The notes beneath the pieces are model-generated. The model saw only the letters and a program-made list of their open reading frames with translations, did no database searches and had not been told where the DNA came from. From contig NZ_JAILWM010000002.1 in NCBI RefSeq assembly GCF_025698945.1, positions 62,001 through 126,000 on the forward strand: 64,000 bases of DNA, in the 5' to 3' direction. Of this stretch, positions 1 to 64,000 are shown in pieces (within the stretch, counting starts at the first letter, position 1; every line of letters begins with the position of its first letter). Origin of the DNA: Nitrosopumilus sp. (GTDB lineage: Archaea; Thermoproteota; Nitrososphaeria; Nitrososphaerales; Nitrosopumilaceae). The translations under genes were made by a program, and so were the position numbers.

Positions 1-16
1 TTCAAATCATTCTTTC

Positions 17-595
17 TTACGAGGAATAGAGTTTCTGTAAAAGTTTGGTCAAATCAATTCCAATACTTTTCACTTTTTCTTCTTGTTTAGGATCTTTTAG
101 AGAATTGTCAGGATTAAAGACTTCGTGAGCTTTTGATACTGCGATTTGATTTGGAATTACTAAAACTCCCATATTTTCAAGAATTGCTCTAACATGAACC
201 AAACCTCTCAACCCACCTAAACCTCCAGGAGATGCACTCATCAATCCTGCAACTTTATCTTTGTAGCAGGATAACTGATGCTCATCATCACCTTGTCTAG
301 ATGTCCAATCTATTGTATTTTTTAAAACTCCAGAAATTGAGCTGTTATATTCAGGAGATGAAATTAAAAATCCCTGATGAGACGACATGAGTTCTTTTAA
401 TCTATTTGCATTAGATGGTATTCCTTCATTTTTTTCCAAATCCTCATCAAACAGAGGCAAAGGGTAATCTCGAAGATCAATCACAGTTACATCTGCTCCT
501 GATTCATTTGCTCCTTGAGCAGCAACTTTGACTAGTTTTTTGTTAAATGAATCAGTACGAGTACTTCCAGCAAAAGCGAGGATCTTTGGTTTCAT
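17..595 (-). CDS. NAD(P)H-dependent FMN reductase family protein
   Basis: This 192-residue protein has the flavodoxin-like fold of the NADPH-dependent FMN reductases. The FMN phosphate loop GSTRTDSFNKKL lies at residues 10-21 and the family motif SPEYN at 80-84, followed by KNTIDW. The length is normal for the family. It probably reduces flavin or quinone-like compounds with NAD(P)H in the cytosol; the true electron acceptor cannot be read from the sequence. It starts with ATG and appears to be transcribed alone, with a 61-nt gap to the next gene upstream. Confidence 0.9.
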   Translation of the reverse strand: MKPKILAFAGSTRTDSFNKKLVKVAAQGANESGADVTVIDLRDYPLPLFDEDLEKNEGIPSNANRLKELMSSHQGFLISSPEYNSSISGVLKNTIDWTSRQGDDEHQLSCYKDKVAGLMSASPGGLGGLRGLVHVRAILENMGVLVIPNQIAVSKAHEVFNPDNSLKDPKQEEKVKSIGIDLTKLLQKLYSS

Positions 596-656
596 TTTCT
601 CTTCTCAATAGAGAGTCATAAATGGTTCTAATTATCTATTTTTGAAAGATAAAAAA

Positions 657-1040
657 TCATTCTTTAATTTCAAACCCTTTTTCTTTGAGATCATTTCGAA
701 TGTCTTGCTTGATTTGATCAAGTTCTGTTTTTGGAATATCAAAACTAATCATCTTTCGAATTTGGTTTAACATTACTCGACCATCCTGGTCATCAGTTAA
801 TTTTTGCCCTGACTCTTCAAATGTATAATATGCCTTCATGATTTCTAAGCGTTGATCTAGATCATTTCTATCCGAGTTATTCATCCAATCATCTATCATC
901 AATCTAAGATCTTGCTGAGTAACAGGAGGAATTGGCTTAGAATCATATGAATACAAACCCACCACTAAAATCAAAATACTGATTCCAACTACAGAAATGA
1001 TAGGAATGAATCTATTCAAGACATTCACCAGTATGATCAA
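657..1040 (-). CDS. Small membrane-anchored protein, unknown function
   Basis: This is a 127-residue protein that I do not recognise. One hydrophobic helix at about residues 12-30 (FIPIISVVGISILILVVGLY) would anchor it in the membrane with a charged, mostly helical domain outside. Its start overlaps the end of the Kazal-domain gene upstream on the same strand by 29 nt, so the two are probably co-transcribed and translationally coupled. A later start is possible, because the first ten residues are read inside the upstream gene. Confidence 0.7.
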   Translation of the reverse strand: MIILVNVLNRFIPIISVVGISILILVVGLYSYDSKPIPPVTQQDLRLMIDDWMNNSDRNDLDQRLEIMKAYYTFEESGQKLTDDQDGRVMLNQIRKMISFDIPKTELDQIKQDIRNDLKEKGFEIKE

Positions 1041-1755
1041 TTGTAATGTGTTGAGAATTAATCATGCATTTGTTGCCGTATGTTATTCCATCAATTCCAC
1101 AAACAGGTGCATATTCTAGGGTACATGCAAAAACTGGAAAACTCTTCTGCCAGCCTCTCTCAACCAGATTCTCCATTGCATGATTGCTAACACATGCAGG
1201 AGACCCATCATGAGATTTGAAGATAAGATTCAAGTTTTCTGCACATATAACATCAGATGCTGCAATTCCTGCATTTCCTTGAAGCGATGGTCTAAGGTAG
1301 GGTTGTTTCATTCCATCCATAATGCATACCTTACCAGGATATATTCCAGGTCCACATCGGTCATTTAGAACACAAATTTCACCTAGGGAAATAAACCCTG
1401 GAGCACACAAGTTATTGTATGGAATATGTTTAGAGTATGATTTTTGGTCAAGAATTTCTATCTGAGTGTATTTTTTACTTGAAGAGTCTGCAGGTGGATT
1501 ATTTACATCGGTGATTTTGACAGATATAGTGTAAGATTTTCCTTGGACATAATCAAATCCTTCAATTGAATTATAGAAATTCTGCCATCGAGAATCTTCA
1601 TCTTCTCTGACTTGCATGCACTTTTGGGGTGCAACACCAACACAATCAACCAGATTAGGACTTATGAATAATATTTTTGTCTCATCTGCAAAAGAATATT
1701 GTAACACTGTAAAACTCAAGAAAAACAATACAATGACTGTTAAGAAAACTTTCAT
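1012..1755 (-). CDS. Secreted protein with C-terminal Kazal-like domain
   Basis: This 247-residue protein has a clear signal peptide (MKVFLTVIVLFFLSFTVLQYSFA). Residues about 165-200 carry a C-x(n)-DGSPACV-x(n)-ERGW module that recurs in other exported proteins of this window. The last 40 residues match the Kazal/follistatin pattern C-x7-C-x10-C-x14-C with EYAPVCGIDGITYGNKC. Kazal domains usually inhibit extracellular serine proteases. Here only four of the six usual Kazal cysteines are seen in the domain, so inhibition is an inference. Other cysteines (CAPGF, CVLNDRCGPG) suggest a disulfide-rich extracellular protein. Confidence 0.8.
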   Translation of the reverse strand: MKVFLTVIVLFFLSFTVLQYSFADETKILFISPNLVDCVGVAPQKCMQVREDEDSRWQNFYNSIEGFDYVQGKSYTISVKITDVNNPPADSSSKKYTQIEILDQKSYSKHIPYNNLCAPGFISLGEICVLNDRCGPGIYPGKVCIMDGMKQPYLRPSLQGNAGIAASDVICAENLNLIFKSHDGSPACVSNHAMENLVERGWQKSFPVFACTLEYAPVCGIDGITYGNKCMINSQHITIDHTGECLE

Positions 1756-1823
1756 AACATTTCTACAAAATTATTCTTTAAAGCCTTTGATGAAAATGAA
1801 ATTTTACTGATAATGGAGTAATA

Positions 1824-1938
1824 GCGAGAACATTGTGAAAAAAGTTCACAAATTTGTTCTGGTCTAGGGAAACATTGTTCTCGCATGCATTTGATAGATA
1901 ATTAATTATCATATATGATAGTAAGCTAATAAGCTTAC
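1824..1938 (+). ncRNA. Candidate structured leader RNA, copy A
   Basis: The region folds into nested stems. GCGAGAACA (1824-1832) pairs with TGTTCTCGC (1876-1884) and encloses a perfect hairpin TGTGAA/TTCACA (1834-1839/1845-1850) and a conserved GGTCTAGGGAAA segment. A second hairpin, GTAAGCT/AGCTTAC, lies at 1921-1927/1932-1938. The same elements in the same order stand before the paralogous gene at 59560. It sits 55-169 nt before the 49-residue ORF at 1993, so a 5' leader, riboswitch-like element or independent small RNA are all possible. A DNA-level operator is the main alternative. Confidence 0.6.
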
Positions 1939-1992
1939 CAGTAATCTAAGAAAGATAGTACTTGCTATGTGTGACAAATCTTAATCACAATC

Positions 1993-2142
1993 ATGAAAAC
2001 ACAACAAATCTCAAACTGGGATAAAATGGTACATGCTCCATTCAAAAAAGTTGTCAAATTCGATCTAATCTGCATGGGAATTGGTGCAATAGTAGGAATG
2101 GGAGCAGGTGCTTATCTTGTTGCTAGCGGTTTATTAGGCTAG
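1993..2142 (+). CDS. 49-residue membrane microprotein, paralogue A
   Basis: The ORF encodes a 49-residue protein with a basic, amphipathic N-terminus (WDKMVHAPFKKVVKFD) and one glycine-rich membrane helix (LICMGIGAIVGMGAGAYLVA). A near-identical 49-residue protein is encoded at 59560-59709 behind the same leader element. Conservation at the protein level, with mostly synonymous or conservative changes, supports real coding. The function is unknown. GxxxG-like spacing in the helix suggests helix packing or oligomerisation, which is inference. Confidence 0.85.
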   Translation: MKTQQISNWDKMVHAPFKKVVKFDLICMGIGAIVGMGAGAYLVASGLLG

Positions 2143-2279
2143 CAATAATTTTTTATTTTTCCAAGAAACTTCTTTAAATTCAAATCAATCTATAAGCAAA
2201 ATGAGATTGTATTTAACTAATTTAGCAAAACTTACCCAGGGTTTTAAAGTTAGAACAATAAATTAGGTTATAAGATAAA

Positions 2280-2723
2280 ATGGCAAAAATTTTCAAAAAC
2301 ATAGCTGTTGCAATTATTACTCCAACCCACACCAAAAAATCATTTAACATAGGATTAGAGATGGCAAAAAAATTTGATTCAGAGTTAACTGTAGTTGAAT
2401 GCATGCACAAAATCCAACCAAAATTGTATTTTTTTGAGACAAAATCGGACAAAAAAAGATCTCAAGCTCAGATTTCAAAACTAAAGAAAGAATTAGAAAA
2501 TTGGAAAAAAATTGCTTTGGAGAAAGGAGTTAAAATTAAAACAAAATTTGGATTAACTGATTCTGTTTCACATTGGGTAATTGACTATGTTAAAGAAAAC
2601 AAAATTGATCTACTAATAGTCGATTATCCCAAACTATCCATGGTGGAAATGTCACTTTATGACGATATAATTAATACCATACATCATGAATCCCAGTGTC
2701 ATCTGTTAACTACAAAACAATAA
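2280..2723 (+). CDS. Universal stress protein (UspA) family
   Basis: This 147-residue protein has the UspA alpha/beta layout: an N-terminal strand (FKNIAVAIITPTH), a helix (SFNIGLEMAKKFDSELTVVE) and a late strand (IDLLIVDYP). The usual ATP-binding Gly-x2-Gly-x9-Gly signature near the C-terminus is not visible, so it may be a non-ATP-binding Usp. It is probably a cytosolic stress or metabolic regulator. A relic of another Usp gene lies at 3901-3993. Confidence 0.75.
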   Translation: MAKIFKNIAVAIITPTHTKKSFNIGLEMAKKFDSELTVVECMHKIQPKLYFFETKSDKKRSQAQISKLKKELENWKKIALEKGVKIKTKFGLTDSVSHWVIDYVKENKIDLLIVDYPKLSMVEMSLYDDIINTIHHESQCHLLTTKQ

Positions 2724-2786
2724 CAAGTTTTGAATTGTGTTTTTGTTTTCAAAATTTATTTTAATATCTATAATTTAGATGAAATT

Positions 2787-3794
2787 TCAAAATTGTGGTT
2801 TTAGTGATAAGAATCCAAGCAATATACTCAGTCCAATAAAAATGGTAATTGTAATAATCATGTGTCGTTGAGCCTTTTCTTTTTCGTAAAACTTTCTAGG
2901 AGTGACACCACCAATAAAGAATACGACCATCATTCCCAATACCAAACCAATAATGTTAGCTGCTGTTAGAGTTAGTGCACTTGAAAAGATTTCAAAATCC
3001 CATAGAGCCACTCCTATTCCTGAGACAGCTGCAGGAGGCACTAATGCTGCTGCAATTGCAACACCAACTAAAATTCCAGGAATATTTGAAGACATTGCGA
3101 TACCACCTGCCAAACCAAGCGCAATTGCTACTGCGAGAAATACAGGAGAGACAATAGTTCTAGATAGTATTTCATCAGTTAATGGCAAATCTACGAATTG
3201 TACAGTAATTCCAGTTACTATGGCACCAGTTGCAATGACTGAAACAAGTAGAACTGATCCAGACACAAATGCCTTGAGCATTTTGTCAGTCTTACCCACT
3301 GCAGTGTTAAATGAAAAAGCAGAGATCGGTCCAAGCAAAGGGGAGATAAGCATTGCACCAATTACCAAAGATGCATTATTTGCAAATAATCCGGCCACTG
3401 CAACTCCTGCTGCAATAACAATCATGAAAAGTAGATTTTTGTTAAACTTTACATTTGGCTCAATTAATGACTCGTATTCTTCAATGAGTTTCTTCTTTTT
3501 TATTTTGACTTTCTTTTTATCAAGTTCTTTGATATAGTTTGAAAGGTAATCAGATAGGGTGGCCTCAATTGCCAAACTAGTCACATACAACTCTTTTTTT
3601 CTTGTATCAATAATTTTGTTTAGTTCGTTTGTTAATGCGTTTGCCAAAGAATCAGGACATATTCCAGTATAGCGAAGAAGTTTTTCATCTTCTGCCATAG
3701 TTAATTCAACATGAAATGGGATTTTGTATTTTTTAAAAGTATATTCTAAGCTTTTGCTTTGTTGCTCATAACAAATAACTTCAATTTTTCTCAA
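2787..3794 (-). CDS. DUF389 / TIGR00341 integral membrane protein
   Basis: This 335-residue protein has a cytosolic N-terminal domain of about 120 residues followed by roughly six membrane helices. The second half carries the family's signature segments, including NNASLVIGAMLISPLLGPI and a SNIPGILVGVAIAAALVPP segment. DUF389 proteins are widespread in archaea and bacteria and have no firmly established role. It lies convergent to the Usp gene, with 63 nt between stop codons. Confidence 0.85.
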   Translation of the reverse strand: MRKIEVICYEQQSKSLEYTFKKYKIPFHVELTMAEDEKLLRYTGICPDSLANALTNELNKIIDTRKKELYVTSLAIEATLSDYLSNYIKELDKKKVKIKKKKLIEEYESLIEPNVKFNKNLLFMIVIAAGVAVAGLFANNASLVIGAMLISPLLGPISAFSFNTAVGKTDKMLKAFVSGSVLLVSVIATGAIVTGITVQFVDLPLTDEILSRTIVSPVFLAVAIALGLAGGIAMSSNIPGILVGVAIAAALVPPAAVSGIGVALWDFEIFSSALTLTAANIIGLVLGMMVVFFIGGVTPRKFYEKEKAQRHMIITITIFIGLSILLGFLSLKPQF

Positions 3795-3900
3795 TTCTAA
3801 TCTTGATTAGTTGTTTGCTTTATGAGTATGATAAACATTTTCAAATTTGAAATTTATCTAATATCTTTATCAACAATGATTGAATATACCACGCTTGAAC

Positions 3901-3993
3901 ATGGTAAAATTCAAAAAGATTCTTGTTCCACTTGATGATTCAGCAAATTCAATTAGGAGTACATCTAAAATGGAATTAAAACTAGTAAAATAG
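3901..3993 (+). pseudogene. Truncated remnant of a universal stress protein gene
   Basis: A 30-codon ORF begins MVKFKKILVPLDDSANS, the typical first strand and loop of an UspA protein, and ends after MELKLVK and a stop. Only the start, and perhaps the last few residues of a Usp fold, remain, so this looks like an internal deletion of a former usp gene. It could instead be expressed as a short peptide. It lies 23 nt before the SLC13 carrier gene. Confidence 0.6.
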
Positions 3994-4015
3994 TTCAAAA
4001 TGAGAAAATAAAACG

Positions 4016-5434
4016 ATGAAATTTAATTTAAGAAAATTAGGTATGGGTTTAGGACCTTTACTTTTTTTCCTAATCTTATTTATGCCAACACCAGAAGGAA
4101 TGTCCTATACTGCTAAGGCAGTTTTAGCTATTTCTGTATGGATGATTGTATGGTGGATCACAGAAGCTATACCAGTTTATGCAACAGCGTTACTTCCAAT
4201 AGGATTAATTCCATTATTAGGAATACTCCCAGTAAAACAAATTGCAGCAGAGTACATGCATCCAATAATCATATTATTACTTGGAATGTTTATGATTGCA
4301 CTTGCAATTGAAAAATCAGGATTACATAGAAAAATTGCATTTGAATTAATTTCAATATTTGGGTATTCTCCAAAAAGAATAGTTTGGGGGTTTATGATTA
4401 CTACAGCATTACTCTCTACAGTAGTGATGAGTACCACAGTTGTTTTGATATTACTTCCAATTGCAGGAATAATTTTGACTGCACTATCTAAAACAAATTT
4501 TGTTACAACAAAGTTCAAGGTGATTTTCATGTTATCCATTGCATATTCGTCATCCATTGGAAGTGTAGCAACTTTGATTGGTGCACCACCAAATTTACTT
4601 TATGCTGCAACAGTAATGGAGATGTTCTCACATAAAGTAACTTTTGCAGAATGGTCTATACTTGGAACACCACTTGCATTTTCAATGCTGATTCTTTGTG
4701 GATTATACATGAATACACAAATTGGAAAAAATAATCATGAAACAACATCTGAAATCAAGAGAATCATTTTGTTAGAAAAGACACAAGTTGGAAAAATGAC
4801 GATGGAGCAAAAAACGGTGCTAAGTGTACTTGTAGGAGTGCTTGTATTGATGTTCACAATTCCTCTATGGCAACCCGAAGGATCATTTATTACAAATTCT
4901 GTAATTGCAATTTTAGGTGGTATTTCCCTATTTATTTTGCCAAAGACACGTTCTGAGAGCTTGATGAATTGGGCAGGGATTGAGAAACTTCCTTACGGAT
5001 TGTTGTTCTTGTTAGGAGGAGGATTTGCGTTGTCTTTAGCATTTGTAGATTCAGGATTGGCAAATTGGATTGCCCATTCTTTTTCATTTGTTGGAAACTA
5101 TCCATTTGAATTAGTAATTATTGTTTTAGTCACAATGATTATGTTTCTAACTAATGTTAAATCTAATACTGCAACAGCTGCAATTTTCATTCCAATCGTT
5201 GGAACGATGGCCATTCTTTATGGATGGACACCATTACCAGTTTTGTTTGCAATAACAGTTGCAACATCATTTGCATTTCTACTACCCATGGGAACTCCTC
5301 CGAATGCACTAATTTATGAAAAAGCACAGATTTCAATCAAGGCAATGGTAAGACATGGTTTAGTTCTCAACATCATGGCAATTGGGTTAATATCTGCATT
5401 CACAATATTGGTTTCAACCAAAATTCTAATTTGA
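4016..5434 (+). CDS. SLC13/DASS-family anion:sodium symporter
   Basis: This 472-residue protein has about 11-12 membrane helices. Two inverted-repeat substrate/sodium-site loops typical of the divalent anion:sodium symporters are visible: SVATLIGAPPN (about residue 183) and LLPMGTPPNA (about 423), with SNTATAAIF near 383. The family imports dicarboxylates, sulfate or related anions across the cytoplasmic membrane. Substrate choice cannot be decided from sequence, although dicarboxylate is plausible. It starts at ATG and seems monocistronic. Confidence 0.88.
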   Translation: MKFNLRKLGMGLGPLLFFLILFMPTPEGMSYTAKAVLAISVWMIVWWITEAIPVYATALLPIGLIPLLGILPVKQIAAEYMHPIIILLLGMFMIALAIEKSGLHRKIAFELISIFGYSPKRIVWGFMITTALLSTVVMSTTVVLILLPIAGIILTALSKTNFVTTKFKVIFMLSIAYSSSIGSVATLIGAPPNLLYAATVMEMFSHKVTFAEWSILGTPLAFSMLILCGLYMNTQIGKNNHETTSEIKRIILLEKTQVGKMTMEQKTVLSVLVGVLVLMFTIPLWQPEGSFITNSVIAILGGISLFILPKTRSESLMNWAGIEKLPYGLLFLLGGGFALSLAFVDSGLANWIAHSFSFVGNYPFELVIIVLVTMIMFLTNVKSNTATAAIFIPIVGTMAILYGWTPLPVLFAITVATSFAFLLPMGTPPNALIYEKAQISIKAMVRHGLVLNIMAIGLISAFTILVSTKILI

Positions 5435-5535
5435 GAAACAATTGAAAGTTTCTTTAACAAATTAGTAGTTATGATGTGTAAAAACATGAATTTTGAATTC
5501 CAATACGCTTAAGTTGACATAGAATTCAGATATGC

Positions 5536-5685
5536 ATGAACTGTCATCAAAAAAGTGAACCACATGTTTGGAGGTATTCAAAACATAATAAAATGCGTAG
5601 ATGCACAAAGTGTAAAACTCGAATTCCAATAACTCAGAAAGAATTTGAGTTAAAATGGGGCAAAAAAACAAGTAAATCTGTATAA
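5536..5685 (+). CDS. Zinc-binding microprotein (49 aa)
   Basis: The ORF starts at the second ATG of ATGCATGAAC; the first is in another frame and stops after eight codons. It encodes 49 residues with NCH near the N-terminus and RRCTKCKTR at about residues 26-34, then a basic tail. The C-x2-C knuckle plus C3/H4 could bind one zinc ion. The high Lys/Arg content suggests nucleic-acid binding. No family is recognised. Confidence 0.6.
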   Translation: MNCHQKSEPHVWRYSKHNKMRRCTKCKTRIPITQKEFELKWGKKTSKSV

Positions 5686-5771
5686 GATTTAGTCATTTTT
5701 CCAAGAATGGCATAACAAGATCAGATTAGAAAATTAGGCCAGTACAAATAGAGCTAGAACTAGGATAAACC

Positions 5772-5909
5772 ATGAGTTTGTTTTGTGAAAAATGTAATAA
5801 TCGAAGATTGCCAAAATGGATTAAAGCAGAAAATGTGACACTTTGGCTTTGTGATACATGTAGTAATTATGTTGATGCTAAGAATCAGATCATACGAGAT
5901 GTGAATTAA
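5772..5909 (+). CDS. Zinc-ribbon microprotein (45 aa)
   Basis: The ORF begins MSLFCEKCNNRRLPKWI and contains two knuckles, CEKC and CDTC, about 23 residues apart, the arrangement of a complete zinc ribbon. The protein is only 45 residues long. It could be a DNA/RNA-binding adaptor or a subunit of a larger complex; nothing more specific is visible. It follows the previous zinc microprotein by 86 nt on the same strand. Confidence 0.65.
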   Translation: MSLFCEKCNNRRLPKWIKAENVTLWLCDTCSNYVDAKNQIIRDVN

Positions 5910-5984
5910 CTAGAAGGCATACATTGTGTTTGAAAAATTTCTGCGTCCAATTGATTGAAATTAGAAAAAATAAAAAAATTAAAT

Positions 5985-6821
5985 CTACATACCAGCAAAC
6001 TGATTGCCTAACAATGAATCAAGCAGATTAATCATTTCAGGATCATGTCCAATGTATTGAACAATTATTTTTCCTTGGCTGTAAAAATGAGGAACATCCA
6101 TCCATCTAATTATACTCAATCCAATCTCAGTTCCATCTAAAGAAACCATTTCTATGGCTTTTTGAACTTCTGATGCTGAACCAAACTCATAGACTTGTAG
6201 ATCTATATCACTAACAGAGAGAACTTTAGTGGAGACTAAGAATGGAGAGTCGATAATCTCATCAACTTGCTTTACCAAAAGGCCACGGGATTTTATTGCG
6301 CTAACAAGTGTTTGATAGTCTATTACTTGTCCTTCAAACTCTATTATCGAGTCTTGACTAGATTGCAGTTTTAATTGAGGTTTTTTTAGAACATACTGAT
6401 TGTTTAATTCATCCCAGGTTTCATCAGTAACTGCAGAGATTACATTTCCTTCAGATACAATGATTTCCATTGTGTGAGGAGTAATAACTTGGATTAGGAA
6501 TTGTCCTTCTCTATTTCCAAAACCACCATGAGATGAATCAAATGTTGCACGGAACATATGCTGAGAAGGAATAGATTTTGTAGAGCCCAAATAGTCCATA
6601 TGAAGTGTATTAATGTCACCATCAAAAACAAATGTTGGACTTGTAACAACAAATCTTTGCACATAGCCTAATGCATCATATTGGTCTTCAACTTGTTTTT
6701 CAGGAATACTAATTACAGTACTTTGTGCAGGAATAAAATAAGCTCCTGTAACAACTATTCCTGTTAATCCAAGAACTATGGCATATATTTTGAATTTTTT
6801 ATTTTGTGGATTTAAAGACAT
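5985..6821 (-). CDS. Membrane-anchored extracytoplasmic protein, unknown
   Basis: This is a 278-residue protein with a short basic N-terminus and one hydrophobic helix at about residues 10-30 (IYAIVLGLTGIVVTGAYFI). The rest is a beta-rich, cysteine-free domain that would face the outside. I do not recognise the family. Upstream sequence (6822-6960) is AT-rich and probably holds its promoter. Confidence 0.7.
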   Translation of the reverse strand: MSLNPQNKKFKIYAIVLGLTGIVVTGAYFIPAQSTVISIPEKQVEDQYDALGYVQRFVVTSPTFVFDGDINTLHMDYLGSTKSIPSQHMFRATFDSSHGGFGNREGQFLIQVITPHTMEIIVSEGNVISAVTDETWDELNNQYVLKKPQLKLQSSQDSIIEFEGQVIDYQTLVSAIKSRGLLVKQVDEIIDSPFLVSTKVLSVSDIDLQVYEFGSASEVQKAIEMVSLDGTEIGLSIIRWMDVPHFYSQGKIIVQYIGHDPEMINLLDSLLGNQFAGM

Positions 6822-6961
6822 TTTTGTCTATCCTAGTATAGAGTGTCAAAATTATAACCTTTGATGAAATTTGGTTTTTACCAAAAAAATACAACAGTAA
6901 AATGAGAATTTTTAATGGTTTATGATAAAAAGAGAAAAATGAGAATAACTAAAAATTATTT

Positions 6962-7234
6962 CTAACGTTTAGCTTTTCTAGCAGTTCGTTTTGCTTTGGT
7001 TGCAGTTTTTCTAACCTTTCTTTTGGTTGTACTAGCTGCTTTCTTTGCAGTACGTTTTGCTTTAGTTGCAGTTTTTCTAACCTTTCTTTTGGTTGTACTA
7101 GCTGCTTTTTTTGCAGTACGTTTTGCATTGGTTGCGGGTTTTCTAGCCTTTCTTTTGGTTGTACTAGCTGCTTTCTTTGCAGTACGTTTTGCTTTTCCAA
7201 CAACTTTTTTTACAGTTTTTTTGGCTTTTGCCAT
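6962..7234 (-). CDS. Lysine/alanine-rich histone H1-like protein with tandem repeats
   Basis: This 90-residue protein consists of three near-perfect 22-residue repeats of the form KRTAKKAASTTKRKVRKTAT, encoded by a 66-bp DNA tandem repeat. Composition is almost entirely Lys, Ala, Arg and Thr, like the C-terminal tail of histone H1 or bacterial Hc1/AlgP-type proteins. It probably binds nucleic acid without a fixed fold. Two overlapping alternative frames are also open because of the repeat; this frame is chosen for its start codon and composition. Confidence 0.75.
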   Translation of the reverse strand: MAKAKKTVKKVVGKAKRTAKKAASTTKRKARKPATNAKRTAKKAASTTKRKVRKTATKAKRTAKKAASTTKRKVRKTATKAKRTARKAKR

Positions 7235-7416
7235 AGCAAATTTGGAAATTCATTGTGTTTTAAATACAAAACAAAAGCACAAACTGAGCTTTGGTTAAAT
7301 TTTTTTAGTTAAAAAAATCAAAATAAAATTCAGATCAATAATTTACCACATATGTAGATCATCGCCAAAATAGAGAATTTCTCAAAAATTACCAATAGAA
7401 GTTAAGAAACTAAAGA

Positions 7417-7439
7417 ATGTGGAGGATAGTCCTCCACAT
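7417..7439 (-). terminator. Strong hairpin after the Hsp20 operon
   Basis: A perfect 10-bp stem ATGTGGAGGA/TCCTCCACAT with a 3-nt loop lies 23 nt beyond the stop codon of the zinc protein at 7463. On the minus strand it is followed by a T-rich stretch (TTCTTTAGTTTCTT). This fits a transcription terminator or a 3'-end stabilising hairpin of the Hsp20 transcript. Confidence 0.5.
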
Positions 7440-7462
7440 CAGTGAATCATTCGTTCTTTGAT

Positions 7463-7642
7463 TTATGCCAGCGAAGCAACTGTATGACTCAGGAGATTAC
7501 CACACATGCATTTACTATGGAATTTGATTTGTGTGGTCTTGAAGCAATTCTTGCAAATCTCCTGAATGGGATTAGTGCAATGGAAACACTTCAAGTTGAC
7601 TTGAAGGTCTCCACCACATTTCCTACATGAAGTATCTGGCAA
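7463..7642 (-). CDS. Multi-knuckle zinc protein, third gene of Hsp20 operon
   Basis: This 59-residue protein has ten cysteines arranged as CRKCGG, CFHC, CKNC and CMCG, enough for two zinc ribbons. The TTG start is supported by a strong Shine-Dalgarno sequence GAGGTGAT five bases upstream, which overlaps the stop of the preceding 39-residue gene. It is the last gene after hsp20 and the 39-residue ORF. The sequence suggests a double zinc-ribbon adaptor. A role in protein quality control is only inferred from the operon. Confidence 0.7.
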   Translation of the reverse strand: MPDTSCRKCGGDLQVNLKCFHCTNPIQEICKNCFKTTQIKFHSKCMCGNLLSHTVASLA

Positions 7643-7653
7643 AGAATATCACC

Positions 7654-7773
7654 TCAAGGGAAATTTCTTCTGCCAATCCTCCATTTGTTTACTATATCCT
7701 CAGGGTATGAAGAAATTTTGTCAAATGAAGATTTGACAGATTTTCTGATCTGAGAGATTGTAGTTTTCGTCAT
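7654..7773 (-). CDS. 39-residue basic microprotein in Hsp20 operon
   Basis: The ORF encodes MTKTTISQIRKSVKSSFDKI and 19 further residues, ending GRRNFP. It has its own Shine-Dalgarno (GGAGGGAG) just after the hsp20 stop codon and ends 11 nt before the next start. Spacing and ribosome sites make a three-gene operon very likely. The peptide is basic and amphipathic; its function is unknown. Confidence 0.65.
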   Translation of the reverse strand: MTKTTISQIRKSVKSSFDKISSYPEDIVNKWRIGRRNFP

Positions 7774-7785
7774 ATAATCTCCCTC

Positions 7786-8283
7786 CTATTCAACTGACAC
7801 TAACCTGCCTTTTGGTTTTTCTTCGGCAAGTGAAAGAGTCAGCTCTAGTACTCCATTTGTGTACTTTGCTTTAGCAGAGTTTTCATCTACTTTGTATTTG
7901 AGAGGAATCTTTGTACTGTATTTTCGATCCCCATGTTCTGCTGAAATGGACACAGTGTTATCATCCACGTTTACTTTAATGTCAGATTTTTCAATTCCTG
8001 GCATCTCAGTAACGAGTTTTAGTATTCGTCCTTTTTCATCAATTGTCTCATCAACAAATGGTTCACGTACACCAGATCCACTAATTGCAGAAACTGGTTT
8101 AGCATTTCCCCATTCCTTGACATGAGGTTTTCCGTCAGAACCTACGGTCATTTCATATCCATAATAATAGGGACCGAAAGTTTGGACTTGTCCTCCCATT
8201 GGATAATCGAAGACGTCGCCGGAATTAAAAAAGCGATTCGACAATCTTCGAAATGTATTTTCGAATTGGTCATCAAACCACAT
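7786..8283 (-). CDS. hsp20: Small heat shock protein, Hsp20/alpha-crystallin family
   Basis: This 165-residue protein has an aromatic, disordered N-terminal arm (about 1-70), then an alpha-crystallin domain at about residues 72-158 ending with the signature NGVLELTLSLAEE. The C-terminus has a V-S-V type [IVL]-x-[IVL] anchor. Such proteins form oligomers in the cytosol that hold unfolding clients. It leads an operon with two microproteins. The AT-rich sequence at 8290-8400 probably holds divergent promoters with the gene at 8408. Confidence 0.92.
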   Translation of the reverse strand: MWFDDQFENTFRRLSNRFFNSGDVFDYPMGGQVQTFGPYYYGYEMTVGSDGKPHVKEWGNAKPVSAISGSGVREPFVDETIDEKGRILKLVTEMPGIEKSDIKVNVDDNTVSISAEHGDRKYSTKIPLKYKVDENSAKAKYTNGVLELTLSLAEEKPKGRLVSVE

Positions 8284-8407
8284 TTGTTATCACCAAATTA
8301 ATGTAATAGACATTACAAAATATAAAGATTTTGCATAATATGTCTATTTTTTACTTGATGTCATTTTTATGACAAAATTAAAATATAGATTGTTTTAGTG
8401 AAAAACA

Positions 8408-8614
8408 ATGCAAGTTCTCCATCAAGAATATGAACAAAACCAATCAAGACCAAGATTGGAAAGACAGATCACATATTTTTGCAGGCTCTGCAGAGAATAT
8501 GGGATCAAAACAAGAAAAGCACATTTACAAAATTTTCATAATGCCAACAGAGACACGGTTACAAAAAGAAGTAATCAAGATCTTGTAGATGTTATTTTCA
8601 TTGAATCAAGGTAA
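8408..8614 (+). CDS. C2H2 zinc-finger microprotein
   Basis: This 68-residue protein contains FCRLCREYGIKTRKAHLQNFH, which fits C-x2-C-x11-H-x4-H of a C2H2 zinc finger at about residues 25-44. Basic residues flank the finger. It is divergent from hsp20 with 124 nt between starts, so a role in regulating its neighbour is possible but unproven. Confidence 0.7.
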   Translation: MQVLHQEYEQNQSRPRLERQITYFCRLCREYGIKTRKAHLQNFHNANRDTVTKRSNQDLVDVIFIESR

Positions 8615-8673
8615 CTATCTAATTTTAGAATAAACAAAAATGAATTTTTTAAAAAAAACAGAACTTCAAAAAA

Positions 8674-8739
8674 TTATTTCTTTTTTGAAGCCTTTTTTGC
8701 TGTTGTCTTTTTAGTTGCTGCTTTTTTCTTTGCTGCCAT
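8674..8739 (-). CDS. Lysine-rich 21-residue peptide
   Basis: A 22-codon ORF encodes MAAKKKAATKKTTAKKASKK followed by K. Its composition matches the lysine/alanine-rich proteins at 6962 and 58768. It has an ATG but no clear ribosome site, so expression is uncertain. Confidence 0.4.
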   Translation of the reverse strand: MAAKKKAATKKTTAKKASKKK

Positions 8740-8943
8740 ATTAATCGATATTTTTACTTAGATTTCTATAGGTGAAATTGAAAAAAATATACCAATTAGG
8801 TATAATTTGGGTCACTATTTTGTAATACAGTAGATCAAAAATTGATCTAAAAATTGTCCCAAATTCATGATTTTATCAAAGCATGTATTTTCAATGGGGA
8901 GTGAGTAGAAAGATCTTTTAATGGATTAAGAAAAATTTTCCAT

Positions 8944-9057
8944 ATGATTGACTATGACAAATATCTAAAGTGTCAAGATTGTAAAGATTCTGGATTGTAT
9001 TGTAAAAAACATAGAAAAGAAGTAGAAAGAATTCTACAAGAACAAATCAATTCCTAA
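8944..9057 (+). CDS. Zinc-finger microprotein (37 aa)
   Basis: The ORF encodes 37 residues with CQDC at 10-13 and CKKH at 20-23, a C-x2-C-x6-C-x2-H arrangement that could bind one zinc. It is otherwise charged and helical (RKEVERILQEQ). It precedes the gene at 9105 by 47 nt on the same strand. Confidence 0.55.
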   Translation: MIDYDKYLKCQDCKDSGLYCKKHRKEVERILQEQINS

Positions 9058-9104
9058 AATAACATAGATTTTAAAGATTAACCACATAATGGATTATAAG
9101 CAAT

Positions 9105-9416
9105 ATGAATCCATTATTTCAGTTAAGCACTAGAAGTTATGACAAAGAGATTACCATTGTAAAAAATGCATTACAGGAATTAGAAAATGAATGCAATGTA
9201 AAAAATGGATACACAATTGAAGAGCCATTTCAAAAATTTGGGTGGACTTTTTTCAATATACAGATAAGCGAAGAGATGTCAAATAAGATTGAAAAATCAG
9301 GAATGATGGAAGGGGCATTGGGATATAAAATTGGAGAACAGATGACAAATTTTATCGGACATTATTTAGAAACAAAAGGCAGTTCAGTGAGAATAAAAAA
9401 AATAGATTATGGATGA
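9105..9416 (+). CDS. Conserved-looking hypothetical protein (103 aa)
   Basis: This 103-residue protein has alternating strands and helices, a GWTFFNIQ strand and a C-terminal IKKIDYG. No signal peptide, membrane helix or cysteine cluster is visible apart from one Cys. I do not recognise the family. It is convergent with dps, with 9 nt between stop codons. Confidence 0.65.
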   Translation: MNPLFQLSTRSYDKEITIVKNALQELENECNVKNGYTIEEPFQKFGWTFFNIQISEEMSNKIEKSGMMEGALGYKIGEQMTNFIGHYLETKGSSVRIKKIDYG

Positions 9417-9425
9417 TTTACTGAA

Positions 9426-9896
9426 TCATTCAAGAAACGCACGTAGCATCCAAGCCATTTTCTCATGTTGTTCCATAAGACCTGTTAGAAAGTCAGAAGT
9501 ACCTGCATCACCTAGCTGTGTACAAGTTTCAAGATCTTTTCTCAAACTTTGTATTACAGACTCGTGATCATCTAAAAGATTCCTCAGCATAGTTTTTGCC
9601 TCTGGATAGGTGTCAGTTTGTTCTTTGAGTCTTGTGTTTTTAAGAAATTCTTCTAGAGTGGCCATTGATTTTCCACCTAGTGAACGACTTCTCTCTGCCA
9701 CCTCATCAATAATGGAATCTATTTCTTCATATTGGGATTCAAAGAACTTGTGCAAATCATTGAATTGAATTCCAGTTACATTCCAATGATAGTTTCTAGT
9801 CTTTGTATACAAAATATACTCATCTGAGAGTAGATTTTTTAGAATTCCCACAATATTTTTTGAATTATCAGGAGAGATTCCTATGTTTGGTTCCAT
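9426..9896 (-). CDS. dps: Dps-family ferritin-like protein
   Basis: This 156-residue protein carries the Dps signature TRNYHWNVTG with H37. H49, D64 and E68 lie at the spacing of the intersubunit ferroxidase site. Dps dodecamers oxidise and store iron and protect DNA from peroxide. There is no long basic tail, so DNA binding may be weak. It appears monocistronic, with an AT-rich promoter region just upstream. Confidence 0.93.
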   Translation of the reverse strand: MEPNIGISPDNSKNIVGILKNLLSDEYILYTKTRNYHWNVTGIQFNDLHKFFESQYEEIDSIIDEVAERSRSLGGKSMATLEEFLKNTRLKEQTDTYPEAKTMLRNLLDDHESVIQSLRKDLETCTQLGDAGTSDFLTGLMEQHEKMAWMLRAFLE

Positions 9897-9957
9897 AATG
9901 TAAAGTATATGTTATAAAATTTAAGGGATTTGTGAAAAATTACCGTAAGATAGTATC

Positions 9958-10758
9958 TTAGGAAATTTTATAGAGTTCTTTTGCGTTTTTATACATAAAA
10001 TTATCTCTAAATTCTTTTTTGATATTGAGTTTTGCAACAAAGTTAAGGTATGAATCCATTGTACTAATTGGCCAATCAGTACCATACAACAAATATCTAG
10101 GTTCTCCTGCATAGTTAATTAATTCAGCAACCTTATCTTTCATCATTTTTTCAAAAAAGTGATCAAAAGAACCAACAACAAGTCCAGATACATCTGCAAA
10201 AACATTCTTGTTTTTGTAGAGTACCTCCTGGGCATCCTGAATCCAAGGATTGCCTAAATGACACATTACTATTTTTAGTTCAGGATTATCAACTGCAACA
10301 TCATCTAGATTAAGAGGTCTTGAATATCGTAATTTTCCTTTTTCTGAATAAGTATCACCAGTGTGAAACATTACAGGAATGTCAAATTCAATGCATGTAT
10401 CATAGACTTTCTGGTATCTTTCATCATAAGGATAGTAGTGCTCATATCCAGAATAAACTTTCATGGCTTTAATGTGACCATCTTTAATCCATTTTCGGTA
10501 TTGCTTTAGATCTTCATCTGTGTGATTATCAATTGTAAATCCTGCTGCAACACCCAGATTATCATATTTTTTGATTCCATCAATGATTTGTTTTGTTGAT
10601 GGTCGTTGTGGGTTTACCTTGTAAGATGATAAAATGATAGCATAATCTACATTATTGCTGATCATTTCAGTTTGAAGCATTTCCAGTCTATCCTCAAGTA
10701 GCGGAATGTGTTCTGTTAACTCATACTGATTAACATGAACATGACAATCAATGATCAT
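9958..10758 (-). CDS. Amidohydrolase-2 family TIM-barrel hydrolase
   Basis: This 266-residue protein begins MIIDCHVHVNQYE, the HxH metal site of amidohydrolases. MFHTGDT (about 130), MCHLGNP (about 167) and LYGTDWP (about 228) supply the later metal/catalytic residues. The family hydrolyses or decarboxylates small cyclic or aromatic acids; the substrate is unknown. It follows the acetyltransferase gene by a single base and is almost certainly in the same operon. Confidence 0.88.
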   Translation of the reverse strand: MIIDCHVHVNQYELTEHIPLLEDRLEMLQTEMISNNVDYAIILSSYKVNPQRPSTKQIIDGIKKYDNLGVAAGFTIDNHTDEDLKQYRKWIKDGHIKAMKVYSGYEHYYPYDERYQKVYDTCIEFDIPVMFHTGDTYSEKGKLRYSRPLNLDDVAVDNPELKIVMCHLGNPWIQDAQEVLYKNKNVFADVSGLVVGSFDHFFEKMMKDKVAELINYAGEPRYLLYGTDWPISTMDSYLNFVAKLNIKKEFRDNFMYKNAKELYKIS

Positions 10759-10759
10759 T

Positions 10760-11404
10760 TTATTCTACAAATTGGGGATTTTTCCACTCAATAAAAGTTG
10801 CATAGTTTAATGATCGTGGATCCTTCATATAATTAGGTAGAATTTTAATAAATTTGAAACCATTTCTCAACTGGAAAGACAAGACAGGTTCTTTGATTTC
10901 ATGTCTTTTTACCTTTTGAACATATTCCAAAGGAGTCATATTTTTTGCATTTTCACCATAATTGATCAACCTCCCACCTGAAATTATTCTACGCAATCCA
11001 AGTTTAATTGCCAAATCTTTTCTTGCATTATACAATTTTGTTGCAACCCCTAGTCTTCTAAAATCAGGATGGGCAGAGACATCGGCACCATATAGAGAAT
11101 CTCCTTTGGGATTATGATTCTTAAAGAGGCTTCCACCACATGCTTCTTGCCATGTATGTTCTTTGTATTCAGGTTCCAAATTTATGATTAGACTGCTACA
11201 AGATCCAATGATCTTATCTTTGTATGCAGCAACAAACTGACCTTCTGGAAATACACTTAGGTGAGATTTCAAATGGTCTGGCTTCCAATAGACACCTTCA
11301 GCTGCCATTAAGGGAAATGAAGCTTTTTGTAATTCTACAACCTTTGGAATATCATCAGAATGTAGATTACGGATGATCACTTTAGTTCTATCTGTATCAT
11401 TCAA
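10760..11404 (-). CDS. GNAT-family acetyltransferase
   Basis: This 214-residue protein has the GNAT fold. An N-terminal IIRNLHSDDIPKVVELQ precedes the acetyl-CoA pyrophosphate loop at about residues 113-121 (HPDFRRLGVATKLY, an R/Q-x-x-G-x-G/A variant). The C-terminal part is longer than in minimal GNATs and may set the acceptor. It is the first gene of a pair with the amidohydrolase, suggesting a shared small-molecule pathway. Confidence 0.85.
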   Translation of the reverse strand: MNDTDRTKVIIRNLHSDDIPKVVELQKASFPLMAAEGVYWKPDHLKSHLSVFPEGQFVAAYKDKIIGSCSSLIINLEPEYKEHTWQEACGGSLFKNHNPKGDSLYGADVSAHPDFRRLGVATKLYNARKDLAIKLGLRRIISGGRLINYGENAKNMTPLEYVQKVKRHEIKEPVLSFQLRNGFKFIKILPNYMKDPRSLNYATFIEWKNPQFVE

Positions 11405-11555
11405 GTTAAAGCACCGTGATCAAAGATACAGTTATCAAATATGAATTTTTTACAATTAAAGAAAAATTTAACGTGATATTTACCTCAGATTTAATACTAA
11501 AAAAGTACAAGCCAGATATTTTAACATATCTAAGTAGAGTTTGAATTAATTTTTA

Positions 11556-11687
11556 TCACTTTAATTCTTCAAGCAGATTCTTTGCAAATCTTGGAGAATT
11601 TGTATTTCTAAACTGATTTAGTCTCAAGACAAGTGAACAAGTTTTTTGCTCTAAAAAATAATACACTACATCAAGATATTCTTGCAT
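11556..11687 (-). CDS. 43-residue microprotein coupled to upstream micro-ORF
   Basis: The ORF encodes MQEYLDVVYYFLEQKTCSLV and 23 more residues, a helical peptide with one Cys. Its ATG overlaps the TAA of the upstream 49-residue ORF (TAATG), so translation is probably coupled. No family is recognised. Confidence 0.5.
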   Translation of the reverse strand: MQEYLDVVYYFLEQKTCSLVLRLNQFRNTNSPRFAKNLLEELK

Positions 11688-11836
11688 TAAACATCATCCT
11701 TGTTAAAAATCCAAGATAACCCCATCATATCCATTGCCAACAAACTGGTTGAAGCTGGGTTTTTGGCCTCAAGTTCAACCAGAGAAAAGGACTGGTTTGA
11801 TTTTTGGTCATATTTGTGTTGAATTATAGTTGACAT
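11687..11836 (-). CDS. 49-residue microprotein, first of a coupled pair
   Basis: The ORF encodes MSTIIQHKYDQKSNQSFSLV and a 29-residue remainder with LLAMDMMGLSWIFNKDDV at the end. It begins with ATG and stops in a TAATG overlap with the next micro-ORF. The overlap is the main support for both. Function unknown. Confidence 0.5.
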   Translation of the reverse strand: MSTIIQHKYDQKSNQSFSLVELEAKNPASTSLLAMDMMGLSWIFNKDDV

Positions 11837-11905
11837 AAATTACAATAAATTGAGAATTATATCATAATGTGTTTTAATTTGTGGTATGCTATTTACCATA
11901 AAGGA

Positions 11906-13522
11906 TTAAGAAACTTTGATTATTCCTTGACTAATTAGAAATTCAATTCCTTTTACAAAATCTCTTTCAGAAATTAATCCTTGAGCCCACCATCCAGCAT
12001 TGTTTTTAATCCATAAAGGAATTTCTTCAGAATTGTTTGTATTTACTTGATTAGTATTTACTATCAGGAGTTTTTCTTTGATAAGAAACTGAATTGATTG
12101 AATGAATTCACTATCTGCAACAATCCCATCTGCCCACCACCCTGCACTATTTTTAATCCAGGATGGAATAACTGTAGTTTGTTGTTCAGAGAGTAAATTA
12201 TTTGAAGAAAAACTAAAATCAGATTTTGATGTAAAAAAACTATCAAAGTTTTTAGAATTTTGCCCAGTTAAAATTAATTTAAATTGATATTTCCCATCTT
12301 TAGGTATCAAAATAGATTCTTGAATAACACCATTTTGAGCTAACAGACCTAGATGCTGATCATGTGAACCAATATTGGACCAGATATCTTTTCCAGATGA
12401 ATCTGAAATGCTATATGCAAACAATGTATTTTTAGCCAGATTTTTTGAATTATCAAAAAATGAAATTGTGAATGGTATTTCTTTTCCAGATGTGAGTTTT
12501 GAGTCCCATGTAACATTTGCAGTGTAACCATTTTCAAAAGTAAAATCTAGGTGATGTAGTTCAGTCTTTTGTCCAGATATGATTTCAATATTCATATTAT
12601 TACTATTCTTGGAGTTTAGTTTGGTCTCTATCTGCATCATTTCCTCATGTGGAATACTTATTCGAAGAATATTTTCATCAGTAGAGGATATATCATAAAC
12701 TATTGCATTGTCTGGAAGTTTTATTCCCTCTACATATACACCAATATCATATCCTTGTTTGAAAACTGGAAAATTTTTTTGTAAATAAATTATATTGGTA
12801 TTTTTTGAAGAATGATCTTGCTCAGACTCCAATTCATACGACATTTCATAGGAGAGCTTGCTTGAGTTCTCATCAAAACTAAAGTTACTAATTTGAGAAT
12901 CATAAGATTTTATAACAATAGGATATTCTTGAGCATTAGCTGTTTTTACTACAAATGTTTCTTTGAGTGGAATAGATAGAAAAGTTTCAAAAAGTAAATC
13001 ACTTGTAGTCATTGTTTTTGGATTAGTCGCACCCACAATGGAGACTTTGATTGTGTATTCTCCATTTTTATCAAAAACAGGACCTTGAATTATGGGTCTA
13101 GAGTCACCTCTTGCGTAATAACCACCTGCTATAGCATGCTTCTCACCAAAATATTTTGTGCATTTCCAAAGATTTTGATCTTGACATCCTGTTGTTGGTC
13201 TGATTTCTAGATCTAACTTTCCATCTTCATCAAAAAAATATTCATTTGCCACTAGATTGTCTTCTTGATAAATTTGAACTCTATACGTGACACTTGGAAT
13301 GTTAATGTTAGTATCAGTGTTAAAAAATCTAATCGATAAATTTGCACTCTTTGAATCTTCAAAAATAAAATCCAAAGGGGACAAAATAGAGGTAACAGCA
13401 ACATTAATTCCCCCTAAATCAATTGGAGGTGCAGTAGAGCCAGAATGGTGTTGAGCAAAAGCTGGTGTTATAGAAGTAACAAAGATTACTAAAACCAATC
13501 CTAAAATTATTTTCATAATCAC
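11906..13522 (-). CDS. Large secreted protein with WIKNxAGWW repeats
   Basis: This 538-residue protein has a signal peptide (IILGLVLVIFVTSITPAFA). The middle is beta-rich. Two C-terminal repeats of about 38 residues each contain IPSWIKNSAGWWADG and IPLWIKNNAGWWAQG followed by FIQSIQFLI / FVKGIEFLI. Such repeats are common in exported thaumarchaeal proteins; I take them to be a surface-attachment or peptidoglycan-independent binding module, which is inference. There are few cysteines. It is monocistronic. Confidence 0.85.
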   Translation of the reverse strand: MIMKIILGLVLVIFVTSITPAFAQHHSGSTAPPIDLGGINVAVTSILSPLDFIFEDSKSANLSIRFFNTDTNINIPSVTYRVQIYQEDNLVANEYFFDEDGKLDLEIRPTTGCQDQNLWKCTKYFGEKHAIAGGYYARGDSRPIIQGPVFDKNGEYTIKVSIVGATNPKTMTTSDLLFETFLSIPLKETFVVKTANAQEYPIVIKSYDSQISNFSFDENSSKLSYEMSYELESEQDHSSKNTNIIYLQKNFPVFKQGYDIGVYVEGIKLPDNAIVYDISSTDENILRISIPHEEMMQIETKLNSKNSNNMNIEIISGQKTELHHLDFTFENGYTANVTWDSKLTSGKEIPFTISFFDNSKNLAKNTLFAYSISDSSGKDIWSNIGSHDQHLGLLAQNGVIQESILIPKDGKYQFKLILTGQNSKNFDSFFTSKSDFSFSSNNLLSEQQTTVIPSWIKNSAGWWADGIVADSEFIQSIQFLIKEKLLIVNTNQVNTNNSEEIPLWIKNNAGWWAQGLISERDFVKGIEFLISQGIIKVS

Positions 13523-13678
13523 AGTTTTTTATTATCATGTAAGGATAAATATTATTGCAAAAAAGCAAAGAATTTTTTAAAACAAGAATATTTAACATAA
13601 AAGGCACTCCACAAAATGAAAATTATATTTATCAAAAATTATGTGATACTAAATATACGTCCTAACCTGTAATTCAAA

Positions 13679-13713
13679 GGTGTGCCGCATGTATCCAATT
13701 TTATGCGGTCACC
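13679..13713. other. Stem-loop between two minus-strand genes
   Basis: GGTG (13679-13682) and CCGCAT (13685-13690) pair with ATGCGG (13703-13708) and CACC (13710-13713), giving a 10-bp interrupted stem with a 12-nt loop. The word CCAATTTT occurs in the loop and again just after the stem. It lies in the 238-bp gap between the secreted-protein gene and the methyltransferase gene, so it could end the methyltransferase transcript or sit in the leader of the secreted-protein gene. Confidence 0.4.
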
Positions 13714-13760
13714 AATTTTGTGCCTAAAATAGACAGAATGTATTAAACAAGATATTTTCA

Positions 13761-14642
13761 TTAATTTGATAGCAATTTTTTCCCTATAACAAAATCAACT
13801 TTATAATCCAATGTTGCACGTGGATTTAATTTTAATTTCCATGGAATAAAAGAAGGATTTTTTGTTTTTTGTGAAATATTAAATCCCAATTCTAACATTT
13901 TTGTGCGTAAAGTATGTTCATCAAGAGGATTTTTTACTGATTTTGTTCCCCTATCAAAATCATAAGGATCTGAAATGAGCAAAGCACCATTTGAGATTTG
14001 TTTTGAAATATGTTTTAGAAATTCTATTGGTTCAATCAATTCTAAAACATTTAATGCAATAACCAAATCAAATTTAACAGAACCAAATACAGGAGATAAA
14101 GAATCAGCTACGATATAATCAAGATTGTTTTTTTGAGATTTTTTTGCGTATTGTAAAGCACTAAAGGAACGATCAACTCCAATTACAAAATTACTATAAT
14201 CAGACAAATAAGATGTAATTATTCCAATAGAGCAACCATATTCTAAAACTAAGTTAGATTTTGAGAGGGGTTTAAGATTTCTCTGCATCAGTGAATAAAA
14301 TTTAGAGTTTTTACTGTTTTGATAAATTTTAGACCATCTCTCTTCGAGAACGGTTCTATCATCATTATCAGATTTGTTTAGTAATGAAGATTTCAAAAGG
14401 GATTTCAATTTTTTATTATGAATTTTTTGATATAGTTTCCCTCCAAGAGTTTTACGAGAAGAAAAATAATCTGAAAAATCATTCCATAGAATTGGTATTT
14501 TTTCAATAATTGGAAATTCCAATTTACATTTTTTGCATTCTAAAATTCCTTCATCAATTTCTTTATCACGACTTAATACTTCAAGTTCTAGATTTCCACC
14601 ACATTTGGCACATCTAATAAATTCAAGAGTTGATTCAAGCAC
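13761..14642 (-). CDS. Trm112-like zinc ribbon fused to SAM methyltransferase
   Basis: This 293-residue protein starts with a Trm112p-like domain (CAKCGGNLELEV at 12-23, CKKCKLEFPI at about 36-45). After a linker comes a class I methyltransferase with motif I VLEYGCSIGIITSYL (about 132), an acidic VIGVDRSFSALQYAK and a later LVIALNVLELI. The fold is clear; the substrate could be a lipid, quinone or other small molecule and cannot be told from sequence. Confidence 0.85.
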   Translation of the reverse strand: MLESTLEFIRCAKCGGNLELEVLSRDKEIDEGILECKKCKLEFPIIEKIPILWNDFSDYFSSRKTLGGKLYQKIHNKKLKSLLKSSLLNKSDNDDRTVLEERWSKIYQNSKNSKFYSLMQRNLKPLSKSNLVLEYGCSIGIITSYLSDYSNFVIGVDRSFSALQYAKKSQKNNLDYIVADSLSPVFGSVKFDLVIALNVLELIEPIEFLKHISKQISNGALLISDPYDFDRGTKSVKNPLDEHTLRTKMLELGFNISQKTKNPSFIPWKLKLNPRATLDYKVDFVIGKKLLSN

Positions 14643-14716
14643 TAACTAATCAATAATTGGTAATCTAATAATTTCTTTTATTCAAAAAATCAAGATAATG
14701 TTAAATGTAGTATTTT

Positions 14717-15928
14717 TTGATTTTATGCAAATTGGGAGAATTTGAAGAGTTTGCAGAAGCCTTGTTTGGGCAACTATCAGTTGAAATCAACGAGGAAAAA
14801 GAGATCAGGCAGCTTGCAATTACAGCAAAAGAGGACATTGGAGAGCAGGTAAAATTTAGAGATATTGAGGATATTGCAAAGGAAATTTTTCCAGAATACA
14901 AAGACAAGGTAGAAAAATTTCTCGGAGTAAAAGTTCCAGACAATATACAGCTAAAGTTCCCAGAATTAGAGGATTTGAAAAGGTTGAAAGGAGACAAGGT
15001 ATTTGCAGACAAAGAATCTAAAGATTTTGTAATAGAGCTATTTGATGCAGTTGCAAAAGAAGATCTTAAAAAAATAGCAGAATTGATGAAAAAAGATACT
15101 GCAAAGTATTTGGTGTACTCTACATATGCAATTCAATACATATCTAAAATTACTACAACATATGGAGATTACTTAGATTCTGTAATTTATCTAAACAAGT
15201 TCATTTTGTCAAGATATCCTCAAATAATCCTCCACAAACAGGGGGAACCATACAAATCAAAATTTGAAAATGTGAATTCGGGATATATTGGTGCTGTAAA
15301 AATGACAGTACTAGAAGAATTAATTCATTCAGCACAAGAGAATTTACAGAAAATTAACAAAAATGCTGCAACGCAGGTAAACAAAATTAATGAAGAGTTG
15401 GCAACAATAATTTTATCCCTAGATACACAAACTGTCAACAAATTATCAGAATATTGTCAGCTACAAGCAGTTCCAGATGATTTTCCATTTGCAAAGAAAG
15501 CAAATCTATTTTTCTTTTTGAATCCAGATCACTTCCTAATTGAACAGATAGGACCAGATGTAATGACTTTCACACATGTAGAGATTGATCCTAAAATTGG
15601 AGAATCAATTCCACAACTTTTAGATATTTACAAACGATGGCTTGTTCCAATTCAGCAACATCATGCAGCATTTACTGCAATGGAAGGAATGGCAAGTTTT
15701 GCAATTGAGAGCATATTAAAAGATGATGAAGATTTTCAGAATTATCTAACAACCTTTATGGGAACAGATTTCTCATCATATCAGGTTAGAAAAAGTATGG
15801 GAAAAGATTTTACAAATTCACTATATGAAAAATTAGGCACAGATACTTTCAAAAAAATGATTGAAATTCCTCCAAACACAAGGGAACTCAAGGAACCTCA
15901 ATTGTATCTAAAAAAACTGAGTTTGTGA
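14717..15928 (+). CDS. Hypothetical 400-residue cytosolic protein
   Basis: This soluble, largely helical protein of about 400 residues is rich in Lys/Glu, with no signal peptide or membrane helix. I do not recognise a catalytic motif. The listed start is a TTG. A second TTG at 14732, giving GEFEEFAEALFGQL, is the more likely start because the codons before it add nothing conserved-looking. It is followed three bases later by the SirB1-like gene and is probably co-transcribed with it. Confidence 0.75.
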   Translation: MILCKLGEFEEFAEALFGQLSVEINEEKEIRQLAITAKEDIGEQVKFRDIEDIAKEIFPEYKDKVEKFLGVKVPDNIQLKFPELEDLKRLKGDKVFADKESKDFVIELFDAVAKEDLKKIAELMKKDTAKYLVYSTYAIQYISKITTTYGDYLDSVIYLNKFILSRYPQIILHKQGEPYKSKFENVNSGYIGAVKMTVLEELIHSAQENLQKINKNAATQVNKINEELATIILSLDTQTVNKLSEYCQLQAVPDDFPFAKKANLFFFLNPDHFLIEQIGPDVMTFTHVEIDPKIGESIPQLLDIYKRWLVPIQQHHAAFTAMEGMASFAIESILKDDEDFQNYLTTFMGTDFSSYQVRKSMGKDFTNSLYEKLGTDTFKKMIEIPPNTRELKEPQLYLKKLSL

Positions 15929-15931
15929 TAA

Positions 15932-16750
15932 TTGGAAGAAGATTTTGATCCATTTGTTGCTGAATGGGTTTCATTTGTAAAGAATCCAAACTTCAACCTT
16001 GTTGAGAAATGTTTGAAATTTGCGCAGATCCTAGAGTATCCAGACCTTAATGTTGAGGAATATATCAAAAAAATCAATGAGATTGGAATGTCTCTAAAAG
16101 AGTCATTAAGTGATGTAAAAAATCCAACGTACTTAATTTCAATGTTAAATGAACATCTCTTTGAGAATTTAGGATTTAGTGGAGATGATAATGATTACTA
16201 TAATCCTAAAAATAATTTTCTAAATGAGGTAATTGATAAAAAAGTGGGACTTCCAATAACCATCTCAATACTATACGCAGAAATTGCAAAATTTATTGGA
16301 TTGGAACTTAAAATTGTCGGATTCCCAAGCCATGTTCTTGTAAAATACAATGAGGAAATGATTTTAGATCCGTTTTATGATGGCAGATTATTAGATGTTG
16401 ATGATTTGCAAGAAATTCTAGATACGAACTTTGGAGGAGAGTTAGAATTCCAACCAGAATTTCTAGATGAGATAAGTTCAGAACAAATTCTAATTAGACT
16501 AACACGAAATTTAAAAAATTCATATGTCCAATCGTTTGTCTACGATAAAGCACTTCGATGTGTAAATATGGTTTTAGCAATAGAGCCTGAGTCACCCGAA
16601 GATATCAGAGATAAAGGAATTTTAGAAGAAAGATTACTACATCCAGAAATTGCTTTAAAATACCTCAACAAGTATTTAGAAATTAATCCAAATGCAGAAG
16701 ATGTAGATTTTATTTTAGAATTAATTAGAAGTATAAAGACAAAGAATTAA
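15932..16750 (+). CDS. SirB1-like transglutaminase-fold / TPR protein
   Basis: This 272-residue protein matches the SirB1 (Transglut_core2) family. The core region NEVIDKKVGLPITISILYAEI (residues about 88-108) precedes IVGFPSHVLVKY and a TPR-like C-terminal helical part (YDKALRCVNMVLAIEPESP). In SirB1 proteins the classical transglutaminase cysteine is often absent, and here the position before PIT is Leu, so enzymatic activity is doubtful. It starts with TTG and is likely in an operon with the gene at 14717. Confidence 0.8.
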   Translation: MEEDFDPFVAEWVSFVKNPNFNLVEKCLKFAQILEYPDLNVEEYIKKINEIGMSLKESLSDVKNPTYLISMLNEHLFENLGFSGDDNDYYNPKNNFLNEVIDKKVGLPITISILYAEIAKFIGLELKIVGFPSHVLVKYNEEMILDPFYDGRLLDVDDLQEILDTNFGGELEFQPEFLDEISSEQILIRLTRNLKNSYVQSFVYDKALRCVNMVLAIEPESPEDIRDKGILEERLLHPEIALKYLNKYLEINPNAEDVDFILELIRSIKTKN

Positions 16751-16917
16751 TCAATAATTGAATCTACGTCGGTTCCTTTTTTGATCATGGAGATTTCATG
16801 ACGAGCTATTTTATTTCGTAGTGCTCTTTTTAGAATATCGACTTCACTTCGGAGTAATGCAATTTCATCTTCAAGTTTTGCAACTCTCTCATAAATGGTT
16901 TCAGCTTCTGAACTCAT
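16747..16917 (-). CDS. 56-residue coiled-coil protein
   Basis: The ORF encodes a 56-residue protein. Residues 8-38 form clear heptads (RVAKLEDEIALLRSEVDILK), followed by a basic segment and an acidic end. It starts with ATG and overlaps the convergent SirB1-like stop by 4 nt. A parallel coiled-coil dimer is likely. Function unknown. Confidence 0.7.
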   Translation of the reverse strand: MSSEAETIYERVAKLEDEIALLRSEVDILKRALRNKIARHEISMIKKGTDVDSIID

Positions 16918-16990
16918 ATTTATCTATCAGGAAAAATTTGTCTTAAAAAGTTATGGGTAAATATTTTGATGGACGGGTTAGCTTTTTGAA

Positions 16991-17152
16991 CTACAATTCA
17001 AACTCTTGGCGACATTTCTCGCATTTTCCTCTCTCTTGTCCTGGTGGACCAAGAAGGAATACCTTACCAATTGTTTTACATACTGGGCACATACCAGTAG
17101 TTGCATTTTTTGGGCCTGTACGAATAATTTTTTGAGTTTTTCTTCGTCCCAT
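16991..17152 (-). CDS. Zinc-ribbon microprotein (53 aa)
   Basis: This 53-residue protein is basic at the N-terminus (MGRRKTQKIIRTGPKN) and has knuckles CPVC (about 22-25) and CEKC (about 43-46), a complete zinc ribbon. The composition resembles small ribosome- or RNA-associated zinc proteins, but no named family fits with certainty. It lies 42 nt after the tRNA-Ser gene on the same strand. Confidence 0.7.
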   Translation of the reverse strand: MGRRKTQKIIRTGPKNATTGMCPVCKTIGKVFLLGPPGQERGKCEKCRQEFEL

Positions 17153-17194
17153 AAGAGAAACCTGCTGATTCGGTCTATTAAGTTTAATTTTTGA

Positions 17195-17281
17195 TGGCGC
17201 GGGGAGGGGGATTTGAACCCCCGAGTCCTTGCGAACATGGGATTAGCAATCCCACGCCCTACCAGGCTAGGCGACCCCCGC
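17195..17281 (-). tRNA. tRNA-Ser (GCT anticodon)
   Basis: The minus strand folds as a class II tRNA. The acceptor GCGGGGG pairs with TCCCCGC, the anticodon stem TGGGA/TCCCA has loop TTGCTAA with anticodon GCT, a long variable arm contains TTCGCAAGGA, and the T-arm GGGGG-TTCAAAT-CCCCC is perfect. Discriminator G is followed by an encoded CCA (17195-17197). It reads serine AGC/AGU codons. No intron is visible. Confidence 0.95.
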
Positions 17282-17420
17282 ATGAGAAGCCTAGAATTAA
17301 TCTGTAATTAAGTCAAACTTTTCATGATTTTATTTACAACATATTATAAAAATTGCCCAATTCTATTTACGGCTATTTCAAATTAGCCACAGTTTTATCA
17401 TTCTCAGTTAATAAAAAAAT

Positions 17421-18302
17421 GTGAAAAAAATAATTAAAATCAGCATTTCAGTTGTATTAATAATTGCAGCAGCATATGTAATTCAAAACATTGTTGGAGA
17501 AAAAACGTCTTTAGTACCAGAGTCAATCCAAGAAAATGATAGAAAAGACAACACTAGTACAGTATCTGAGAATTCATTATTTTTTGTATATACTGAAGAG
17601 GATGACTTTATTGGAAAAAGTGAATCAGGAGTAGATAATTTTGTCAGATATTTACTGCATCCTAAAAAAGAAAATATGGAACTGTATAATTCATTGAGTT
17701 CAAAAAATACAAAACAATCCACAGTAGTAATAATTCCACTTTTTACAATGTTAGCATATACCAATCCAGGTTTTTATGATTACTATGCAGGCATATGTGA
17801 TGAATCTTGTCTAACAGTAAATGCCATTTCAGCACACCAAAATGCAAAATTTGACTATCGTTCTAGTGCAATGGCAAACCAAGTTTTTCAGATTCTTGGA
17901 TATGAAAGAATTTCAGATGCAGATGTAAACCAAGATCCTTCCATACTATCAAAATATGACAGAGTGATTCTATTACATAATGAGTATGTAACAAAAAAAA
18001 TGTTCGATGCAATTACTAATCATCCAAAAGTGATCTATTTGTATCCTAATGCACTATATGCAGAGATATCAGTAGATGAAAAAAATAGTACCATTACTCT
18101 AATACGAGGACATGGATATCCAGAGGAAACCATAGCCAATGGGTTTGATTGGGAATTTGAAAATACTGACCCATATGAATTTGACAAGAAATGTGAAAAT
18201 TGGGAATTTTACGAGATCGATAATGGCTTTATGTTAAATTGCTATCCTGAAGAAATTATTTTTAATGATGTAAAACTATTAGAAACAATTCGAGATTTAT
18301 GA
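17421..18302 (+). CDS. Membrane-anchored extracytoplasmic protein, unknown
   Basis: This 293-residue protein starts at GTG with an N-terminal membrane helix (IIKISISVVLIIAAAYVI). The exported part has a mixed alpha/beta composition and paired cysteines (CDESC; KKCENW with a later LNCYPEE). It contains phrases such as TVVIIPLFTMLAY and RVILLHNEYV that suggest a Rossmann-like core. I do not recognise the family. It appears to be transcribed alone. Confidence 0.7.
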   Translation: MKKIIKISISVVLIIAAAYVIQNIVGEKTSLVPESIQENDRKDNTSTVSENSLFFVYTEEDDFIGKSESGVDNFVRYLLHPKKENMELYNSLSSKNTKQSTVVIIPLFTMLAYTNPGFYDYYAGICDESCLTVNAISAHQNAKFDYRSSAMANQVFQILGYERISDADVNQDPSILSKYDRVILLHNEYVTKKMFDAITNHPKVIYLYPNALYAEISVDEKNSTITLIRGHGYPEETIANGFDWEFENTDPYEFDKKCENWEFYEIDNGFMLNCYPEEIIFNDVKLLETIRDL

Positions 18303-18378
18303 TATTCCAAAAATTGCTATAATACACAAAAACATGCGTAAAAATGCATAAAATTATGAATAAAGTGTCGCAAATAAT

Positions 18379-19125
18379 CTACTGGTCATCTAATAAATTG
18401 TAGTTATTTACCAATTCATCAATGGGCATTCTTTTTCCACCTACAATTTTTAGATCGACTTGTATCTTTTTGTTTGAAATGGTAAGTATGTTGTATGTAT
18501 TTTCAAATAGTCCACGAACACGCTCAGAGGTTGCAGTTCCAGCATTGACAACTGTGAGTGTTTTAAAATTCCAAGCCCAAGGTCTGTGCTTGTGTCCACA
18601 TAAAACAACATCAACTTTTGAATCCAAAACAGTTCTTAAAACATCACCAGCATCAACTACGGTTAGTTGATCAGACCCTGTATCAGGTATCGCAATTAGG
18701 TGATGATGCATTGCTACAATTTTTATTTTATCTTTGTATTTTTTCATAGTTCTCTCCAACCACAAGTTTTGTCTATGTCCTACTTCTCCCTCATTTCTAT
18801 CAGGTCTTGCAGTTCCAACAGTAACTAAAACTACATCATCATCTAGCTCATTTACTGTTTCAAATGGAAAATATTTTTTGAATAAAAGATAACCAGTGTT
18901 TCTATAATCATGATTTCCACTGATGGTGATAATTTTTTTTGTTTTAAATTTCTCTAATAGTGATTTGCATTTTTTATATTCTCCCATCAATCCCTCATTT
19001 GTAAGATCACCCGTAATTACGATCACATCAGGATTAAGTTCGTTTACTTCCTTAACTAGAATATCAAATTTTTCTTGTAAAAATTGTGAACCTACATGAA
19101 GATCAGAGATTTGAACTATTTGCAT
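18379..19125 (-). CDS. Calcineurin-like metallophosphoesterase
   Basis: This 248-residue protein has all five metallophosphoesterase motifs in order: SDLHVGS (7-13), GDLTNEG (about 40), GNHDYR (about 70), a His cluster MHHHLIAIP (about 138) and GHKHRPW (about 176). It binds two metal ions and cleaves phosphodiesters or phosphomonoesters. The small size and the HxH-type last motif resemble the 3',5'-cyclic-nucleotide phosphodiesterase-like group, but the substrate is open. Confidence 0.9.
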   Translation of the reverse strand: MQIVQISDLHVGSQFLQEKFDILVKEVNELNPDVIVITGDLTNEGLMGEYKKCKSLLEKFKTKKIITISGNHDYRNTGYLLFKKYFPFETVNELDDDVVLVTVGTARPDRNEGEVGHRQNLWLERTMKKYKDKIKIVAMHHHLIAIPDTGSDQLTVVDAGDVLRTVLDSKVDVVLCGHKHRPWAWNFKTLTVVNAGTATSERVRGLFENTYNILTISNKKIQVDLKIVGGKRMPIDELVNNYNLLDDQ

Positions 19126-19234
19126 TATTGTTTAATGTACAAATCATCTTTTAAATCGTATCTATAGATTGTATGTAATTAACTTCCATTACCAAGGTAG
19201 GATTAAATAATAATCTCCTCAAATTCATGCAGTT

Positions 19235-20266
19235 TTGAGTAAAAAAGCAGCAGTAATGAAGGGAGATGGAATTGGCCCTGAAGTAGTTGAATCAATGCTC
19301 AAAGTTCTAAAAGAGTGCAACATGCAGTCCGAAGTAATTCTGTGTGAGGCAGGCTCTGAGCAATGGGATAAAAATGGTAGAAAGGACAAATCATACATTC
19401 CTGATGAAACTATCAGGATTTTAGAAGAATCAGATGCTTGCTTTAAGGGACCAACTACAACCATTCCAGTTCCAGGTGCACCAAGAAGTGTAGCAGTCAC
19501 ACTACGTCAAAAATTCGAATTATATTCCAATATCAGACCAACTAAAACATTTGATAGATTGACACCAAATAGAAAGCTTGATTGTGTTTGTTTCCGAGAA
19601 GCAACTGAAGGACTCTATACTGGAGTTGAAGCAAAAATTAATGAAGATGCAGCTATTGCAATTAGAAAGATAACAAGACAAGGTTGCGATAGATTCCTAA
19701 ATTCAGCTGTAAAGTGGGCAAATCAATACAATTTGAAGAAGATGGTTGCAATTACTAAAAGAAATATCCTAAAAGAAACTGATGGAATTTTTTGGAATTG
19801 TGCCCAAAAAGCTGTTGAAAGGACAGGAATTGAATTATCTGAAATTTACATTGACAACATGGCTCAACAAATGGTTGTGGCACCTGAACAATTCAATGGA
19901 GCAGTATTAGTTAGCACTAATTTATTTATGGATATTATCTCGGAGCTTGCTTCAGGTCTAGTTGGTTCTATTGGATTAATTTATTCTGCAAATATGGGAG
20001 ATAATTTTGCAATGTTTGAGGCAGCACATGGAAGTGCACCACAATTTGCAGGACAAAACAAGGTAAACCCAACAGCAACTGTTCTATCAGGTGCATGGAT
20101 GGCTGAGTATCTTGGAGAAAAAGACATCAGAGATGCAATCTTTGATGCAACATACCAAGTAATTAACGAAGGAAAGAAGGTAACTTGGGATATTGGAGGC
20201 AATGCATCAACTACTCAGATGACTGATGCAATAATTGAATATGCAAAAAATAATCTAAAGAAATAA
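19235..20266 (+). CDS. Isocitrate/isopropylmalate dehydrogenase family enzyme
   Basis: This 343-residue protein is a beta-decarboxylating dehydrogenase. It has MKGDGIGPEVVE at 8-19, the substrate arginines in SNIRPTK and RQGCDRF, and a late AHGSAPQFAGQNKVNPTA motif. The family includes NAD(P)-isocitrate, 3-isopropylmalate and homoisocitrate dehydrogenases. Isocitrate oxidation to 2-oxoglutarate is likely for this lineage, but the substrate loop does not settle it. The start is TTG, 6-10 nt after a weak ribosome site. Confidence 0.85.
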   Translation: MSKKAAVMKGDGIGPEVVESMLKVLKECNMQSEVILCEAGSEQWDKNGRKDKSYIPDETIRILEESDACFKGPTTTIPVPGAPRSVAVTLRQKFELYSNIRPTKTFDRLTPNRKLDCVCFREATEGLYTGVEAKINEDAAIAIRKITRQGCDRFLNSAVKWANQYNLKKMVAITKRNILKETDGIFWNCAQKAVERTGIELSEIYIDNMAQQMVVAPEQFNGAVLVSTNLFMDIISELASGLVGSIGLIYSANMGDNFAMFEAAHGSAPQFAGQNKVNPTATVLSGAWMAEYLGEKDIRDAIFDATYQVINEGKKVTWDIGGNASTTQMTDAIIEYAKNNLKK

Positions 20267-20803
20267 TCAATTTATTGCCTCTACTAAAATCAGTTCTTCA
20301 AAGAATAGTTTCTTTTTTGCGATAATTCTAGTACTCAAGCCTAATTTTTGTGCGTAGTTGATTAGTCTTTCATAGTTTGAAAGAGAAGAAGTGACAAAAA
20401 CAAATTTGCCATTCTCTTTGAGATTATTAATTACTGAATCAAATATTTTTTTTGGAATTTCAAATCCCTCTGTACCACCATCAGTTGCAATATCTAAGAT
20501 TTCATCTGTAGCAAGGTAAGGTAAATTGCATACAATAAAATCAAATTTAATTTTTAGTGCATCCGAACCGTTACAACAAATCAGATTTTGTGTTCTGTAT
20601 GAGGTTTGATGTGCCAATACATCAAAGTTAATATCAGTTCCAATAACAAATGAGAAATTATCAGCTAAAAGTTTGGTTAGATATCCAGAACCACTACCAA
20701 TATCTAAAGCAAAAACTCCTTTTTCATTTTCAATATTGTTAGCAATGAAAAAAGTATCCTCTGAGGGAGGATATTCCTCATTTTTCAAGTATTTGGTTTG
20801 CAA
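20267..20803 (-). CDS. HemK/Mtq2-like protein methyltransferase
   Basis: This 178-residue protein is a class I methyltransferase with motif I ALDIGSGSGYLTKLL (about residue 30) and motif IV VCNLPYLATDEI. The NLPY replaces the bacterial NPPY, as in archaeal Mtq2-like enzymes that methylate the GGQ glutamine of release factor aRF1. Its start lies inside the end of ksgA by 26 nt, showing co-translation in an information-processing operon. Confidence 0.82.
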   Translation of the reverse strand: MQTKYLKNEEYPPSEDTFFIANNIENEKGVFALDIGSGSGYLTKLLADNFSFVIGTDINFDVLAHQTSYRTQNLICCNGSDALKIKFDFIVCNLPYLATDEILDIATDGGTEGFEIPKKIFDSVINNLKENGKFVFVTSSLSNYERLINYAQKLGLSTRIIAKKKLFFEELILVEAIN

Positions 20804-21485
20804 GATTAATTATTTCATCTCCAGATAGATCATCCACTCGTTTATCGATTAATGATTCCTTGTCAAATTGCTTTAGAATATTTTTAATAGTTTTGCGTCT
20901 ATATGAGAAAATTTTGTTAATTGTATGAATTAATTCCTTTGGAAGAGTATTTCTTTGTTTAATTTTTAAAATTACCGAATCGATTTTTGGTGGAGGTGAA
21001 AAATTATTTTTTCCTACTTTGGAAATGGTCTTTATTTCAAAAGCATGCTGTGCTATAATGCTAATTGCTTTTCTTTGTTTGGTAGATTTTGCAAGTAGTT
21101 TTTCAGCGAATTCTTTTTGAACCATTATTATTCCATGTGAAAAGGATTTTTGTGAAAGCCACTCTATTGCATCTTTACTTCTAGAATAAGGCAGATTTGA
21201 TACAAAAATTGTAAATGAATCTTTTTTTTTAAATCCATCACCAAATTTTAAAATCAAATTATTATGATTGGAAAACTTTGTTTGGGCGTTTTTTATTAAT
21301 TTCTCATCAGCATCAACTGAGATGACTTGTCTTGCCTTTTCACATAGTAGTGGAGTTAGTATTCCTAGTCCTGTTCCCAACTCAAAAACAACATCATCTT
21401 TTGAAATTTTAGCCTCAGAAACTATGGATTGTGCAATTGATTGCGAGTTTAGAAAGTGTTGTCCAAGTAGTTTTCGCTTTATCAT
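20778..21485 (-). CDS. ksgA: rRNA adenine dimethyltransferase KsgA/Dim1
   Basis: This 235-residue enzyme has KRKLLGQHFLNS at its N-terminus, motif I FELGTGLGILTPLL (about 35) and motif IV VSNLPYSRS (about 103). The family dimethylates two adjacent adenines at the 3' end of 16S rRNA during small-subunit assembly. It is a little shorter than usual. It overlaps the HemK-like gene downstream by 26 nt and the DUF655 gene upstream by 4 nt. Confidence 0.93.
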   Translation of the reverse strand: MIKRKLLGQHFLNSQSIAQSIVSEAKISKDDVVFELGTGLGILTPLLCEKARQVISVDADEKLIKNAQTKFSNHNNLILKFGDGFKKKDSFTIFVSNLPYSRSKDAIEWLSQKSFSHGIIMVQKEFAEKLLAKSTKQRKAISIIAQHAFEIKTISKVGKNNFSPPPKIDSVILKIKQRNTLPKELIHTINKIFSYRRKTIKNILKQFDKESLIDKRVDDLSGDEIINLANQILEK

Positions 21486-22048
21486 CTCTTTACAAAGAGA
21501 TTCATTCTACTTTCACCAGTGATTTCATCCATGATTCTCTCTGCAATGTGTTTGATCGGTTCTTTGAATCCAACTCTGTCTTGCAAATCCTGATAACTCT
21601 CAAACTGTTTCTTTTCTCTCTCCTCTAGCATTGTTTTCATGTAGGTTTTTCCAATTCCAGGAATTAATTCAAGTGCGTGAATTCGGGGAGTTAGTGGTCT
21701 TGCATTATTTAGATATGAAACAAATTTTGATTCATTATTGGTCACAATGTTTTCTACCACATTTGGCAACTCGCTTTGAGCAGATGAAGATATTTTATCA
21801 TAATCCATTTTACCTAAAACAGATAGAACTTTGATTCGTCCTTCTTTTCCGATGTATATCTTCTCACCAATATCAAAAGTAGAATTTGGAACTCCAAGAA
21901 TTTCTAAAAGTGTTAAACGATCTTCACCAATGGCAGTTACAATAATGCCTTCTCTTCCTCTAACTGTTGATGATTTCCCTCTTGGATTAAAATCTAGAAC
22001 ATATGCATATTCCTCATACTTTCTAGGTGGGGATTGTGCCCGATGCAA
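21482..22048 (-). CDS. DUF655 family RNA/DNA-binding protein
   Basis: This 188-residue protein has the DUF655 layout. An N-terminal beta-barrel part (YVLDFNPRGKSSTV, LTLLEILGVP) precedes a C-terminal helix-hairpin-helix region (LELIPGIGKTYMKTML at about 125). The family is encoded beside rpo4, L21e and ksgA in archaea and is thought to bind nucleic acid; no reaction is established. It overlaps ksgA by 4 nt. Confidence 0.88.
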   Translation of the reverse strand: MHRAQSPPRKYEEYAYVLDFNPRGKSSTVRGREGIIVTAIGEDRLTLLEILGVPNSTFDIGEKIYIGKEGRIKVLSVLGKMDYDKISSSAQSELPNVVENIVTNNESKFVSYLNNARPLTPRIHALELIPGIGKTYMKTMLEEREKKQFESYQDLQDRVGFKEPIKHIAERIMDEITGESRMNLFVKR

Positions 22049-22068
22049 AATAAAATGCTCCTGAAAAG

Positions 22069-22395
22069 TTACGAGTGCTCCTTGATTATCTTGAGCATTT
22101 TTTCTAGTGTCTCAGCAAGAATTAGTTTTTTCCAACCAAATGTAAAAGAACGTAATTCAGCTAAACTTGTTGGTCTAATGTTTACAATCTCAACAGCTTC
22201 ATCTTCTGTTAATTCACATTCTTTAATGAGTCGTTTTTTCATTTCTTTGGCATCTTTTGGATCTATAGATACAAATTTTGAAACATAATCAAATGTCCAA
22301 CGTTGAATTTGGTCCATCTCTTCAGGATCAACTTTTCCTAAAATTTCTTTAACTTCTGATAGAGAAATAGCTTGTTTCTTTTTTATTTCTTCCAT
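22069..22395 (-). CDS. rpo4: RNA polymerase subunit Rpo4 (F)
   Basis: This 108-residue protein matches Rpo4/Rpb4. The N-terminal KKKQAISLSEVKEIL contributes to the core interface, and the C-terminal HRDC-like helices include VSKFVSIDPKDAKEMKKRL. Rpo4 pairs with Rpo7 as the stalk of archaeal RNA polymerase. It lies between L21e and DUF655, the usual archaeal order, with only 2 nt from L21e. Confidence 0.9.
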   Translation of the reverse strand: MEEIKKKQAISLSEVKEILGKVDPEEMDQIQRWTFDYVSKFVSIDPKDAKEMKKRLIKECELTEDEAVEIVNIRPTSLAELRSFTFGWKKLILAETLEKMLKIIKEHS

Positions 22396-22397
22396 AT

Positions 22398-22697
22398 CTA
22401 TACACCGAATGGTTTTATGTGATCCAATCTAGTGATTAAGGTTTTCGATTTATCACCTAATTTGACATCAAGGGTTATTGCGCGTCTTCCAACCTTAGTA
22501 ACGACACCTACTTTACCGTGATATCGTCTGTGTGGCAGTCCCTTGTGCTGTCTTGGATCAATGATGACAAGTGCTTGCTGACCCTCATGATATTCACGAA
22601 GTAAGAATGAAACTCCTCTTGGGGAGTCTTTTTTCATAACAGATCGGGATTTGTGTTTAAATCCATGTGAACGACCATGAGATTTCTTAGTTGCCAT
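22398..22697 (-). CDS. rpl21e: Ribosomal protein L21e
   Basis: This 99-residue basic protein has the L21e pattern: SHGRSHGFKHKSRSVMKK at the start, DPRQHKGLPHRRYHGKVG (about 48-65) and a C-terminal SH3-like barrel (VGVVTKVGRRAITLDVKLG). It is a protein of the large ribosomal subunit near 5S rRNA. It leads the L21e-rpo4-DUF655-ksgA-hemK operon. Confidence 0.95.
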   Translation of the reverse strand: MATKKSHGRSHGFKHKSRSVMKKDSPRGVSFLLREYHEGQQALVIIDPRQHKGLPHRRYHGKVGVVTKVGRRAITLDVKLGDKSKTLITRLDHIKPFGV

Positions 22698-22753
22698 AAG
22701 TGTAAAATCTCTGAAAGCCCTATTTTAAGACTTAGAACAGATTTTAGCAAAAA

Positions 22754-23809
22754 TTAGCCAATAATATCGGTTCGCAGTTGTCCACAAGCAGCAGAGATCT
22801 CAGTTCCTTTCTCCACTCTCACAGTACAATTTACACCAGATTCAGACAAAATTCTCTCAAATTCAAGTACTCTTGCCTTTGATGGTCTCTTAAAATCCCC
22901 TGCAGTAGGATTAATTGGAATTAGATTAACATGAGAACCATTTCCTTTCAAAAGTTTGGCAAGTTCTTTTGCAATTTCAGGAGAGTCATTAACTCCCTCC
23001 ATCAAGGCATATTCAAAAGTCACTCGTCTTCCAGTTTTTTTGAAATAACGTCTTCCGGCATCAATAATATCTTCAACAGAATTTGGTCCTGCAGTAGGAA
23101 CTAATTCCTTTCGTAATTTGTTGTTTGGAGAATGAAGTGATATAGCAAGACCAATCTGTAGATGTTCATCAGCTAGTTTATCGATTCCAGATACAATACC
23201 TATTGTAGAAACTGTGATATGTCGTTGTCCTAGTCCGAATCCTCTATCATGTGTTAAAATTCGTATTGCTCTAATCATTTCATCATAGTTTGCCATTGGT
23301 TCACCCATTCCCATAAACACCAAATTTGTAACATGTTCCCCTCGTTTCTCTAAAATTTCTGCAAAATGAATCACTTGAGATACAATATGTTCAGCTTTGA
23401 GATTTGTTTCAAATCCCATCTGTCCTGTTGCACAAAACACACACCCCATTGCACATCCTATTTGAGTTGAAACACAGATTGTTGATCTTGGATGACCACC
23501 AATTTTAGTTGAAGGATATTGCATCAAAACTGTTTCCACATTATTATCATTAGATAAATTGAGTAATAGCTTTGTTGTCTCTCCATCATCACTTACAATT
23601 CTATGAATCTCTTTAGCAGAACCAATTGTGTATCCCGCTTCTGTTAGTTCTTCTCGTAATTTTTTGGGAAGTTGTGGTATATCATTGATGTCTTTTGGAA
23701 ATTTGTAATATAATGGAAGTAGGATTTGATCAGCTCGATATCTAGGATAGCCCATATCCATTACTAGTTTTTCCATCTCTTCAGGAAGAAATCGATAAAG
23801 ATCTGTCAT
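22754..23809 (-). CDS. rlmN: RlmN-type radical SAM rRNA/tRNA A-methyltransferase
   Basis: This 351-residue protein is a full-length RlmN. It carries the radical SAM cluster CAMGCVFCATGQMGF (about residue 114), VFMGMGEPMANYDEMIRAI (about 164) and the C-terminal catalytic cysteine in ISAACGQLR. RlmN installs C2-methyladenosine at 23S rRNA A2503 and in some tRNAs. The family is mainly bacterial, so its presence beside archaeal ribosomal genes suggests an old gene transfer. Length and motifs show no decay. Confidence 0.93.
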   Translation of the reverse strand: MTDLYRFLPEEMEKLVMDMGYPRYRADQILLPLYYKFPKDINDIPQLPKKLREELTEAGYTIGSAKEIHRIVSDDGETTKLLLNLSNDNNVETVLMQYPSTKIGGHPRSTICVSTQIGCAMGCVFCATGQMGFETNLKAEHIVSQVIHFAEILEKRGEHVTNLVFMGMGEPMANYDEMIRAIRILTHDRGFGLGQRHITVSTIGIVSGIDKLADEHLQIGLAISLHSPNNKLRKELVPTAGPNSVEDIIDAGRRYFKKTGRRVTFEYALMEGVNDSPEIAKELAKLLKGNGSHVNLIPINPTAGDFKRPSKARVLEFERILSESGVNCTVRVEKGTEISAACGQLRTDIIG

Positions 23810-23895
23810 GAAGTACTAACTTCTCAAATCATATTATAATTTAATCAATGAATAAAAAATTAAAGAAAATAGAAAATAGGAGAAAATAGAGAGAT

Positions 23896-25104
23896 TTACT
23901 CTTCTATTGGTTCAGAATCATCAGATTCTGCACTTGTAGATTCTACAGATTTTTCTTTAGCACTTTTTGCAGGAGCGTCTTCCGGTGTTTCTACTGTAGC
24001 CTCTACTTCTGGTGTTTCTACTGTAGCCTCTACTTCTGGTGTTTCTACTGTAGCCTCTACTTCTGGTGTTTCTACTGTAGCCTCTTCTTTGGTCTTTTTG
24101 GTAGTTGCCTTTTTAGTAGTCTTTTTGGTCTTTTTCTCTGCATCTTCAGGGTCTATGACTCCTGCTTCACCTAATGCAAAGATGACTTCTTCTTCTGGAT
24201 GATGAGGACTATCCACCATTCTGGCAATTCGTTTTTTACCTGATTTCTTAAAGTAGATTCTGTAGGTACTTGTATGTGCAACTACATTTCCACCAATTGG
24301 ACGTGTTGGATCTCCAAAGAAAACATCAGGGGAAGCCATTACTTGGTTGGTTGCAATTGCAGCACAATTGTATGTCTCTGCAATTCTAGACAGCAGATGA
24401 ACAAAGTGATTTAGTTTTTGTTGTCTTGTAGATAGTGTACCTCGTCCAAGATATTCAGAACGGAATAATCCAACTGCAGAATCTGCAACAATTAGTTTTA
24501 CATTATGCTCTTCAATTATTGGACCAGCTTCTTCTAGGATTAGTACTTGGTGCGCACTGTTGTATGCACGTGCTACTATGATGTTATCAAGTACTTTTTC
24601 TGGATCCATCTCATGAGCTTGTGCAATAGACACAATCCTTTCAGGTCGAAAAGTGTTTTCAGTATCAATATACAAAACGCTGCCTTCAAGACCACCTTCT
24701 TCTTTACTTTTTTGAACCATTACAGACATTGTATGAGCAAATTGTGTCTTACCACAACCAAATTCACCATACACTTCTGTTAATGCTTGAGTTTCAATTC
24801 CACCATCAAATAATGTATCAAGACAGTTTGTACCTGTTGTAATTTTACCTATACTTTGTCTGTGTTTGTAAATTTCACTTGCACTAACAAAATCTTTGGC
24901 AATTAACCCACCTTCAACTAAATGTTGACGGGCTTTATTGACAATTTTGTCAGCAGTATCCTTTTCCATTCCAGTGATTTCTGCAATTTCTACAGGACCT
25001 CTGACGATGAGATCCATGACGTTGTGGATACCTGCATCGGATAATTTTCTTGTAGTTACAGGACCTACGCCCTCTAAACTATCTAATCTTAAATCTTCTA
25101 CCAT
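23896..25104 (-). CDS. radA: RadA recombinase with repetitive C-terminal tail
   Basis: This 402-residue protein has an N-terminal helix-hairpin-helix domain (1-60), Walker A GEFGCGKTQ at 113-121, the Walker B strand VKLIVADSAVG and loop-2 residues NQVMASPDVFFGDPTRPIGG. RadA forms filaments on single-stranded DNA and drives strand exchange. Archaeal RadA normally ends near residue 320. Here about 80 extra residues follow: a lysine/threonine stretch, then four nine-residue repeats of the form EATVETPEV, then an acidic end. The tail's role is unknown. Confidence 0.95.
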   Translation of the reverse strand: MVEDLRLDSLEGVGPVTTRKLSDAGIHNVMDLIVRGPVEIAEITGMEKDTADKIVNKARQHLVEGGLIAKDFVSASEIYKHRQSIGKITTGTNCLDTLFDGGIETQALTEVYGEFGCGKTQFAHTMSVMVQKSKEEGGLEGSVLYIDTENTFRPERIVSIAQAHEMDPEKVLDNIIVARAYNSAHQVLILEEAGPIIEEHNVKLIVADSAVGLFRSEYLGRGTLSTRQQKLNHFVHLLSRIAETYNCAAIATNQVMASPDVFFGDPTRPIGGNVVAHTSTYRIYFKKSGKKRIARMVDSPHHPEEEVIFALGEAGVIDPEDAEKKTKKTTKKATTKKTKEEATVETPEVEATVETPEVEATVETPEVEATVETPEDAPAKSAKEKSVESTSAESDDSEPIEE

Positions 25105-25120
25105 ACCGTATGGTACGGTA
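25104..25120 (-). promoter_or_regulatory. Inverted repeat over the radA start codon
   Basis: TACCGTA (25104-25110) and TACGGTA (25114-25120) form a 7-bp inverted repeat with a 3-bp spacer that abuts the ATG of radA. The sequence GTACGGTACCA is also present at the operator-like repeat before the toxin-antitoxin pair (29037-29055). It could be a regulator site or an mRNA hairpin that hides the start codon. Confidence 0.45.
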
Positions 25121-25201
25121 CCAGTACTTTATAAGAGTATTGTTTTAGGGTTCTGTCAAATCTGCGGTGTATTTGTTGACTGTAAATAATCGGTTGAACG
25201 C

Positions 25202-25525
25202 TTAGAGATTCTTATCAGCCCATTTGATAGCCTTGTACCCTGCATAGAGACTAACTCCAATAGTGGCTAAAGTGACTAATCCTTGCGGAATACCTGTTTT
25301 TTCTTCTACATAATTTGAGAAATGTTTGACTGTGCCAACTGGAAAATCAGTGGCGTTGAATTGATCATAATGGATATCTCCCCAAAATGCACCATTTTCA
25401 AATACTACATGTCTATTACCAAATTCTTTTTTCTCTCTATATTCGATCTTATCATCTGAACGTAAGGCGGTAGTGTTTATCCATTGTTCTGGATGTGATC
25501 TTACTTCGTCAATTGAAATCATCAA
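25202..25525 (-). CDS. Small protein with C-terminal membrane segment
   Basis: This 107-residue protein has a soluble N-terminal part (YREKKEFGNRHVVFENGAFW) and a C-terminal hydrophobic stretch (LVTLATIGVSLYAGYKAI). I do not recognise a family. It is tail-anchored in appearance. The two genes upstream on this strand are separate units. Confidence 0.65.
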   Translation of the reverse strand: MMISIDEVRSHPEQWINTTALRSDDKIEYREKKEFGNRHVVFENGAFWGDIHYDQFNATDFPVGTVKHFSNYVEEKTGIPQGLVTLATIGVSLYAGYKAIKWADKNL

Positions 25526-25567
25526 TTCAGTATTATTTTTATCATATTTAACAAATATGTGACAAAA

Positions 25568-25918
25568 TTAGATCGTTATACCTAACCAAGCAAAAAAGAC
25601 TTGTTCAGACACATAATTGATTACTCCATACATAATTGCATACCCAATTGTTGACCATAATCTTTTGGATTGAATTGTTTTACTAAGAGTTTTTTTGGTT
25701 TTGTATGCAGATATTGAAGCAACAACAGGGGGTGCTAAAGCAATAATAATTTTTTCAACAATAGTAAGTTCAAAAACTATGGAAATTCCTAAACTAATAA
25801 TCACACCTACAACAAACGATCCGATTAATTTTCCAAGTGGAAACTTCTTCATTATTTGCTTCTGTCGCATAAAGTGCAGATACATCTTTGAGTATTTTAA
25901 CACATTCCAACAATTCAC
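25568..25918 (-). CDS. Small multi-pass membrane protein (116 aa)
   Basis: Three to four hydrophobic helices (LIGSFVVGVIISLGISIVF, IIIALAPPVVASISAY, a later STIGYAIMYGVINYV) make this a polytopic membrane protein. A better start than the first Met may be the later MKKFPLGKLIG, which directly precedes the first helix. Function unknown. Confidence 0.65.
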   Translation of the reverse strand: MNCWNVLKYSKMYLHFMRQKQIMKKFPLGKLIGSFVVGVIISLGISIVFELTIVEKIIIALAPPVVASISAYKTKKTLSKTIQSKRLWSTIGYAIMYGVINYVSEQVFFAWLGITI

Positions 25919-25992
25919 CCTAATAATTCAATAATTTAGGCATAAATTCATGACCCCATAAATCTAATATACTTCAAACAAGATAATTCATT

Positions 25993-26157
25993 GTGGCAAA
26001 AATACAGCGCGTTAAAGCGTATACATACAAAGATCATGACATTTACAAATACAGAATTAATGTACCATCAGATATTATTGAAGAGTTAAAATGGAAAGAA
26101 GGTACCGAAATAGATTTTAAAATTAAAAATAAAAAATTAGAAATATCTAAAAATTAG
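25993..26157 (+). CDS. AbrB/SpoVT-like DNA-binding microprotein
   Basis: A GTG-initiated ORF encodes 54 residues with the swapped-hairpin pattern of AbrB/MazE N-domains: YKYRINVPSDIIEELKWKEG, then TEIDFKIKNKKLEIS. Such proteins are dimeric DNA-binding regulators or antitoxins. The motif TGACCCCATAAA lies 31 nt before its start and recurs twice before the transposase gene. It converges with the winged-helix gene, overlapping by 11 nt. Confidence 0.65.
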   Translation: MAKIQRVKAYTYKDHDIYKYRINVPSDIIEELKWKEGTEIDFKIKNKKLEISKN

Positions 26158-27091
26158 AACCTGCCCATGCTGGAACTTTTTGAGATCTAAATCCTTTATC
26201 ATTTCTGATGTGTTTACTAACAATTCGATTACATTTTGGACATGGAATACCACCTGAAAAAGTCATAACAATAACATCTTCCATTTTGAGATATAATTCA
26301 TTTAAAATACACGCACATTTTTTATTTTTGCATTCAAATTTCACATACACTCCTTCAGGATCTCGTGACGTCATACGTGCTAATTCCTGTAATGAGGAAT
26401 CATGTGAACGCATTGCAGTATCAAATAACAAATTTGTTGTTTTTGTTTTATAATATTGAATTACAGTGTCTTTTTGGGATTCATCTAAAATAGATAATGC
26501 TTGCAATACAGCATTACTTAATGCGTGAATTTCTGAAGATTTTGCCTGATTTACGCCATTTTGTGCTATTTTCCACAGATTAGGTTCACTACTTGTTTCA
26601 GCGTTTTCAACAAGATTTCGGATGAATTCTAAAACGTATCTTTGGATTCCATTATTGATACAGTTTAACAATACAGTTCGTACAAAAAAAGTCATGGGGT
26701 CACTACCTCTTTCAGGTTGGAAAATTTTCTGAAGTATTACGGTTTGGTCTCCCATTACTCGTTTTTCATCAACACTAACAGCTAAAGCCATAAGTTTTCC
26801 TCCATCACTTAATTCATACTTGGAATCTTTTCTTGCAGAATGCTGTGCAACTATCAAAGGAGTAACAAAATTAGTCTTTACAAAAGTTTTGACGTAATCA
26901 TGTGTATCAGTGTAAGGAACACCTGATTTGGCACTAAGTTGTTTTATTGAAATGGGGGAATGAAATTCAAACATAGTGATCAAAACTTCTCTTCGATTTT
27001 TATCCCCTACTTTCAACTTTCCATGTCGTTTTTCTCTTGAAAAAAAAGTAAATCGTTCCATCATCATATAATAATTAACATTTTTATTCAT
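26147..27091 (-). CDS. Winged-helix protein with C-terminal zinc site
   Basis: This 314-residue protein starts with a likely winged helix at about residues 25-105 (NRREVLITMFEFHSPISIKQ; LSAKSGVPYTDTHDYV). A central helical region follows, and then a C-terminal cysteine cluster (CKNKKCAC about 254, CPKC about 285) resembling a zinc ribbon. It may be a DNA-binding regulator. Three Met codons at 9-11 give alternative starts. Two tandem CGACAGTGTCG sites lie just upstream. Confidence 0.65.
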   Translation of the reverse strand: MNKNVNYYMMMERFTFFSREKRHGKLKVGDKNRREVLITMFEFHSPISIKQLSAKSGVPYTDTHDYVKTFVKTNFVTPLIVAQHSARKDSKYELSDGGKLMALAVSVDEKRVMGDQTVILQKIFQPERGSDPMTFFVRTVLLNCINNGIQRYVLEFIRNLVENAETSSEPNLWKIAQNGVNQAKSSEIHALSNAVLQALSILDESQKDTVIQYYKTKTTNLLFDTAMRSHDSSLQELARMTSRDPEGVYVKFECKNKKCACILNELYLKMEDVIVMTFSGGIPCPKCNRIVSKHIRNDKGFRSQKVPAWAGSNF

Positions 27092-27103
27092 TTAAGCATA
27101 GAT

Positions 27104-27156
27104 CATGCAAAATCCGACAGTGTCGAAAAATGCATGCAAAATCCGACAGTGTCGAA
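27104..27156. repeat. Tandem 29-bp-spaced CGACAGTGTCG operators
   Basis: Two copies of CATGCAAAATCCGACAGTGT (each continuing CGAAAA) stand 29 bp apart, starting at 27104 and 27133. Each contains the perfect 5-bp inverted repeat CGACA-G-TGTCG (27115-27125 and 27144-27154). They lie 24-64 bp before the start of the winged-helix gene at 27091, a typical place for operators. Confidence 0.6.
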
Positions 27157-27211
27157 AAGTGATTGAACAGTCGTTATATCTTCTCAAGACTATCAATTAT
27201 TGAGGTGATAA

Positions 27212-27358
27212 TGAGTACAAACCAAACTCCTACAAATTGTAGTTAGTGATCTGAAACATTGTTTGAGGTTTTGTCAATCAGAATCTAGGACAATAATGTT
27301 GAACAGGTCATGAGCTGAAGAACACTAATGCAAGTAGGATGAATTTGGTTTGTACTCA
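27212..27358. other. Long-hairpin element with 15-bp terminal arms
   Basis: TGAGTACAAACCAAA (27212-27226) is the exact reverse complement of the segment at 27344-27358. Inside are further nested pairs: CCTAC/GTAGG (27229-27233/27334-27338), AACATT/AATGTT (27255-27260/27295-27300) and TTGTC/GACAA (27271-27275/27289-27293). The whole 147 nt can form one long hairpin. It could be a structured RNA or a MITE-like element; no coding frame runs through it. No clear target-site duplication is seen. Confidence 0.55.
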
Positions 27359-27370
27359 AATCATATAAAA

Positions 27371-27422
27371 TTATGGGTGTTTTTATGACCCCATAATGTT
27401 TATATAATTATGACCCCATAAA
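27371..27422 (+). promoter_or_regulatory. Transposase promoter flanked by TGACCCCATAA repeats
   Basis: TGACCCCATAA occurs at 27386-27396 and 27411-27422, with an inverted partial copy TTATGGG at 27371-27377. Between the two direct copies is a good TATA box, GTTTATATAA (27398-27407), about 20-29 nt before the transposase start. The same TGACCCCATAAA is found at 25951-25962 before the AbrB-like gene. A shared repressor site over the promoter is likely. Confidence 0.55.
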
Positions 27423-27426
27423 GAAG

Positions 27427-28551
27427 GTGTTGAAAGACGAGAAAAATCAAAGACAAGAAAAGGGAAAACAGATAGCACTAAAATCAGATCTAATCAGAAT
27501 ATCAGACTATCATTATCAGGTACATTCCCAGACAACAAACAGGGATTACCATGTTATCAAATCAGATGGAGTATGGCATTGTGATTGCCCAGACCACAGA
27601 TTCCGCAAAGTCTGTTGTAAACACATTCACGCAATAGAATTTTCACTCAAAATCAGAGAAGAAGTTAGAGAGAAAAACAAGGTAACTATTGAGCCTGTTA
27701 GTGTAGATTCATGCAGATTCTGCAAGAGTAAAAACATCAAGAAATACGGTGTAAGACGAAACAAACACACAGCAATTCAGAGATTCTCATGTTCAGACTG
27801 TCACAAAACATTCTCAATGAATCTAGGTTTTGAGAAGATGAAGCATAACCCAAAAGGGATTACTACTGCAATGCAACTATACTTTTCAGGCGAGTCACTA
27901 AGAAACGTGGCTAAATCACTCAAACTCTTAGGCATGGATGTAACCCATCAGACAGTCTACAACTGGATTAACAAATACACCAAACTCATGAACCAATACT
28001 TAGACAAGATAGTACCGCAAGTCGGGGATGCATGGAGAGCCGATGAAGTTTATGTCAAGATTCGTGGTGAGTTGAAATATGTATTTGCAATGATGGATGA
28101 TGAGACAAGATTCTGGATTGCACAGGAAGTAGCAGATAGAAAAGAAGGTCATGATGCAAGTACCTTACTGCAAAAATCAAAAGATGTAACAAAAACAAAA
28201 CCAAAAGTGTTCATTACTGATGGTTTAGAATCATATCACAAAGCATACAAGAAAGAGTTTTGGACATTGAAAAGATTGAATCGAACTCTACACATTAGAC
28301 ATATTCACTTACAGGGAGATATGAACAACAACAAAATGGAGAGGTTGAATGGTGAAATCAGAGATAGAGAAAAAGTAATGAGAGGAATAAAGAAAAAAGA
28401 TTCCGTTACACTAACTGGTTATCAGTTATTTCATAATTACATCAGACCACATAGTGCATTAGATAACATGACACCAAGTGAGAAATGTGGAATTACAATT
28501 AATGGAGATAACAAATGGATTACATTAATTCAAAATGCGAGTAAAGATTAG
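27427..28551 (+). mobile_element. DDE transposase with N-terminal SWIM zinc finger (IS6-like)
   Basis: This 374-residue protein has three parts. First is a SWIM-type zinc finger at 52-66 (CDC...CCKH). Next comes a second zinc ribbon (C96, C99, C122, C125) with an adjoining HTH-like region (DVTHQTVYNWINKY). Last is an RNase-H-like DDE domain with candidate catalytic residues D206 (RADEVYV), D265 (ITDGLESY) and E305 (KMERLNGE). The DDE part resembles IS6/IS240 transposases. The start is GTG, or the following TTG. Reading ends 5 nt before a convergent gene, and no terminal inverted repeats are seen. Confidence 0.85.
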
Positions 28552-28555
28552 GAGA

Positions 28556-28831
28556 TTAAAATTGACGATGGTTTCTATGTTGTTCTAAGCCATGAGTGTT
28601 GATGGATATGATGTATACTTTTTGTTCATCTTTCTTAATCACATAATTTACTGGCATTTCCATTGTTTCTTTTGTTTCATCATATTCATCAACAATATCA
28701 TACTCAAAGTCTTCAGTAATGTCTGCATTATTTAAAATAAAATCAATCCAATCAGATACAAAACTTCTTGCATCCCTTTCTAACTTCATAAATTGAAGAA
28801 GAAATTTTTTAGTGTAGGCTAGAGTCCACAA
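28556..28831 (-). CDS. Probable RelE/ParE-like toxin
   Basis: This 91-residue protein starts MWTLAYTKKFLLQFMKLERD, similar to the opening strand and helix of RelE/ParE toxins, and later has KVYIISINTH like the family's last strands. It overlaps the upstream 74-residue gene by 23 nt, the normal order antitoxin-toxin. Active-site residues of RelE ribonucleases are not clearly conserved, so the toxin call rests on size, fold pattern and gene order. Confidence 0.5.
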   Translation of the reverse strand: MWTLAYTKKFLLQFMKLERDARSFVSDWIDFILNNADITEDFEYDIVDEYDETKETMEMPVNYVIKKDEQKVYIISINTHGLEQHRNHRQF

Positions 28832-29033
28832 GTTGTTCTATTCCAGCCAAGTAGGATTTTGCTTCTAGTATAGAGCCCTCAAAAACAATATCAGTTGTAT
28901 TGTTTTCTAAAGCATCAACGAACTGTTTCTGTTCTTCAATTTGCGCTGGAGTAAATACAAGTTTCACTACACGTTGCGAATTGTTTTGATACATAGTCTC
29001 AAAGTTACCAAATTCGGATTTAAACGTTACCAC
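28809..29033 (-). CDS. Probable antitoxin partner
   Basis: This 74-residue acidic protein has a beta-rich start and a helical end (FTPAQIEEQKQFVDALENN). It is encoded directly before and overlapping the RelE-like gene. A perfect inverted repeat lies 3 nt before its start codon, as expected for an autoregulated antitoxin. I do not recognise its DNA-binding family. Confidence 0.5.
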   Translation of the reverse strand: MVTFKSEFGNFETMYQNNSQRVVKLVFTPAQIEEQKQFVDALENNTTDIVFEGSILEAKSYLAGIEQLVDSSLH

Positions 29034-29036
29034 AAT

Positions 29037-29055
29037 TACCGTACAAAGTACGGTA
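29037..29055 (-). promoter_or_regulatory. Operator-like perfect inverted repeat before TA pair
   Basis: TACCGTAC-AAA-GTACGGTA is a perfect 8-bp inverted repeat with a 3-bp spacer, 3 nt upstream of the antitoxin ATG. It shares GTACGGTACCA with the inverted repeat at the radA start. Its position suits autoregulation. Confidence 0.55.
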
Positions 29056-29131
29056 CCACCTAAAACAATAACCCATTAGACATAACTCATAACCCATTCA
29101 TAATTCATACTCATAGGCATACCCTACACCA

Positions 29132-29339
29132 CCCCCCTAGGGGGGCGGACGACCATTATGAAGTATGTAAAAAGCATGTAATTCTGAAACATGCATGTTT
29201 CAGAAAATGTTTGTTCATTTGAACAAACAAAATCTGTTTTAGATCGTACCTACGCCTAGTGCGGTACTGCTGAAAATCATATCAACCGACTTTTTACGCC
29301 TAGCGTATCAACCGTAGGCTTTACAGAACCTGTTTTAGA
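29132..29339. repeat. Palindrome cluster in a 344-bp gene-free stretch
   Basis: The gap 29034-29377 contains no convincing ORF but many symmetric elements. CCCCCCTAGGGGGG (29132-29145) is a perfect palindrome. The 24-bp palindrome centred at 29193/29194 (29182-29205) has half-site TTCTGAAACATG. TGTTTGTTC/GAACAAACA (29208-29216/29221-29229) is a hairpin with 4-nt loop. TACGCctaGCGTA lies at 29295-29307. Direct repeats are TACGCCTAG (29251, 29295), ATCAACCG (29281, 29307) and CTGTTTTAGA (29234, 29330). It may be a mobile-element end, an attachment site or regulatory DNA. Confidence 0.55.
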
Positions 29340-29377
29340 AAATGATCGCAACTTGATAAAATTCTAATAATAATTGA

Positions 29378-29560
29378 CTATCGTCTCTTTCTTCTTTGGC
29401 CCGGTTTGTTTTGTCCTGGGAATCTACCAAGAACAAATCGTTTTTTGAAGTTGCTCTTATTTCTAAGACTAGAGTTTGTACCTACAATCTTTCTTCCTTC
29501 AACCTTTGGAGTTTGTCCTCTTACTTTACCTGCTTTGGTAAGTGAACCGTGTGTTGCCAT
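29378..29560 (-). CDS. rps30e: Ribosomal protein S30e
   Basis: This 60-residue basic protein begins THGSLTKAGKVRGQTPKVEG, the hallmark of S30e, and ends in RRKRR. It is a small-subunit protein. The single-copy stand-alone form, without ubiquitin-like fusion, is the archaeal type. Confidence 0.93.
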   Translation of the reverse strand: MATHGSLTKAGKVRGQTPKVEGRKIVGTNSSLRNKSNFKKRFVLGRFPGQNKPGQRRKRR

Positions 29561-29601
29561 GTGATAATATTACCATTTAGTGAATTTATGTATTTGTATA
29601 A

Positions 29602-31335
29602 CTACCAGTACTTGGCTTTAACAGTATCAATAACTTGTTCGTGTTCCTTGCTCTTTCTGCGTGCATATCTTTCCATTGCACCTAATGGAACACCGCCAAG
29701 AGATCTTGCTATTGCATTAAAGAAGTATCTCTGTGGTCCTTTAGAACCAGTCTTAGTCATGAATTTTTGAATACCATATTTGAAATTGTGTTGCCATGTC
29801 TTATAGAGAACACCCAATTGAGCAGGAGTCATTTCATTTCCAATGTTAAAGAAATCAGATTTTTCTAATAGTCCAATTGGGACAAATGTGAGTGCTGTTG
29901 CAGTAAACATTGAATCAGGTTGTTCATGTTCTAATTCACTAATTAGGCGAATAGTCTCCCATGAATCTTCAGGAGTTTCATCATTATCAAGACCCATAAT
30001 CAAAGTGAATGCAGGAATCCAGTAATCCTGATTCAAGGTCTTGACACCCTCTTTTACAACCCAATGCCATTCATCTGGCGAGTATGGTGCAAGTTTTCTA
30101 TCTGCGTATTTACCAATTAATCTAAGACTGCCAGTTTCAAATCCAGCTTGGACACCAATCATGTTGTCAGGACCAGCCTTCATGATTTTAGAAAGATTTG
30201 GAATTAATTTTTCATCGGCTATAGCTCCTGCCAAAGTTCCATGTGTAGGATTTGTATGTTCAACCCCTGTAGACATGATTGCGGTGAATAATTCTTCTAG
30301 TGCTTCTCTGTTTGGCTCCATGCCTTTTGCAGTACGCGGATCCATTCCATAAACAAAGATATCATCACTGTGAATCCATGCAGATTTAGAACCACCTTTC
30401 TTCATGTTAATTTCAATTTCTCTTTTTACTTTTTCTGGAGGATAGTATCTCAATGATCTTAATGTAACATCACAGAATTTACATCCCCTACCACAACCGC
30501 GCATTACTTCAACCATTCCATGCATACTTGGTTCTACGATATCAGGAATCTCTTCTAATTCGGGTCTATCCCAGAAATTTACAAATCTTCCATGTAGTTT
30601 CTTTCCATTTCTTTCAAATTCTTTAATGTTAACTTTAAAGTCACTTCGTTTTCTGAAAGGATCCATATTTTCAAAATCACCATTAATCAAATAGTTGAAG
30701 AATCTACCTGCATGTCCATCAATTTCTGGAGCAATGCCTCCAAGTTCTCCCTCCAAAATAGCATAAATTCCAAATTCTTCGATTTTTTCTGGATCATAAT
30801 TGTATTGCCAAGTTCCTGAAGCACCAGAAATTACTTTGGCTTTACTTCCAGTTTTTGCTTTTGCAGCTTTAATTCGATGATGGAGTTCTGTATTATAATA
30901 TTCATCATAAGACATTTGTTTTCTACCATAAGTGAATGTCATTGTTACAGGACCCATTCCAAGTGGATCCATCTCATAAGTTCCAATGACTTCAGTTTGA
31001 GGTCCAATGAACTGCTCAATATGATCAGGATGAGCAACCACAACATCTTGTCTACTAAAACCATCTCGAAGTAAACCAGCTTCTAATTTTCTCAAGCCGT
31101 ATGGAGCATAATTTGCAACACCGTTTGTGTGAGGGATATAATTACAAATAAAATCAAACAAAATTTTTGGAGTTACTTGTTTTCCAAGAATCTTGTACCA
31201 AAAACTACTCTTATCTCGATTTGGGTCTATTGCCGGAGCACATCCAAAAAATGTCGCTAATGACAAACCACGATATGGCGACATTAATGTTCTATCAGCA
31301 GTTAACACTATCTTTGGAGTTCCCATACCCTTCAA
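29602..31335 (-). CDS. B12-binding / radical SAM protein
   Basis: This 577-residue protein has a cobalamin-binding-like N-terminal half (LATFFGCAPAI; RQDVVVAHPDHIEQF). A radical SAM core follows, with CGRGCKFCDVTLRS at about residue 276 and RYYPPEKVKREI after it. The family (archaeal B12-binding radical SAM proteins) includes methyltransferases and other modifying enzymes, but no substrate is known for this group. It appears to be monocistronic, 41 nt upstream of S30e. Confidence 0.85.
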   Translation of the reverse strand: MKGMGTPKIVLTADRTLMSPYRGLSLATFFGCAPAIDPNRDKSSFWYKILGKQVTPKILFDFICNYIPHTNGVANYAPYGLRKLEAGLLRDGFSRQDVVVAHPDHIEQFIGPQTEVIGTYEMDPLGMGPVTMTFTYGRKQMSYDEYYNTELHHRIKAAKAKTGSKAKVISGASGTWQYNYDPEKIEEFGIYAILEGELGGIAPEIDGHAGRFFNYLINGDFENMDPFRKRSDFKVNIKEFERNGKKLHGRFVNFWDRPELEEIPDIVEPSMHGMVEVMRGCGRGCKFCDVTLRSLRYYPPEKVKREIEINMKKGGSKSAWIHSDDIFVYGMDPRTAKGMEPNREALEELFTAIMSTGVEHTNPTHGTLAGAIADEKLIPNLSKIMKAGPDNMIGVQAGFETGSLRLIGKYADRKLAPYSPDEWHWVVKEGVKTLNQDYWIPAFTLIMGLDNDETPEDSWETIRLISELEHEQPDSMFTATALTFVPIGLLEKSDFFNIGNEMTPAQLGVLYKTWQHNFKYGIQKFMTKTGSKGPQRYFFNAIARSLGGVPLGAMERYARRKSKEHEQVIDTVKAKYW

Positions 31336-31377
31336 CGAAATAATTTTATGATTTATTTTAAACCTTGCTAGTCAAAC

Positions 31378-32196
31378 TTAATAATTTTCTAAAATTCCAG
31401 CCTTATTCCTGTGAAAATAACCAAATTCTTTATTTTTTGATAAATGTTCCCCATCAAAGACAGTCCCATCTCTGCAAACTAGATCTTCACCAACACAACA
31501 GCTTCCACAAATACCAACTCCGCATTTCATCATTCTTTCAAGACTTGCCTGTACGAATAAGCCTCTGGAATGAGCTGATTGTACCGTCTTGTACATCATT
31601 ACTTCAGGCCCGCAAGTATAGATGCCATCAAATTTTGTTTCATTAACAAGTTTTTCAACCAAATCAGTAACAAAACCTTTTTCACCATAACTGCCATCAT
31701 CAGTTGAAACAATTACTTTGTGAGGGTTTTTTTCTAAAAGTTCATTTGCCAACTTTTCAAAGAATACTTCATCTTTTGTTTTTGCGCCAATTAGAACAGT
31801 GACATCATCAGTTGGTTTAACAAATGTAAGTAATCGCATCATTGGAACAAGTCCAGTTCCACCACCAACTAACAACAATCTACCTTCTTTAAGATCAAAA
31901 GAATTGCCATAAGGACCACGAATTCCTATTTGTTCTCCTTTTTTGATATTAAATAACCCAGTAGAAGCTGGTCCGTGTTTTCTAACAGTAAATGCTGCTT
32001 TTCCTGAATCTTTAGAAATCATCACACTCATTGGCAACTCATTAATACCAGGAATCCAAACCATTGCAAATTGTCCAGGTAAGACATCAGACATTATTTC
32101 ATCGGAGAAAACCAAAGTTCTAACAGTTGGTGTTTCGTCAATTACTTTCTCAATGGTTACAATTGTTGGGTGATTATGATTTCTTTGCAAGTCCAA
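31378..32196 (-). CDS. pyrK: Dihydroorotate dehydrogenase electron-transfer subunit
   Basis: This 272-residue protein is a ferredoxin-reductase-like PyrK. It has an FAD domain (LPGQFAMVWIPG), an NAD domain (LLLVGGGTGLVPMMRLL at about 107) and the C-terminal [2Fe-2S] cysteines CGVGICGSCCVG...C. It passes electrons from PyrD to NAD+ in pyrimidine synthesis. Its start lies 23 nt inside pyrD, so the two are made as a complex. Confidence 0.92.
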   Translation of the reverse strand: MDLQRNHNHPTIVTIEKVIDETPTVRTLVFSDEIMSDVLPGQFAMVWIPGINELPMSVMISKDSGKAAFTVRKHGPASTGLFNIKKGEQIGIRGPYGNSFDLKEGRLLLVGGGTGLVPMMRLLTFVKPTDDVTVLIGAKTKDEVFFEKLANELLEKNPHKVIVSTDDGSYGEKGFVTDLVEKLVNETKFDGIYTCGPEVMMYKTVQSAHSRGLFVQASLERMMKCGVGICGSCCVGEDLVCRDGTVFDGEHLSKNKEFGYFHRNKAGILENY

Positions 32197-33085
32197 CCAT
32201 CTCCTTAATTGTAGAAAATTCTTTTCTTTTCATATATTGAATAATTCCATCATTAATCTCATCAAAAACTTGAATCCAATTATCACCTATTGCACTACCC
32301 AATTGAATCCCAGAAGCACCTGCTAAGAAAAATTCAATTGCATCTTCCCATGTAGATATTCCACCACAACCAATTATTGGAATATCATATTTTGAAGAAA
32401 TTTCATAAACACATCTTAATGCAATTGGTTTAATTGGAGTTCCCGATAATCCTCCAAATTTATTACTCAAAATTGGTCTTTGTGTTTCAGTATCAATTGC
32501 CATTGCCCTAACAGTATTAATTGCAGTAATAGCATCTATTCCAGACTCAATTGCAGTGCCCACAGTTTCAAGATAGTGAGTTGTACCTAAACCAACTTTT
32601 GCTATAACCGGAACATTTGTGGTATTTTTTACTGCAGTCACAATTTTTTTTACCAATTCAGGATCATCTCCAACTTCTAGACCAACTTTGGCAACATGGG
32701 GACATGATAAATTCAATTCATACGCAGTAACTTTACAATTTTCAAACTGTTTTACCATCATCTCAAAGTCTCCAGGAATTGAACCAACCAAACTTACAAT
32801 TATTGGAACGTCCTTGTTTGGTTCAATCATTTTTGCAAAATTAGGGGCACCAGGATTTGAGAGTCCAACAGCATTAATCCAACCGCCTCCCTTTACACTA
32901 AAGATAGTAGGATTTGGATAACCTTCCCATGGTTCTGTACTCAAAGATTTTGTAACAACGGCTCCAGCTCCAGAACGATAAAGTCGATTAAAAACATCCA
33001 AAGAAATGCCTAAAATTCCTGAAGCCAACATCACAGGTCTCTTTAGATGAATTTGACCTATGGAAGTTTCAAGACTAGGTTCCAC
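32174..33085 (-). CDS. pyrD: Dihydroorotate dehydrogenase catalytic subunit (class 1B)
   Basis: This 303-residue TIM barrel has FMN and substrate residues typical of class 1B PyrD. NAVGLSNPG (about 72), ELNLSCPHV (about 125, with the catalytic Cys in SCP) and GCGGISTWEDAIEFFLAGA (about 246) are visible. It oxidises dihydroorotate to orotate. The next gene encodes its PyrK partner. Confidence 0.93.
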   Translation of the reverse strand: MEPSLETSIGQIHLKRPVMLASGILGISLDVFNRLYRSGAGAVVTKSLSTEPWEGYPNPTIFSVKGGGWINAVGLSNPGAPNFAKMIEPNKDVPIIVSLVGSIPGDFEMMVKQFENCKVTAYELNLSCPHVAKVGLEVGDDPELVKKIVTAVKNTTNVPVIAKVGLGTTHYLETVGTAIESGIDAITAINTVRAMAIDTETQRPILSNKFGGLSGTPIKPIALRCVYEISSKYDIPIIGCGGISTWEDAIEFFLAGASGIQLGSAIGDNWIQVFDEINDGIIQYMKRKEFSTIKEMVGLAKKS

Positions 33086-33170
33086 TTTGATTAATGAACT
33101 TAGTTTGGGATATAATAGTTGATTTGCTCATCTGGTACCTTTTTTAAAGGTGACTTAGATTGTACTAGTC

Positions 33171-34514
33171 ATGTATTCTGTAATTTTAACAGAATTGGGA
33201 ATTTCAGTTTTTAATGATGGAAAGCTGGACAAGGCATTCCCATTTTCTAATTCAGTTAAAGAGTATCTTGCAGTGAAAAATAAAGAGTCAAAACTAAATG
33301 AGCTTGTAAATTATCTTGCTTCGATTCAAAGAGGAGTTTCAGTCAGTGATGAATCATTATTGGCTATTTTGAAAAAATATTCGATTGACTCTCATCTAAT
33401 GGATTCAAGCGAACTTGAAACGGTTCAAGCAACAAAACCACAAATTATAGTTGATTCAGGTTTTGCATCAAATCTTCAAGACACATTAGGAAAATTAAGA
33501 GAGTTTGCATTAGGAATTTCATCTTCTAAAGTAACAGAGGTTTCAGAAAGTCCAGATCTTCATATCATTCAAGCAATAAATTCACTTGATGAGATTGACA
33601 AAATTGCAAATGGTCTAAGCTCAAGACTTAGAGAATGGTATGGATTACATTTTCCAGAATTAGATAATGTGATTGATAGTATCAATGGTTATGCTCAAAT
33701 CGTAATGGCTGGAAAAAGAGAATCATTAACAAAGCAAATTTTTGAGGATGCAGGTTTTCCTGAATCTAAAGTAGAAATGTTATCATTGATTTGTACTAAA
33801 AGTAGAGGAGGGGACATATCAGATGTCAATTTAGCAATTGTTCAATCTATTGCAAAACAAATTCTAGATTTTCATGATTTACGTAAAAAACTTGAAGAGC
33901 ATGTAGAATCTGAGATGAATACAATTGCTCCTAATCTTTCAGCAATACTTGGTTCTGCAGTTGGAGCAAGAATTTTAGGAAGAGCAGGTAGTCTCAAAAG
34001 ATTGGCATCTCTACCAGCAAGCACAATACAAGTTTTAGGAGCTGAAAAAGCATTGTTTAGATCATTGAAAACTGGTTCTCAACCACCAAAACACGGATTA
34101 CTATTCCAACATGCAATGGTTCATTCTGCACCAAGATGGCAAAGAGGAAAAATTGCACGTGCAGTTGCAGCAAAGGCGGTAATTGCTGCTAGAGTAGATG
34201 TTTACGGTGAAGGACTAAACCAAACATTACTTGAAAAACTCAATGTTAGAGTTGATGAAATAGGCAAGAAATATGAAAATCCTACTGAAAAAGATATGAG
34301 ACCACCTCAAACCTTTAGAAGAGAAGGTGGAAACTTTGGCGATAGAAGAAGAGAAGGTGGAGAAAGAAGAAGAGGTGGAAACTTTGGCGATAGAAGAAGA
34401 GAAGGTGGAGAAAGAAGAAGAGGTGGAAACTTTGGCGATAGAAGAAGAGAAGGTGGAGCAGACAAAGAAAGATCTGGTTCAAATAAAAAGAGAAAGAAGT
34501 TTGGAAGAAGATAA
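33171..34514 (+). CDS. nop5: Nop5/Nop56-58 box C/D RNP core protein
   Basis: This 447-residue protein has the Nop fold: an N-terminal domain, a coiled coil and the Nop domain with MNTIAPNLSAILGSAVGARI (about 249) and LLFQHAMVHSAPRWQRGK (about 310). It bridges L7Ae, guide RNA and fibrillarin in 2'-O-methylation RNPs. The last 60 residues are 16-residue repeats of the form GGNFGDRRREGGERRR (48-bp DNA repeat), an RGG-like RNA-binding tail. Fibrillarin follows, overlapping by 14 nt. Confidence 0.95.
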   Translation: MYSVILTELGISVFNDGKLDKAFPFSNSVKEYLAVKNKESKLNELVNYLASIQRGVSVSDESLLAILKKYSIDSHLMDSSELETVQATKPQIIVDSGFASNLQDTLGKLREFALGISSSKVTEVSESPDLHIIQAINSLDEIDKIANGLSSRLREWYGLHFPELDNVIDSINGYAQIVMAGKRESLTKQIFEDAGFPESKVEMLSLICTKSRGGDISDVNLAIVQSIAKQILDFHDLRKKLEEHVESEMNTIAPNLSAILGSAVGARILGRAGSLKRLASLPASTIQVLGAEKALFRSLKTGSQPPKHGLLFQHAMVHSAPRWQRGKIARAVAAKAVIAARVDVYGEGLNQTLLEKLNVRVDEIGKKYENPTEKDMRPPQTFRREGGNFGDRRREGGERRRGGNFGDRRREGGERRRGGNFGDRRREGGADKERSGSNKKRKKFGRR

Positions 34515-35175
34515 TCAATCATTTTTTTGGATAAAATCAGATGGCGAAAGAAAACTAGCTACTGAAAATATAGTTCCTGGAAATCAAGTATACAAAGAAA
34601 AATTAATTTCTAAAAAAGGAGTGGAGTACAGATTATGGGATCCCTTTAGAAGTAAATTAGCAGCAGCAATTATGAATGAACTAGACTACTTTCCATTTGA
34701 AAATAAAAGTAAAGTTTTGTATTTAGGAGCATCAACTGGAACCACAGTAAGTCATATTTCAGACATTGTAGGTCCAAGTGGAATAGTTTTTGCAGTGGAA
34801 CATGCAAGTAGAGTTGCAAGAGATTTTTTGGATAGAGTTGCAACATATAGAAAAAACATTATGCCAATACTTCAAGATGCGAGAAAACCTAAAGAATATT
34901 TTTCAGTATTTGGAAAAGTAGATGTTGTGTATGTTGATATTGCACAACCAGACCAAACACAAATTGCATTAGATAATTGTGAAATGTTTCTAAAAAAAGA
35001 AGGGTATTTTTTTCTAGTAATCAAAACAAGAAGCATAGATGTAACAAAATCACCAAAGAGAATAATAGAAGAAGAAACAGAAAAATTAAGAAATAAATTT
35101 CATATTTTACAATCCATTGATTTGCATCCATATGATAAGGATCATGCAATGATCATAGCAAAATCAAAAAATTAG
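34501..35175 (+). CDS. flpA: Fibrillarin (FlpA) rRNA 2'-O-methyltransferase
   Basis: This 224-residue protein is counted from TTG at 34501. The longer reading from 34327 runs through the Nop5 repeats in another frame and should be rejected. Key regions are VEYRLWDPFRSKLAAAI, the SAM motif VLYLGASTGTTVSHISD and VVYVDIAQPDQ. It methylates riboses chosen by box C/D guide RNAs. It overlaps nop5 by 14 nt and is translationally coupled. Confidence 0.93.
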   Translation: MEEDNQSFFWIKSDGERKLATENIVPGNQVYKEKLISKKGVEYRLWDPFRSKLAAAIMNELDYFPFENKSKVLYLGASTGTTVSHISDIVGPSGIVFAVEHASRVARDFLDRVATYRKNIMPILQDARKPKEYFSVFGKVDVVYVDIAQPDQTQIALDNCEMFLKKEGYFFLVIKTRSIDVTKSPKRIIEEETEKLRNKFHILQSIDLHPYDKDHAMIIAKSKN

Positions 35176-35792
35176 CTTTTTAAAATAATTTTCTGGACTG
35201 GTTTCCAGCTTTTACGTACAAAACTAGGCATTGATTTATTGATTTGATAGTATTTTCTAACAAATGTCACAGTAACAGAATCTGATGGGTATCCACTTCC
35301 CAAATCATGATTTTTACGCAATTTTGCTATTGCCTTATCTCTAGATACTTTTGCTAAAATTGATGCAGCAGATACTACTACAAACCTACTATCTGCATGA
35401 TGATATGATTTAATTTTATGATTGTTGGATAGTTGAGAAATTTCCTTACCAAATCTATTTGGATTTACATCACATGAATCAACATATGATGTATCAGCAT
35501 TTAGTTTTGAAACAACTTTTGCCATATATTTTGCCTCTAATCCATTCAAACAGTGATTTTTAACACTTGCATCAATGATTCGGGGAGAAATTTTTGTTAT
35601 GTAATAACTATCAACTAGTTTGATGATTTCCTTGTAAAGTATCTCACGGGATTTCGGAGCTAGTTTTTTAGAGTCTTTAACACCCAAAGAAGATAATTTT
35701 CGTAATTTTCTTTTATCTAATGAAATTCCTGCAATTACTAGTGGACCTAACATTGAGCCTCTTCCAGCATCATCAATACCACAAATTTGCAC
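35172..35792 (-). CDS. rnhB: Ribonuclease HII
   Basis: This 206-residue protein has the RNase HII core: CGIDDAGRGSMLGPLVIAG (4-22), VDSCDVNPNRFG (about 99) and HADSRFVVVSAASILAKVSRD (about 131). It removes RNA from RNA-DNA hybrids. The normal DEAGRG motif is DDAGRG here, an Asp for the second catalytic Glu. The other acidic residues are present. It is convergent with fibrillarin (4-nt overlap) and divergent from trm1. Confidence 0.9.
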   Translation of the reverse strand: MQICGIDDAGRGSMLGPLVIAGISLDKRKLRKLSSLGVKDSKKLAPKSREILYKEIIKLVDSYYITKISPRIIDASVKNHCLNGLEAKYMAKVVSKLNADTSYVDSCDVNPNRFGKEISQLSNNHKIKSYHHADSRFVVVSAASILAKVSRDKAIAKLRKNHDLGSGYPSDSVTVTFVRKYYQINKSMPSFVRKSWKPVQKIILKS

Positions 35793-37001
35793 GAACTTTG
35801 TCTAAAAACACAAGTATTAAACCGTTATACGTTTAGAAAAAATGAAATTAGTTTGGAATTTCCCGATGAATCATTTCAAGAAATAGTTGAAGGTAAAACA
35901 AAATTACTTGTACCAAAAAAATCATTAACAGATAAAGTTCCACCAAAAAAACCTGCATTCTTTAATCCAAAAGCTAGACTCAATAGAGATTTTTCTATAA
36001 TTGCATATGCAGCTTTTCTCAATAATTTCCAAGCTCCAAAAATTTTCCTAGAAGGGCTATCAGGTATTGGTGCAAGAGGATTACGTGTTGCAAATGAATT
36101 AGATGTAGATAAAGTGGTAATTAATGATCTAAATCCAACGGCTCTAAAAATGGCTGAGTATTCAGCCAAGTTAAACAAATTAGAAAATGTAGAATTTTCT
36201 GAAAAAGAGGTATGCAGATTTTTAAGCCAATATTCAAAAAAAGGGGAACGAGGCTCAATTGTAGATATAGATCCATTTGGTTCTCCTGCAGCATTTTTTG
36301 ACTGTGGAATTAGGGCAACTATGCATGGAGGAATTCTCTCAACTGCAGCCACAGATCTTCAAGTTCTAAATGGGTTATTCCAAGAGGCATGTAAGAGAAA
36401 GTATGGAGGTATTCCTGTTAGAGCAGAATATGGAAACGAGATTGCAATAAGATTGATTTTAGGTTGCCTAAGAGTAGTTGCAGCAAGATTAGGCGTAACA
36501 ATAATTCCATTATTTGTGGAAAGTGATATGCACTACTATAGAACATTTGTAAAAATTCTAAACAGACCAGATCAACAAAATAATTTGGGTTACATAGTTC
36601 ATTGTAAGAATTGTAGACACAGAAAGATTTCATTGGAAACTCAGCAAACCTGTGAATTATGTAAATTAAAAATAAATTTAGCAGGACCATTATGGATTGG
36701 AAAAATTTTTGAAAAAGATTTCATTCAAAAAATGTTATTAGAAATTTCTAATCTAGAAATAGATAAAAATTGTGAGAAAACACTAAACAAATGTCTTGCT
36801 GAGTCAGAAATGCCTGGAACATATTTTACGATTGATGAGATTGCATCAAAAATGAAAGCATCACCACCAAAACTAGAAAATGCAATATCAAATTTACAAA
36901 AAAATAATTTCCTAGCAAGTGTCACTTCATTGAATCCAACCGGGTTTAGGACAAATGCAAACATAGATGAGATTATTAAAATTTTTCAGTCTATCCAATA
37001 A
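35787..37001 (+). CDS. trm1: tRNA (guanine26-N2)-dimethyltransferase Trm1
   Basis: This protein of up to 404 residues has FFNPKARLNRDFSI, the SAM region FLEGLSGIGARGLRVANEL and IVDIDPFGSPAAFFDCGIRA, with a zinc knuckle pair CKNC/CELC near residue 275. Trm1 forms m2,2G26 in tRNA. The start is uncertain: a TTG at 35787 overlaps the divergent rnhB start, and another TTG at about 35850 would give EFPDESFQEIVEG as the N-terminus. Confidence 0.92.
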   Translation: MHELCLKTQVLNRYTFRKNEISLEFPDESFQEIVEGKTKLLVPKKSLTDKVPPKKPAFFNPKARLNRDFSIIAYAAFLNNFQAPKIFLEGLSGIGARGLRVANELDVDKVVINDLNPTALKMAEYSAKLNKLENVEFSEKEVCRFLSQYSKKGERGSIVDIDPFGSPAAFFDCGIRATMHGGILSTAATDLQVLNGLFQEACKRKYGGIPVRAEYGNEIAIRLILGCLRVVAARLGVTIIPLFVESDMHYYRTFVKILNRPDQQNNLGYIVHCKNCRHRKISLETQQTCELCKLKINLAGPLWIGKIFEKDFIQKMLLEISNLEIDKNCEKTLNKCLAESEMPGTYFTIDEIASKMKASPPKLENAISNLQKNNFLASVTSLNPTGFRTNANIDEIIKIFQSIQ

Positions 37002-37584
37002 AACCTAGACAAACATAATACAATTCACTACTTTGTTTTCTACTTGCTTTAGGTTTAGTAAGATTTATTCTTGCAAATTTTTTCTTGACATAGTCTTTGA
37101 ATTCCATTGAAAATTCGCCATCAAAAACTTTGAAGACTGCATTACCCTTATGAGCTAAAACTTTATCCATAATTTTTGTGCAATCATAATTTAACGAAAT
37201 TTGTTTAGCATGATCCACTGTCCAATTCCCACTAACTTGAGGAGATAAATCGCAAATTACAGCATTAACTTTACGCCCAAAATAAGACATTACCTCATCA
37301 ACTACAATCTCATCCTCTATATTTTCACGAATAATATGGGCTCCAGGTATCTCTTCAACATAGGACAAATCAACTCCCATAACTTTTCCTTGATTCCCTG
37401 CTAATTTTACGGCCATCTGAGTCCATCCACCAGGTGCACATCCTAAATCAAGTACATAAAATCCCGGACCAATTATTCTATAGGATTGATTCAGTTCTTT
37501 TAGTTTGTAAGCTGCTCTACTACGATAACCCTGTTCATGAGCTAATTTTCTGTAATGATCTTTTCGTGCATCTTGAAGTTTCAT
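36991..37584 (-). CDS. rlmE: RlmE/FtsJ-type RNA 2'-O-methyltransferase
   Basis: This 197-residue protein has the RrmJ core: RSRAAYKLKELN with the catalytic Lys (about 27), YVLDLGCAPGGWTQMAVKL (about 43), ICDLSPQVSGNW and a late KVFDGEF. The family methylates a uridine in 23S rRNA or tRNA. Its start overlaps the end of the TFE-beta gene by 4 nt, so they share a transcript. Confidence 0.92.
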   Translation of the reverse strand: MKLQDARKDHYRKLAHEQGYRSRAAYKLKELNQSYRIIGPGFYVLDLGCAPGGWTQMAVKLAGNQGKVMGVDLSYVEEIPGAHIIRENIEDEIVVDEVMSYFGRKVNAVICDLSPQVSGNWTVDHAKQISLNYDCTKIMDKVLAHKGNAVFKVFDGEFSMEFKDYVKKKFARINLTKPKASRKQSSELYYVCLGFIG

Positions 37585-38345
37585 TTGGATTTCGCAGGTT
37601 TCTTCATTTCAGCAATTACCCAATCTTCAATGAATTGACAATTTCTTGGACTAATTTCACCTTCTAGAGAACATTTTTGTTCAACAGGACAAACCAAACA
37701 AGGAGCATTTTCAATTGATTGAGTACTAATGGGTGTTTTTTTAATTATTAGTTTGTAAGTCCAACGACCTTTCTCAAGAATTTTTTCTCTAGTGATCGTA
37801 CCCATTCTTTCAAGTTTTAATGCTAATCTAGAACCGTCACGACTTGTAAGTTTAAGTTTTTTCCACAATTCACTTTGGAACATTCCATCAGATTCACGTT
37901 CTGCAAGAATATCATAAACTCTGTTAGTAAGTCTCTCCATGTCAACTTTTTCGATTTGGAAATTTTCTATTTCCTCATCAGAGAGTTGTTCTTCTAATTC
38001 TTCTTCTAGTGTTTTTTCAGCTTCCTTTTTAGCTTCTTCTAATTCTTTTTTAGTTAATTTTTTTACTTTTGCTGGTTTTTCTTCTGTTTTCTTTGCTGCT
38101 TTTGCTGCAGGTTTCTTTGCTGTTTTTGCTGCAGGTTTCTTTGCTGTTTTTGCTGCAGGTTTCTTTGCTGCAGGTTTCTTTGCTGCTTTTGCTGCAGGTT
38201 TCTTTGCTGTTTTTGCTGCAGGTTTCTTTGCTGTTTTTGCTGCAGGTTTCTTAGATTTAGAAGGGGTTTTTTTCTTTTTTAGTTGATCAATTTCACTTTT
38301 TATTTTTTCAGCCTCTTCAATTAGAGAATTTTTTTTCTTTGCCAT
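37581..38345 (-). CDS. TFE-beta / Rpc34-like factor with lysine-alanine repeats
   Basis: This 254-residue protein has an N-terminal 110 residues built from eight-residue repeats of the form KKPAAKTA. The rest is a winged helix (LTNRVYDILAERESDGMFQS; GSRLALKLERMGTITREKI) followed by CLVCPVEQKCSLEGEISPRN and then C, a cluster like the 4Fe-4S site of RNA polymerase III subunit RPC34 and archaeal TFE-beta. TFE-beta helps open promoters. The repetitive basic tail is unusual for this family. Confidence 0.85.
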   Translation of the reverse strand: MAKKKNSLIEEAEKIKSEIDQLKKKKTPSKSKKPAAKTAKKPAAKTAKKPAAKAAKKPAAKKPAAKTAKKPAAKTAKKPAAKAAKKTEEKPAKVKKLTKKELEEAKKEAEKTLEEELEEQLSDEEIENFQIEKVDMERLTNRVYDILAERESDGMFQSELWKKLKLTSRDGSRLALKLERMGTITREKILEKGRWTYKLIIKKTPISTQSIENAPCLVCPVEQKCSLEGEISPRNCQFIEDWVIAEMKKPAKSK

Positions 38346-38399
38346 TAAATCACCTTATTTTTAACCTCAATTTCTTCTGTACCATCCAATAACTCATTC

Positions 38400-38876
38400 C
38401 TATTTAACACTAAATGTCCCGCTAATTGAGATATTCTTTAGTTGTTTTGAAACCATATCCACTACGATCTCATAATTACCTGGAATATCTATAGCCTTGG
38501 AAAATTTGTCTCCAATGGGCAAAATTTGATTTCCTTTAACAAAGCATTGTTCAAAGAATCCACCCTGAGTAATAACATCACTTTTACCAGCAGAGTAAAT
38601 GGTCACATAAAGATCTCCACAATCAAATGAGGAATCATTGATTTTGATTTGAATTTCAACAGGTTCAGATGTTGAATATTGTTTTGAAAGTCCAATAATT
38701 TCAATAGACGAACTATGAGATAAAACACCATCAGAATAAGACATTGGCCACATGTTTAACTCTCTATCAGGCTTATCAAGAATATCAGCCATTACTGCAG
38801 AGCCAAAAAGGACTGATAATATTACAGGTAACAAAAATACAACAAAAACTCTTCCTGATGCCATTTGTTTTAACAA
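38400..38876 (-). CDS. Secreted or anchored beta-domain protein (158 aa)
   Basis: After a short start, a signal-like helix (GRVFVVFLLPVILSVLFGSA) precedes a small beta-sandwich of about 115 residues with one cysteine pair (FDCGDL, EQCFV). It may begin at the Met of MASGR. The sequence has the look of an Ig-like or bacterial adhesin fold, but no family is recognised. Confidence 0.65.
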   Translation of the reverse strand: MLKQMASGRVFVVFLLPVILSVLFGSAVMADILDKPDRELNMWPMSYSDGVLSHSSSIEIIGLSKQYSTSEPVEIQIKINDSSFDCGDLYVTIYSAGKSDVITQGGFFEQCFVKGNQILPIGDKFSKAIDIPGNYEIVVDMVSKQLKNISISGTFSVK

Positions 38877-38967
38877 CTGTGATTCCCTTATATCTATTTA
38901 GTAGATTTTGAAAACTTGAGATCAATTTGACGAATGAGTTAAATCGTAGCCGACTAAATATCGCTAG

Positions 38968-41061
38968 ATGCGACTTAGAAAATTCAGAGTTAGAGCATAT
39001 CGTTGCATTCATGATTCTGGAGAAATAACGGTAGGTGATTTAGCTGCTTTTGTAGGCAGAAATGAGAGTGGAAAAACAACCATTCTTCAAGCATTAACTC
39101 TTTTGAATAGAGATGAAACTGTTTCAGAATTAGATCTATGTGATGAAATGAGTGAAGAGCTCAAAGAAGAGATCAGGTTAGCAGAGGGAGAATTTGAATT
39201 AAATCAACATGAAATTGGACTGATTAAAGAAAAATTTCCCAATTTACCTGAAATTAAAAAAATCAAATTAATTAGAACAAATAGAAATTCAAAAGTTCAA
39301 TACGAATTTGAAGACATCAAACTCAGTGATAATTCAAATGAAGGAATTAATTCCTGGGAGAATTTTTCTAAAGAAATTTTAGAGTTTTTGAGTACAATTC
39401 CAAATCATCTAAGAATACAAATCGATACCAAATTTTTTGAAGGACCAGTGCCAAAAAATCAAGAAGCATTTGATAGCGGCATGGCTGAATTTAGTAATCA
39501 ATTCCATGTTATTGCAATTCAAGAGCCAAAAGTGATTGAGGAATGGGAAAAAATCTACGAAAAACCAGAAAACCAATATCCAAATCTTCTAAGCGGTGAG
39601 AGTGAAAAAACAGCACTGCAGAATTTTATTTGGTCAGATTTGCATCCAAGATTTGTGTATTTTTCTGATTACAAAAAAATCTATGGAAATATCAACCTCA
39701 ATGAATATCTCAGAGAAGAAAGAGGTGAAAGAGCAGACTCTATAGAGTATATTGAAGAATTTGACAAGGCTGAAACTGTAAGGAATCTATTTTATTTAGC
39801 AGAGTTAGATATGAAAGAATTAGATCAAGTAAAAGAAAGCCCATCAAAGTGTATTAAACTTCTAAATGCTGCAAGTAATAGATTAACAAGTAAATTAAAT
39901 CCCGCATGGAAAGGAGACCCAATACATGTAGACCTAAGATACAATCCTGGAAATATTATGAGTGTTGTAATTTCAGATGTTCACAAGGATGGAACCATAA
40001 CAAATACTGGATTGTTAAATAGAAGAGCTGAAGGTTTCAAGTGGACATTCTCTTTTATTGTAAACTTTGCAGCTGAAACTCAAAGAGCAGAACTAAAAGA
40101 AGCTATATTGCTACTTGATGAACCCGCAAGAAATCTTCATCCAACACAACAGATGGGAATTTCAGATTTGTTGAAAAATTTAGCAGGTTCAAACCAAGTA
40201 TTGTATGCAACTCACTCACCATTTATGATATTTGATTACACACCTGGAAATTTACTAGTTGTAGAATTAGATAAGAGAAAACATCTGAGTAGAATATTTT
40301 ATGATTATTGGAATGCAGATGATAAAACACTTACACCAATTTTGTATGGATTATCAAGAGGACAAGTTGAATCGATTGTAGACAGAGAGATTGGAACAAA
40401 TTCACGACCAGTAATAATAGTAGAGACAATGTCAGATGCAATGTATCTTAATGCTTTTGATAAATTCCTACAAGATCCCAATATTTCTATGAATCCGTTA
40501 AATGTTGTGGCAGCATATAACAAAAATTCTGTTCTACCATTGGCCATATTTTATAGAAACCATGGCTACAAGACATTCATCTTATTAGATAATTCTGATG
40601 AATCCAAGCAAATCTCAGCACAATTAGCATCAAATGAGTTTTCATCAATTCAAACTATTTTCTTTGAAAGAGAAGGAAAGAAATTAGAATCAATTGAGGA
40701 TTATATTGTTTTAGAAGATTATCTTTATCCTGTAAATCAAACATATGAAATCAAATTAAGACGTGAAGGATTTTCAAATTTGACTCCGTTAGAAGTTTCT
40801 TCAAAAGAAGGAAAAGGTATTTTGGAGAAATTAAAGAAGATATGGCAAGAACACCGAGATGATGATTGGGGACAATTTAACAATGAAGAGATCACTAGGT
40901 ATATTTGTGAAAAAATTGCATTAGAGGAAACAAATTTTCTATCAGATAAAACTAAAGACCAATTTAGATCATTGTATAGATTAATTGCTGAGAGAATTAG
41001 ACAGTATCAAAATGTGGTTACCAAACCTGATTTTGATAAATTTCAAAGGGCACGGGCTTAA
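38968..41061 (+). CDS. OLD-type ATPase with TOPRIM-like nuclease end
   Basis: This 697-residue protein has Walker A GRNESGKTT at 30-38, an ABC/SMC-like insertion, then Walker B in LLLDEPARNLHP (about 385) with an ATHSPFM switch. The C-terminal third has VIIVETMSDAMYL and FILLDNSDESKQI, a match to TOPRIM (Glu and an Asp-x-Asp-like pair). OLD-family proteins are nucleases used in phage exclusion and other defence systems, and GajA of Gabija is related. There is no helicase partner beside it, so any defence role would be stand-alone. Confidence 0.85.
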   Translation: MRLRKFRVRAYRCIHDSGEITVGDLAAFVGRNESGKTTILQALTLLNRDETVSELDLCDEMSEELKEEIRLAEGEFELNQHEIGLIKEKFPNLPEIKKIKLIRTNRNSKVQYEFEDIKLSDNSNEGINSWENFSKEILEFLSTIPNHLRIQIDTKFFEGPVPKNQEAFDSGMAEFSNQFHVIAIQEPKVIEEWEKIYEKPENQYPNLLSGESEKTALQNFIWSDLHPRFVYFSDYKKIYGNINLNEYLREERGERADSIEYIEEFDKAETVRNLFYLAELDMKELDQVKESPSKCIKLLNAASNRLTSKLNPAWKGDPIHVDLRYNPGNIMSVVISDVHKDGTITNTGLLNRRAEGFKWTFSFIVNFAAETQRAELKEAILLLDEPARNLHPTQQMGISDLLKNLAGSNQVLYATHSPFMIFDYTPGNLLVVELDKRKHLSRIFYDYWNADDKTLTPILYGLSRGQVESIVDREIGTNSRPVIIVETMSDAMYLNAFDKFLQDPNISMNPLNVVAAYNKNSVLPLAIFYRNHGYKTFILLDNSDESKQISAQLASNEFSSIQTIFFEREGKKLESIEDYIVLEDYLYPVNQTYEIKLRREGFSNLTPLEVSSKEGKGILEKLKKIWQEHRDDDWGQFNNEEITRYICEKIALEETNFLSDKTKDQFRSLYRLIAERIRQYQNVVTKPDFDKFQRARA

Positions 41062-41140
41062 GATTTAAGAAGTTTTCTCATGATAAATACTGAACTAAAA
41101 AATAAAAAAATAGGAAAAAAGCTTTAAGGTTAAATGAGAG

Positions 41141-43300
41141 ATGCAGAATCTAACTTACATGAATAAATCCTCTACGAGAGGAATTTTCCTTTCAACTGCA
41201 TTAGTATTTTCTATTTTACTAATTACAAATTTACCAAATTCATTTGCCCAGGAAGTTAGTGTAAAAAGTATTGCATTAGAAGAGACAACAGTTATTGAAT
41301 TAACTAATGATTCAACTAAAGACATTAGCTCTTTTAGAATTTGGTTAGGAAGTGACTTTAGTTTTAAATCTTTTAAAACTGAAAAAGGATGGGTTGGTGA
41401 GAAAACACCTCAAGGTGTTATAATATTTACATCATCTGAAACAATCAAACCTGGAGAATCAGTCAAATTTGGAGTAAAAACAGACAAAGCTAAACCTGGA
41501 ATTAACTGGAAGGCCCTAGATAAAGACGACAAACAATTAGATACAGGGAAAGTGTTAGCGGACGATTTACCAAAGGTTACTAAAAATTCCCAACCAAAAC
41601 AAAATCAGCCTACAGATAACATAACTGGGAGTATCTCAGAAGATTCAACATTTAGAATAATTCCAGAAAAACCAAATGTAGGTTCAACCATCAGAGTTAC
41701 AGGAGAAAAATTCGGAGCTTCTGAAGAATTTGATTTTTACATTAATTCAAAAAAGATAGGCAGTTTTCAAACAGACAGTAATGGTCATTTTATGACTACT
41801 ATGAAAATTCCTGAAAATGAAAATGCAGATAGAGTAGATTTTAAAATACAAAATAAAGTAGGTGAAGAAAAAAAAATCAGTCTTAGAATTGGTGAAGTAG
41901 ATAACAGAATACCAGTTGATGATGTTAAACTTACAGTTCAAGGAGTTCCTAATGTAATTAAGAGAGGAGATGAATTGAATATTTTCGGCACTGGAAACCC
42001 AGGAAGTGCAATCAAGGCCGATATTTATTCGCCAGAAGGAGTGGTAATCAATTCACGTACTTCAGCAATTGATTCCAAGGGGAATTGGAAGTTACCTGAG
42101 CCAATCATGGTCCCATTAGATTCGATGTTAGGAGAGTACAAATCTACTATTTCAGATGGTAGACAAACTATTGATATCAAATGGAAAGTAGAGCCACGAA
42201 GAGTGATCATTATCAATCCCATAGATTTACAATTTGAACTTGGAGACGTTATGAAATTTAACGGAACTGCAATTCCAAATGTACCAATGGAGATAAGATT
42301 AGAAGATCCTATTGGAAATGAAGTGTATTCAGATATTATTCAAATTGATGAAACAGGTCTTGTGGAGTTTGAATATCAAACTACAATGAATTCTCCAAAA
42401 GGAACATACACATTAATTGCTGCACAAGAAAAAAATAAAGAATTAATTTTTGCAGGACTTGGACAATTAGCGGTAATTCCAGTCAATTTAGAATTTGATA
42501 AATTAAATTACAAAGCAACCGAGACAGCAATAATTACGTTTTCTGGTCAGCCCTCAGATGTTGTAAGTCTTTTAATTGTTGATCCTGGGGACAAGCCTAA
42601 AGAGTCAGATATCACAATTCAGCTTTTGCCTGATGGACGAGGAAAATATTCTCTTCCATTAACAGGTTATGCATCTGGTGTTTATACTGCAGTTGTACAA
42701 AAGGGAAGTGCACAAAGTTCAGAAACATTCACAGTAGGTCTACAAATAGGCTCTGGAGAAATCGAGATCAATACTACAAAAGTAGATTACAATCCAGGAG
42801 ATTCGATATTAGTCTTAGGCGAAACTGGACCTAACATAATTCTAACTTTAACATTAATTGATCCTGAAGGAAATGAAATAAAAATTAGAGAAACATATTC
42901 AGATAAAACTGGAAAGATTTCTGAAGATTCTTTTAGAATTCCATCTGATGCAGAACCAGGAGTTTGGACAATAAAGGCAAAAAGTGGCGCAAACTTTGAC
43001 ATTACAAAAATAAATGTTCTGGGAGTAGTCAAAGAAGGAATAGTAGTTGTGGTTACTGATGCTGGAAAGTTAGACGGAGTAAATGAATTTATCAATATAC
43101 ATATTTTCGGTGCAAAACAGACAGTAAGAATTACAATTTTATCAGATAGCGGAGAGCAGATAGAAAAATTAGAATTCCCTGCATCAAAATCAGGCGAGTT
43201 AAATCTACCATGGAAGATTCCAAAAGACATAGTACCAGGAACATATACACTAAAGGTATCTGATGCAGTTAACGAAGCAGAAACAACTTTTGAAATTTAG
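41141..43300 (+). CDS. Large exported Ig-like repeat protein
   Basis: This protein of about 719 residues has a signal peptide from Met-7 (STRGIFLSTALVFSILLITN; start at 41159 is preferred), cleaved near FAQE. The rest is a string of beta-sandwich domains of about 90-100 residues with recurring phrases such as GKISEDSFRIP, GEYKSTISDG and GVYTAVVQKG. No cysteine-rich or enzyme motif is seen. It is likely a cell-surface or matrix protein. It has its own promoter, with CTTTAAGG upstream. Confidence 0.8.
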   Translation: MQNLTYMNKSSTRGIFLSTALVFSILLITNLPNSFAQEVSVKSIALEETTVIELTNDSTKDISSFRIWLGSDFSFKSFKTEKGWVGEKTPQGVIIFTSSETIKPGESVKFGVKTDKAKPGINWKALDKDDKQLDTGKVLADDLPKVTKNSQPKQNQPTDNITGSISEDSTFRIIPEKPNVGSTIRVTGEKFGASEEFDFYINSKKIGSFQTDSNGHFMTTMKIPENENADRVDFKIQNKVGEEKKISLRIGEVDNRIPVDDVKLTVQGVPNVIKRGDELNIFGTGNPGSAIKADIYSPEGVVINSRTSAIDSKGNWKLPEPIMVPLDSMLGEYKSTISDGRQTIDIKWKVEPRRVIIINPIDLQFELGDVMKFNGTAIPNVPMEIRLEDPIGNEVYSDIIQIDETGLVEFEYQTTMNSPKGTYTLIAAQEKNKELIFAGLGQLAVIPVNLEFDKLNYKATETAIITFSGQPSDVVSLLIVDPGDKPKESDITIQLLPDGRGKYSLPLTGYASGVYTAVVQKGSAQSSETFTVGLQIGSGEIEINTTKVDYNPGDSILVLGETGPNIILTLTLIDPEGNEIKIRETYSDKTGKISEDSFRIPSDAEPGVWTIKAKSGANFDITKINVLGVVKEGIVVVVTDAGKLDGVNEFINIHIFGAKQTVRITILSDSGEQIEKLEFPASKSGELNLPWKIPKDIVPGTYTLKVSDAVNEAETTFEI

Positions 43301-43339
43301 TTTCAAACAATTTTATTTCAGAGAATATTTGATTGTATC

Positions 43340-43852
43340 ATGAATCTAAAAGACAAGATTGCTGATTTTCCAAATTTTCCTAAAAAAGGAATTTTATTTA
43401 GGGATTTTAGTCCCATATTGAAGGATCCTTCATCATTATCATATATTGCAGATGAGTTTACAAAATATTTTCATCCAAAGAATATAGACATATTTGCTGG
43501 AATTGAATCAAGAGGATTCATTCTTGCTACTGTTTTAGCCTCCAGATATAACAAAGGAATGGTAATGATTAGAAAAGCTGGAAAATTACCTGGAAAAACT
43601 GTAAAATTATCATATACTATAGAGTATGGCAAGGATACAATAGAGATTCAAAAAGGCATTATCAAAGAAGGTCAAAGAATCCTCATCTGCGATGATCTAC
43701 TTGCAACAGGAGGCACTGCAAAGGCATCTGCAAAATTAATTGAGAAGATTGGAGGAAAAATTGCAGGTTTTGCATTCATTATAGAATTGACAGAACTTGG
43801 TGGAATAAAGGGAATTAGTAATTATGATTGTAAATCATTGGTGAAATATTAA
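43340..43852 (+). CDS. apt: Adenine phosphoribosyltransferase
   Basis: This 170-residue protein has the Apt pattern: [20 protein letters not shown] at the start, [14 protein letters not shown], and the PRPP loop [16 protein letters not shown] (about 114). It converts adenine and PRPP to AMP. The stop overlaps the start of the MTAP gene (TAATGG), fitting salvage of the adenine that MTAP releases. Confidence 0.93.
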
Positions 43853-44643
43853 TGGAAAAAGATGTAGAAATTGGGATTTTTGGAGGAACTGGAATTTATG
43901 ATTCAGGATTACTTGAGAATCCTCAAGAAGTTGATATTGACACACCATATGGAAAACCATCAGATACAATCACGGTTGGTATTTTTAAAGGAAGAAAAAT
44001 TGCATTTCTTCCAAGACATGGAAAAAAACATTCAATTCCACCACATATGATTAACTTTAAAGCAAATATTTGGGCATTTAAGGAATTAGGAGTAACAAGA
44101 ATAATTGCACCATCAGCTGTTGGGAGTCTCAAAGAAGAACTAGAACCAGGACATTTTGTTTTACCATCACAGTTTATTGATTTTACAAAATCAAGGGAAG
44201 GTTCATTTTCTGAAAATGGAAGAGTAATTCATATTTCTGTAGCAGATCCATTTTGTCCTGAATTACAATCATCAATTCTTCAAGTTACAAATAATCTTGA
44301 ATTAAAAATGCATAAAGATTGCACATATGTCTGCATTGAAGGACCAAGATTTTCAACTAAAGCAGAATCAAAATTCTATAGAACAACAGGAGCAGATATT
44401 ATTGGAATGACTTTAGTTCCCGAATGCCAACTTGCAAGAGAAGCCCAAATATGTTATGCGTCAATTTCCACGGTAACTGATTATGATGTTTGGGCCGAAA
44501 AACCTGTTACTGCAAAGGAAGTACTTGAAACGCTTTCAAAAAATGTTGAAATGACAAAAAAAATCCTGACTGAATTAATTGATAAAATTCCAAAGACTAG
44601 AAGTTGTTCATGTGCAAAAGCATTAGAAGAAGCTGAATTTTAG
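43852..44643 (+). CDS. mtnP: S-methyl-5'-thioadenosine phosphorylase
   Basis: This 263-residue protein has [15 protein letters not shown] (phosphate site), [20 protein letters not shown] and [20 protein letters not shown], the nucleoside-phosphorylase MTAP subgroup. It splits methylthioadenosine from polyamine or SAM metabolism into adenine and a ribose-1-phosphate. It is co-translated with apt, giving a compact purine-salvage operon. Confidence 0.93.
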
Positions 44644-44924
44644 TCATCAACAAAGGATTCCTTTTTGAGACCTTCAGGAAGAGTCAAATCGCCTTGAAGT
44701 AAATTTTTTTGAAGTAGCATTATTACTTCATCAACATCATATCCCAGTTTTTCCAATTCCTTTTCTGTGGATTTAGAAATTTTAGCACCAATATTTTGTC
44801 CGCCAATTCGACCAAACGCAATGGCAGTAAAACGAAATTCATTATTATCTATTGTAAAATTACCTGTAATCTTTGCAGCCATTTGGCTTCCATGAACATT
44901 ATTTATGTGAACTTTAAGATCCAT
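44640..44924 (-). CDS. Small cytosolic hypothetical protein (94 aa)
   Basis: This 94-residue protein is beta-rich at the start ([19 protein letters not shown]) and helical at the end ([19 protein letters not shown]). No known motif is seen. It ends 4 nt into the convergent MTAP gene and follows the zinc protein at 44933 by 8 nt, so it is probably the third gene of a small operon. Confidence 0.65.
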
Positions 44925-44932
44925 CTTAAAAA

Positions 44933-45331
44933 TTAAATTTCAACTGCTTTGTTAATATTATCATCAATCAAAAAGCTCCAATGCTTATCATCTTCAACTT
45001 TGAAATTATTAATTTTGAGAGGAACAATCTTTTCATCTAGGCATTCATGTTTGATTTCTCCATTTTCAGTTAGTCTAACTAATTTCCATTTGTATTTCCC
45101 TTGTTGAAGTTTACATACGGTAACGCCCCATTTTGCATTTGCATCAATTTTTGGCATCCCTACTAAATCAGCAATCTCTTCAATTCCTAGTTGCTTTTCC
45201 TCACAAAATCGTTTCTTACAAACGCCACAGCGCCAAACATCAACTGAACCAATAGTTCTCTCATCTATGTTGATGTTTACTACTCCAAAGTAGATAGGTT
45301 GATGTTTGCAAGTTTCAGTATCCATACTCAA
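44933..45331 (-). CDS. Zinc-binding hypothetical protein (132 aa)
   Basis: This 132-residue protein has CKHQP near the start and VWRCGVCKKRFC at about 33-44, which could form one metal site. The remainder is beta-rich. It lies between the TrmB-like and the 94-residue gene with short gaps, consistent with co-transcription. Function unknown. Confidence 0.65.
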   Translation of the reverse strand: MSMDTETCKHQPIYFGVVNINIDERTIGSVDVWRCGVCKKRFCEEKQLGIEEIADLVGMPKIDANAKWGVTVCKLQQGKYKWKLVRLTENGEIKHECLDEKIVPLKINNFKVEDDKHWSFLIDDNINKAVEI

Positions 45332-45353
45332 TGTTGTTCACCAATAATTAGGA

Positions 45354-45710
45354 TTATTTAGTTCTTGCATCATCATAAAATCTTTCTAAAATTACCCCTA
45401 TATTATCAACTATTTTATTTCGTTTAAATTCAATTTTTTCACGCTCACACATTCTTCTAAACATATTGACTGCAGTAAATCTGGGATGCATTGCTTCAAA
45501 TTCAGATTCAGAAATATCAATGAAGGCACCTAATTCCATCAGTTGTTTAGCTGCTTTTTGTGCGGATTCAAAAGAGATCTTCAGTTTTTCTGAAATTGTT
45601 GTAGATGACATTTTTCCATAACAAGTAACAAGCAAATACACTTTTGCCTGAATAGGATCTAGTTTAATTTCAGAAATAAGATCATTTTCTAATTTAGAAG
45701 CATCCATCAT
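45354..45710 (-). CDS. TrmB-like winged-helix regulator
   Basis: This 118-residue protein fits the TrmB/MarR-like winged-helix pattern LDPIQAKVYLLVTCYGKMSS, then TTISEKLKISFESAQKAAKQ and a wing. A C-terminal helix (CEREKIEFKRNKIVDNIGVI) may be for dimer formation. The sugar-binding TrmB C-domain is absent. It may regulate the two genes after it on this strand. Confidence 0.7.
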   Translation of the reverse strand: MMDASKLENDLISEIKLDPIQAKVYLLVTCYGKMSSTTISEKLKISFESAQKAAKQLMELGAFIDISESEFEAMHPRFTAVNMFRRMCEREKIEFKRNKIVDNIGVILERFYDDARTK

Positions 45711-45751
45711 TTATCAAAATACAGCATTATACATAAAACATATTCTAAGAA

Positions 45752-45985
45752 TTACTTTTTTACCAATATTTTTTTTGAAATTTTTAAGGAAAATCCCATT
45801 GCAATAAAATGAACTACTGCTCCAAGAATTGCCCCCATCATTAGGTTATCAAAAACAATCCAGATTAGAAAAAACACTACTAGCGATGGTACAGAAACAA
45901 TAATTGCAATAATACTACCTTTTAGAATAATTTCTTTTATTGATAGTCTAGATCCCTTATCATCAGACAATAGCAAAATTTTCAA
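45752..45985 (-). CDS. Two-helix small membrane protein (77 aa)
   Basis: Two hydrophobic helices (GSIIAIIVSVPSLVVFFLIW and MGAILGAVVHFIAMGF) separated by a short loop, with a basic C-terminus. It lies alone in a 440-bp region with no other clear gene except the remnant at 46041. Function unknown. Confidence 0.6.
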   Translation of the reverse strand: MKILLLSDDKGSRLSIKEIILKGSIIAIIVSVPSLVVFFLIWIVFDNLMMGAILGAVVHFIAMGFSLKISKKILVKK

Positions 45986-46040
45986 AAAATGGTAATAAAA
46001 ACCAAAGATTAGTCAGAAAATATTGTCCTAATTTTTTATG

Positions 46041-46147
46041 TTAAATTCGATATACACACAATTTATCATCAATGCTTATGATTTTTGAATAGTTACCACA
46101 AAATTCAGAGCCGCAATCATTACATAAAACTAATTGGTCAGGTTGTT
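46041..46147 (-). pseudogene. Decayed MKT-start plus zinc-fragment remnant
   Basis: Directly after the SHOCT-domain gene the sequence reads ATG-AAA-ACT-AAA-ACA-ACC-TGA (MKTKTT), like the starts of the exported MKTR family. In another frame it encodes LVLCNDCGSEFCGNYSKI with no start codon until a TAA at 46041. This looks like pieces of lost genes. It may be chance and is not expressed as far as can be seen. Confidence 0.3.
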
Positions 46148-46597
46148 TTAGTTTTCATTTTCTTTTTTCCCACATATCTTGCATTTGTAATAGCCAAGAT
46201 CAGAATCAGACTCATTTGTTTTTCTAGTTTGATCTTTTGAAATAAACTCAAACTCTTCAGAACCACAGAACTTGCATCTTCTTGGATTGTATTCCAAGTC
46301 TTCAAATTCTTTTTTCCTTTTCAGATATTCCTCTTTGGTGATTTTTTCTTCAATGTACTTTTTTTCTAATATTCTCAGGGCCTCATCGTTTTGTTCTTTT
46401 TCATATTCATTAATTGGATCTATCCGTCTGTAATTCAAAAGAGAGTCTTTATCTCTAGAAGCATGTTTTTTTGTATACCATAAAATTGCGACAGCAAGCA
46501 CAATGCCCAAAATCAACCCGTAAGGAAATGGCATGACAGTTTGAATCAAAAAGAAAACAACAATTGCAGATATTATTCCAGGGAAGATAGTTTTCAT
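46148..46597 (-). CDS. Two-helix membrane protein with SHOCT and zinc ribbon
   Basis: This 149-residue protein has two N-terminal helices (PGIISAIVVFFLIQTVMPF; YGLILGIVLAVAILWY). A SHOCT-like segment (RILEKKYIEEKITKEEYLKR) follows, and then a C-terminal zinc ribbon with CKFCGSEEFEF and CKICGKKE. SHOCT segments occur in membrane and cell-envelope proteins as oligomerisation modules. It is the last intact gene of the five-gene chain that begins at 50487. Confidence 0.7.
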   Translation of the reverse strand: MKTIFPGIISAIVVFFLIQTVMPFPYGLILGIVLAVAILWYTKKHASRDKDSLLNYRRIDPINEYEKEQNDEALRILEKKYIEEKITKEEYLKRKKEFEDLEYNPRRCKFCGSEEFEFISKDQTRKTNESDSDLGYYKCKICGKKENEN

Positions 46598-46600
46598 TTT

Positions 46601-47284
46601 CTAATTCCTCTCAAAATTTATCCCCAAACTCAAGTCATATGAAATGGAGTGTTCTATGATATCAGGAACTTCACATGGAAGCAATGCGTCAGGCATCTTA
46701 ACATGACTTCCCCAGAATTCAATGTATGTTCTTCCTTCCATTTCAAATGTATCAAGATATTCTACTACATGAGCCATTTTTCTATCAGTTCCGGTACAAT
46801 GAGACACAAATGTTTGACCCGGAACAAGATTTGCAAAGTATTCAAACTGAGGTTCTGGTGGATTCATGTTATGATTTGCAAATTTTATTCTAATTTGCTT
46901 AGTGTCAGAATGGATCAAATCAACTTTGTCAATATCAAAGAGTCGTCCATCATCAGTCGTAAGACCATCTGGAAAATACAAAAACTCACCATATTCTGAG
47001 GGAAATGCAGTACGCATCTGTACTTCTCTGTCAGGATAAAAAATCCCTCTAGGGGGTCTACAAACATATTCATTTTTTGTAGTTTCAGTACAAGAAAATC
47101 CATCTGCCTCCCATTTTAATTGGCATTCTTTGTCACATCCAAGGTCATGGAATTGTTTTATGTCACGCAATGCTTCCCAATGTGGGATTGTATTTGGCTC
47201 AATGAAAATCAGTCCTACAGATATGCATGCTAAAACTCCAACAGACATTATTATTCTGTACTCTAGTCTCATTTTTTCTCCCAC
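46601..47284 (-). CDS. Exported hypothetical protein with cysteine motifs
   Basis: This protein of up to 227 residues is best started at MRLEYR (47272), giving a signal helix (IIMSVGVLACISVGLIFI). The exported part has CDKECQLKWEADGFSCTE and later CTGTDR and CEVPD. Similar cysteine patterns occur in the neighbouring exported proteins. It overlaps the 69-residue gene upstream by up to 16 nt, so it is part of the same transcript. Function unknown. Confidence 0.7.
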   Translation of the reverse strand: MGEKMRLEYRIIMSVGVLACISVGLIFIEPNTIPHWEALRDIKQFHDLGCDKECQLKWEADGFSCTETTKNEYVCRPPRGIFYPDREVQMRTAFPSEYGEFLYFPDGLTTDDGRLFDIDKVDLIHSDTKQIRIKFANHNMNPPEPQFEYFANLVPGQTFVSHCTGTDRKMAHVVEYLDTFEMEGRTYIEFWGSHVKMPDALLPCEVPDIIEHSISYDLSLGINFERN

Positions 47285-47478
47285 TCATTTTTGGCAAACT
47301 CTAAAACAACACCTATACCTGAAATTGCCAATCCTGGAACTATTACATAAAATATTATTGAAATTTCAATGTCGGAGGAGAGTTTTAGATCAGAGTCTCC
47401 AAATATCTCATAGGTCAATACAGAAATACCAATTAAGAAAATAACAATCCCTGCAATAATCAAAAGTCTAGTTTTCAT
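47269..47478 (-). CDS. Two-helix MKTR membrane protein (69 aa)
   Basis: The protein begins MKTRLLIIAGIVIFLIGISV, the same start as the exported family members at 47475, 57637 and 62047, but it has a second helix (IIFYVIVPGLAISGIGVV) and no extracellular domain. It overlaps both neighbours by 4-16 nt. It may be a shortened family member. Confidence 0.7.
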   Translation of the reverse strand: MKTRLLIIAGIVIFLIGISVLTYEIFGDSDLKLSSDIEISIIFYVIVPGLAISGIGVVLEFAKNEWEKK

Positions 47479-48686
47479 TTTGTATCAACTACCTCAAATT
47501 CACAAATTGCAACACACACATCACGTCCATGTCCTTTTTGTCCATCAGACATACAGGATATAGTTCCGCCTGAGTTTTCACATGAAGCCTCAGTCGGTTC
47601 GTTAAAATCTATACAATTATGGAATTTGTAATCCCATTCACCACCAATTGACTTGCATTTTTCGTGAGATGCCCAATCAGGGGATTCATAGTTTAGTTGA
47701 TAATCAAAGTTATCACAATTGCCAATATTCATAGTATGTTTGGTGAACTCTATGCTAGAGCACCTATCTTTAGTGATGATTCTATCATTAGGATGACTGA
47801 ATCTGTCTTGGGTATTATCAAATGTTATATCAATGGAACATTCCTCATTTCCATTCACAACTGCACTTAGATATCTAGGATCGCCTTCTATTGTGTAAAT
47901 GACATAATTGATCATTGCAGGATTACAAGATTCAAAAGAATTGGCAAAGCACTCTAGTTCTTCTCTTCCATCAACTCCATTACAATTTTTGACATCAGTT
48001 TCAAATTCTATATTGCCCACATATTTTCCAATTTTTTTCCATTCACATCCAAGATTCATAAAAACATGAGTTCCATTTGAATATCTTAATGAGTTTGCCA
48101 TTCTTTCTTTTGGAGAATCATTTGTACAACTATCTAGTACTGTTTGAAGATCAGTATCACTCATTTGGTTATAATACCAAGAATTTATTGGAGGTACACG
48201 GAATTCTTTGCTAACTGTTGTTGGAAAATACTGACTTGGTCTATCAAAAGTAACAGTAACGGTGTATGTTCCAGGATTTTGTAATGTGATATGACCAAAT
48301 GTGGTACCTAGTTCTTTTTTAATGTCAAAAACAAATTCTTCCATCGGCACACCTGCAATACATGACGAACTCGAAATTATTTTTGTGATCTCGCCATGTT
48401 CATCAGGAAAACTTACTTTTTTGCTTCCGCAAGGATATCCATATCCTGAAATAATATATGAAAAATCGTACTGTTCTCCCATAAGATAGATGTCTTTGAG
48501 TCCAGTAATCTCAATTTCATAATATTCTCGTTCAGGAATTTGACCAGGAAAACCATCAGAAGGTTCTGCGTCTGTTTGCATTCCAATAATCAGTTTGATT
48601 TCCTGATTATACACAAGGAAGATGGGAATCATAGAAATTGCAATAGCAATAATTATTCCAATGATTATTAGTGATCTAGTTTTCAT
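47475..48686 (-). CDS. Exported MKTR-family protein (403 aa)
   Basis: The protein starts MKTRSLIIIGIIIAIAISMI, a signal or anchor helix. The large extracellular part has a Ig-like region (GTFGHITLQNPGTYTVTVTF is similar; key phrase NPGTYTVTVTF) and paired cysteines such as CENSGGTISCMSDG and VCVAICEF. It overlaps genes on both sides by 4-11 nt. Function is unknown; it is probably displayed on the cell surface. Confidence 0.75.
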   Translation of the reverse strand: MKTRSLIIIGIIIAIAISMIPIFLVYNQEIKLIIGMQTDAEPSDGFPGQIPEREYYEIEITGLKDIYLMGEQYDFSYIISGYGYPCGSKKVSFPDEHGEITKIISSSSCIAGVPMEEFVFDIKKELGTTFGHITLQNPGTYTVTVTFDRPSQYFPTTVSKEFRVPPINSWYYNQMSDTDLQTVLDSCTNDSPKERMANSLRYSNGTHVFMNLGCEWKKIGKYVGNIEFETDVKNCNGVDGREELECFANSFESCNPAMINYVIYTIEGDPRYLSAVVNGNEECSIDITFDNTQDRFSHPNDRIITKDRCSSIEFTKHTMNIGNCDNFDYQLNYESPDWASHEKCKSIGGEWDYKFHNCIDFNEPTEASCENSGGTISCMSDGQKGHGRDVCVAICEFEVVDTK

Positions 48687-50487
48687 TTTCCAACCATAAT
48701 GCAGTAACTCTGTCCGGCTCAGTCATCAAAACATCTATCTTCCATATTTTGTGGCAGTCATCAGGCTGTGTTTTGTCAATGTATGTTCCAGTTATCTCAA
48801 ATGGTTTCAGATCAAATGTTGAAGATATAAAAAATTCAGTTCCGTTAGGTGCAACAAGTGGAGAACAAACCTTGTCATGTTCTGCAAATCCATCTGCATT
48901 ATTCCAGTACGTCTGGTCTTTTGGAACAAAATCTATGTTCTTCTGATGTAAAATTTTGTTCCACAGATACGGAATTACAGTTTCAATGTGTTTTTCAATT
49001 GGTTCATCATATACTACATAGTCAACACTGACATCTTTTCCTACAATATGTTGAATTTCTTGTTTGACTGTCTTAAATGAATCAGAGTCTGTGTATTTTG
49101 ATGCAATATCAACAATCAATACATCATCATAGGTTCCAAATCCCATAATCACATCCTTCATGAAATATGGTCCCAGATTCACATGGTTTTGGTATGCATT
49201 TTGCAGAGATTTTCTTGCATTAGTTAGTTGTATTTCTGAATCAGATGATCTTTCAGGTTCTGGTTCTGGTGGCATAGTTCTTTTTACTTCACATCCCTTG
49301 CTGACATCGCTGTAAATCCAGGCTGAAGGACAAGTACACTTGCCATCAATGCAGTCAGGCTCTGGAATAGGGTTTGGATCAGGTTCTGTTTCCACTCCTT
49401 TTCCTGTGTAATTTGGGATCATACATTTGCCGTCCCATTGTCCTCCCAACATCTGGCATTTGTCAGATCTTTCCAAATTCATGCATTCGCCCGTTCCATC
49501 AAAGAATCCTCCACCATACAGTTCACACAAGAATCTAGGAATGTTCTTGTCTGCTTGTTCTTGGGGATCTGTGTCAATCCATCCCCTTTGAATCAGCTTT
49601 GGTATGGTTTTACTTTCAACGCATGAAGGAGAGCCGTCACGTTTTTGGATTAAGATCAAGTTGTCTTTGCATTGTATTTCATCAAAAGAAATTCCAGACT
49701 TGAACTGCTTTAATGGAGATTCTGCCAGTACAGAAAAGAACTGATTGCTAATAGAGAAATTAGACATTACTTTGTAGACTCTACCATTTAGAAGATAGTT
49801 TCCAGCATCAGGTGTAAACTCCCATCCAGATACAGACAACCATTCACATGGTTGTGAATCTGCAGTAATGGTTTGATTCAGTACAATGTCTTTGTATGTT
49901 TTTCCCACTTGTTTGCTGATAAACACATCATACTCCAAGCTTGCACCAAACAATGTACCCATGTCTCTTTTAGCTGTAAATTGTATCGGGGAGTTTGCAG
50001 TAAAGTTGTCTTGTTTTTTAATGCCGTTTTGCATCAGGGTATAATCAGAACCAATCATACGTGGTTTTGTAATTACAGAGTGTGTGTTACACTGCTTTGG
50101 GATAAGAAATGATTCTTTTGAATATGTATTGATGCCATCAAAAGATTCAATGTAAAACAACACCCTGTCTCCCACTTCAAATCCTTCATAGGGCAAAAGT
50201 CTACCAGGAGTGCTTACTGTTGGCTGCCGTACAGTAATGGTTTCAGGAATTTGTGTGTCTTTGACAGATTCTTCCACAGACACAGTATATTCATCAAGAA
50301 TCAATGGAAAATTTTCATTGTAGAGAGGCTGTTCAATTTCCAATTGATTTACAGATATTATGGTTCCAACAAAGATTACTTGGCTTTCTTCTAGCAGTTC
50401 TTCTGGTGACTGTGGAAGCCATATTCCATAGGCAGTGCTTGCCGTAAAAAAAGAGCATACAATAAAAAACATTACAAAATACTTCAT
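48676..50487 (-). CDS. Large exported protein with EGF-like cysteine modules
   Basis: From ATG at 50487 (a TTG at 50502 adds five residues) this is a 603-residue protein with signal peptide KYFVMFFIVCSFFTASTAYG. An N-terminal NTR/OB-like domain (SQVIFVGTIISVNQLEIEQ) comes first. Then follows a C-x(n)-DGSPSCV-x(n)-QRGW module at about 277-309 of the longer form, cysteine motifs (CQMLGGQWDGKC; CIDGKCTCPS) and a C-terminal domain. A palindrome overlaps its start codon. It leads the chain down to 46148. Confidence 0.8.
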   Translation of the reverse strand: MKYFVMFFIVCSFFTASTAYGIWLPQSPEELLEESQVIFVGTIISVNQLEIEQPLYNENFPLILDEYTVSVEESVKDTQIPETITVRQPTVSTPGRLLPYEGFEVGDRVLFYIESFDGINTYSKESFLIPKQCNTHSVITKPRMIGSDYTLMQNGIKKQDNFTANSPIQFTAKRDMGTLFGASLEYDVFISKQVGKTYKDIVLNQTITADSQPCEWLSVSGWEFTPDAGNYLLNGRVYKVMSNFSISNQFFSVLAESPLKQFKSGISFDEIQCKDNLILIQKRDGSPSCVESKTIPKLIQRGWIDTDPQEQADKNIPRFLCELYGGGFFDGTGECMNLERSDKCQMLGGQWDGKCMIPNYTGKGVETEPDPNPIPEPDCIDGKCTCPSAWIYSDVSKGCEVKRTMPPEPEPERSSDSEIQLTNARKSLQNAYQNHVNLGPYFMKDVIMGFGTYDDVLIVDIASKYTDSDSFKTVKQEIQHIVGKDVSVDYVVYDEPIEKHIETVIPYLWNKILHQKNIDFVPKDQTYWNNADGFAEHDKVCSPLVAPNGTEFFISSTFDLKPFEITGTYIDKTQPDDCHKIWKIDVLMTEPDRVTALWLENEN

Positions 50488-50529
50488 ACAGTATGAAATC
50501 AATAACAGTCATTGAAAAGTGCTTCTGAG
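50481..50529 (-). promoter_or_regulatory. Shared palindromic regulatory block, copy 1
   Basis: TTCATAC-A-GTATGAA (50483-50497) is a perfect inverted repeat that contains the ATG of the exported-protein gene. With the following bases up to 50528, including the minus-strand words ACTTTTCAATGA and TCAGAAG, it matches the block at 58595-58643 closely. It may be a regulator site or the trace of a duplicated gene start. Confidence 0.6.
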
Positions 50530-50545
50530 ATTTTGTATCTAGTAT

Positions 50546-50803
50546 TCATTTAGTAAATTCCTCATATTCAATTTTCTCACCACAGTATGGACAGTAATTC
50601 ATTGGAAAAAATGCAATATTTCCATCCGTACTGATATCCTTAAAATGGAATTTTGCCCATTTTACATTCCATAACTGAAAATGCTTGTCATGCTCTTTGA
50701 GTTGTTTGCAACACCACCATGTTCTATGAGTATCAACACGAAATTCAGTGAATTTTTCACAAGTGGGATCATCAAAGTGTTTAGTATAAAATATCTTCAA
50801 CAA
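50546..50803 (-). CDS. Zinc-ribbon microprotein, partner of exported genes
   Basis: This 85-residue protein ends in CPYCGEKIEYEE and has an earlier CC pair with W residues (TWWCCKQL). A paralogue lies at 63397-63630 and ends CPFCGEKIEY. Both are directly upstream of an exported-protein gene. The paired arrangement suggests a common role, perhaps in regulation or assembly; that is inference. Confidence 0.7.
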   Translation of the reverse strand: MLKIFYTKHFDDPTCEKFTEFRVDTHRTWWCCKQLKEHDKHFQLWNVKWAKFHFKDISTDGNIAFFPMNYCPYCGEKIEYEEFTK

Positions 50804-50901
50804 ATAAATCTCAAATCATGATGCTCATAAAGACTTCTAACCTTGTACTTTTGTGTTGCATAGACATCAGAAATTAATTCGAATAATACCAACATGAATA
50901 A

Positions 50902-52344
50902 TTACTTTCGTAAAACAACTTCATAACCAATCTTTGCAGCATTTAATCTAACTTCAATATAGGGATCCTGCTCATAAAGAGATATCAACTCCTCCATACT
51001 ATTCTCAAATTCTTTTTCTAGATTATTCAGATCATCAATTTTATCATCTAGAATTTTCTCCTTTTCATCCTCATAATCTTCTCGAATTTCAGCAATCGTG
51101 ATGCTTAATTCTTCTTTGCTCATTCCAGGGCGTTGAGTATAATCCAAAGTAACTTTCTTTTCTTCAAGTTTTGATTGCACTAGTGCTTCATCATATATTT
51201 TATCATAGAAGTTTTTTATCTCAATTTGCTTGTCTTCATAGTCTCGTCTCATGTCTTGTATTTGCAATGCAACCTCGTCAATTCTTTGGGAATTTTCTTT
51301 ATTTTCGATGCTACTTGCAATATAATCCTCAGGATCGTGAATCTCAGCTAATCCCTGCTCTACCCAGTTATTGGCAGTATCACCTAAAACACAGGAATAT
51401 TTTTTTGTCTCCACCGTAAACACTACGATAAATCCATCATTGCATTTTGTCAACGGGGTAATCTCCTCTCTATCAAAAATATTTTTTGAATCCCCAGTAA
51501 TTTCACCCATTCCATGTCTTATCCACATCTCAGCAGTGGAAACAGACACACAAACATAATCACTTGCATGAAATCTATACACAACTACATTTCCATCTCT
51601 GCATTCGGTATTGGCATTAGTCTTTCCAAGATCCTCCCAAGATACTTTATCATCAGGATTTGCCTGAAGATATGCCGGATTTGTTCTATAATCCTCATAG
51701 TATTCTCTAAGTTTTTCACCAGTAAGTGGTGTATCAATGAACTGACCAGTTTTATCAAATAGAATCTGCTGCGAATAATATGCAAGATTTCGATTAACAT
51801 TAAACTGTGAATTTGCCTCAATTAGTTCAATTCTTTTTGTTTCAGCAGCAGTAAGATATGCTTGAAGTGCATCACGTCTTGAACCGCCATCTGCAAGTAC
51901 TTTCTTTAGGGCATCACGTCCAGCATTAACTTTTTGTTCCTTGAATTCAAACTGATCCCAAAAAACATCCTGAACTTGTGAATCTGAAATCTTATCCACA
52001 AAACGCTCAAAGGAGTTGTATGGTGAATAATACTCCCAAAGTTTTTCCCATTCAGCAAGATCCTGATTCAGTCTTGCTAGAGATTGTGCTCTTTTTGCTT
52101 CTAGTTCCTTTTGTTTTTCTAGAGAATCATAATTTCGCTGCTCAAGTTCTGCAATCCATTTTTTTGTTTGCTCTATCTTTCTTAAAATATCCTGAGCCAC
52201 AGGATTGTTTGCCAAGTCTTCAGAAAGTGTTGTCTGCTCACTTGTTTCCACTGTTTGGGCATGTGCAGTATGAATAATGACTCCAGAAAATAATACAAGT
52301 AACAGTGTAAAAACCAAAAATTTAGGCATCAATGATCGAAGCAA
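50902..52344 (-). CDS. Exported coiled-coil protein with CxDGxxxC repeats
   Basis: This 480-residue protein has a signal peptide (FLVFTLLLVLFSGVIIHTAH). A coiled-coil segment (about 48-90, with AELEQRNYDSLEKQKELEA) comes next. Two copies of a 35-residue module in the middle (CRDGNVVVYRFHASDYVCVS and CNDGFIVVFTVETKKYSCVL) each end in a RHGMGEI/EQGLAEI-type tail. A second coiled coil follows. The module is related to the DGSP-CV module in other exported proteins here. It is probably a surface protein. Confidence 0.8.
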   Translation of the reverse strand: MLRSLMPKFLVFTLLLVLFSGVIIHTAHAQTVETSEQTTLSEDLANNPVAQDILRKIEQTKKWIAELEQRNYDSLEKQKELEAKRAQSLARLNQDLAEWEKLWEYYSPYNSFERFVDKISDSQVQDVFWDQFEFKEQKVNAGRDALKKVLADGGSRRDALQAYLTAAETKRIELIEANSQFNVNRNLAYYSQQILFDKTGQFIDTPLTGEKLREYYEDYRTNPAYLQANPDDKVSWEDLGKTNANTECRDGNVVVYRFHASDYVCVSVSTAEMWIRHGMGEITGDSKNIFDREEITPLTKCNDGFIVVFTVETKKYSCVLGDTANNWVEQGLAEIHDPEDYIASSIENKENSQRIDEVALQIQDMRRDYEDKQIEIKNFYDKIYDEALVQSKLEEKKVTLDYTQRPGMSKEELSITIAEIREDYEDEKEKILDDKIDDLNNLEKEFENSMEELISLYEQDPYIEVRLNAAKIGYEVVLRK

Positions 52345-52438
52345 TTCTTACTACTTGATAAATAATTCGCAGTAATACCATGTATAGATATTAAAGATGT
52401 GGTGACTATACTTGAAATTTAGACACTATTCTTTGAGA

Positions 52439-52513
52439 TTATTCTTCATCAAGTATGGTCCATGACAATCCGTATAGTTGCTCCCAAGATTCAGATTTAT
52501 TTTCATTTGACAT
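52439..52513 (-). CDS. Possible 24-residue peptide
   Basis: A 25-codon ORF encodes MSNENKSESWEQLYGLSWTI plus LDEE. It has an ATG but no strong ribosome site. It lies alone in the 241-bp gap between two exported-protein genes. Coding potential is uncertain. Confidence 0.3.
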   Translation of the reverse strand: MSNENKSESWEQLYGLSWTILDEE

Positions 52514-52585
52514 GTTTAGCATTGGTAAAATTTGCTTAAAACGCTAATGAACAAATGATCCATGCCATAATTTTTTGGTTTGAAG

Positions 52586-53731
52586 TTATATTGCCGTCTT
52601 GGATTTCCCACTTAAAATCAAATGGGATTCGCCTCTGTTAGTTTTGTATCCACCAGATGAGTCACTTGTCTCAAATGCCCTCAAATAGGCAGGATCTATG
52701 CCAGTCTGACCTTCATTTTTGTCATTTTTGAGTTTTCTATTACTTATCAAAAACATCACAATTCCACCAATTACTGCAAAGCCTGCCATTCCATACATTA
52801 CAGTTGCAGGAAACTCATCAGTGTCAGGTTTCTGATTAACTAATGATTTCAAGCTTGTCTCAAACACATCATATCCATCAATTTCATTAGAATCAACATA
52901 TCCTTCAAAGGAAATTGATGCGTCATCACGTGATTCTACAATTTTAATTTTGTATTGCTCATCAAGATTTTTTTCTTCATTCCATAGTCTATCACCACAA
53001 AATCCTACTCCAATACTACACTCACCCATGGTGTAATGTGTAATTACATATTTTCCAGTATACTTGTATTCTACTGCACCAGAAATGATTGCAGTGTTAT
53101 CAAAAAGAGAATGCCATTTAGATAGTTGAAGTTTCTGAATTCCACTTGCATCAATTAATGGAATTTCTAATATTGAGACATCATAGAGTTTTTTTGAAAC
53201 ATCAGGAACCATTACATCTATTGCAGATTTTGGATTATTGATATCAAATGAACCATAATCAGTTTCAAGAATCATTGGTTCCTCAATTGATATTCCACGC
53301 CAATTTGCATCAATAGTTCTTTTTTCAAATGATTCTTTTAGAATATGGTTAGTGATGGTTGGGATTAACTCTACTTTGTATTCAATTACTGCAGAATTCT
53401 CATTTCCTTGCAATTTTGCTTGATAGTTTATCTTAGCATCAGTAACTATTGCATTACTTGGAATTTCTTTTAGGTTTTGATTTAATTGATGTAATAATTT
53501 ATCCATTCCAGGTGTATTACTATCTGCTACAAAAGACACAGCATGTGTTTTTCCTCGTAACAATTCGGAGATTTGACCTCCATTAGGATATTCAATGTAT
53601 ATAATTCTCAAAAACTGGAAAGATGGTTCTACTAATTCATCATCAAAAAAGATGGCAGCATCAAGTTGTGCAGCTGATGCATATGGAATCATCCCAGCAA
53701 ACAAAATAAATACAAAAATGACTTTTTTCAT
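52586..53731 (-). CDS. Exported protein with C-terminal membrane anchor
   Basis: The start is placed at MKKVIFVFILFAGMIPYASA (53731), which gives a clean signal peptide. An upstream extension to 53812 overlaps the divergent gene and is rejected. The 381-residue product has a beta-rich outside domain and a membrane helix near the end (TVMYGMAGFAVIGGIVMFLI), then a basic cytosolic tail. Function unknown. Confidence 0.75.
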   Translation of the reverse strand: MKKVIFVFILFAGMIPYASAAQLDAAIFFDDELVEPSFQFLRIIYIEYPNGGQISELLRGKTHAVSFVADSNTPGMDKLLHQLNQNLKEIPSNAIVTDAKINYQAKLQGNENSAVIEYKVELIPTITNHILKESFEKRTIDANWRGISIEEPMILETDYGSFDINNPKSAIDVMVPDVSKKLYDVSILEIPLIDASGIQKLQLSKWHSLFDNTAIISGAVEYKYTGKYVITHYTMGECSIGVGFCGDRLWNEEKNLDEQYKIKIVESRDDASISFEGYVDSNEIDGYDVFETSLKSLVNQKPDTDEFPATVMYGMAGFAVIGGIVMFLISNRKLKNDKNEGQTGIDPAYLRAFETSDSSGGYKTNRGESHLILSGKSKTAI

Positions 53732-53751
53732 ACATATGTATCCATAGAAAT

Positions 53752-53828
53752 GGATATATTCATTATTATCAAATACATAGAATATGACGGATATATCCAC
53801 AGCCGCAAGCACTTCAATGGATATATTC
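53752..53828. promoter_or_regulatory. Three GGATATAT repeats between divergent genes
   Basis: GGATATATTC (53752-53761), GGATATATCC (53789-53798, a perfect palindrome) and GGATATATTC (53819-53828) are spaced 37 and 30 bp apart. They lie at and just inside the start of the HTH gene (53784) and upstream of the divergent exported-protein gene (53731). Autoregulation by the HTH protein is the simple reading. Confidence 0.45.
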
Positions 53829-54404
53829 AGAGCTGTAGTTGAGCACGGGCCGCTTACACTGTATTCTGCAAATACAAAGACACGAATGTCAATAGGTACA
53901 ATTCACAGACACTTCAAGCAGTTAGAAAAATTAGGAAAAATTCGGGTTTATGATACAAACAAAAAAGGTAGAAAGAAGATAGAATATGGTCCTACAATTT
54001 ACGGGATGGTTAGCTTTTACAAACAAGACAAAGAATTTGCAGAAAAGATTGAAAACTATTATCTATTATGGATTGAAAATAAGGAATTCCAAAAAGAGTT
54101 AGAATCAGAAGGATTTGATGTATCAATTAATAATTTAAAAAAATCAAAACATGTCTTTAGAAAATATATGGATTATTTTAGTGCTGTAGAAGAGCAGATT
54201 GAAAAAATAAAAAACGGTGATGATATCATTTCACGAAATCTTCAAATTATTTTTAGCTCAATGATGCTATCATCTAATCCACATTATGAAAAACTTTGGA
54301 AGGAATTGTATGCAGAACTTCCAGGAATGCAAAAAAGCTTGGAGGATCATATGAATACAATGATAAAATCATATAGAGAGTTTAAAAAATCTCTTAAAAA
54401 ATAA
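53784..54404 (+). CDS. Winged-helix transcription regulator (206 aa)
   Basis: This protein has an N-terminal winged helix at about residues 12-62 (GPLTLYSANTKTRMSIGTIH, HFKQLEKLGKIRVY) with a basic wing (NKKGRKKIEYG). The remaining helical part may form dimers or bind a ligand. It is divergent from an exported-protein gene and convergent with the CPBP-like gene (11-nt overlap). Confidence 0.75.
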   Translation: MTDISTAASTSMDIFRAVVEHGPLTLYSANTKTRMSIGTIHRHFKQLEKLGKIRVYDTNKKGRKKIEYGPTIYGMVSFYKQDKEFAEKIENYYLLWIENKEFQKELESEGFDVSINNLKKSKHVFRKYMDYFSAVEEQIEKIKNGDDIISRNLQIIFSSMMLSSNPHYEKLWKELYAELPGMQKSLEDHMNTMIKSYREFKKSLKK

Positions 54405-55065
54405 TCTCATTTGAAAATGAAAAAAGTATTGCAATAATAATCAGTGTTGTTGGCACAAGATACAAAAATGGATTGATTTTATTTTTCTTGTTTTGATATG
54501 CCAGATATAATATAATGCCTATAGAAATTGCCATGATTATATTTAGAACATCATTTACATCATTAATCACACTACACTGACGCAATCCCAACATACAATA
54601 AAACATCAAAAATGAAAAATTCCATATGGAATGAAACAAAATTGCAAACCATCCTTTTTTGCTAATCCATGTACGTACACTAAAAAAAATATGAGGAATG
54701 GTTAGTAAAAATCCCCCATATGCAAGAGTTTCAAATGAGAAAACACCTGAGCTAAAAAGATGAGTAACAGACCAAACAACTCCAGTTCCCAAAAGGATCA
54801 GTGGATTTCCAGTCAAATAATACGGAATGCCAAAGAATACAGATTCCTCCAGCAATCCCGAGCTTAGTGCAAGTGAGATTGAGACTGGAAATGAAGGTAT
54901 TTCATAATCTGAAATTACACTAGTTGCAAAAAAAGAGCCCAAATACATCAGAATCAGGCTTAATCCATGATAGAATAGACCCATTTTGAAGAGATAAAAC
55001 ACATTTGTTTTTTGGAATGGTTTTAGCCATGATCGGGGATTAAGATCATGAATTTCTGGAATCAT
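54394..55065 (-). CDS. CPBP-family intramembrane protein
   Basis: This 223-residue protein has about seven membrane helices. It has the CPBP/CAAX-protease pattern: GLLEESVFFGIPYYL (motif 1, with EE), VVWSVTHLF (motif 2 His) and FHSIWNFSF (motif 3, HxxxN). The Arg usual after the EE pair is Phe here. CPBP proteins are membrane proteases or related proteins. It follows the membrane-anchored HTH gene by 49 nt on the same strand and is probably co-transcribed with it. Confidence 0.75.
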   Translation of the reverse strand: MIPEIHDLNPRSWLKPFQKTNVFYLFKMGLFYHGLSLILMYLGSFFATSVISDYEIPSFPVSISLALSSGLLEESVFFGIPYYLTGNPLILLGTGVVWSVTHLFSSGVFSFETLAYGGFLLTIPHIFFSVRTWISKKGWFAILFHSIWNFSFLMFYCMLGLRQCSVINDVNDVLNIIMAISIGIILYLAYQNKKNKINPFLYLVPTTLIIIAILFSFSNEIIF

Positions 55066-55114
55066 TAAATTTGGATTGAATTTCTACAATAAATCCGCTC
55101 TTAATTACACTTGA

Positions 55115-55912
55115 TTAAGCATTGGATATATTTTCAAATGAATCTTCAGAGATATTTTTCTGAAATGTACCAATGACTCTGTTAAAAACAACAAATGAAA
55201 TTGCAGCACCAATTCCTGCAAGAGCAATCATTGTAATGGTGAAATCAGCTCCTGTGAAATCAAGAATACTAGAGTATGGATCAAGATAAGGAGTTCCAGA
55301 ACCTGCAGCAGGATTTGAAACTACTGAATCGACTTTAGTTTTTGCCATATACAATGACTCATCTATTGTATTGACTAGTCCGGTTCCAGAAATTTTTACA
55401 GGTAAAGCAAATTCAGAATACCAATTCTTAATTGGATCAAGAAGACGGCTTTCAGCTGAAACCATTACCAATGATAAGGCAGTTATTGTTGAAACTAGTC
55501 CCATTCCAAAGAATTTTGAAATTGAATTAAAGGAGCGTACAAGAAGTTTGCTTTGCTTTGTTTTTTCAGTAATCTTGGAAGGAGTAATTATTATCGCAAG
55601 TTTTGATGCTTTGTAATAGTTCATGTCTCGTGCTTTGGAATTTTTTTCAGTTTTTGAAATTTTGATTAAATCAATATGTTGCATTTTATCCAAATAGTAT
55701 TTTACAAGTTGTAGTGACATGCCAGTTTGTTGAGCAATTTCATTTGCAGTCATCTCACTGTGAAACAATAAATTCAAAATTTCAATACTTGAATCATTAG
55801 AGATAATCTTTGCAAGAACTTTTAGCTTATCATCATCAATTGAGAAAACATTTACAGCATTGACTGTATCTAAAGTTTCATCATTCATAGATGCTATATT
55901 ATACGGCATCAT
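55115..55912 (-). CDS. Membrane-anchored ArsR-like HTH regulator
   Basis: This 265-residue protein (or 257 from the Met at residue 9) has an ArsR/MarR-like HTH at about 30-85 (NDSSIEILNLLFHSEMTANE, IAQQTGMSLQLVKYYLDKMQ) and a membrane helix at about 130-150. An outer loop ends NPAAGSGTPYLDP. A second helix (ITMIALAGIGAAISFVVF) and a short cytosolic tail follow. The divergent exported protein shares the NPxxGSGTP plus helix arrangement. A one-component membrane sensor-regulator is likely. Confidence 0.75.
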   Translation of the reverse strand: MMPYNIASMNDETLDTVNAVNVFSIDDDKLKVLAKIISNDSSIEILNLLFHSEMTANEIAQQTGMSLQLVKYYLDKMQHIDLIKISKTEKNSKARDMNYYKASKLAIIITPSKITEKTKQSKLLVRSFNSISKFFGMGLVSTITALSLVMVSAESRLLDPIKNWYSEFALPVKISGTGLVNTIDESLYMAKTKVDSVVSNPAAGSGTPYLDPYSSILDFTGADFTITMIALAGIGAAISFVVFNRVIGTFQKNISEDSFENISNA

Positions 55913-55980
55913 AGTATGTAAGGATTAGTAAAATAATAATTTCATCAAACCCTTTATGCAATTTTCACGTATTGTATTCA

Positions 55981-56292
55981 ATGAGTGAAAAGAAAACAAT
56001 CATCGCAGCAGGAGTAATCTTGAGTATTTTGATAGTACCTTCTGCCAGCCTTGCATCGGCACAGTATGTTCCACATGATGGAAAAACTGGGCTTGATGAC
56101 CTAATGAGACTCTCAGAAGAGAGAGTCCGAATAGCAAATGAGAATCCCCATACAGGCTCTGGAACACCAATGTTTGCAGTAGATGGAGTTCTGGGAGCTC
56201 TACTCTTGTCAACAGGAGTATTTGGGGGAATTGCCTCAGCATTCTTTGTAAAGGGTCGCAAGGGAAAATATGCTGCAATGGGAAGAGGATAG
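55981..56292 (+). CDS. Small exported/membrane protein with GSGTP motif
   Basis: From ATG at 55981 this is a 103-residue protein with a signal helix (IIAAGVILSILIVPSASLAS) and a short outer segment. NPHTGSGTP (about 56-64), a membrane helix (GVLGALLLSTGVFGGIASAF) and a basic tail (KGRKGK) follow. The layout resembles a C-terminal sorting signal or a twin of the HTH regulator's sensor part. It is divergent from that regulator, with 68 nt between starts. Confidence 0.75.
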   Translation: MSEKKTIIAAGVILSILIVPSASLASAQYVPHDGKTGLDDLMRLSEERVRIANENPHTGSGTPMFAVDGVLGALLLSTGVFGGIASAFFVKGRKGKYAAMGRG

Positions 56293-56407
56293 AATATTCT
56301 CTTTTCATTTTTATTTACAATCCAAAAATTTATTTTTAATATTTCAACATCATGGCATACCACAAGTTTGAGGGTACCAAGAAATAACTCCAAAACAATT
56401 CAGAATT

Positions 56408-56560
56408 ATGCATACTGCAAGTAAGTTCAAGTACGTCCAAATGTCAAATTCAGTTAAAGGAGAGCACCTACACTCTCCTCTAACTGAAAATAAAATTAAT
56501 CCTGATTTGATGGGACTCTCATGTATATTTTCAATTAATTCCTTGGATGATTATGCTTAA
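56408..56560 (+). other. Strong stem-loop inside a possible 50-codon ORF
   Basis: TTCAGTTA and AGGAGAG (56449-56464) pair with CTCTCCT and TAACTGAA (56473-56488), giving 15 pairs with one mismatch and an 8-nt loop. The stem lies in an ORF (56408-56560) whose last codons overlap the start of the next gene by 14 nt. The ORF product is not like any known protein. The hairpin could be a terminator, attenuator or operator. Confidence 0.45.
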
Positions 56561-57227
56561 TCAATTAAAAAAAGATGAATCAGTAATGATTTATGATAAT
56601 CTAAAAGAAATGAAAAAAGACATTCCATCTAATGTTTCTAAAATAAAATCAAATATTTTGGCACCTACACATAGACTGGTAAAACCAATTGACTTTGCAA
56701 TAATCAGCATAATCATTTTCTTGGCATTAGCAGTAATGTTTGTACCATCAGTATTTGGTTATTCTCAAGATGAAATTGACAGAAACGGGATTAAAAAAAT
56801 CACAGCAAATAACTTGGGTCAGGATACAACCAGAGTGACATTTGACTTTTGTCATAACAAGTATAGTATGAACTCTGTTGGAGCACTTGTAACATCAAAT
56901 CTAGATAGTGTTCCAGTACCAATAGATGTAGGCAATATCAAATACAAACAATGTGTTACATATGGAACAAGGATCCTGTCTGACTCCAATTCGATAAAAG
57001 TGACATTGTTCAAACATGTTGAAATTGACTCGCTTGTATTATCATTTAACCAAAAAATTCATGACTTGAATAATAAATTAGCTCAAACCCAACAAAAAAT
57101 CACATCATATGACAAGCTAGGTAAATCAACAGATGCTCTAATCAAAAATGCAAATTTGTTAGAAAAACAGATAAAATCTGCACAAATCAGTCTTAAAATG
57201 CTGATTATGATGAAGAATAGTCAATGA
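56547..57227 (+). CDS. Membrane-anchored protein with C-terminal coiled coil
   Basis: This 226-residue protein has a cytosolic N-terminus and a membrane helix at about 52-72 (FAIISIIIFLALAVMFVPSV). A beta-rich outer domain follows with two cysteines (FCHNKY, KQCVTY), and then a C-terminal coiled coil (FNQKIHDLNNKLAQTQQKIT). The start could be a later Met such as MIYDN. Function unknown. Confidence 0.7.
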   Translation: MIMLNQLKKDESVMIYDNLKEMKKDIPSNVSKIKSNILAPTHRLVKPIDFAIISIIIFLALAVMFVPSVFGYSQDEIDRNGIKKITANNLGQDTTRVTFDFCHNKYSMNSVGALVTSNLDSVPVPIDVGNIKYKQCVTYGTRILSDSNSIKVTLFKHVEIDSLVLSFNQKIHDLNNKLAQTQQKITSYDKLGKSTDALIKNANLLEKQIKSAQISLKMLIMMKNSQ

Positions 57228-57265
57228 CTATGATGTTTTTATTTTAAAAAACATAATAAAAAACA

Positions 57266-57439
57266 CTATACAGGTTCAGATAATTTTTTGATATGACTAG
57301 TACTATTTTGTACTGCCAAATTTACAGCTCTTTGAATGTCAGCCTTGTATGCTTCAATATTTTTAACATCTTTTTTCATTACCTCACATTCTTCTACTAT
57401 TGGCAGGACTTGGAAATTCTTAAACTGCTCATACGTCAT
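57266..57439 (-). CDS. 57-residue helical protein
   Basis: The ORF encodes MTYEQFKNFQVLPIVEECEV and 37 more residues, all predicted helical with alternating charge. It starts with ATG and is separated from its neighbours by more than 38 nt on each side. No motif is recognised. Confidence 0.55.
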   Translation of the reverse strand: MTYEQFKNFQVLPIVEECEVMKKDVKNIEAYKADIQRAVNLAVQNSTSHIKKLSEPV

Positions 57440-57574
57440 GATGCATGAATAATATTTTGTTTCGTCCTTGAACCTATATTTTATTTTAAATGCCAGATTA
57501 GTATTAGATGAAAATTGAACTATTTAACAGAATTATAAAAAATGATAATTTGCGATCAATGTGACAATTTTTAT

Positions 57575-57640
57575 TTATTTAAAAACAAAACGTTTGGGCA
57601 TTAATGCAATTCCAATTATTATCAAAAGCCTATCTTTCAT
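57575..57640 (-). pseudogene. Remnant start of an MKTR-family exported gene
   Basis: A 22-codon ORF encodes MKDRLLIIIGIALMPKRFVF plus K. The first 13 residues match the signal helix start of the MKTR family, but the extracellular part is missing. It overlaps the stop of the 310-residue family member by 4 nt, so it lies where the next gene of a tandem chain would be. Confidence 0.55.
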
Positions 57641-58569
57641 TTTCTTCTCCAAGTGTAGATAAAAGCCCCAGTAGCACAGATTAGTATTAATGCAGATAGG
57701 ATTAGAAATATCGGAATATGATTATTACAATCATCAATTGCATAATCTAAAATGTAGTAGACCCTGCAATCATTTTCAATTTTTACGCAAACACCGTCTT
57801 TGAGAATTACATCATCACTCTCACAAAGTGCCTTTGCTTGTTCTGATTTTTCTTCAGAAAGTGGTTGAGAGTAGACTGTTCTATCCAAACTTACTCCGCT
57901 GTTTGTTCTTGTATCCCATTTACAGGTATCAAGATCTATCAAGTGAGTGTCGTTGAGAAATCTTAATTGTCCAACATAGTCAAGTGGTCCATGTCTTTCA
58001 CAATGCTTTAAGATAAATTCCAATCTTTGAGGATCGTCAGGATTTGACAAGCTGATGTCTCTTAGGGGATTTGCCAGAGGCTCATCATAACAGTTGTATT
58101 TCCAATCAGTAGGGATTTGATTTTTCACTGCTTCCCTGCAGTCAAAACTAGGATTTGCAGCATCTAGGGATTTTGGAGGAAACCACTTGTCACACATTGA
58201 GTCATTTCGATAATCCTCCAAGCTTGAAATTCTATAGTCGTCTTTCCACTGCAGCATTCTGTAATGAGTCTGACCTTTCCAATCAAAGGCAGTGCATATT
58301 ATTGTTGGATGATCATAGCCTTCATCGTTGTTTGACCAATTTCTATCAGTTTGAGTCCATCCCTTGTAGTTTGTATCAATGTTTCCATAGATTGAATCCA
58401 TGATTAACTCCTCTGTTAGAGGAACATGGGATACACGGAAGCTATCAAAGCATGGTTGCGGAAGAATCGTTGCAGTACATCCTGCATGGGCATATTGTGT
58501 ATCAGAACTATTCGCAATAACAAAAGACAGTGCAAGGATTCCAGATATTATCAAAAACCTAGTTCTCAT
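57637..58569 (-). CDS. Exported MRTR-family protein with C-terminal anchor
   Basis: This 310-residue protein starts MRTRFLIISGILALSFVIAN and has an outer domain with many cysteines (CTATILPQPC, CDKWFPPK, CVKIENDCRVYYI). A C-terminal membrane helix (IPIFLILSALILICATGAFI) and a basic end follow. The cysteine count suggests disulfide bonding. It is preceded by the palindromic block at 58595-58643. Confidence 0.75.
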   Translation of the reverse strand: MRTRFLIISGILALSFVIANSSDTQYAHAGCTATILPQPCFDSFRVSHVPLTEELIMDSIYGNIDTNYKGWTQTDRNWSNNDEGYDHPTIICTAFDWKGQTHYRMLQWKDDYRISSLEDYRNDSMCDKWFPPKSLDAANPSFDCREAVKNQIPTDWKYNCYDEPLANPLRDISLSNPDDPQRLEFILKHCERHGPLDYVGQLRFLNDTHLIDLDTCKWDTRTNSGVSLDRTVYSQPLSEEKSEQAKALCESDDVILKDGVCVKIENDCRVYYILDYAIDDCNNHIPIFLILSALILICATGAFIYTWRRK

Positions 58570-58594
58570 TTTCTATTCCTCTTGTTCACTAAAC

Positions 58595-58643
58595 ATTTCA
58601 TACTGTATGAAATCCATAATTAATCATTGAAAAGTTCTTCTGA
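58595..58643 (-). promoter_or_regulatory. Shared palindromic regulatory block, copy 2
   Basis: ATTTCATAC-T-GTATGAAAT (58595-58613) is a perfect 9-bp inverted repeat around one base. The next 30 bases repeat the sequence at 50498-50528 with few changes. Here the embedded ATG leads only to an 11-codon ORF, and the true gene starts 26 nt further on at 58569. This supports either a conserved regulator site or a copied gene start. Confidence 0.6.
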
Positions 58644-58767
58644 TGTTTTATGTTTGAATTGTTTTCTTTATTTTTATTTTTAAAATGATGAGAAACAGAG
58701 TTGAGAATAGAATTATTTTTTGAATCACACAATGTAGAAAAATAAGAAGAAAGGAGTTCAGATAATA

Positions 58768-59130
58768 CTAAGCTCTTCTTTTTCTAACTGTTCGTCTTGC
58801 TGCTTTGCCATATGCTGCTTTTGTAATGGCTTTGCCTTTCTTGGCAGGTTTCTTGGATAATTTTCTTGGACCTTTACCACTTAGGGTAACTGTTCGTCTT
58901 GCTGCTCTGCCATATGCTGCTTTTGTAACGGCTTTGCCTTTCTTGGCAGCAACGGTTCTTCTTGGCTTTGGTTTATTTTTTGATGTTTTGACAGTTCTCT
59001 TAGCAGCACGCTTCCATGCGGGTTTTGCCCCACTAGTTGTTTTAGTTGTCTTCTTTGCAGTTCTAGTTGCTTTCTTTGCAGTTCTAGTTGCAGCTTTCTT
59101 GACTTTTTTCTTTATTTTTTTAATTGCCAA
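58768..59130 (-). CDS. Lysine/arginine/alanine-rich histone H1-like protein
   Basis: This 120-residue protein has a lysine-rich start (MAIKKIKKKVKKAATRTAKK) and two copies of a module KKGKA(V/I)TKAAYG(R/K)AARRTV at about 64-82 and 97-115. It is very basic with no cysteine. It is probably a DNA-condensing or RNA-binding protein and resembles, but does not copy, the one at 6962. Confidence 0.7.
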   Translation of the reverse strand: MAIKKIKKKVKKAATRTAKKATRTAKKTTKTTSGAKPAWKRAAKRTVKTSKNKPKPRRTVAAKKGKAVTKAAYGRAARRTVTLSGKGPRKLSKKPAKKGKAITKAAYGKAARRTVRKRRA

Positions 59131-59253
59131 TATGAGATATTATTTCTGATATGCTTTAAGTTAGGACTAATAAATAAAATTGAGGATTTGTAAATAAAAT
59201 GAACCCAGATCAATTCTATTTTGTAACGTTTCTGAAATTTACTTGTTATTTTC

Positions 59254-59370
59254 CTATAATATCAACGATAACACCACTATAGAAACAGCTGCAATAACAT
59301 AGAATCCATAAAACGCCTTTTTGTGGCGAGGTATTGCAAGTTTTACTTTTTGTTTTAGTACTAAATTCAT
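59254..59370 (-). CDS. 38-residue membrane microprotein
   Basis: The ORF encodes a basic N-terminus (MNLVLKQKVKLAIPRHKK) and one membrane helix (AFYGFYVIAAVSIVVLSLIL). It is divergent from the second structured leader, with 23 nt between its start and the leader. A matching gene is not seen beside the first leader copy. Confidence 0.55.
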   Translation of the reverse strand: MNLVLKQKVKLAIPRHKKAFYGFYVIAAVSIVVLSLIL

Positions 59371-59393
59371 GATATTATCTCCATTAGTGTAAA

Positions 59394-59505
59394 GCGAGAA
59401 CATTGTGAAAAAAATTCACATAGTTCTGGTCTAGGGAAATGTTGTTCTCGCATGACATTATATTGTGATTTAACATGATATAGTATAGTAAGCTGTTAAG
59501 CTTAC
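59394..59505 (+). ncRNA. Candidate structured leader RNA, copy B
   Basis: GCGAGAACA (59394-59402) pairs with TGTTCTCGC (59443-59451), enclosing TGTGAA/TTCACA (59404-59409/59415-59420) and GGTCTAGGGAAA. GTAAGCT/AGCTTAC follows at 59488-59494/59499-59505. The paired arms are identical to copy A, whereas loop and linker bases differ, which is what a conserved RNA or protein-binding structure would show. It ends 54 nt before the 49-residue ORF at 59560. Confidence 0.6.
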
Positions 59506-59559
59506 TGGTAATCTTCAAGAGAGAGGATATTCTATGTATCACAATATCAAATCATAATC

Positions 59560-59709
59560 ATGAAAACACAACAAACCCGAATTTGGGACAAAATGGTTCA
59601 TGCTCCATTCAAAAAGGTCGTAAAGTTTGATCTTATCTGTATGGGAATAGGGGTAGTGATAGGAATCGGAGCAGGTGCATATCTTGTTGCTAGCGGTTTA
59701 TTAGGCTAG
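59560..59709 (+). CDS. 49-residue membrane microprotein, paralogue B
   Basis: This protein is almost identical to the one at 1993: the basic N-terminus is WDKMVHAPFKKVVKFD, followed by the helix LICMGIGVVIGIGAGAYLVA and the same SGLLG end. Changes are QISN to QTRI and small hydrophobic swaps in the helix. The shared leader suggests the same regulation. Function unknown. Confidence 0.85.
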   Translation: MKTQQTRIWDKMVHAPFKKVVKFDLICMGIGVVIGIGAGAYLVASGLLG

Positions 59710-59803
59710 TAACAATTTTTTATTTTCTCAGAGTACAAACAAAAAAAGATTTGGAAATATCAAACATCATACATTATTAATGAAGAAAAATTGAGGGGTA
59801 TAA

Positions 59804-60337
59804 TTGAGCACTAGTCAAAAAAAGAAAACAGATACAATGTCATTTAGGTTGGATAGTGAAATTCTTGATAAAATTAGAAAAGAATCAGAATCACAAGGAA
59901 TAAGTCTGAATGTTTTGGCAAACAAAATTTTTTCGAGATATGTTGATTGGGATATGTTTGAGCCTAAAGTAGGCATGGTTCCTATAGCAAAACCCATTGT
60001 TAGTGCACTGTTTGAAAAACTTTCAAAACAGGAAACAATTGAGCTTGCAAAACAAATTGGTCAAAGCATAGTATCAGATATTGCCACATTCATGAAGGGT
60101 TCTATGGACATAGATTCATTTGTTTCATGGTTTGTAACCAGAATGAAAATATCAGATTTTGAGATTAATCATTCTGTAAAAGATTCAAAACATAGTTACA
60201 TCATAAAACATGATTTAGGATACAACTGGTCATTGTATCACAAAACAGTGTTGGAATTAATTTTCAATGATGCATTTGAGAGAAAAATTGATTTGAACAT
60301 AAAAGACAGGATGATGGAGTTATCCTTTGAAAAATAA
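59804..60337 (+). CDS. Ribbon-helix-helix-like regulator (177 aa)
   Basis: The TTG-started protein has an N-terminal Arc/CopG-like segment (TDTMSFRLDSEILDKIRKES, then QGISLNVLANKIFSRYVDW), the strand-helix-helix of RHH DNA-binding proteins. A C-terminal domain of about 110 residues is mixed alpha/beta with no known motif. It converges with the multicopper oxidase gene with no gap. Confidence 0.7.
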   Translation: MSTSQKKKTDTMSFRLDSEILDKIRKESESQGISLNVLANKIFSRYVDWDMFEPKVGMVPIAKPIVSALFEKLSKQETIELAKQIGQSIVSDIATFMKGSMDIDSFVSWFVTRMKISDFEINHSVKDSKHSYIIKHDLGYNWSLYHKTVLELIFNDAFERKIDLNIKDRMMELSFEK

Positions 60338-61687
60338 TCACACAGATTTTACAGTCCCAGTCATCCAAGGATGAAGCATGCAATAGTATTCATACAAACC
60401 TATTTCTTCAAATGTCTGCTCAAATGTATCTCCAGGCATCATCATTCCTGAATCAAATAAGTCATCATTACTGGTAACAGTATGAACTGAGATGTCTTTG
60501 TTAGTCCATGTAATACTATCACCAGCTTGAATCTGCGTAATCTTTGGATAGTATGACTTGTTTGAAGACTTTACTGCAGAGCCTTCTTCTACTTCACAAA
60601 TGGTGGTCTCAACTATATGTGACTCATCGGTATTTAGATTTGCAACTATAGTGTGTTCTTCATGACTGGATTTGCTTGCAATAGTTTTTGTTACTTTTGC
60701 AGTTTTGTCAGATAGTTGCAATTTTGTAAGGAGTTCTTTTTGCCAATTCCACATATCAACAGATTTAGTCTTTGCAATAGTTTCTCCATCTACTGCAGAA
60801 GCAGAAGCATCCCTAACGTCAAAGTATGCCATGGTTCCCTTTTCTTCAGGAACTCCATGTAGATGGAAGAGATATCTTCCTGGTTCTTTCCATTTTGCCT
60901 CAAATATTGCAGCATTACCAGGTCCAACTTCCCACGTCTGAGTTTTTATTGGTTCATTTTCCCATATTCCTGATACTATTGTATCAAAGATTGTTCCGTG
61001 AATATGAAACCCAAACGCAGGAATTGCACCCATGTCAACATAGTACAGTCTTACCAATTCGTTAGTATTGGCAGGTAAGGGATTCATCCAATATTGATCA
61101 GCGTAACCATTAAAGAAAACATAATCAGGAGTCCATGTCTCTTGATCTTCCAAATCATATTCTCCTTTGACTAGTACGTATTCTCGTGCAGGCTCCAATC
61201 CTTCCTTAGGATCTATAATGAATACACCATACAAGCCATTTCTAACATGTTCAGAGACTGGCATGACATGACAATGATACATGAAGACACCTGCTGGTTC
61301 TGCAATAAAGTCATAGGTATATGATTCTCCTGGAAGAACTTCTTGGAACACTCCATCATTTTTTTCATTATGATCACCATGAAAATGCATAGTATGAGGA
61401 AGTTTTCCATTGTTGATGAAATTGACAATAACTCTGTCACCTTCAGTTGCACGTAATGTAGGACCCGGAATTGTTCCGTTATATGTCCAAGCTTCAACTC
61501 GTATACCTGGAGAAATCTCCAATGTTGTATCCTCAGCAACTACAGTAAATGTACGTGTTATGGGGGAATGATGGACAGAAGTGTCTTGAGCAAATGATTG
61601 TAAAGGAAACTCAGCATTTAAGAAAAAAACCCCAAGTGTTATTCCAAGTGAGATAGCTCCTATAAACATAACAGTTGTTCTGTCCAC
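60338..61687 (-). CDS. Two-domain multicopper oxidase with plastocyanin-like end
   Basis: This 449-residue exported enzyme has a signal or anchor helix. Two cupredoxin domains carry HFHGDH (about 101), MYHCHVMPVSEH (about 134), FHIHG (about 222) and LFHLHGVPEEKG (about 268). A third cupredoxin of plastocyanin type follows (DSITWTNKDISVHTV and YYCMLHPWM). The layout resembles the NirK-like/multicopper oxidases of ammonia-oxidising archaea. At the type 1 site the axial Met of NGMYG is Leu (NGLYG). It may oxidise or reduce nitrogen oxides or other small donors outside the cell. Confidence 0.88.
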   Translation of the reverse strand: MDRTTVMFIGAISLGITLGVFFLNAEFPLQSFAQDTSVHHSPITRTFTVVAEDTTLEISPGIRVEAWTYNGTIPGPTLRATEGDRVIVNFINNGKLPHTMHFHGDHNEKNDGVFQEVLPGESYTYDFIAEPAGVFMYHCHVMPVSEHVRNGLYGVFIIDPKEGLEPAREYVLVKGEYDLEDQETWTPDYVFFNGYADQYWMNPLPANTNELVRLYYVDMGAIPAFGFHIHGTIFDTIVSGIWENEPIKTQTWEVGPGNAAIFEAKWKEPGRYLFHLHGVPEEKGTMAYFDVRDASASAVDGETIAKTKSVDMWNWQKELLTKLQLSDKTAKVTKTIASKSSHEEHTIVANLNTDESHIVETTICEVEEGSAVKSSNKSYYPKITQIQAGDSITWTNKDISVHTVTSNDDLFDSGMMMPGDTFEQTFEEIGLYEYYCMLHPWMTGTVKSV

Positions 61688-61739
61688 GCGATGTTATACC
61701 AAATGTTGGTTTTAATTATGAGGTTTATTTTGCAATCAT

Positions 61740-61997
61740 TTGCAAACACTACAATACACTGATCTTATGTATGATAATTTTCTTCAGTTCATCTTGGCAC
61801 CAAGATGTAAAGGATATTGTGTTTGTTTTAAGGTAAAAAGATTTGATGGAGGAGTAAAATATCAAAATGGGTTAAAGTGGTGTTCTATATGCACACGATT
61901 TATTCAAACAGATTTGATTCGTTGTTCTTGTTGTAATACAAAATTACGAGTAAGGGCTAAAAATCGAATTTATCAAAAAGTAAGTCATAGATTTTAA
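61740..61997 (+). CDS. Cysteine-rich zinc microprotein
   Basis: This protein of up to 85 residues is better started at MYDNFLQF. It has CKGYCVCF, WCSIC and IRCSCCNTKL, eight cysteines in all, enough for two zinc sites, and a basic C-terminal end. It is divergent from the multicopper oxidase gene, with 52 nt between starts, so regulation of its neighbour is possible but unproven. Confidence 0.65.
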   Translation: MQTLQYTDLMYDNFLQFILAPRCKGYCVCFKVKRFDGGVKYQNGLKWCSICTRFIQTDLIRCSCCNTKLRVRAKNRIYQKVSHRF

Positions 61998-62046
61998 GAA
62001 TGTATTCTGCAAATACTTGAGAAGGTTTGTGTCATTTTTTTAATTT

Positions 62047-63393
62047 TCAAAAGAAGGATTCGGCAATTTTGATTATTTCTTCTTCACCCAAACTACTCTT
62101 TATTCGAATTTGCTCTTCATCAAGAAAAATCTCCAATCTGTTAAATGATTGTTGTTTTCCATCTTTCCAAGAATACTCCTTAATCATAACTGCAGGTTGA
62201 TCTGAAATGGTAAGCGTTTTTGATTGTGGATGCTCTGAATTTTCTTGTGCTTTTTCAAACTTGTCATAGTTTGGATCTTCAATCCAACCATTCCATGCCT
62301 CATCATAATAATCAATTACCAGACCACCATCGGAGAAAAATTCTCTATCAAATGCAGAATTATGAGTGTCAGGAAACTTTGAGCGTTGCTCATCAGTGAA
62401 ATAAACAAGATGCACATACGCGTTTGTATTGTGCACTCCGCATTCAAAAGAGTATCCCTCTGGCAGATACTTTGGAAACTTTGGATAGACTTTCACGGTT
62501 CCATAAAGGGAGGTCACATCATTTTCTGTCATGCATCGAGGATATGGTTTTACAGTAACACTTCCTTGAAGATCAAACGGTTTTACAACATATGAGATTG
62601 GTTCGTTATTCTTGTCATCATATGGAGAGAAATAATACGAGAAAAACTTGCCTGGAGGAATTACTGTTTCAAATTCATTTAGTGTTTTTGCAAATCTATT
62701 TTCATGAACATCTCCATCATCTGCATCAATAAAATTCACTACAGGATCATTTGAATAAAGAATCACGTCTTCATCCAAGTTATTGTGAAACAGAACTGTG
62801 CTGTTAAATCCACCATAAAATACTGTGATGTGTTGATTCTCTATGTGTGGAAATCCAGAATTTTGGGTGAAATTTACATTAACAAAATTCCCATCAGATA
62901 TTTGATTTTGAAATGATATCCTCAACATGTATTGCTTGTCTTCATATTCAAAAAAACAATCAAATTGGTACTGTGCATCAGGCATTGAAGCAATATTGTC
63001 TGAAAAGACAGTTTTTGTCTCATTAAAGTTGTATTTTGTTAAAAGGTCCAATGCCACTTCTTTTTTTACAGTCATCCCATATCCAGTATACACGCCTGGA
63101 GGGTAGATTTGCGGAGAATCATGAAATTCCTCCTCAGAAGCACTTTTCAAATCGTCTAGAAAATCATCTGGGAATTTTTCTACTTCTTGTGAAGAAAGTT
63201 GAAAGCAATCTTGGTTTGGATGATTCTCTACTGTTTTGTATACTGACATACCCACACTTCTTACAAGTAGATCATCATAATCTACCAAATATTGGAATGT
63301 TTGTTTTTGAGTATCAGTAGAGTTCCATATGCCATAGACTGTAAATAAGGCAATTCCGATAATTGTAAAAGATAGTAAAAGTCTAGTTTTCAT
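62047..63393 (-). CDS. Exported MKTR-family protein (448 aa)
   Basis: The protein starts MKTRLLLSFTIIGIALFTVY, a signal or anchor helix. The outer part is beta-rich (YVVKPFDLQGSVTVKPYPRC), with cysteines at CFQLSS, CFFEYE, CMTEN and CGVHNT. No enzyme motif is seen. It starts 3 nt after the stop of the zinc microprotein gene, forming a two-gene operon. Confidence 0.75.
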   Translation of the reverse strand: MKTRLLLSFTIIGIALFTVYGIWNSTDTQKQTFQYLVDYDDLLVRSVGMSVYKTVENHPNQDCFQLSSQEVEKFPDDFLDDLKSASEEEFHDSPQIYPPGVYTGYGMTVKKEVALDLLTKYNFNETKTVFSDNIASMPDAQYQFDCFFEYEDKQYMLRISFQNQISDGNFVNVNFTQNSGFPHIENQHITVFYGGFNSTVLFHNNLDEDVILYSNDPVVNFIDADDGDVHENRFAKTLNEFETVIPPGKFFSYYFSPYDDKNNEPISYVVKPFDLQGSVTVKPYPRCMTENDVTSLYGTVKVYPKFPKYLPEGYSFECGVHNTNAYVHLVYFTDEQRSKFPDTHNSAFDREFFSDGGLVIDYYDEAWNGWIEDPNYDKFEKAQENSEHPQSKTLTISDQPAVMIKEYSWKDGKQQSFNRLEIFLDEEQIRIKSSLGEEEIIKIAESFF

Positions 63394-63396
63394 TTT

Positions 63397-63630
63397 CTAC
63401 TCCACAGAAACGTATTCTATCTTCTCGCCGCAAAAAGGACAGTAATCAATCGGTGTAAGAGTCTCTTTTTCTACAATACAGAATTTTCCAATTTTACTGC
63501 TCCAAGCTTTTACAATTGAAACGTATCTCTTTAGTTTCTCACAGCAAAAATCTAATTCATTTTCATTTTTAAATTCAGTAAAGAAAACATATTCAAATGC
63601 ATGAACCTCTTTGTGTACATATACTTGCAT
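63397..63630 (-). CDS. Zinc-ribbon microprotein, paralogue of 50546 gene
   Basis: This 77-residue protein ends CPFCGEKIEYVS and has a CC pair near the middle (LDFCCEKLKRY). It is similar to the 85-residue protein at 50546 in both motifs and order. It precedes the exported-protein gene at 62047 by 3 nt. Function unknown. Confidence 0.7.
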   Translation of the reverse strand: MQVYVHKEVHAFEYVFFTEFKNENELDFCCEKLKRYVSIVKAWSSKIGKFCIVEKETLTPIDYCPFCGEKIEYVSVE

Positions 63631-63703
63631 TAGTCAAACTTGACATATGATACTCATAAAGAGTCCGAATAATTTACAGCAGTACCAATAGTTAATTTTT
63701 TGT

Positions 63704-63920
63704 TAGTCGGGTCAAAAGCTGACCCGACTATGAAGTACTATGGTCTGGTAAACTCGGATGAAACGACTCCTCATCGGTATGACTATAGTTAGAACAATTT
63801 TACTTATAATTATCACTGAGAAATCATTCATACAAATTCTCAGTATTCCCTTAATACTAAATTGCCAACCAAGAATAGAAACTGTCACCAGACAACTAAT
63901 CGTTGTTGGTCTCAAGTTTC
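63704..63920. ncRNA. Multi-hairpin region, candidate noncoding RNA
   Basis: Four strong stems follow one another. TAGTCGGGTCA pairs with TGACCCGACTA (63704-63714/63720-63730). ACTATGGTC pairs with GACTATAGT (63737-63745/63781-63789, one G-T pair) around GATGA/TCATC (63757-63761/63771-63775). ACTGAGAA pairs with TTCTCAGT (63815-63822/63837-63844). GAAACT/AGTTTC (63878-63883/63915-63920) encloses ACCA/TGGT and CAAC/GTTG. No believable gene covers this 370-bp end of the window. Strand and ends are not known. Confidence 0.5.
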
Positions 63921-64000
63921 AATTATATTATTTTAGAACAAGTTTTGAAAGCCAGATTGATTATTCTTCACCTTTTACAATTCGACTGTCTTAGTTGATA

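Follow-up and report, generated by a model that had tools for sequence, protein, structure and literature searches.

Proposed divergent promoters sharing a palindrome, and a conserved foldable probable leader element, at membrane microprotein genes of Nitrosopumilus

Two related loci in one genome

We have analyzed a 64,000-nucleotide stretch of the genome of a Nitrosopumilus sp. (positions 62,001 to 126,000 of contig NZ_JAILWM010000002.1; hereafter the window) in which two intergenic regions carry the same elements in the same order. An earlier reading of this DNA, made from the letters alone (the sequence-only reading), had named three inverted repeats before a 49-residue membrane protein, and all three are located as it described: GCGAGAACA (1824-1832) with TGTTCTCGC (1876-1884), TTGTGAA (1833-1839) with TTCACAA (1845-1851), and GTAAGCT (1921-1927) with AGCTTAC (1932-1938). 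The second set that it reported 57 kb away is also present, in the same order, at 59394-59451 and 59488-59505 with the ORF at 59560-59709. The two 49-aa proteins are near-identical (86% identity), and a stretch of 259 nt from the two copies aligns without gaps at 80% identity. In the present analysis the first two repeats belong to a foldable element read on the minus strand (E1, with stems P1 and P2), and the last is a separate palindrome (E2). The features of the two copies, A and B, are as follows.

1012-1755, minus strand: DUF4377 plus Kazal protein (Pfam); it shares an ATGA overlap with the leader ORF, to which it is predicted to be translationally coupled
1752-1886, minus strand: leader ORF of copy A, 44 codons, starting at the E1 AUG; its end, ATGTTATGA, overlaps the start of the next gene
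1824-1886, minus strand: E1 copy A, 5'-AUGCGAGAACA...UGUUCUCGC (covariance-model matches and aligned copies)
1886-1884, minus strand: AUG of E1 copy A
1876-1884 paired with 1824-1832, minus strand: P1 of E1 copy A
1845-1851 paired with 1833-1839, minus strand: P2 of E1 copy A; the conserved, single-stranded UUUCCCUAGACCAGAAC lies between P1 and P2
1911-1916, minus strand: predicted TATA box ATATAT of the minus-strand leaderless promoter (position-specific consensus of 29 E1 promoters)
1921-1938, no strand: E2 copy A, GTAAGCT-AATA-AGCTTAC, 34 bp from the minus-strand ATG and 54 bp from the plus-strand ATG
1963-1969, plus strand: predicted TATA-like box GCTATG of the plus-strand promoter (consensus CTAT in 32 homologous promoters)
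1993-2142, plus strand: 49-aa membrane microprotein copy A, WDKMVHAPFKK family (three copies in this genome)
59254-59370, minus strand: 38-aa membrane microprotein of the PRHKKAFYGFY family, behind E1 copy B; homologues likewise lie behind most E1 copies
59367-59453, minus strand: leader ORF of copy B, 28 codons, ending in TCATGA over the next start
59394-59453, minus strand: E1 copy B (covariance-model matches)
59488-59505, no strand: E2 copy B, GTAAGCT-GTTA-AGCTTAC, 34 bp from the minus-strand ATG and 54 bp from the plus-strand ATG
59560-59709, plus strand: 49-aa membrane microprotein copy B

Members of the 49-aa family occur in 99 of 250 Nitrosopumilaceae genomes. The third member in this genome (C3:39597-39743) has a variant palindrome, GTCAACAAATTAGCTTAC, with spacings, counted by hand, of again 34 and 54 bp, and lacks E1; its locus also holds a divergent zinc-ribbon gene and the gene of a candidate winged-helix regulator (40080-40874). 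The 49-aa, 38-aa and zinc-ribbon proteins gave no convincing match in Pfam, NCBIfam or PDB, the zinc-ribbon protein showing a weak similarity to Nop10 and Zn-ribbon RNA-binding proteins (E values 0.05-2.5). The DUF4377 and Kazal domains of the protein at 1012-1755 on the minus strand form an unusual pair.

The E2 palindrome and its candidate regulator

The 18-bp E2 palindrome, with the consensus GTMAGCT-N4-AGCTKAC, is found twice in the window, where 0.04 occurrences are expected. It lies 34 bp from the ATG of E1 leaders in 29 of 33 cases and 35 bp in three more, and 34 bp is also its distance to most zinc-ribbon genes. For the 49-aa genes the distance is either 34 or 54/55 bp, a difference of about two helical turns; the few other distances stem mostly from in-frame upstream ATGs chosen by the script. 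Promoters of the 54/55-bp form contain about 20 bp more than the 34-bp form, with a repeated TTACC. Thirty-five of the 36 exact E2 sites in the genus lie at a 49-aa gene or at E1, and the reversed control gave none; the remaining site is 34 bp from a CxxC microprotein. At two further loci (L009 and L116), ORFs of 71 and 70 aa (MKTSxKAMFVI...) start exactly 34 bp from E2, and these small proteins would widen the regulon.

Each side has TATA-like boxes approximately 24-30 bp ahead of its ATGs, and E2 lies upstream of both predicted boxes. From these positions transcription is expected to begin at the ATG or close to it, leaving E2 untranscribed, and the minus-strand message is accordingly predicted to be leaderless, with its 5' end at the E1 ATG. 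Marine dRNA-seq from the literature offered nothing usable on the starts at these loci. Base 3 of the half-sites is mixed in 32 of 55 sites, A/A in 16 and C/C in 7, showing no preference for pairing. From this lack of pairing preference, the fixed spacings on both sides and the position upstream of the TATA boxes we interpret E2 as an operator, and it has the attributes of one: a short palindrome, fixed in position at the promoter and confined to one regulon. The sequence-only reading had taken all of the stems for either a functional RNA or a DNA structure bound by a repressor. The second choice suits the last stem, with its operator-like spacings upstream of the TATA boxes, while the first two stems behave as RNA, as described below.

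Archaeal divergent promoters can share a winged-helix (ArsR/TrmB-like) operator. E2 resembles such promoters in being a palindrome between two TATA boxes with a linked winged-helix regulator, and differs from them in having two discrete operator-to-start spacings, 20-21 bp apart. The candidate regulator is a winged-helix protein (Pfam HVO_A0261_N, with a weak FilR1-like middle domain) whose gene is near many E2 sites and, in the genome of the window, adjoins the third 49-aa copy. The 17 genomes, out of 46, that have E2 are exactly those with an orthologue of at least 72% identity, and one more genome has a fragment; the P-value of about 1e-11 for this co-occurrence overstates its significance, since the genomes are related, and since many genomes carry the regulator gene and E2 in physical linkage, the co-occurrence is partly one event. 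Comparison among genomes makes this linked regulator the protein most likely to bind E2. To our knowledge, neither the palindrome nor its candidate regulator has been described.

The E1 element: fold, strand and reading frame

A covariance-model search, the check suggested in the sequence-only reading, found two copies of E1 in the genome of the window and about 36 in 25 Nitrosopumilaceae genomes, mostly of the same genus. A second model, run against 400 genomes of the order, gave no additional copies beyond three genera of the family. Ten pattern matches on viral contigs, at about 20-22 bits, were dismissed as chance (genuine copies score at least 54 bits, with one degenerate copy at 36), as were matches at L123 and G245. 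The credible copies all start with ATGCGAGAAC (or ATGCAAGA).

The E1 fold is more stable than dinucleotide shuffles on both strands, with z scores of -3.9 and -4.2 for copy A and -3.8 and -4.9 for copy B. On the minus strand, P1 (GCGAGAACA/UGUUCUCGC) extends from the G of the AUG to nucleotide 11 and surrounds a strand of about 23 nt containing UUUCCCUAGACCAGAA together with the hairpin P2, which in the aligned copies usually abuts the 3' arm of P1. Standard pairs occupy 89.5% of the P1/P2 cells, compared with 30-56% for slid versions, in an alignment that was not fitted to the structure. Both sides have changed in 15 of these cells, a number reached by none of 500 shuffles, and the covariation score is 0.119 versus 0.081. 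Most of this covariation rests on P2, as P1 is nearly constant: it shows a double change in two copies, at one pair close to the base of the stem, and changes of the innermost pair. RNAalifold by itself missed P2, because some rows of the alignment have it offset by a few bases; placing it against the 3' arm of P1 revealed it. E1 thus has a fold kept across species with compensatory changes, as is characteristic of cis-regulatory structured RNAs, and to this extent the proposal that the stems act as RNA holds for those of E1; it fails for the last stem, where the arms vary without regard to pairing. The search of the whole window with the Rfam 15 covariance models, at gathering score, gave only a tRNA and no riboswitch or leader family matching E1, in agreement with the sequence-only reading, which knew of no named class with this pattern.

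The loop-closing pair of P2, read on the minus strand in 32 copies, is A-U in 11, G-U in 10 and A-C in none, as would be expected of an RNA read from the minus strand. The ratio of G-U to A-C is 21:7 under a loose placement of P2 and 5:1 under a strict one, and we regard it as support for the minus strand, short of proof. Taken with its position and the TATA boxes, from which its presence in the transcript of the regulated gene is predicted, E1 appears to be a folded, conserved RNA that opens the minus-strand message and comprises approximately its first 60-62 nt. It could instead act as double-stranded DNA, that is, as a second inverted repeat bound by protein just downstream of the minus-strand start. 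The nearly invariant arms of P1 are what would be expected of a protein site, and the internal motif is strongly conserved. However, the arms of P2 change in a coordinated way, G-U occurs at the loop-closing pair on one strand only, the spacing of the P1 arms differs by single bases, and a reading frame with its stop overlap is maintained across the element; a DNA site is therefore an unlikely explanation of E1.

This frame, which begins at the E1 ATG, is open through E1 in 33 of 34 copies, as against 19 and 2 for the other two frames; the P-value of about 1e-11 for its openness is an overstatement, since both the E1 copies and the genomes are related. Among 30 copies in which the stop of the leader ORF was compared with the next start, 19 have ATGA, three a TAATG-type junction and seven an overlap of up to about 16 nt, so that 22 of 30 possess the ATGA or TAATG-type overlap of stop and start that marks translationally coupled pairs of ORFs. 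The length of E1 differs by 1-2 bases between copies, and the length of the linker compensates modulo 3: a single frame class, defined by the lengths of E1 and linker, accounts for 23 of the 30 copies where 10 are expected. In three copies the E1 ORF and the 38-aa microprotein form a single continuous frame, and no second start codon is present. For the UUUCCC strand of E1 as an anti-Shine-Dalgarno sequence, pairing with the start of the following gene was weak, at a mean z of -0.66 (12 of 26).

Is E1 kept simply as the coding sequence of a leader peptide, MREQxFPRPExxCEFFSQCSR? In favour of this, nearly all copies have the frame open, and the peptide can be recognised in many of them. Other copies, however, read the same nucleotides in other frames (SLDQ, where FPRPE is found elsewhere, and IVNFFHNVLA), and changes in the E1 peptide show no synonymous excess (93 synonymous versus 171 nonsynonymous, and 82 versus 218). 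With frames that vary and no such excess, the conserved regulatory codons or peptide of a leader-peptide attenuator were not found in E1, and we hold a purely coding origin of its conservation to be quite improbable. The open frame, the overlapping stops, the differences of frame and the nonsynonymous surplus together indicate that translation and RNA are kept, and not the peptide.

Genes behind E1 and a proposed mode of regulation

E1 precedes at least four unrelated genes. The commonest is the 38-aa PRHKK membrane microprotein; zinc-ribbon microproteins, a membrane protein of about 130 aa and, at copy A in the window, the DUF4377-Kazal protein are also found. A multicopper oxidase is present in 16 of the examined loci, and it follows E1 and the microprotein directly in six or more species of the genus. 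It matches the copper nitrite reductase NirK of ammonia-oxidising archaea (PDB 9cck) with an E value of 1.9e-250. Other species carry nirK with neither E1 nor the operator, and the E1 cassette is thus not obligatory for nirK. The window encodes another NirK-like multicopper oxidase (60338-61687, minus strand), which carries a cupredoxin domain and shares about 42% identity with the E1-linked NirK; its orthologues adjoin E1/nirK loci in several species.

The distribution of E1 also bears on its assignment to a gene. The sequence-only reading had joined all of the stems in a single structured leader before the 49-aa protein, proposed as a possible 5' leader RNA, and every element does lie upstream of that gene, in the right order, in both copies in the window. 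Nearly all E1 copies sit within loci having E2, yet many have no 49-aa gene nearby, and in the upstream regions of about 50 49-aa homologues E2 precedes most and E1 only some. Since, moreover, the reading frame and the pairing changes favour the minus strand, and the fixed spacings and TATA-like boxes place E2 outside both transcripts, a plus-strand leader is very improbable: what survives of the suggested new cis-regulatory RNA for the microprotein is the conserved structure, which would belong to the message of the opposite gene and stand at its head. Equally improbable is a small mobile or selfish repeat, made up of E1 and the 38-aa gene and inserted in promoters, for although each genome with E1 has one to three copies, variously placed and followed by unrelated genes, a single orientation at 34-35 bp from E2 is shared by 32 of the 33 copies counted, no more copies were found in the genome of the window at E values up to 1, no viral copy was convincing, and the dispersal in either orientation, unlinked to particular promoters, of REP and MITE elements was not observed. 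At one locus (L097, G136:C3:59202-64419), two E1 copies point apart across a single E2; one of them (L097_8) is degenerate: its leader ORF is truncated and no gene follows.

The reading that we prefer, with a probability of roughly 0.65, is that of divergent leaderless promoters sharing E2, one of whose transcripts would begin with E1 as a translated, foldable RNA leader. This reading is drawn from sequence comparison throughout. E2 and its regulator would set transcription on both sides, yielding the 49-aa membrane microprotein on one side and a message headed by E1 on the other, where E1 would act as a post-transcriptional gate. In the direction of switching that we infer, folded E1, perhaps stabilised by a small molecule or a protein on the conserved UUUCCCUAGACCAGAA strand, would hide the 5' AUG from ribosome loading. 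Open E1 would allow the short ORF to be translated through the element, and termination at the ATGA overlap, aided by a GGAG motif, would then lead to initiation of the next gene. A more specific proposal, that E1 represents a new class of ligand-sensing RNA on a 5' AUG, a 'leaderless riboswitch' responding to the state of copper, nitrite or nitric oxide and gating nirK and the membrane microproteins, is speculative, and we think it doubtful.

Parts of this scheme have precedents. Leaderless and Shine-Dalgarno-led mRNAs exist side by side in almost all archaea (PMC7531240), and reinitiation following termination at ATGA overlaps is an established archaeal mechanism (PMC6728339). As in the ATGA- or TGATG-coupled gene pairs of archaea and bacteria, the stop of the E1 ORF overlaps the next start, often with GGAG just upstream; unlike those pairs, the E1 ORF encodes no conserved peptide and its RNA fold is kept (PMC6728339). 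Combinations of uORF and riboswitch, for example the Mycobacterium tuberculosis B12 riboswitches (PMC11260477), also join a structured leader to a short translated ORF; compared with these, the E1 ORF differs in beginning at the predicted 5' end and spanning the structured element, and E1 has no Rfam match. Our literature search found no RNA leader or operator described for these genes, which is weak evidence given its incomplete coverage of journals. Little is known about regulation in ammonia-oxidising archaea, and the role of their NirK is debated. The present results put forward a specific operator with its candidate regulator, together with a conserved RNA, before nirK in several species, and raise the question of whether a leaderless mRNA can carry a regulatory RNA by folding its first codons while staying translatable in any frame.

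Two other kinds of feature were noted in the window. Tandem repeats with units of 66, 27, 48 and 24 bp are found at 6906-7224, 23952-24113, 34317-34460 and 38044-38276, respectively; all unit lengths are multiples of three, and the repeats are therefore probably intra-coding. The tRNA match, at 17198-17281 on the minus strand, is 84 nt long against a model of 71 positions, and this tRNA possibly carries an intron.
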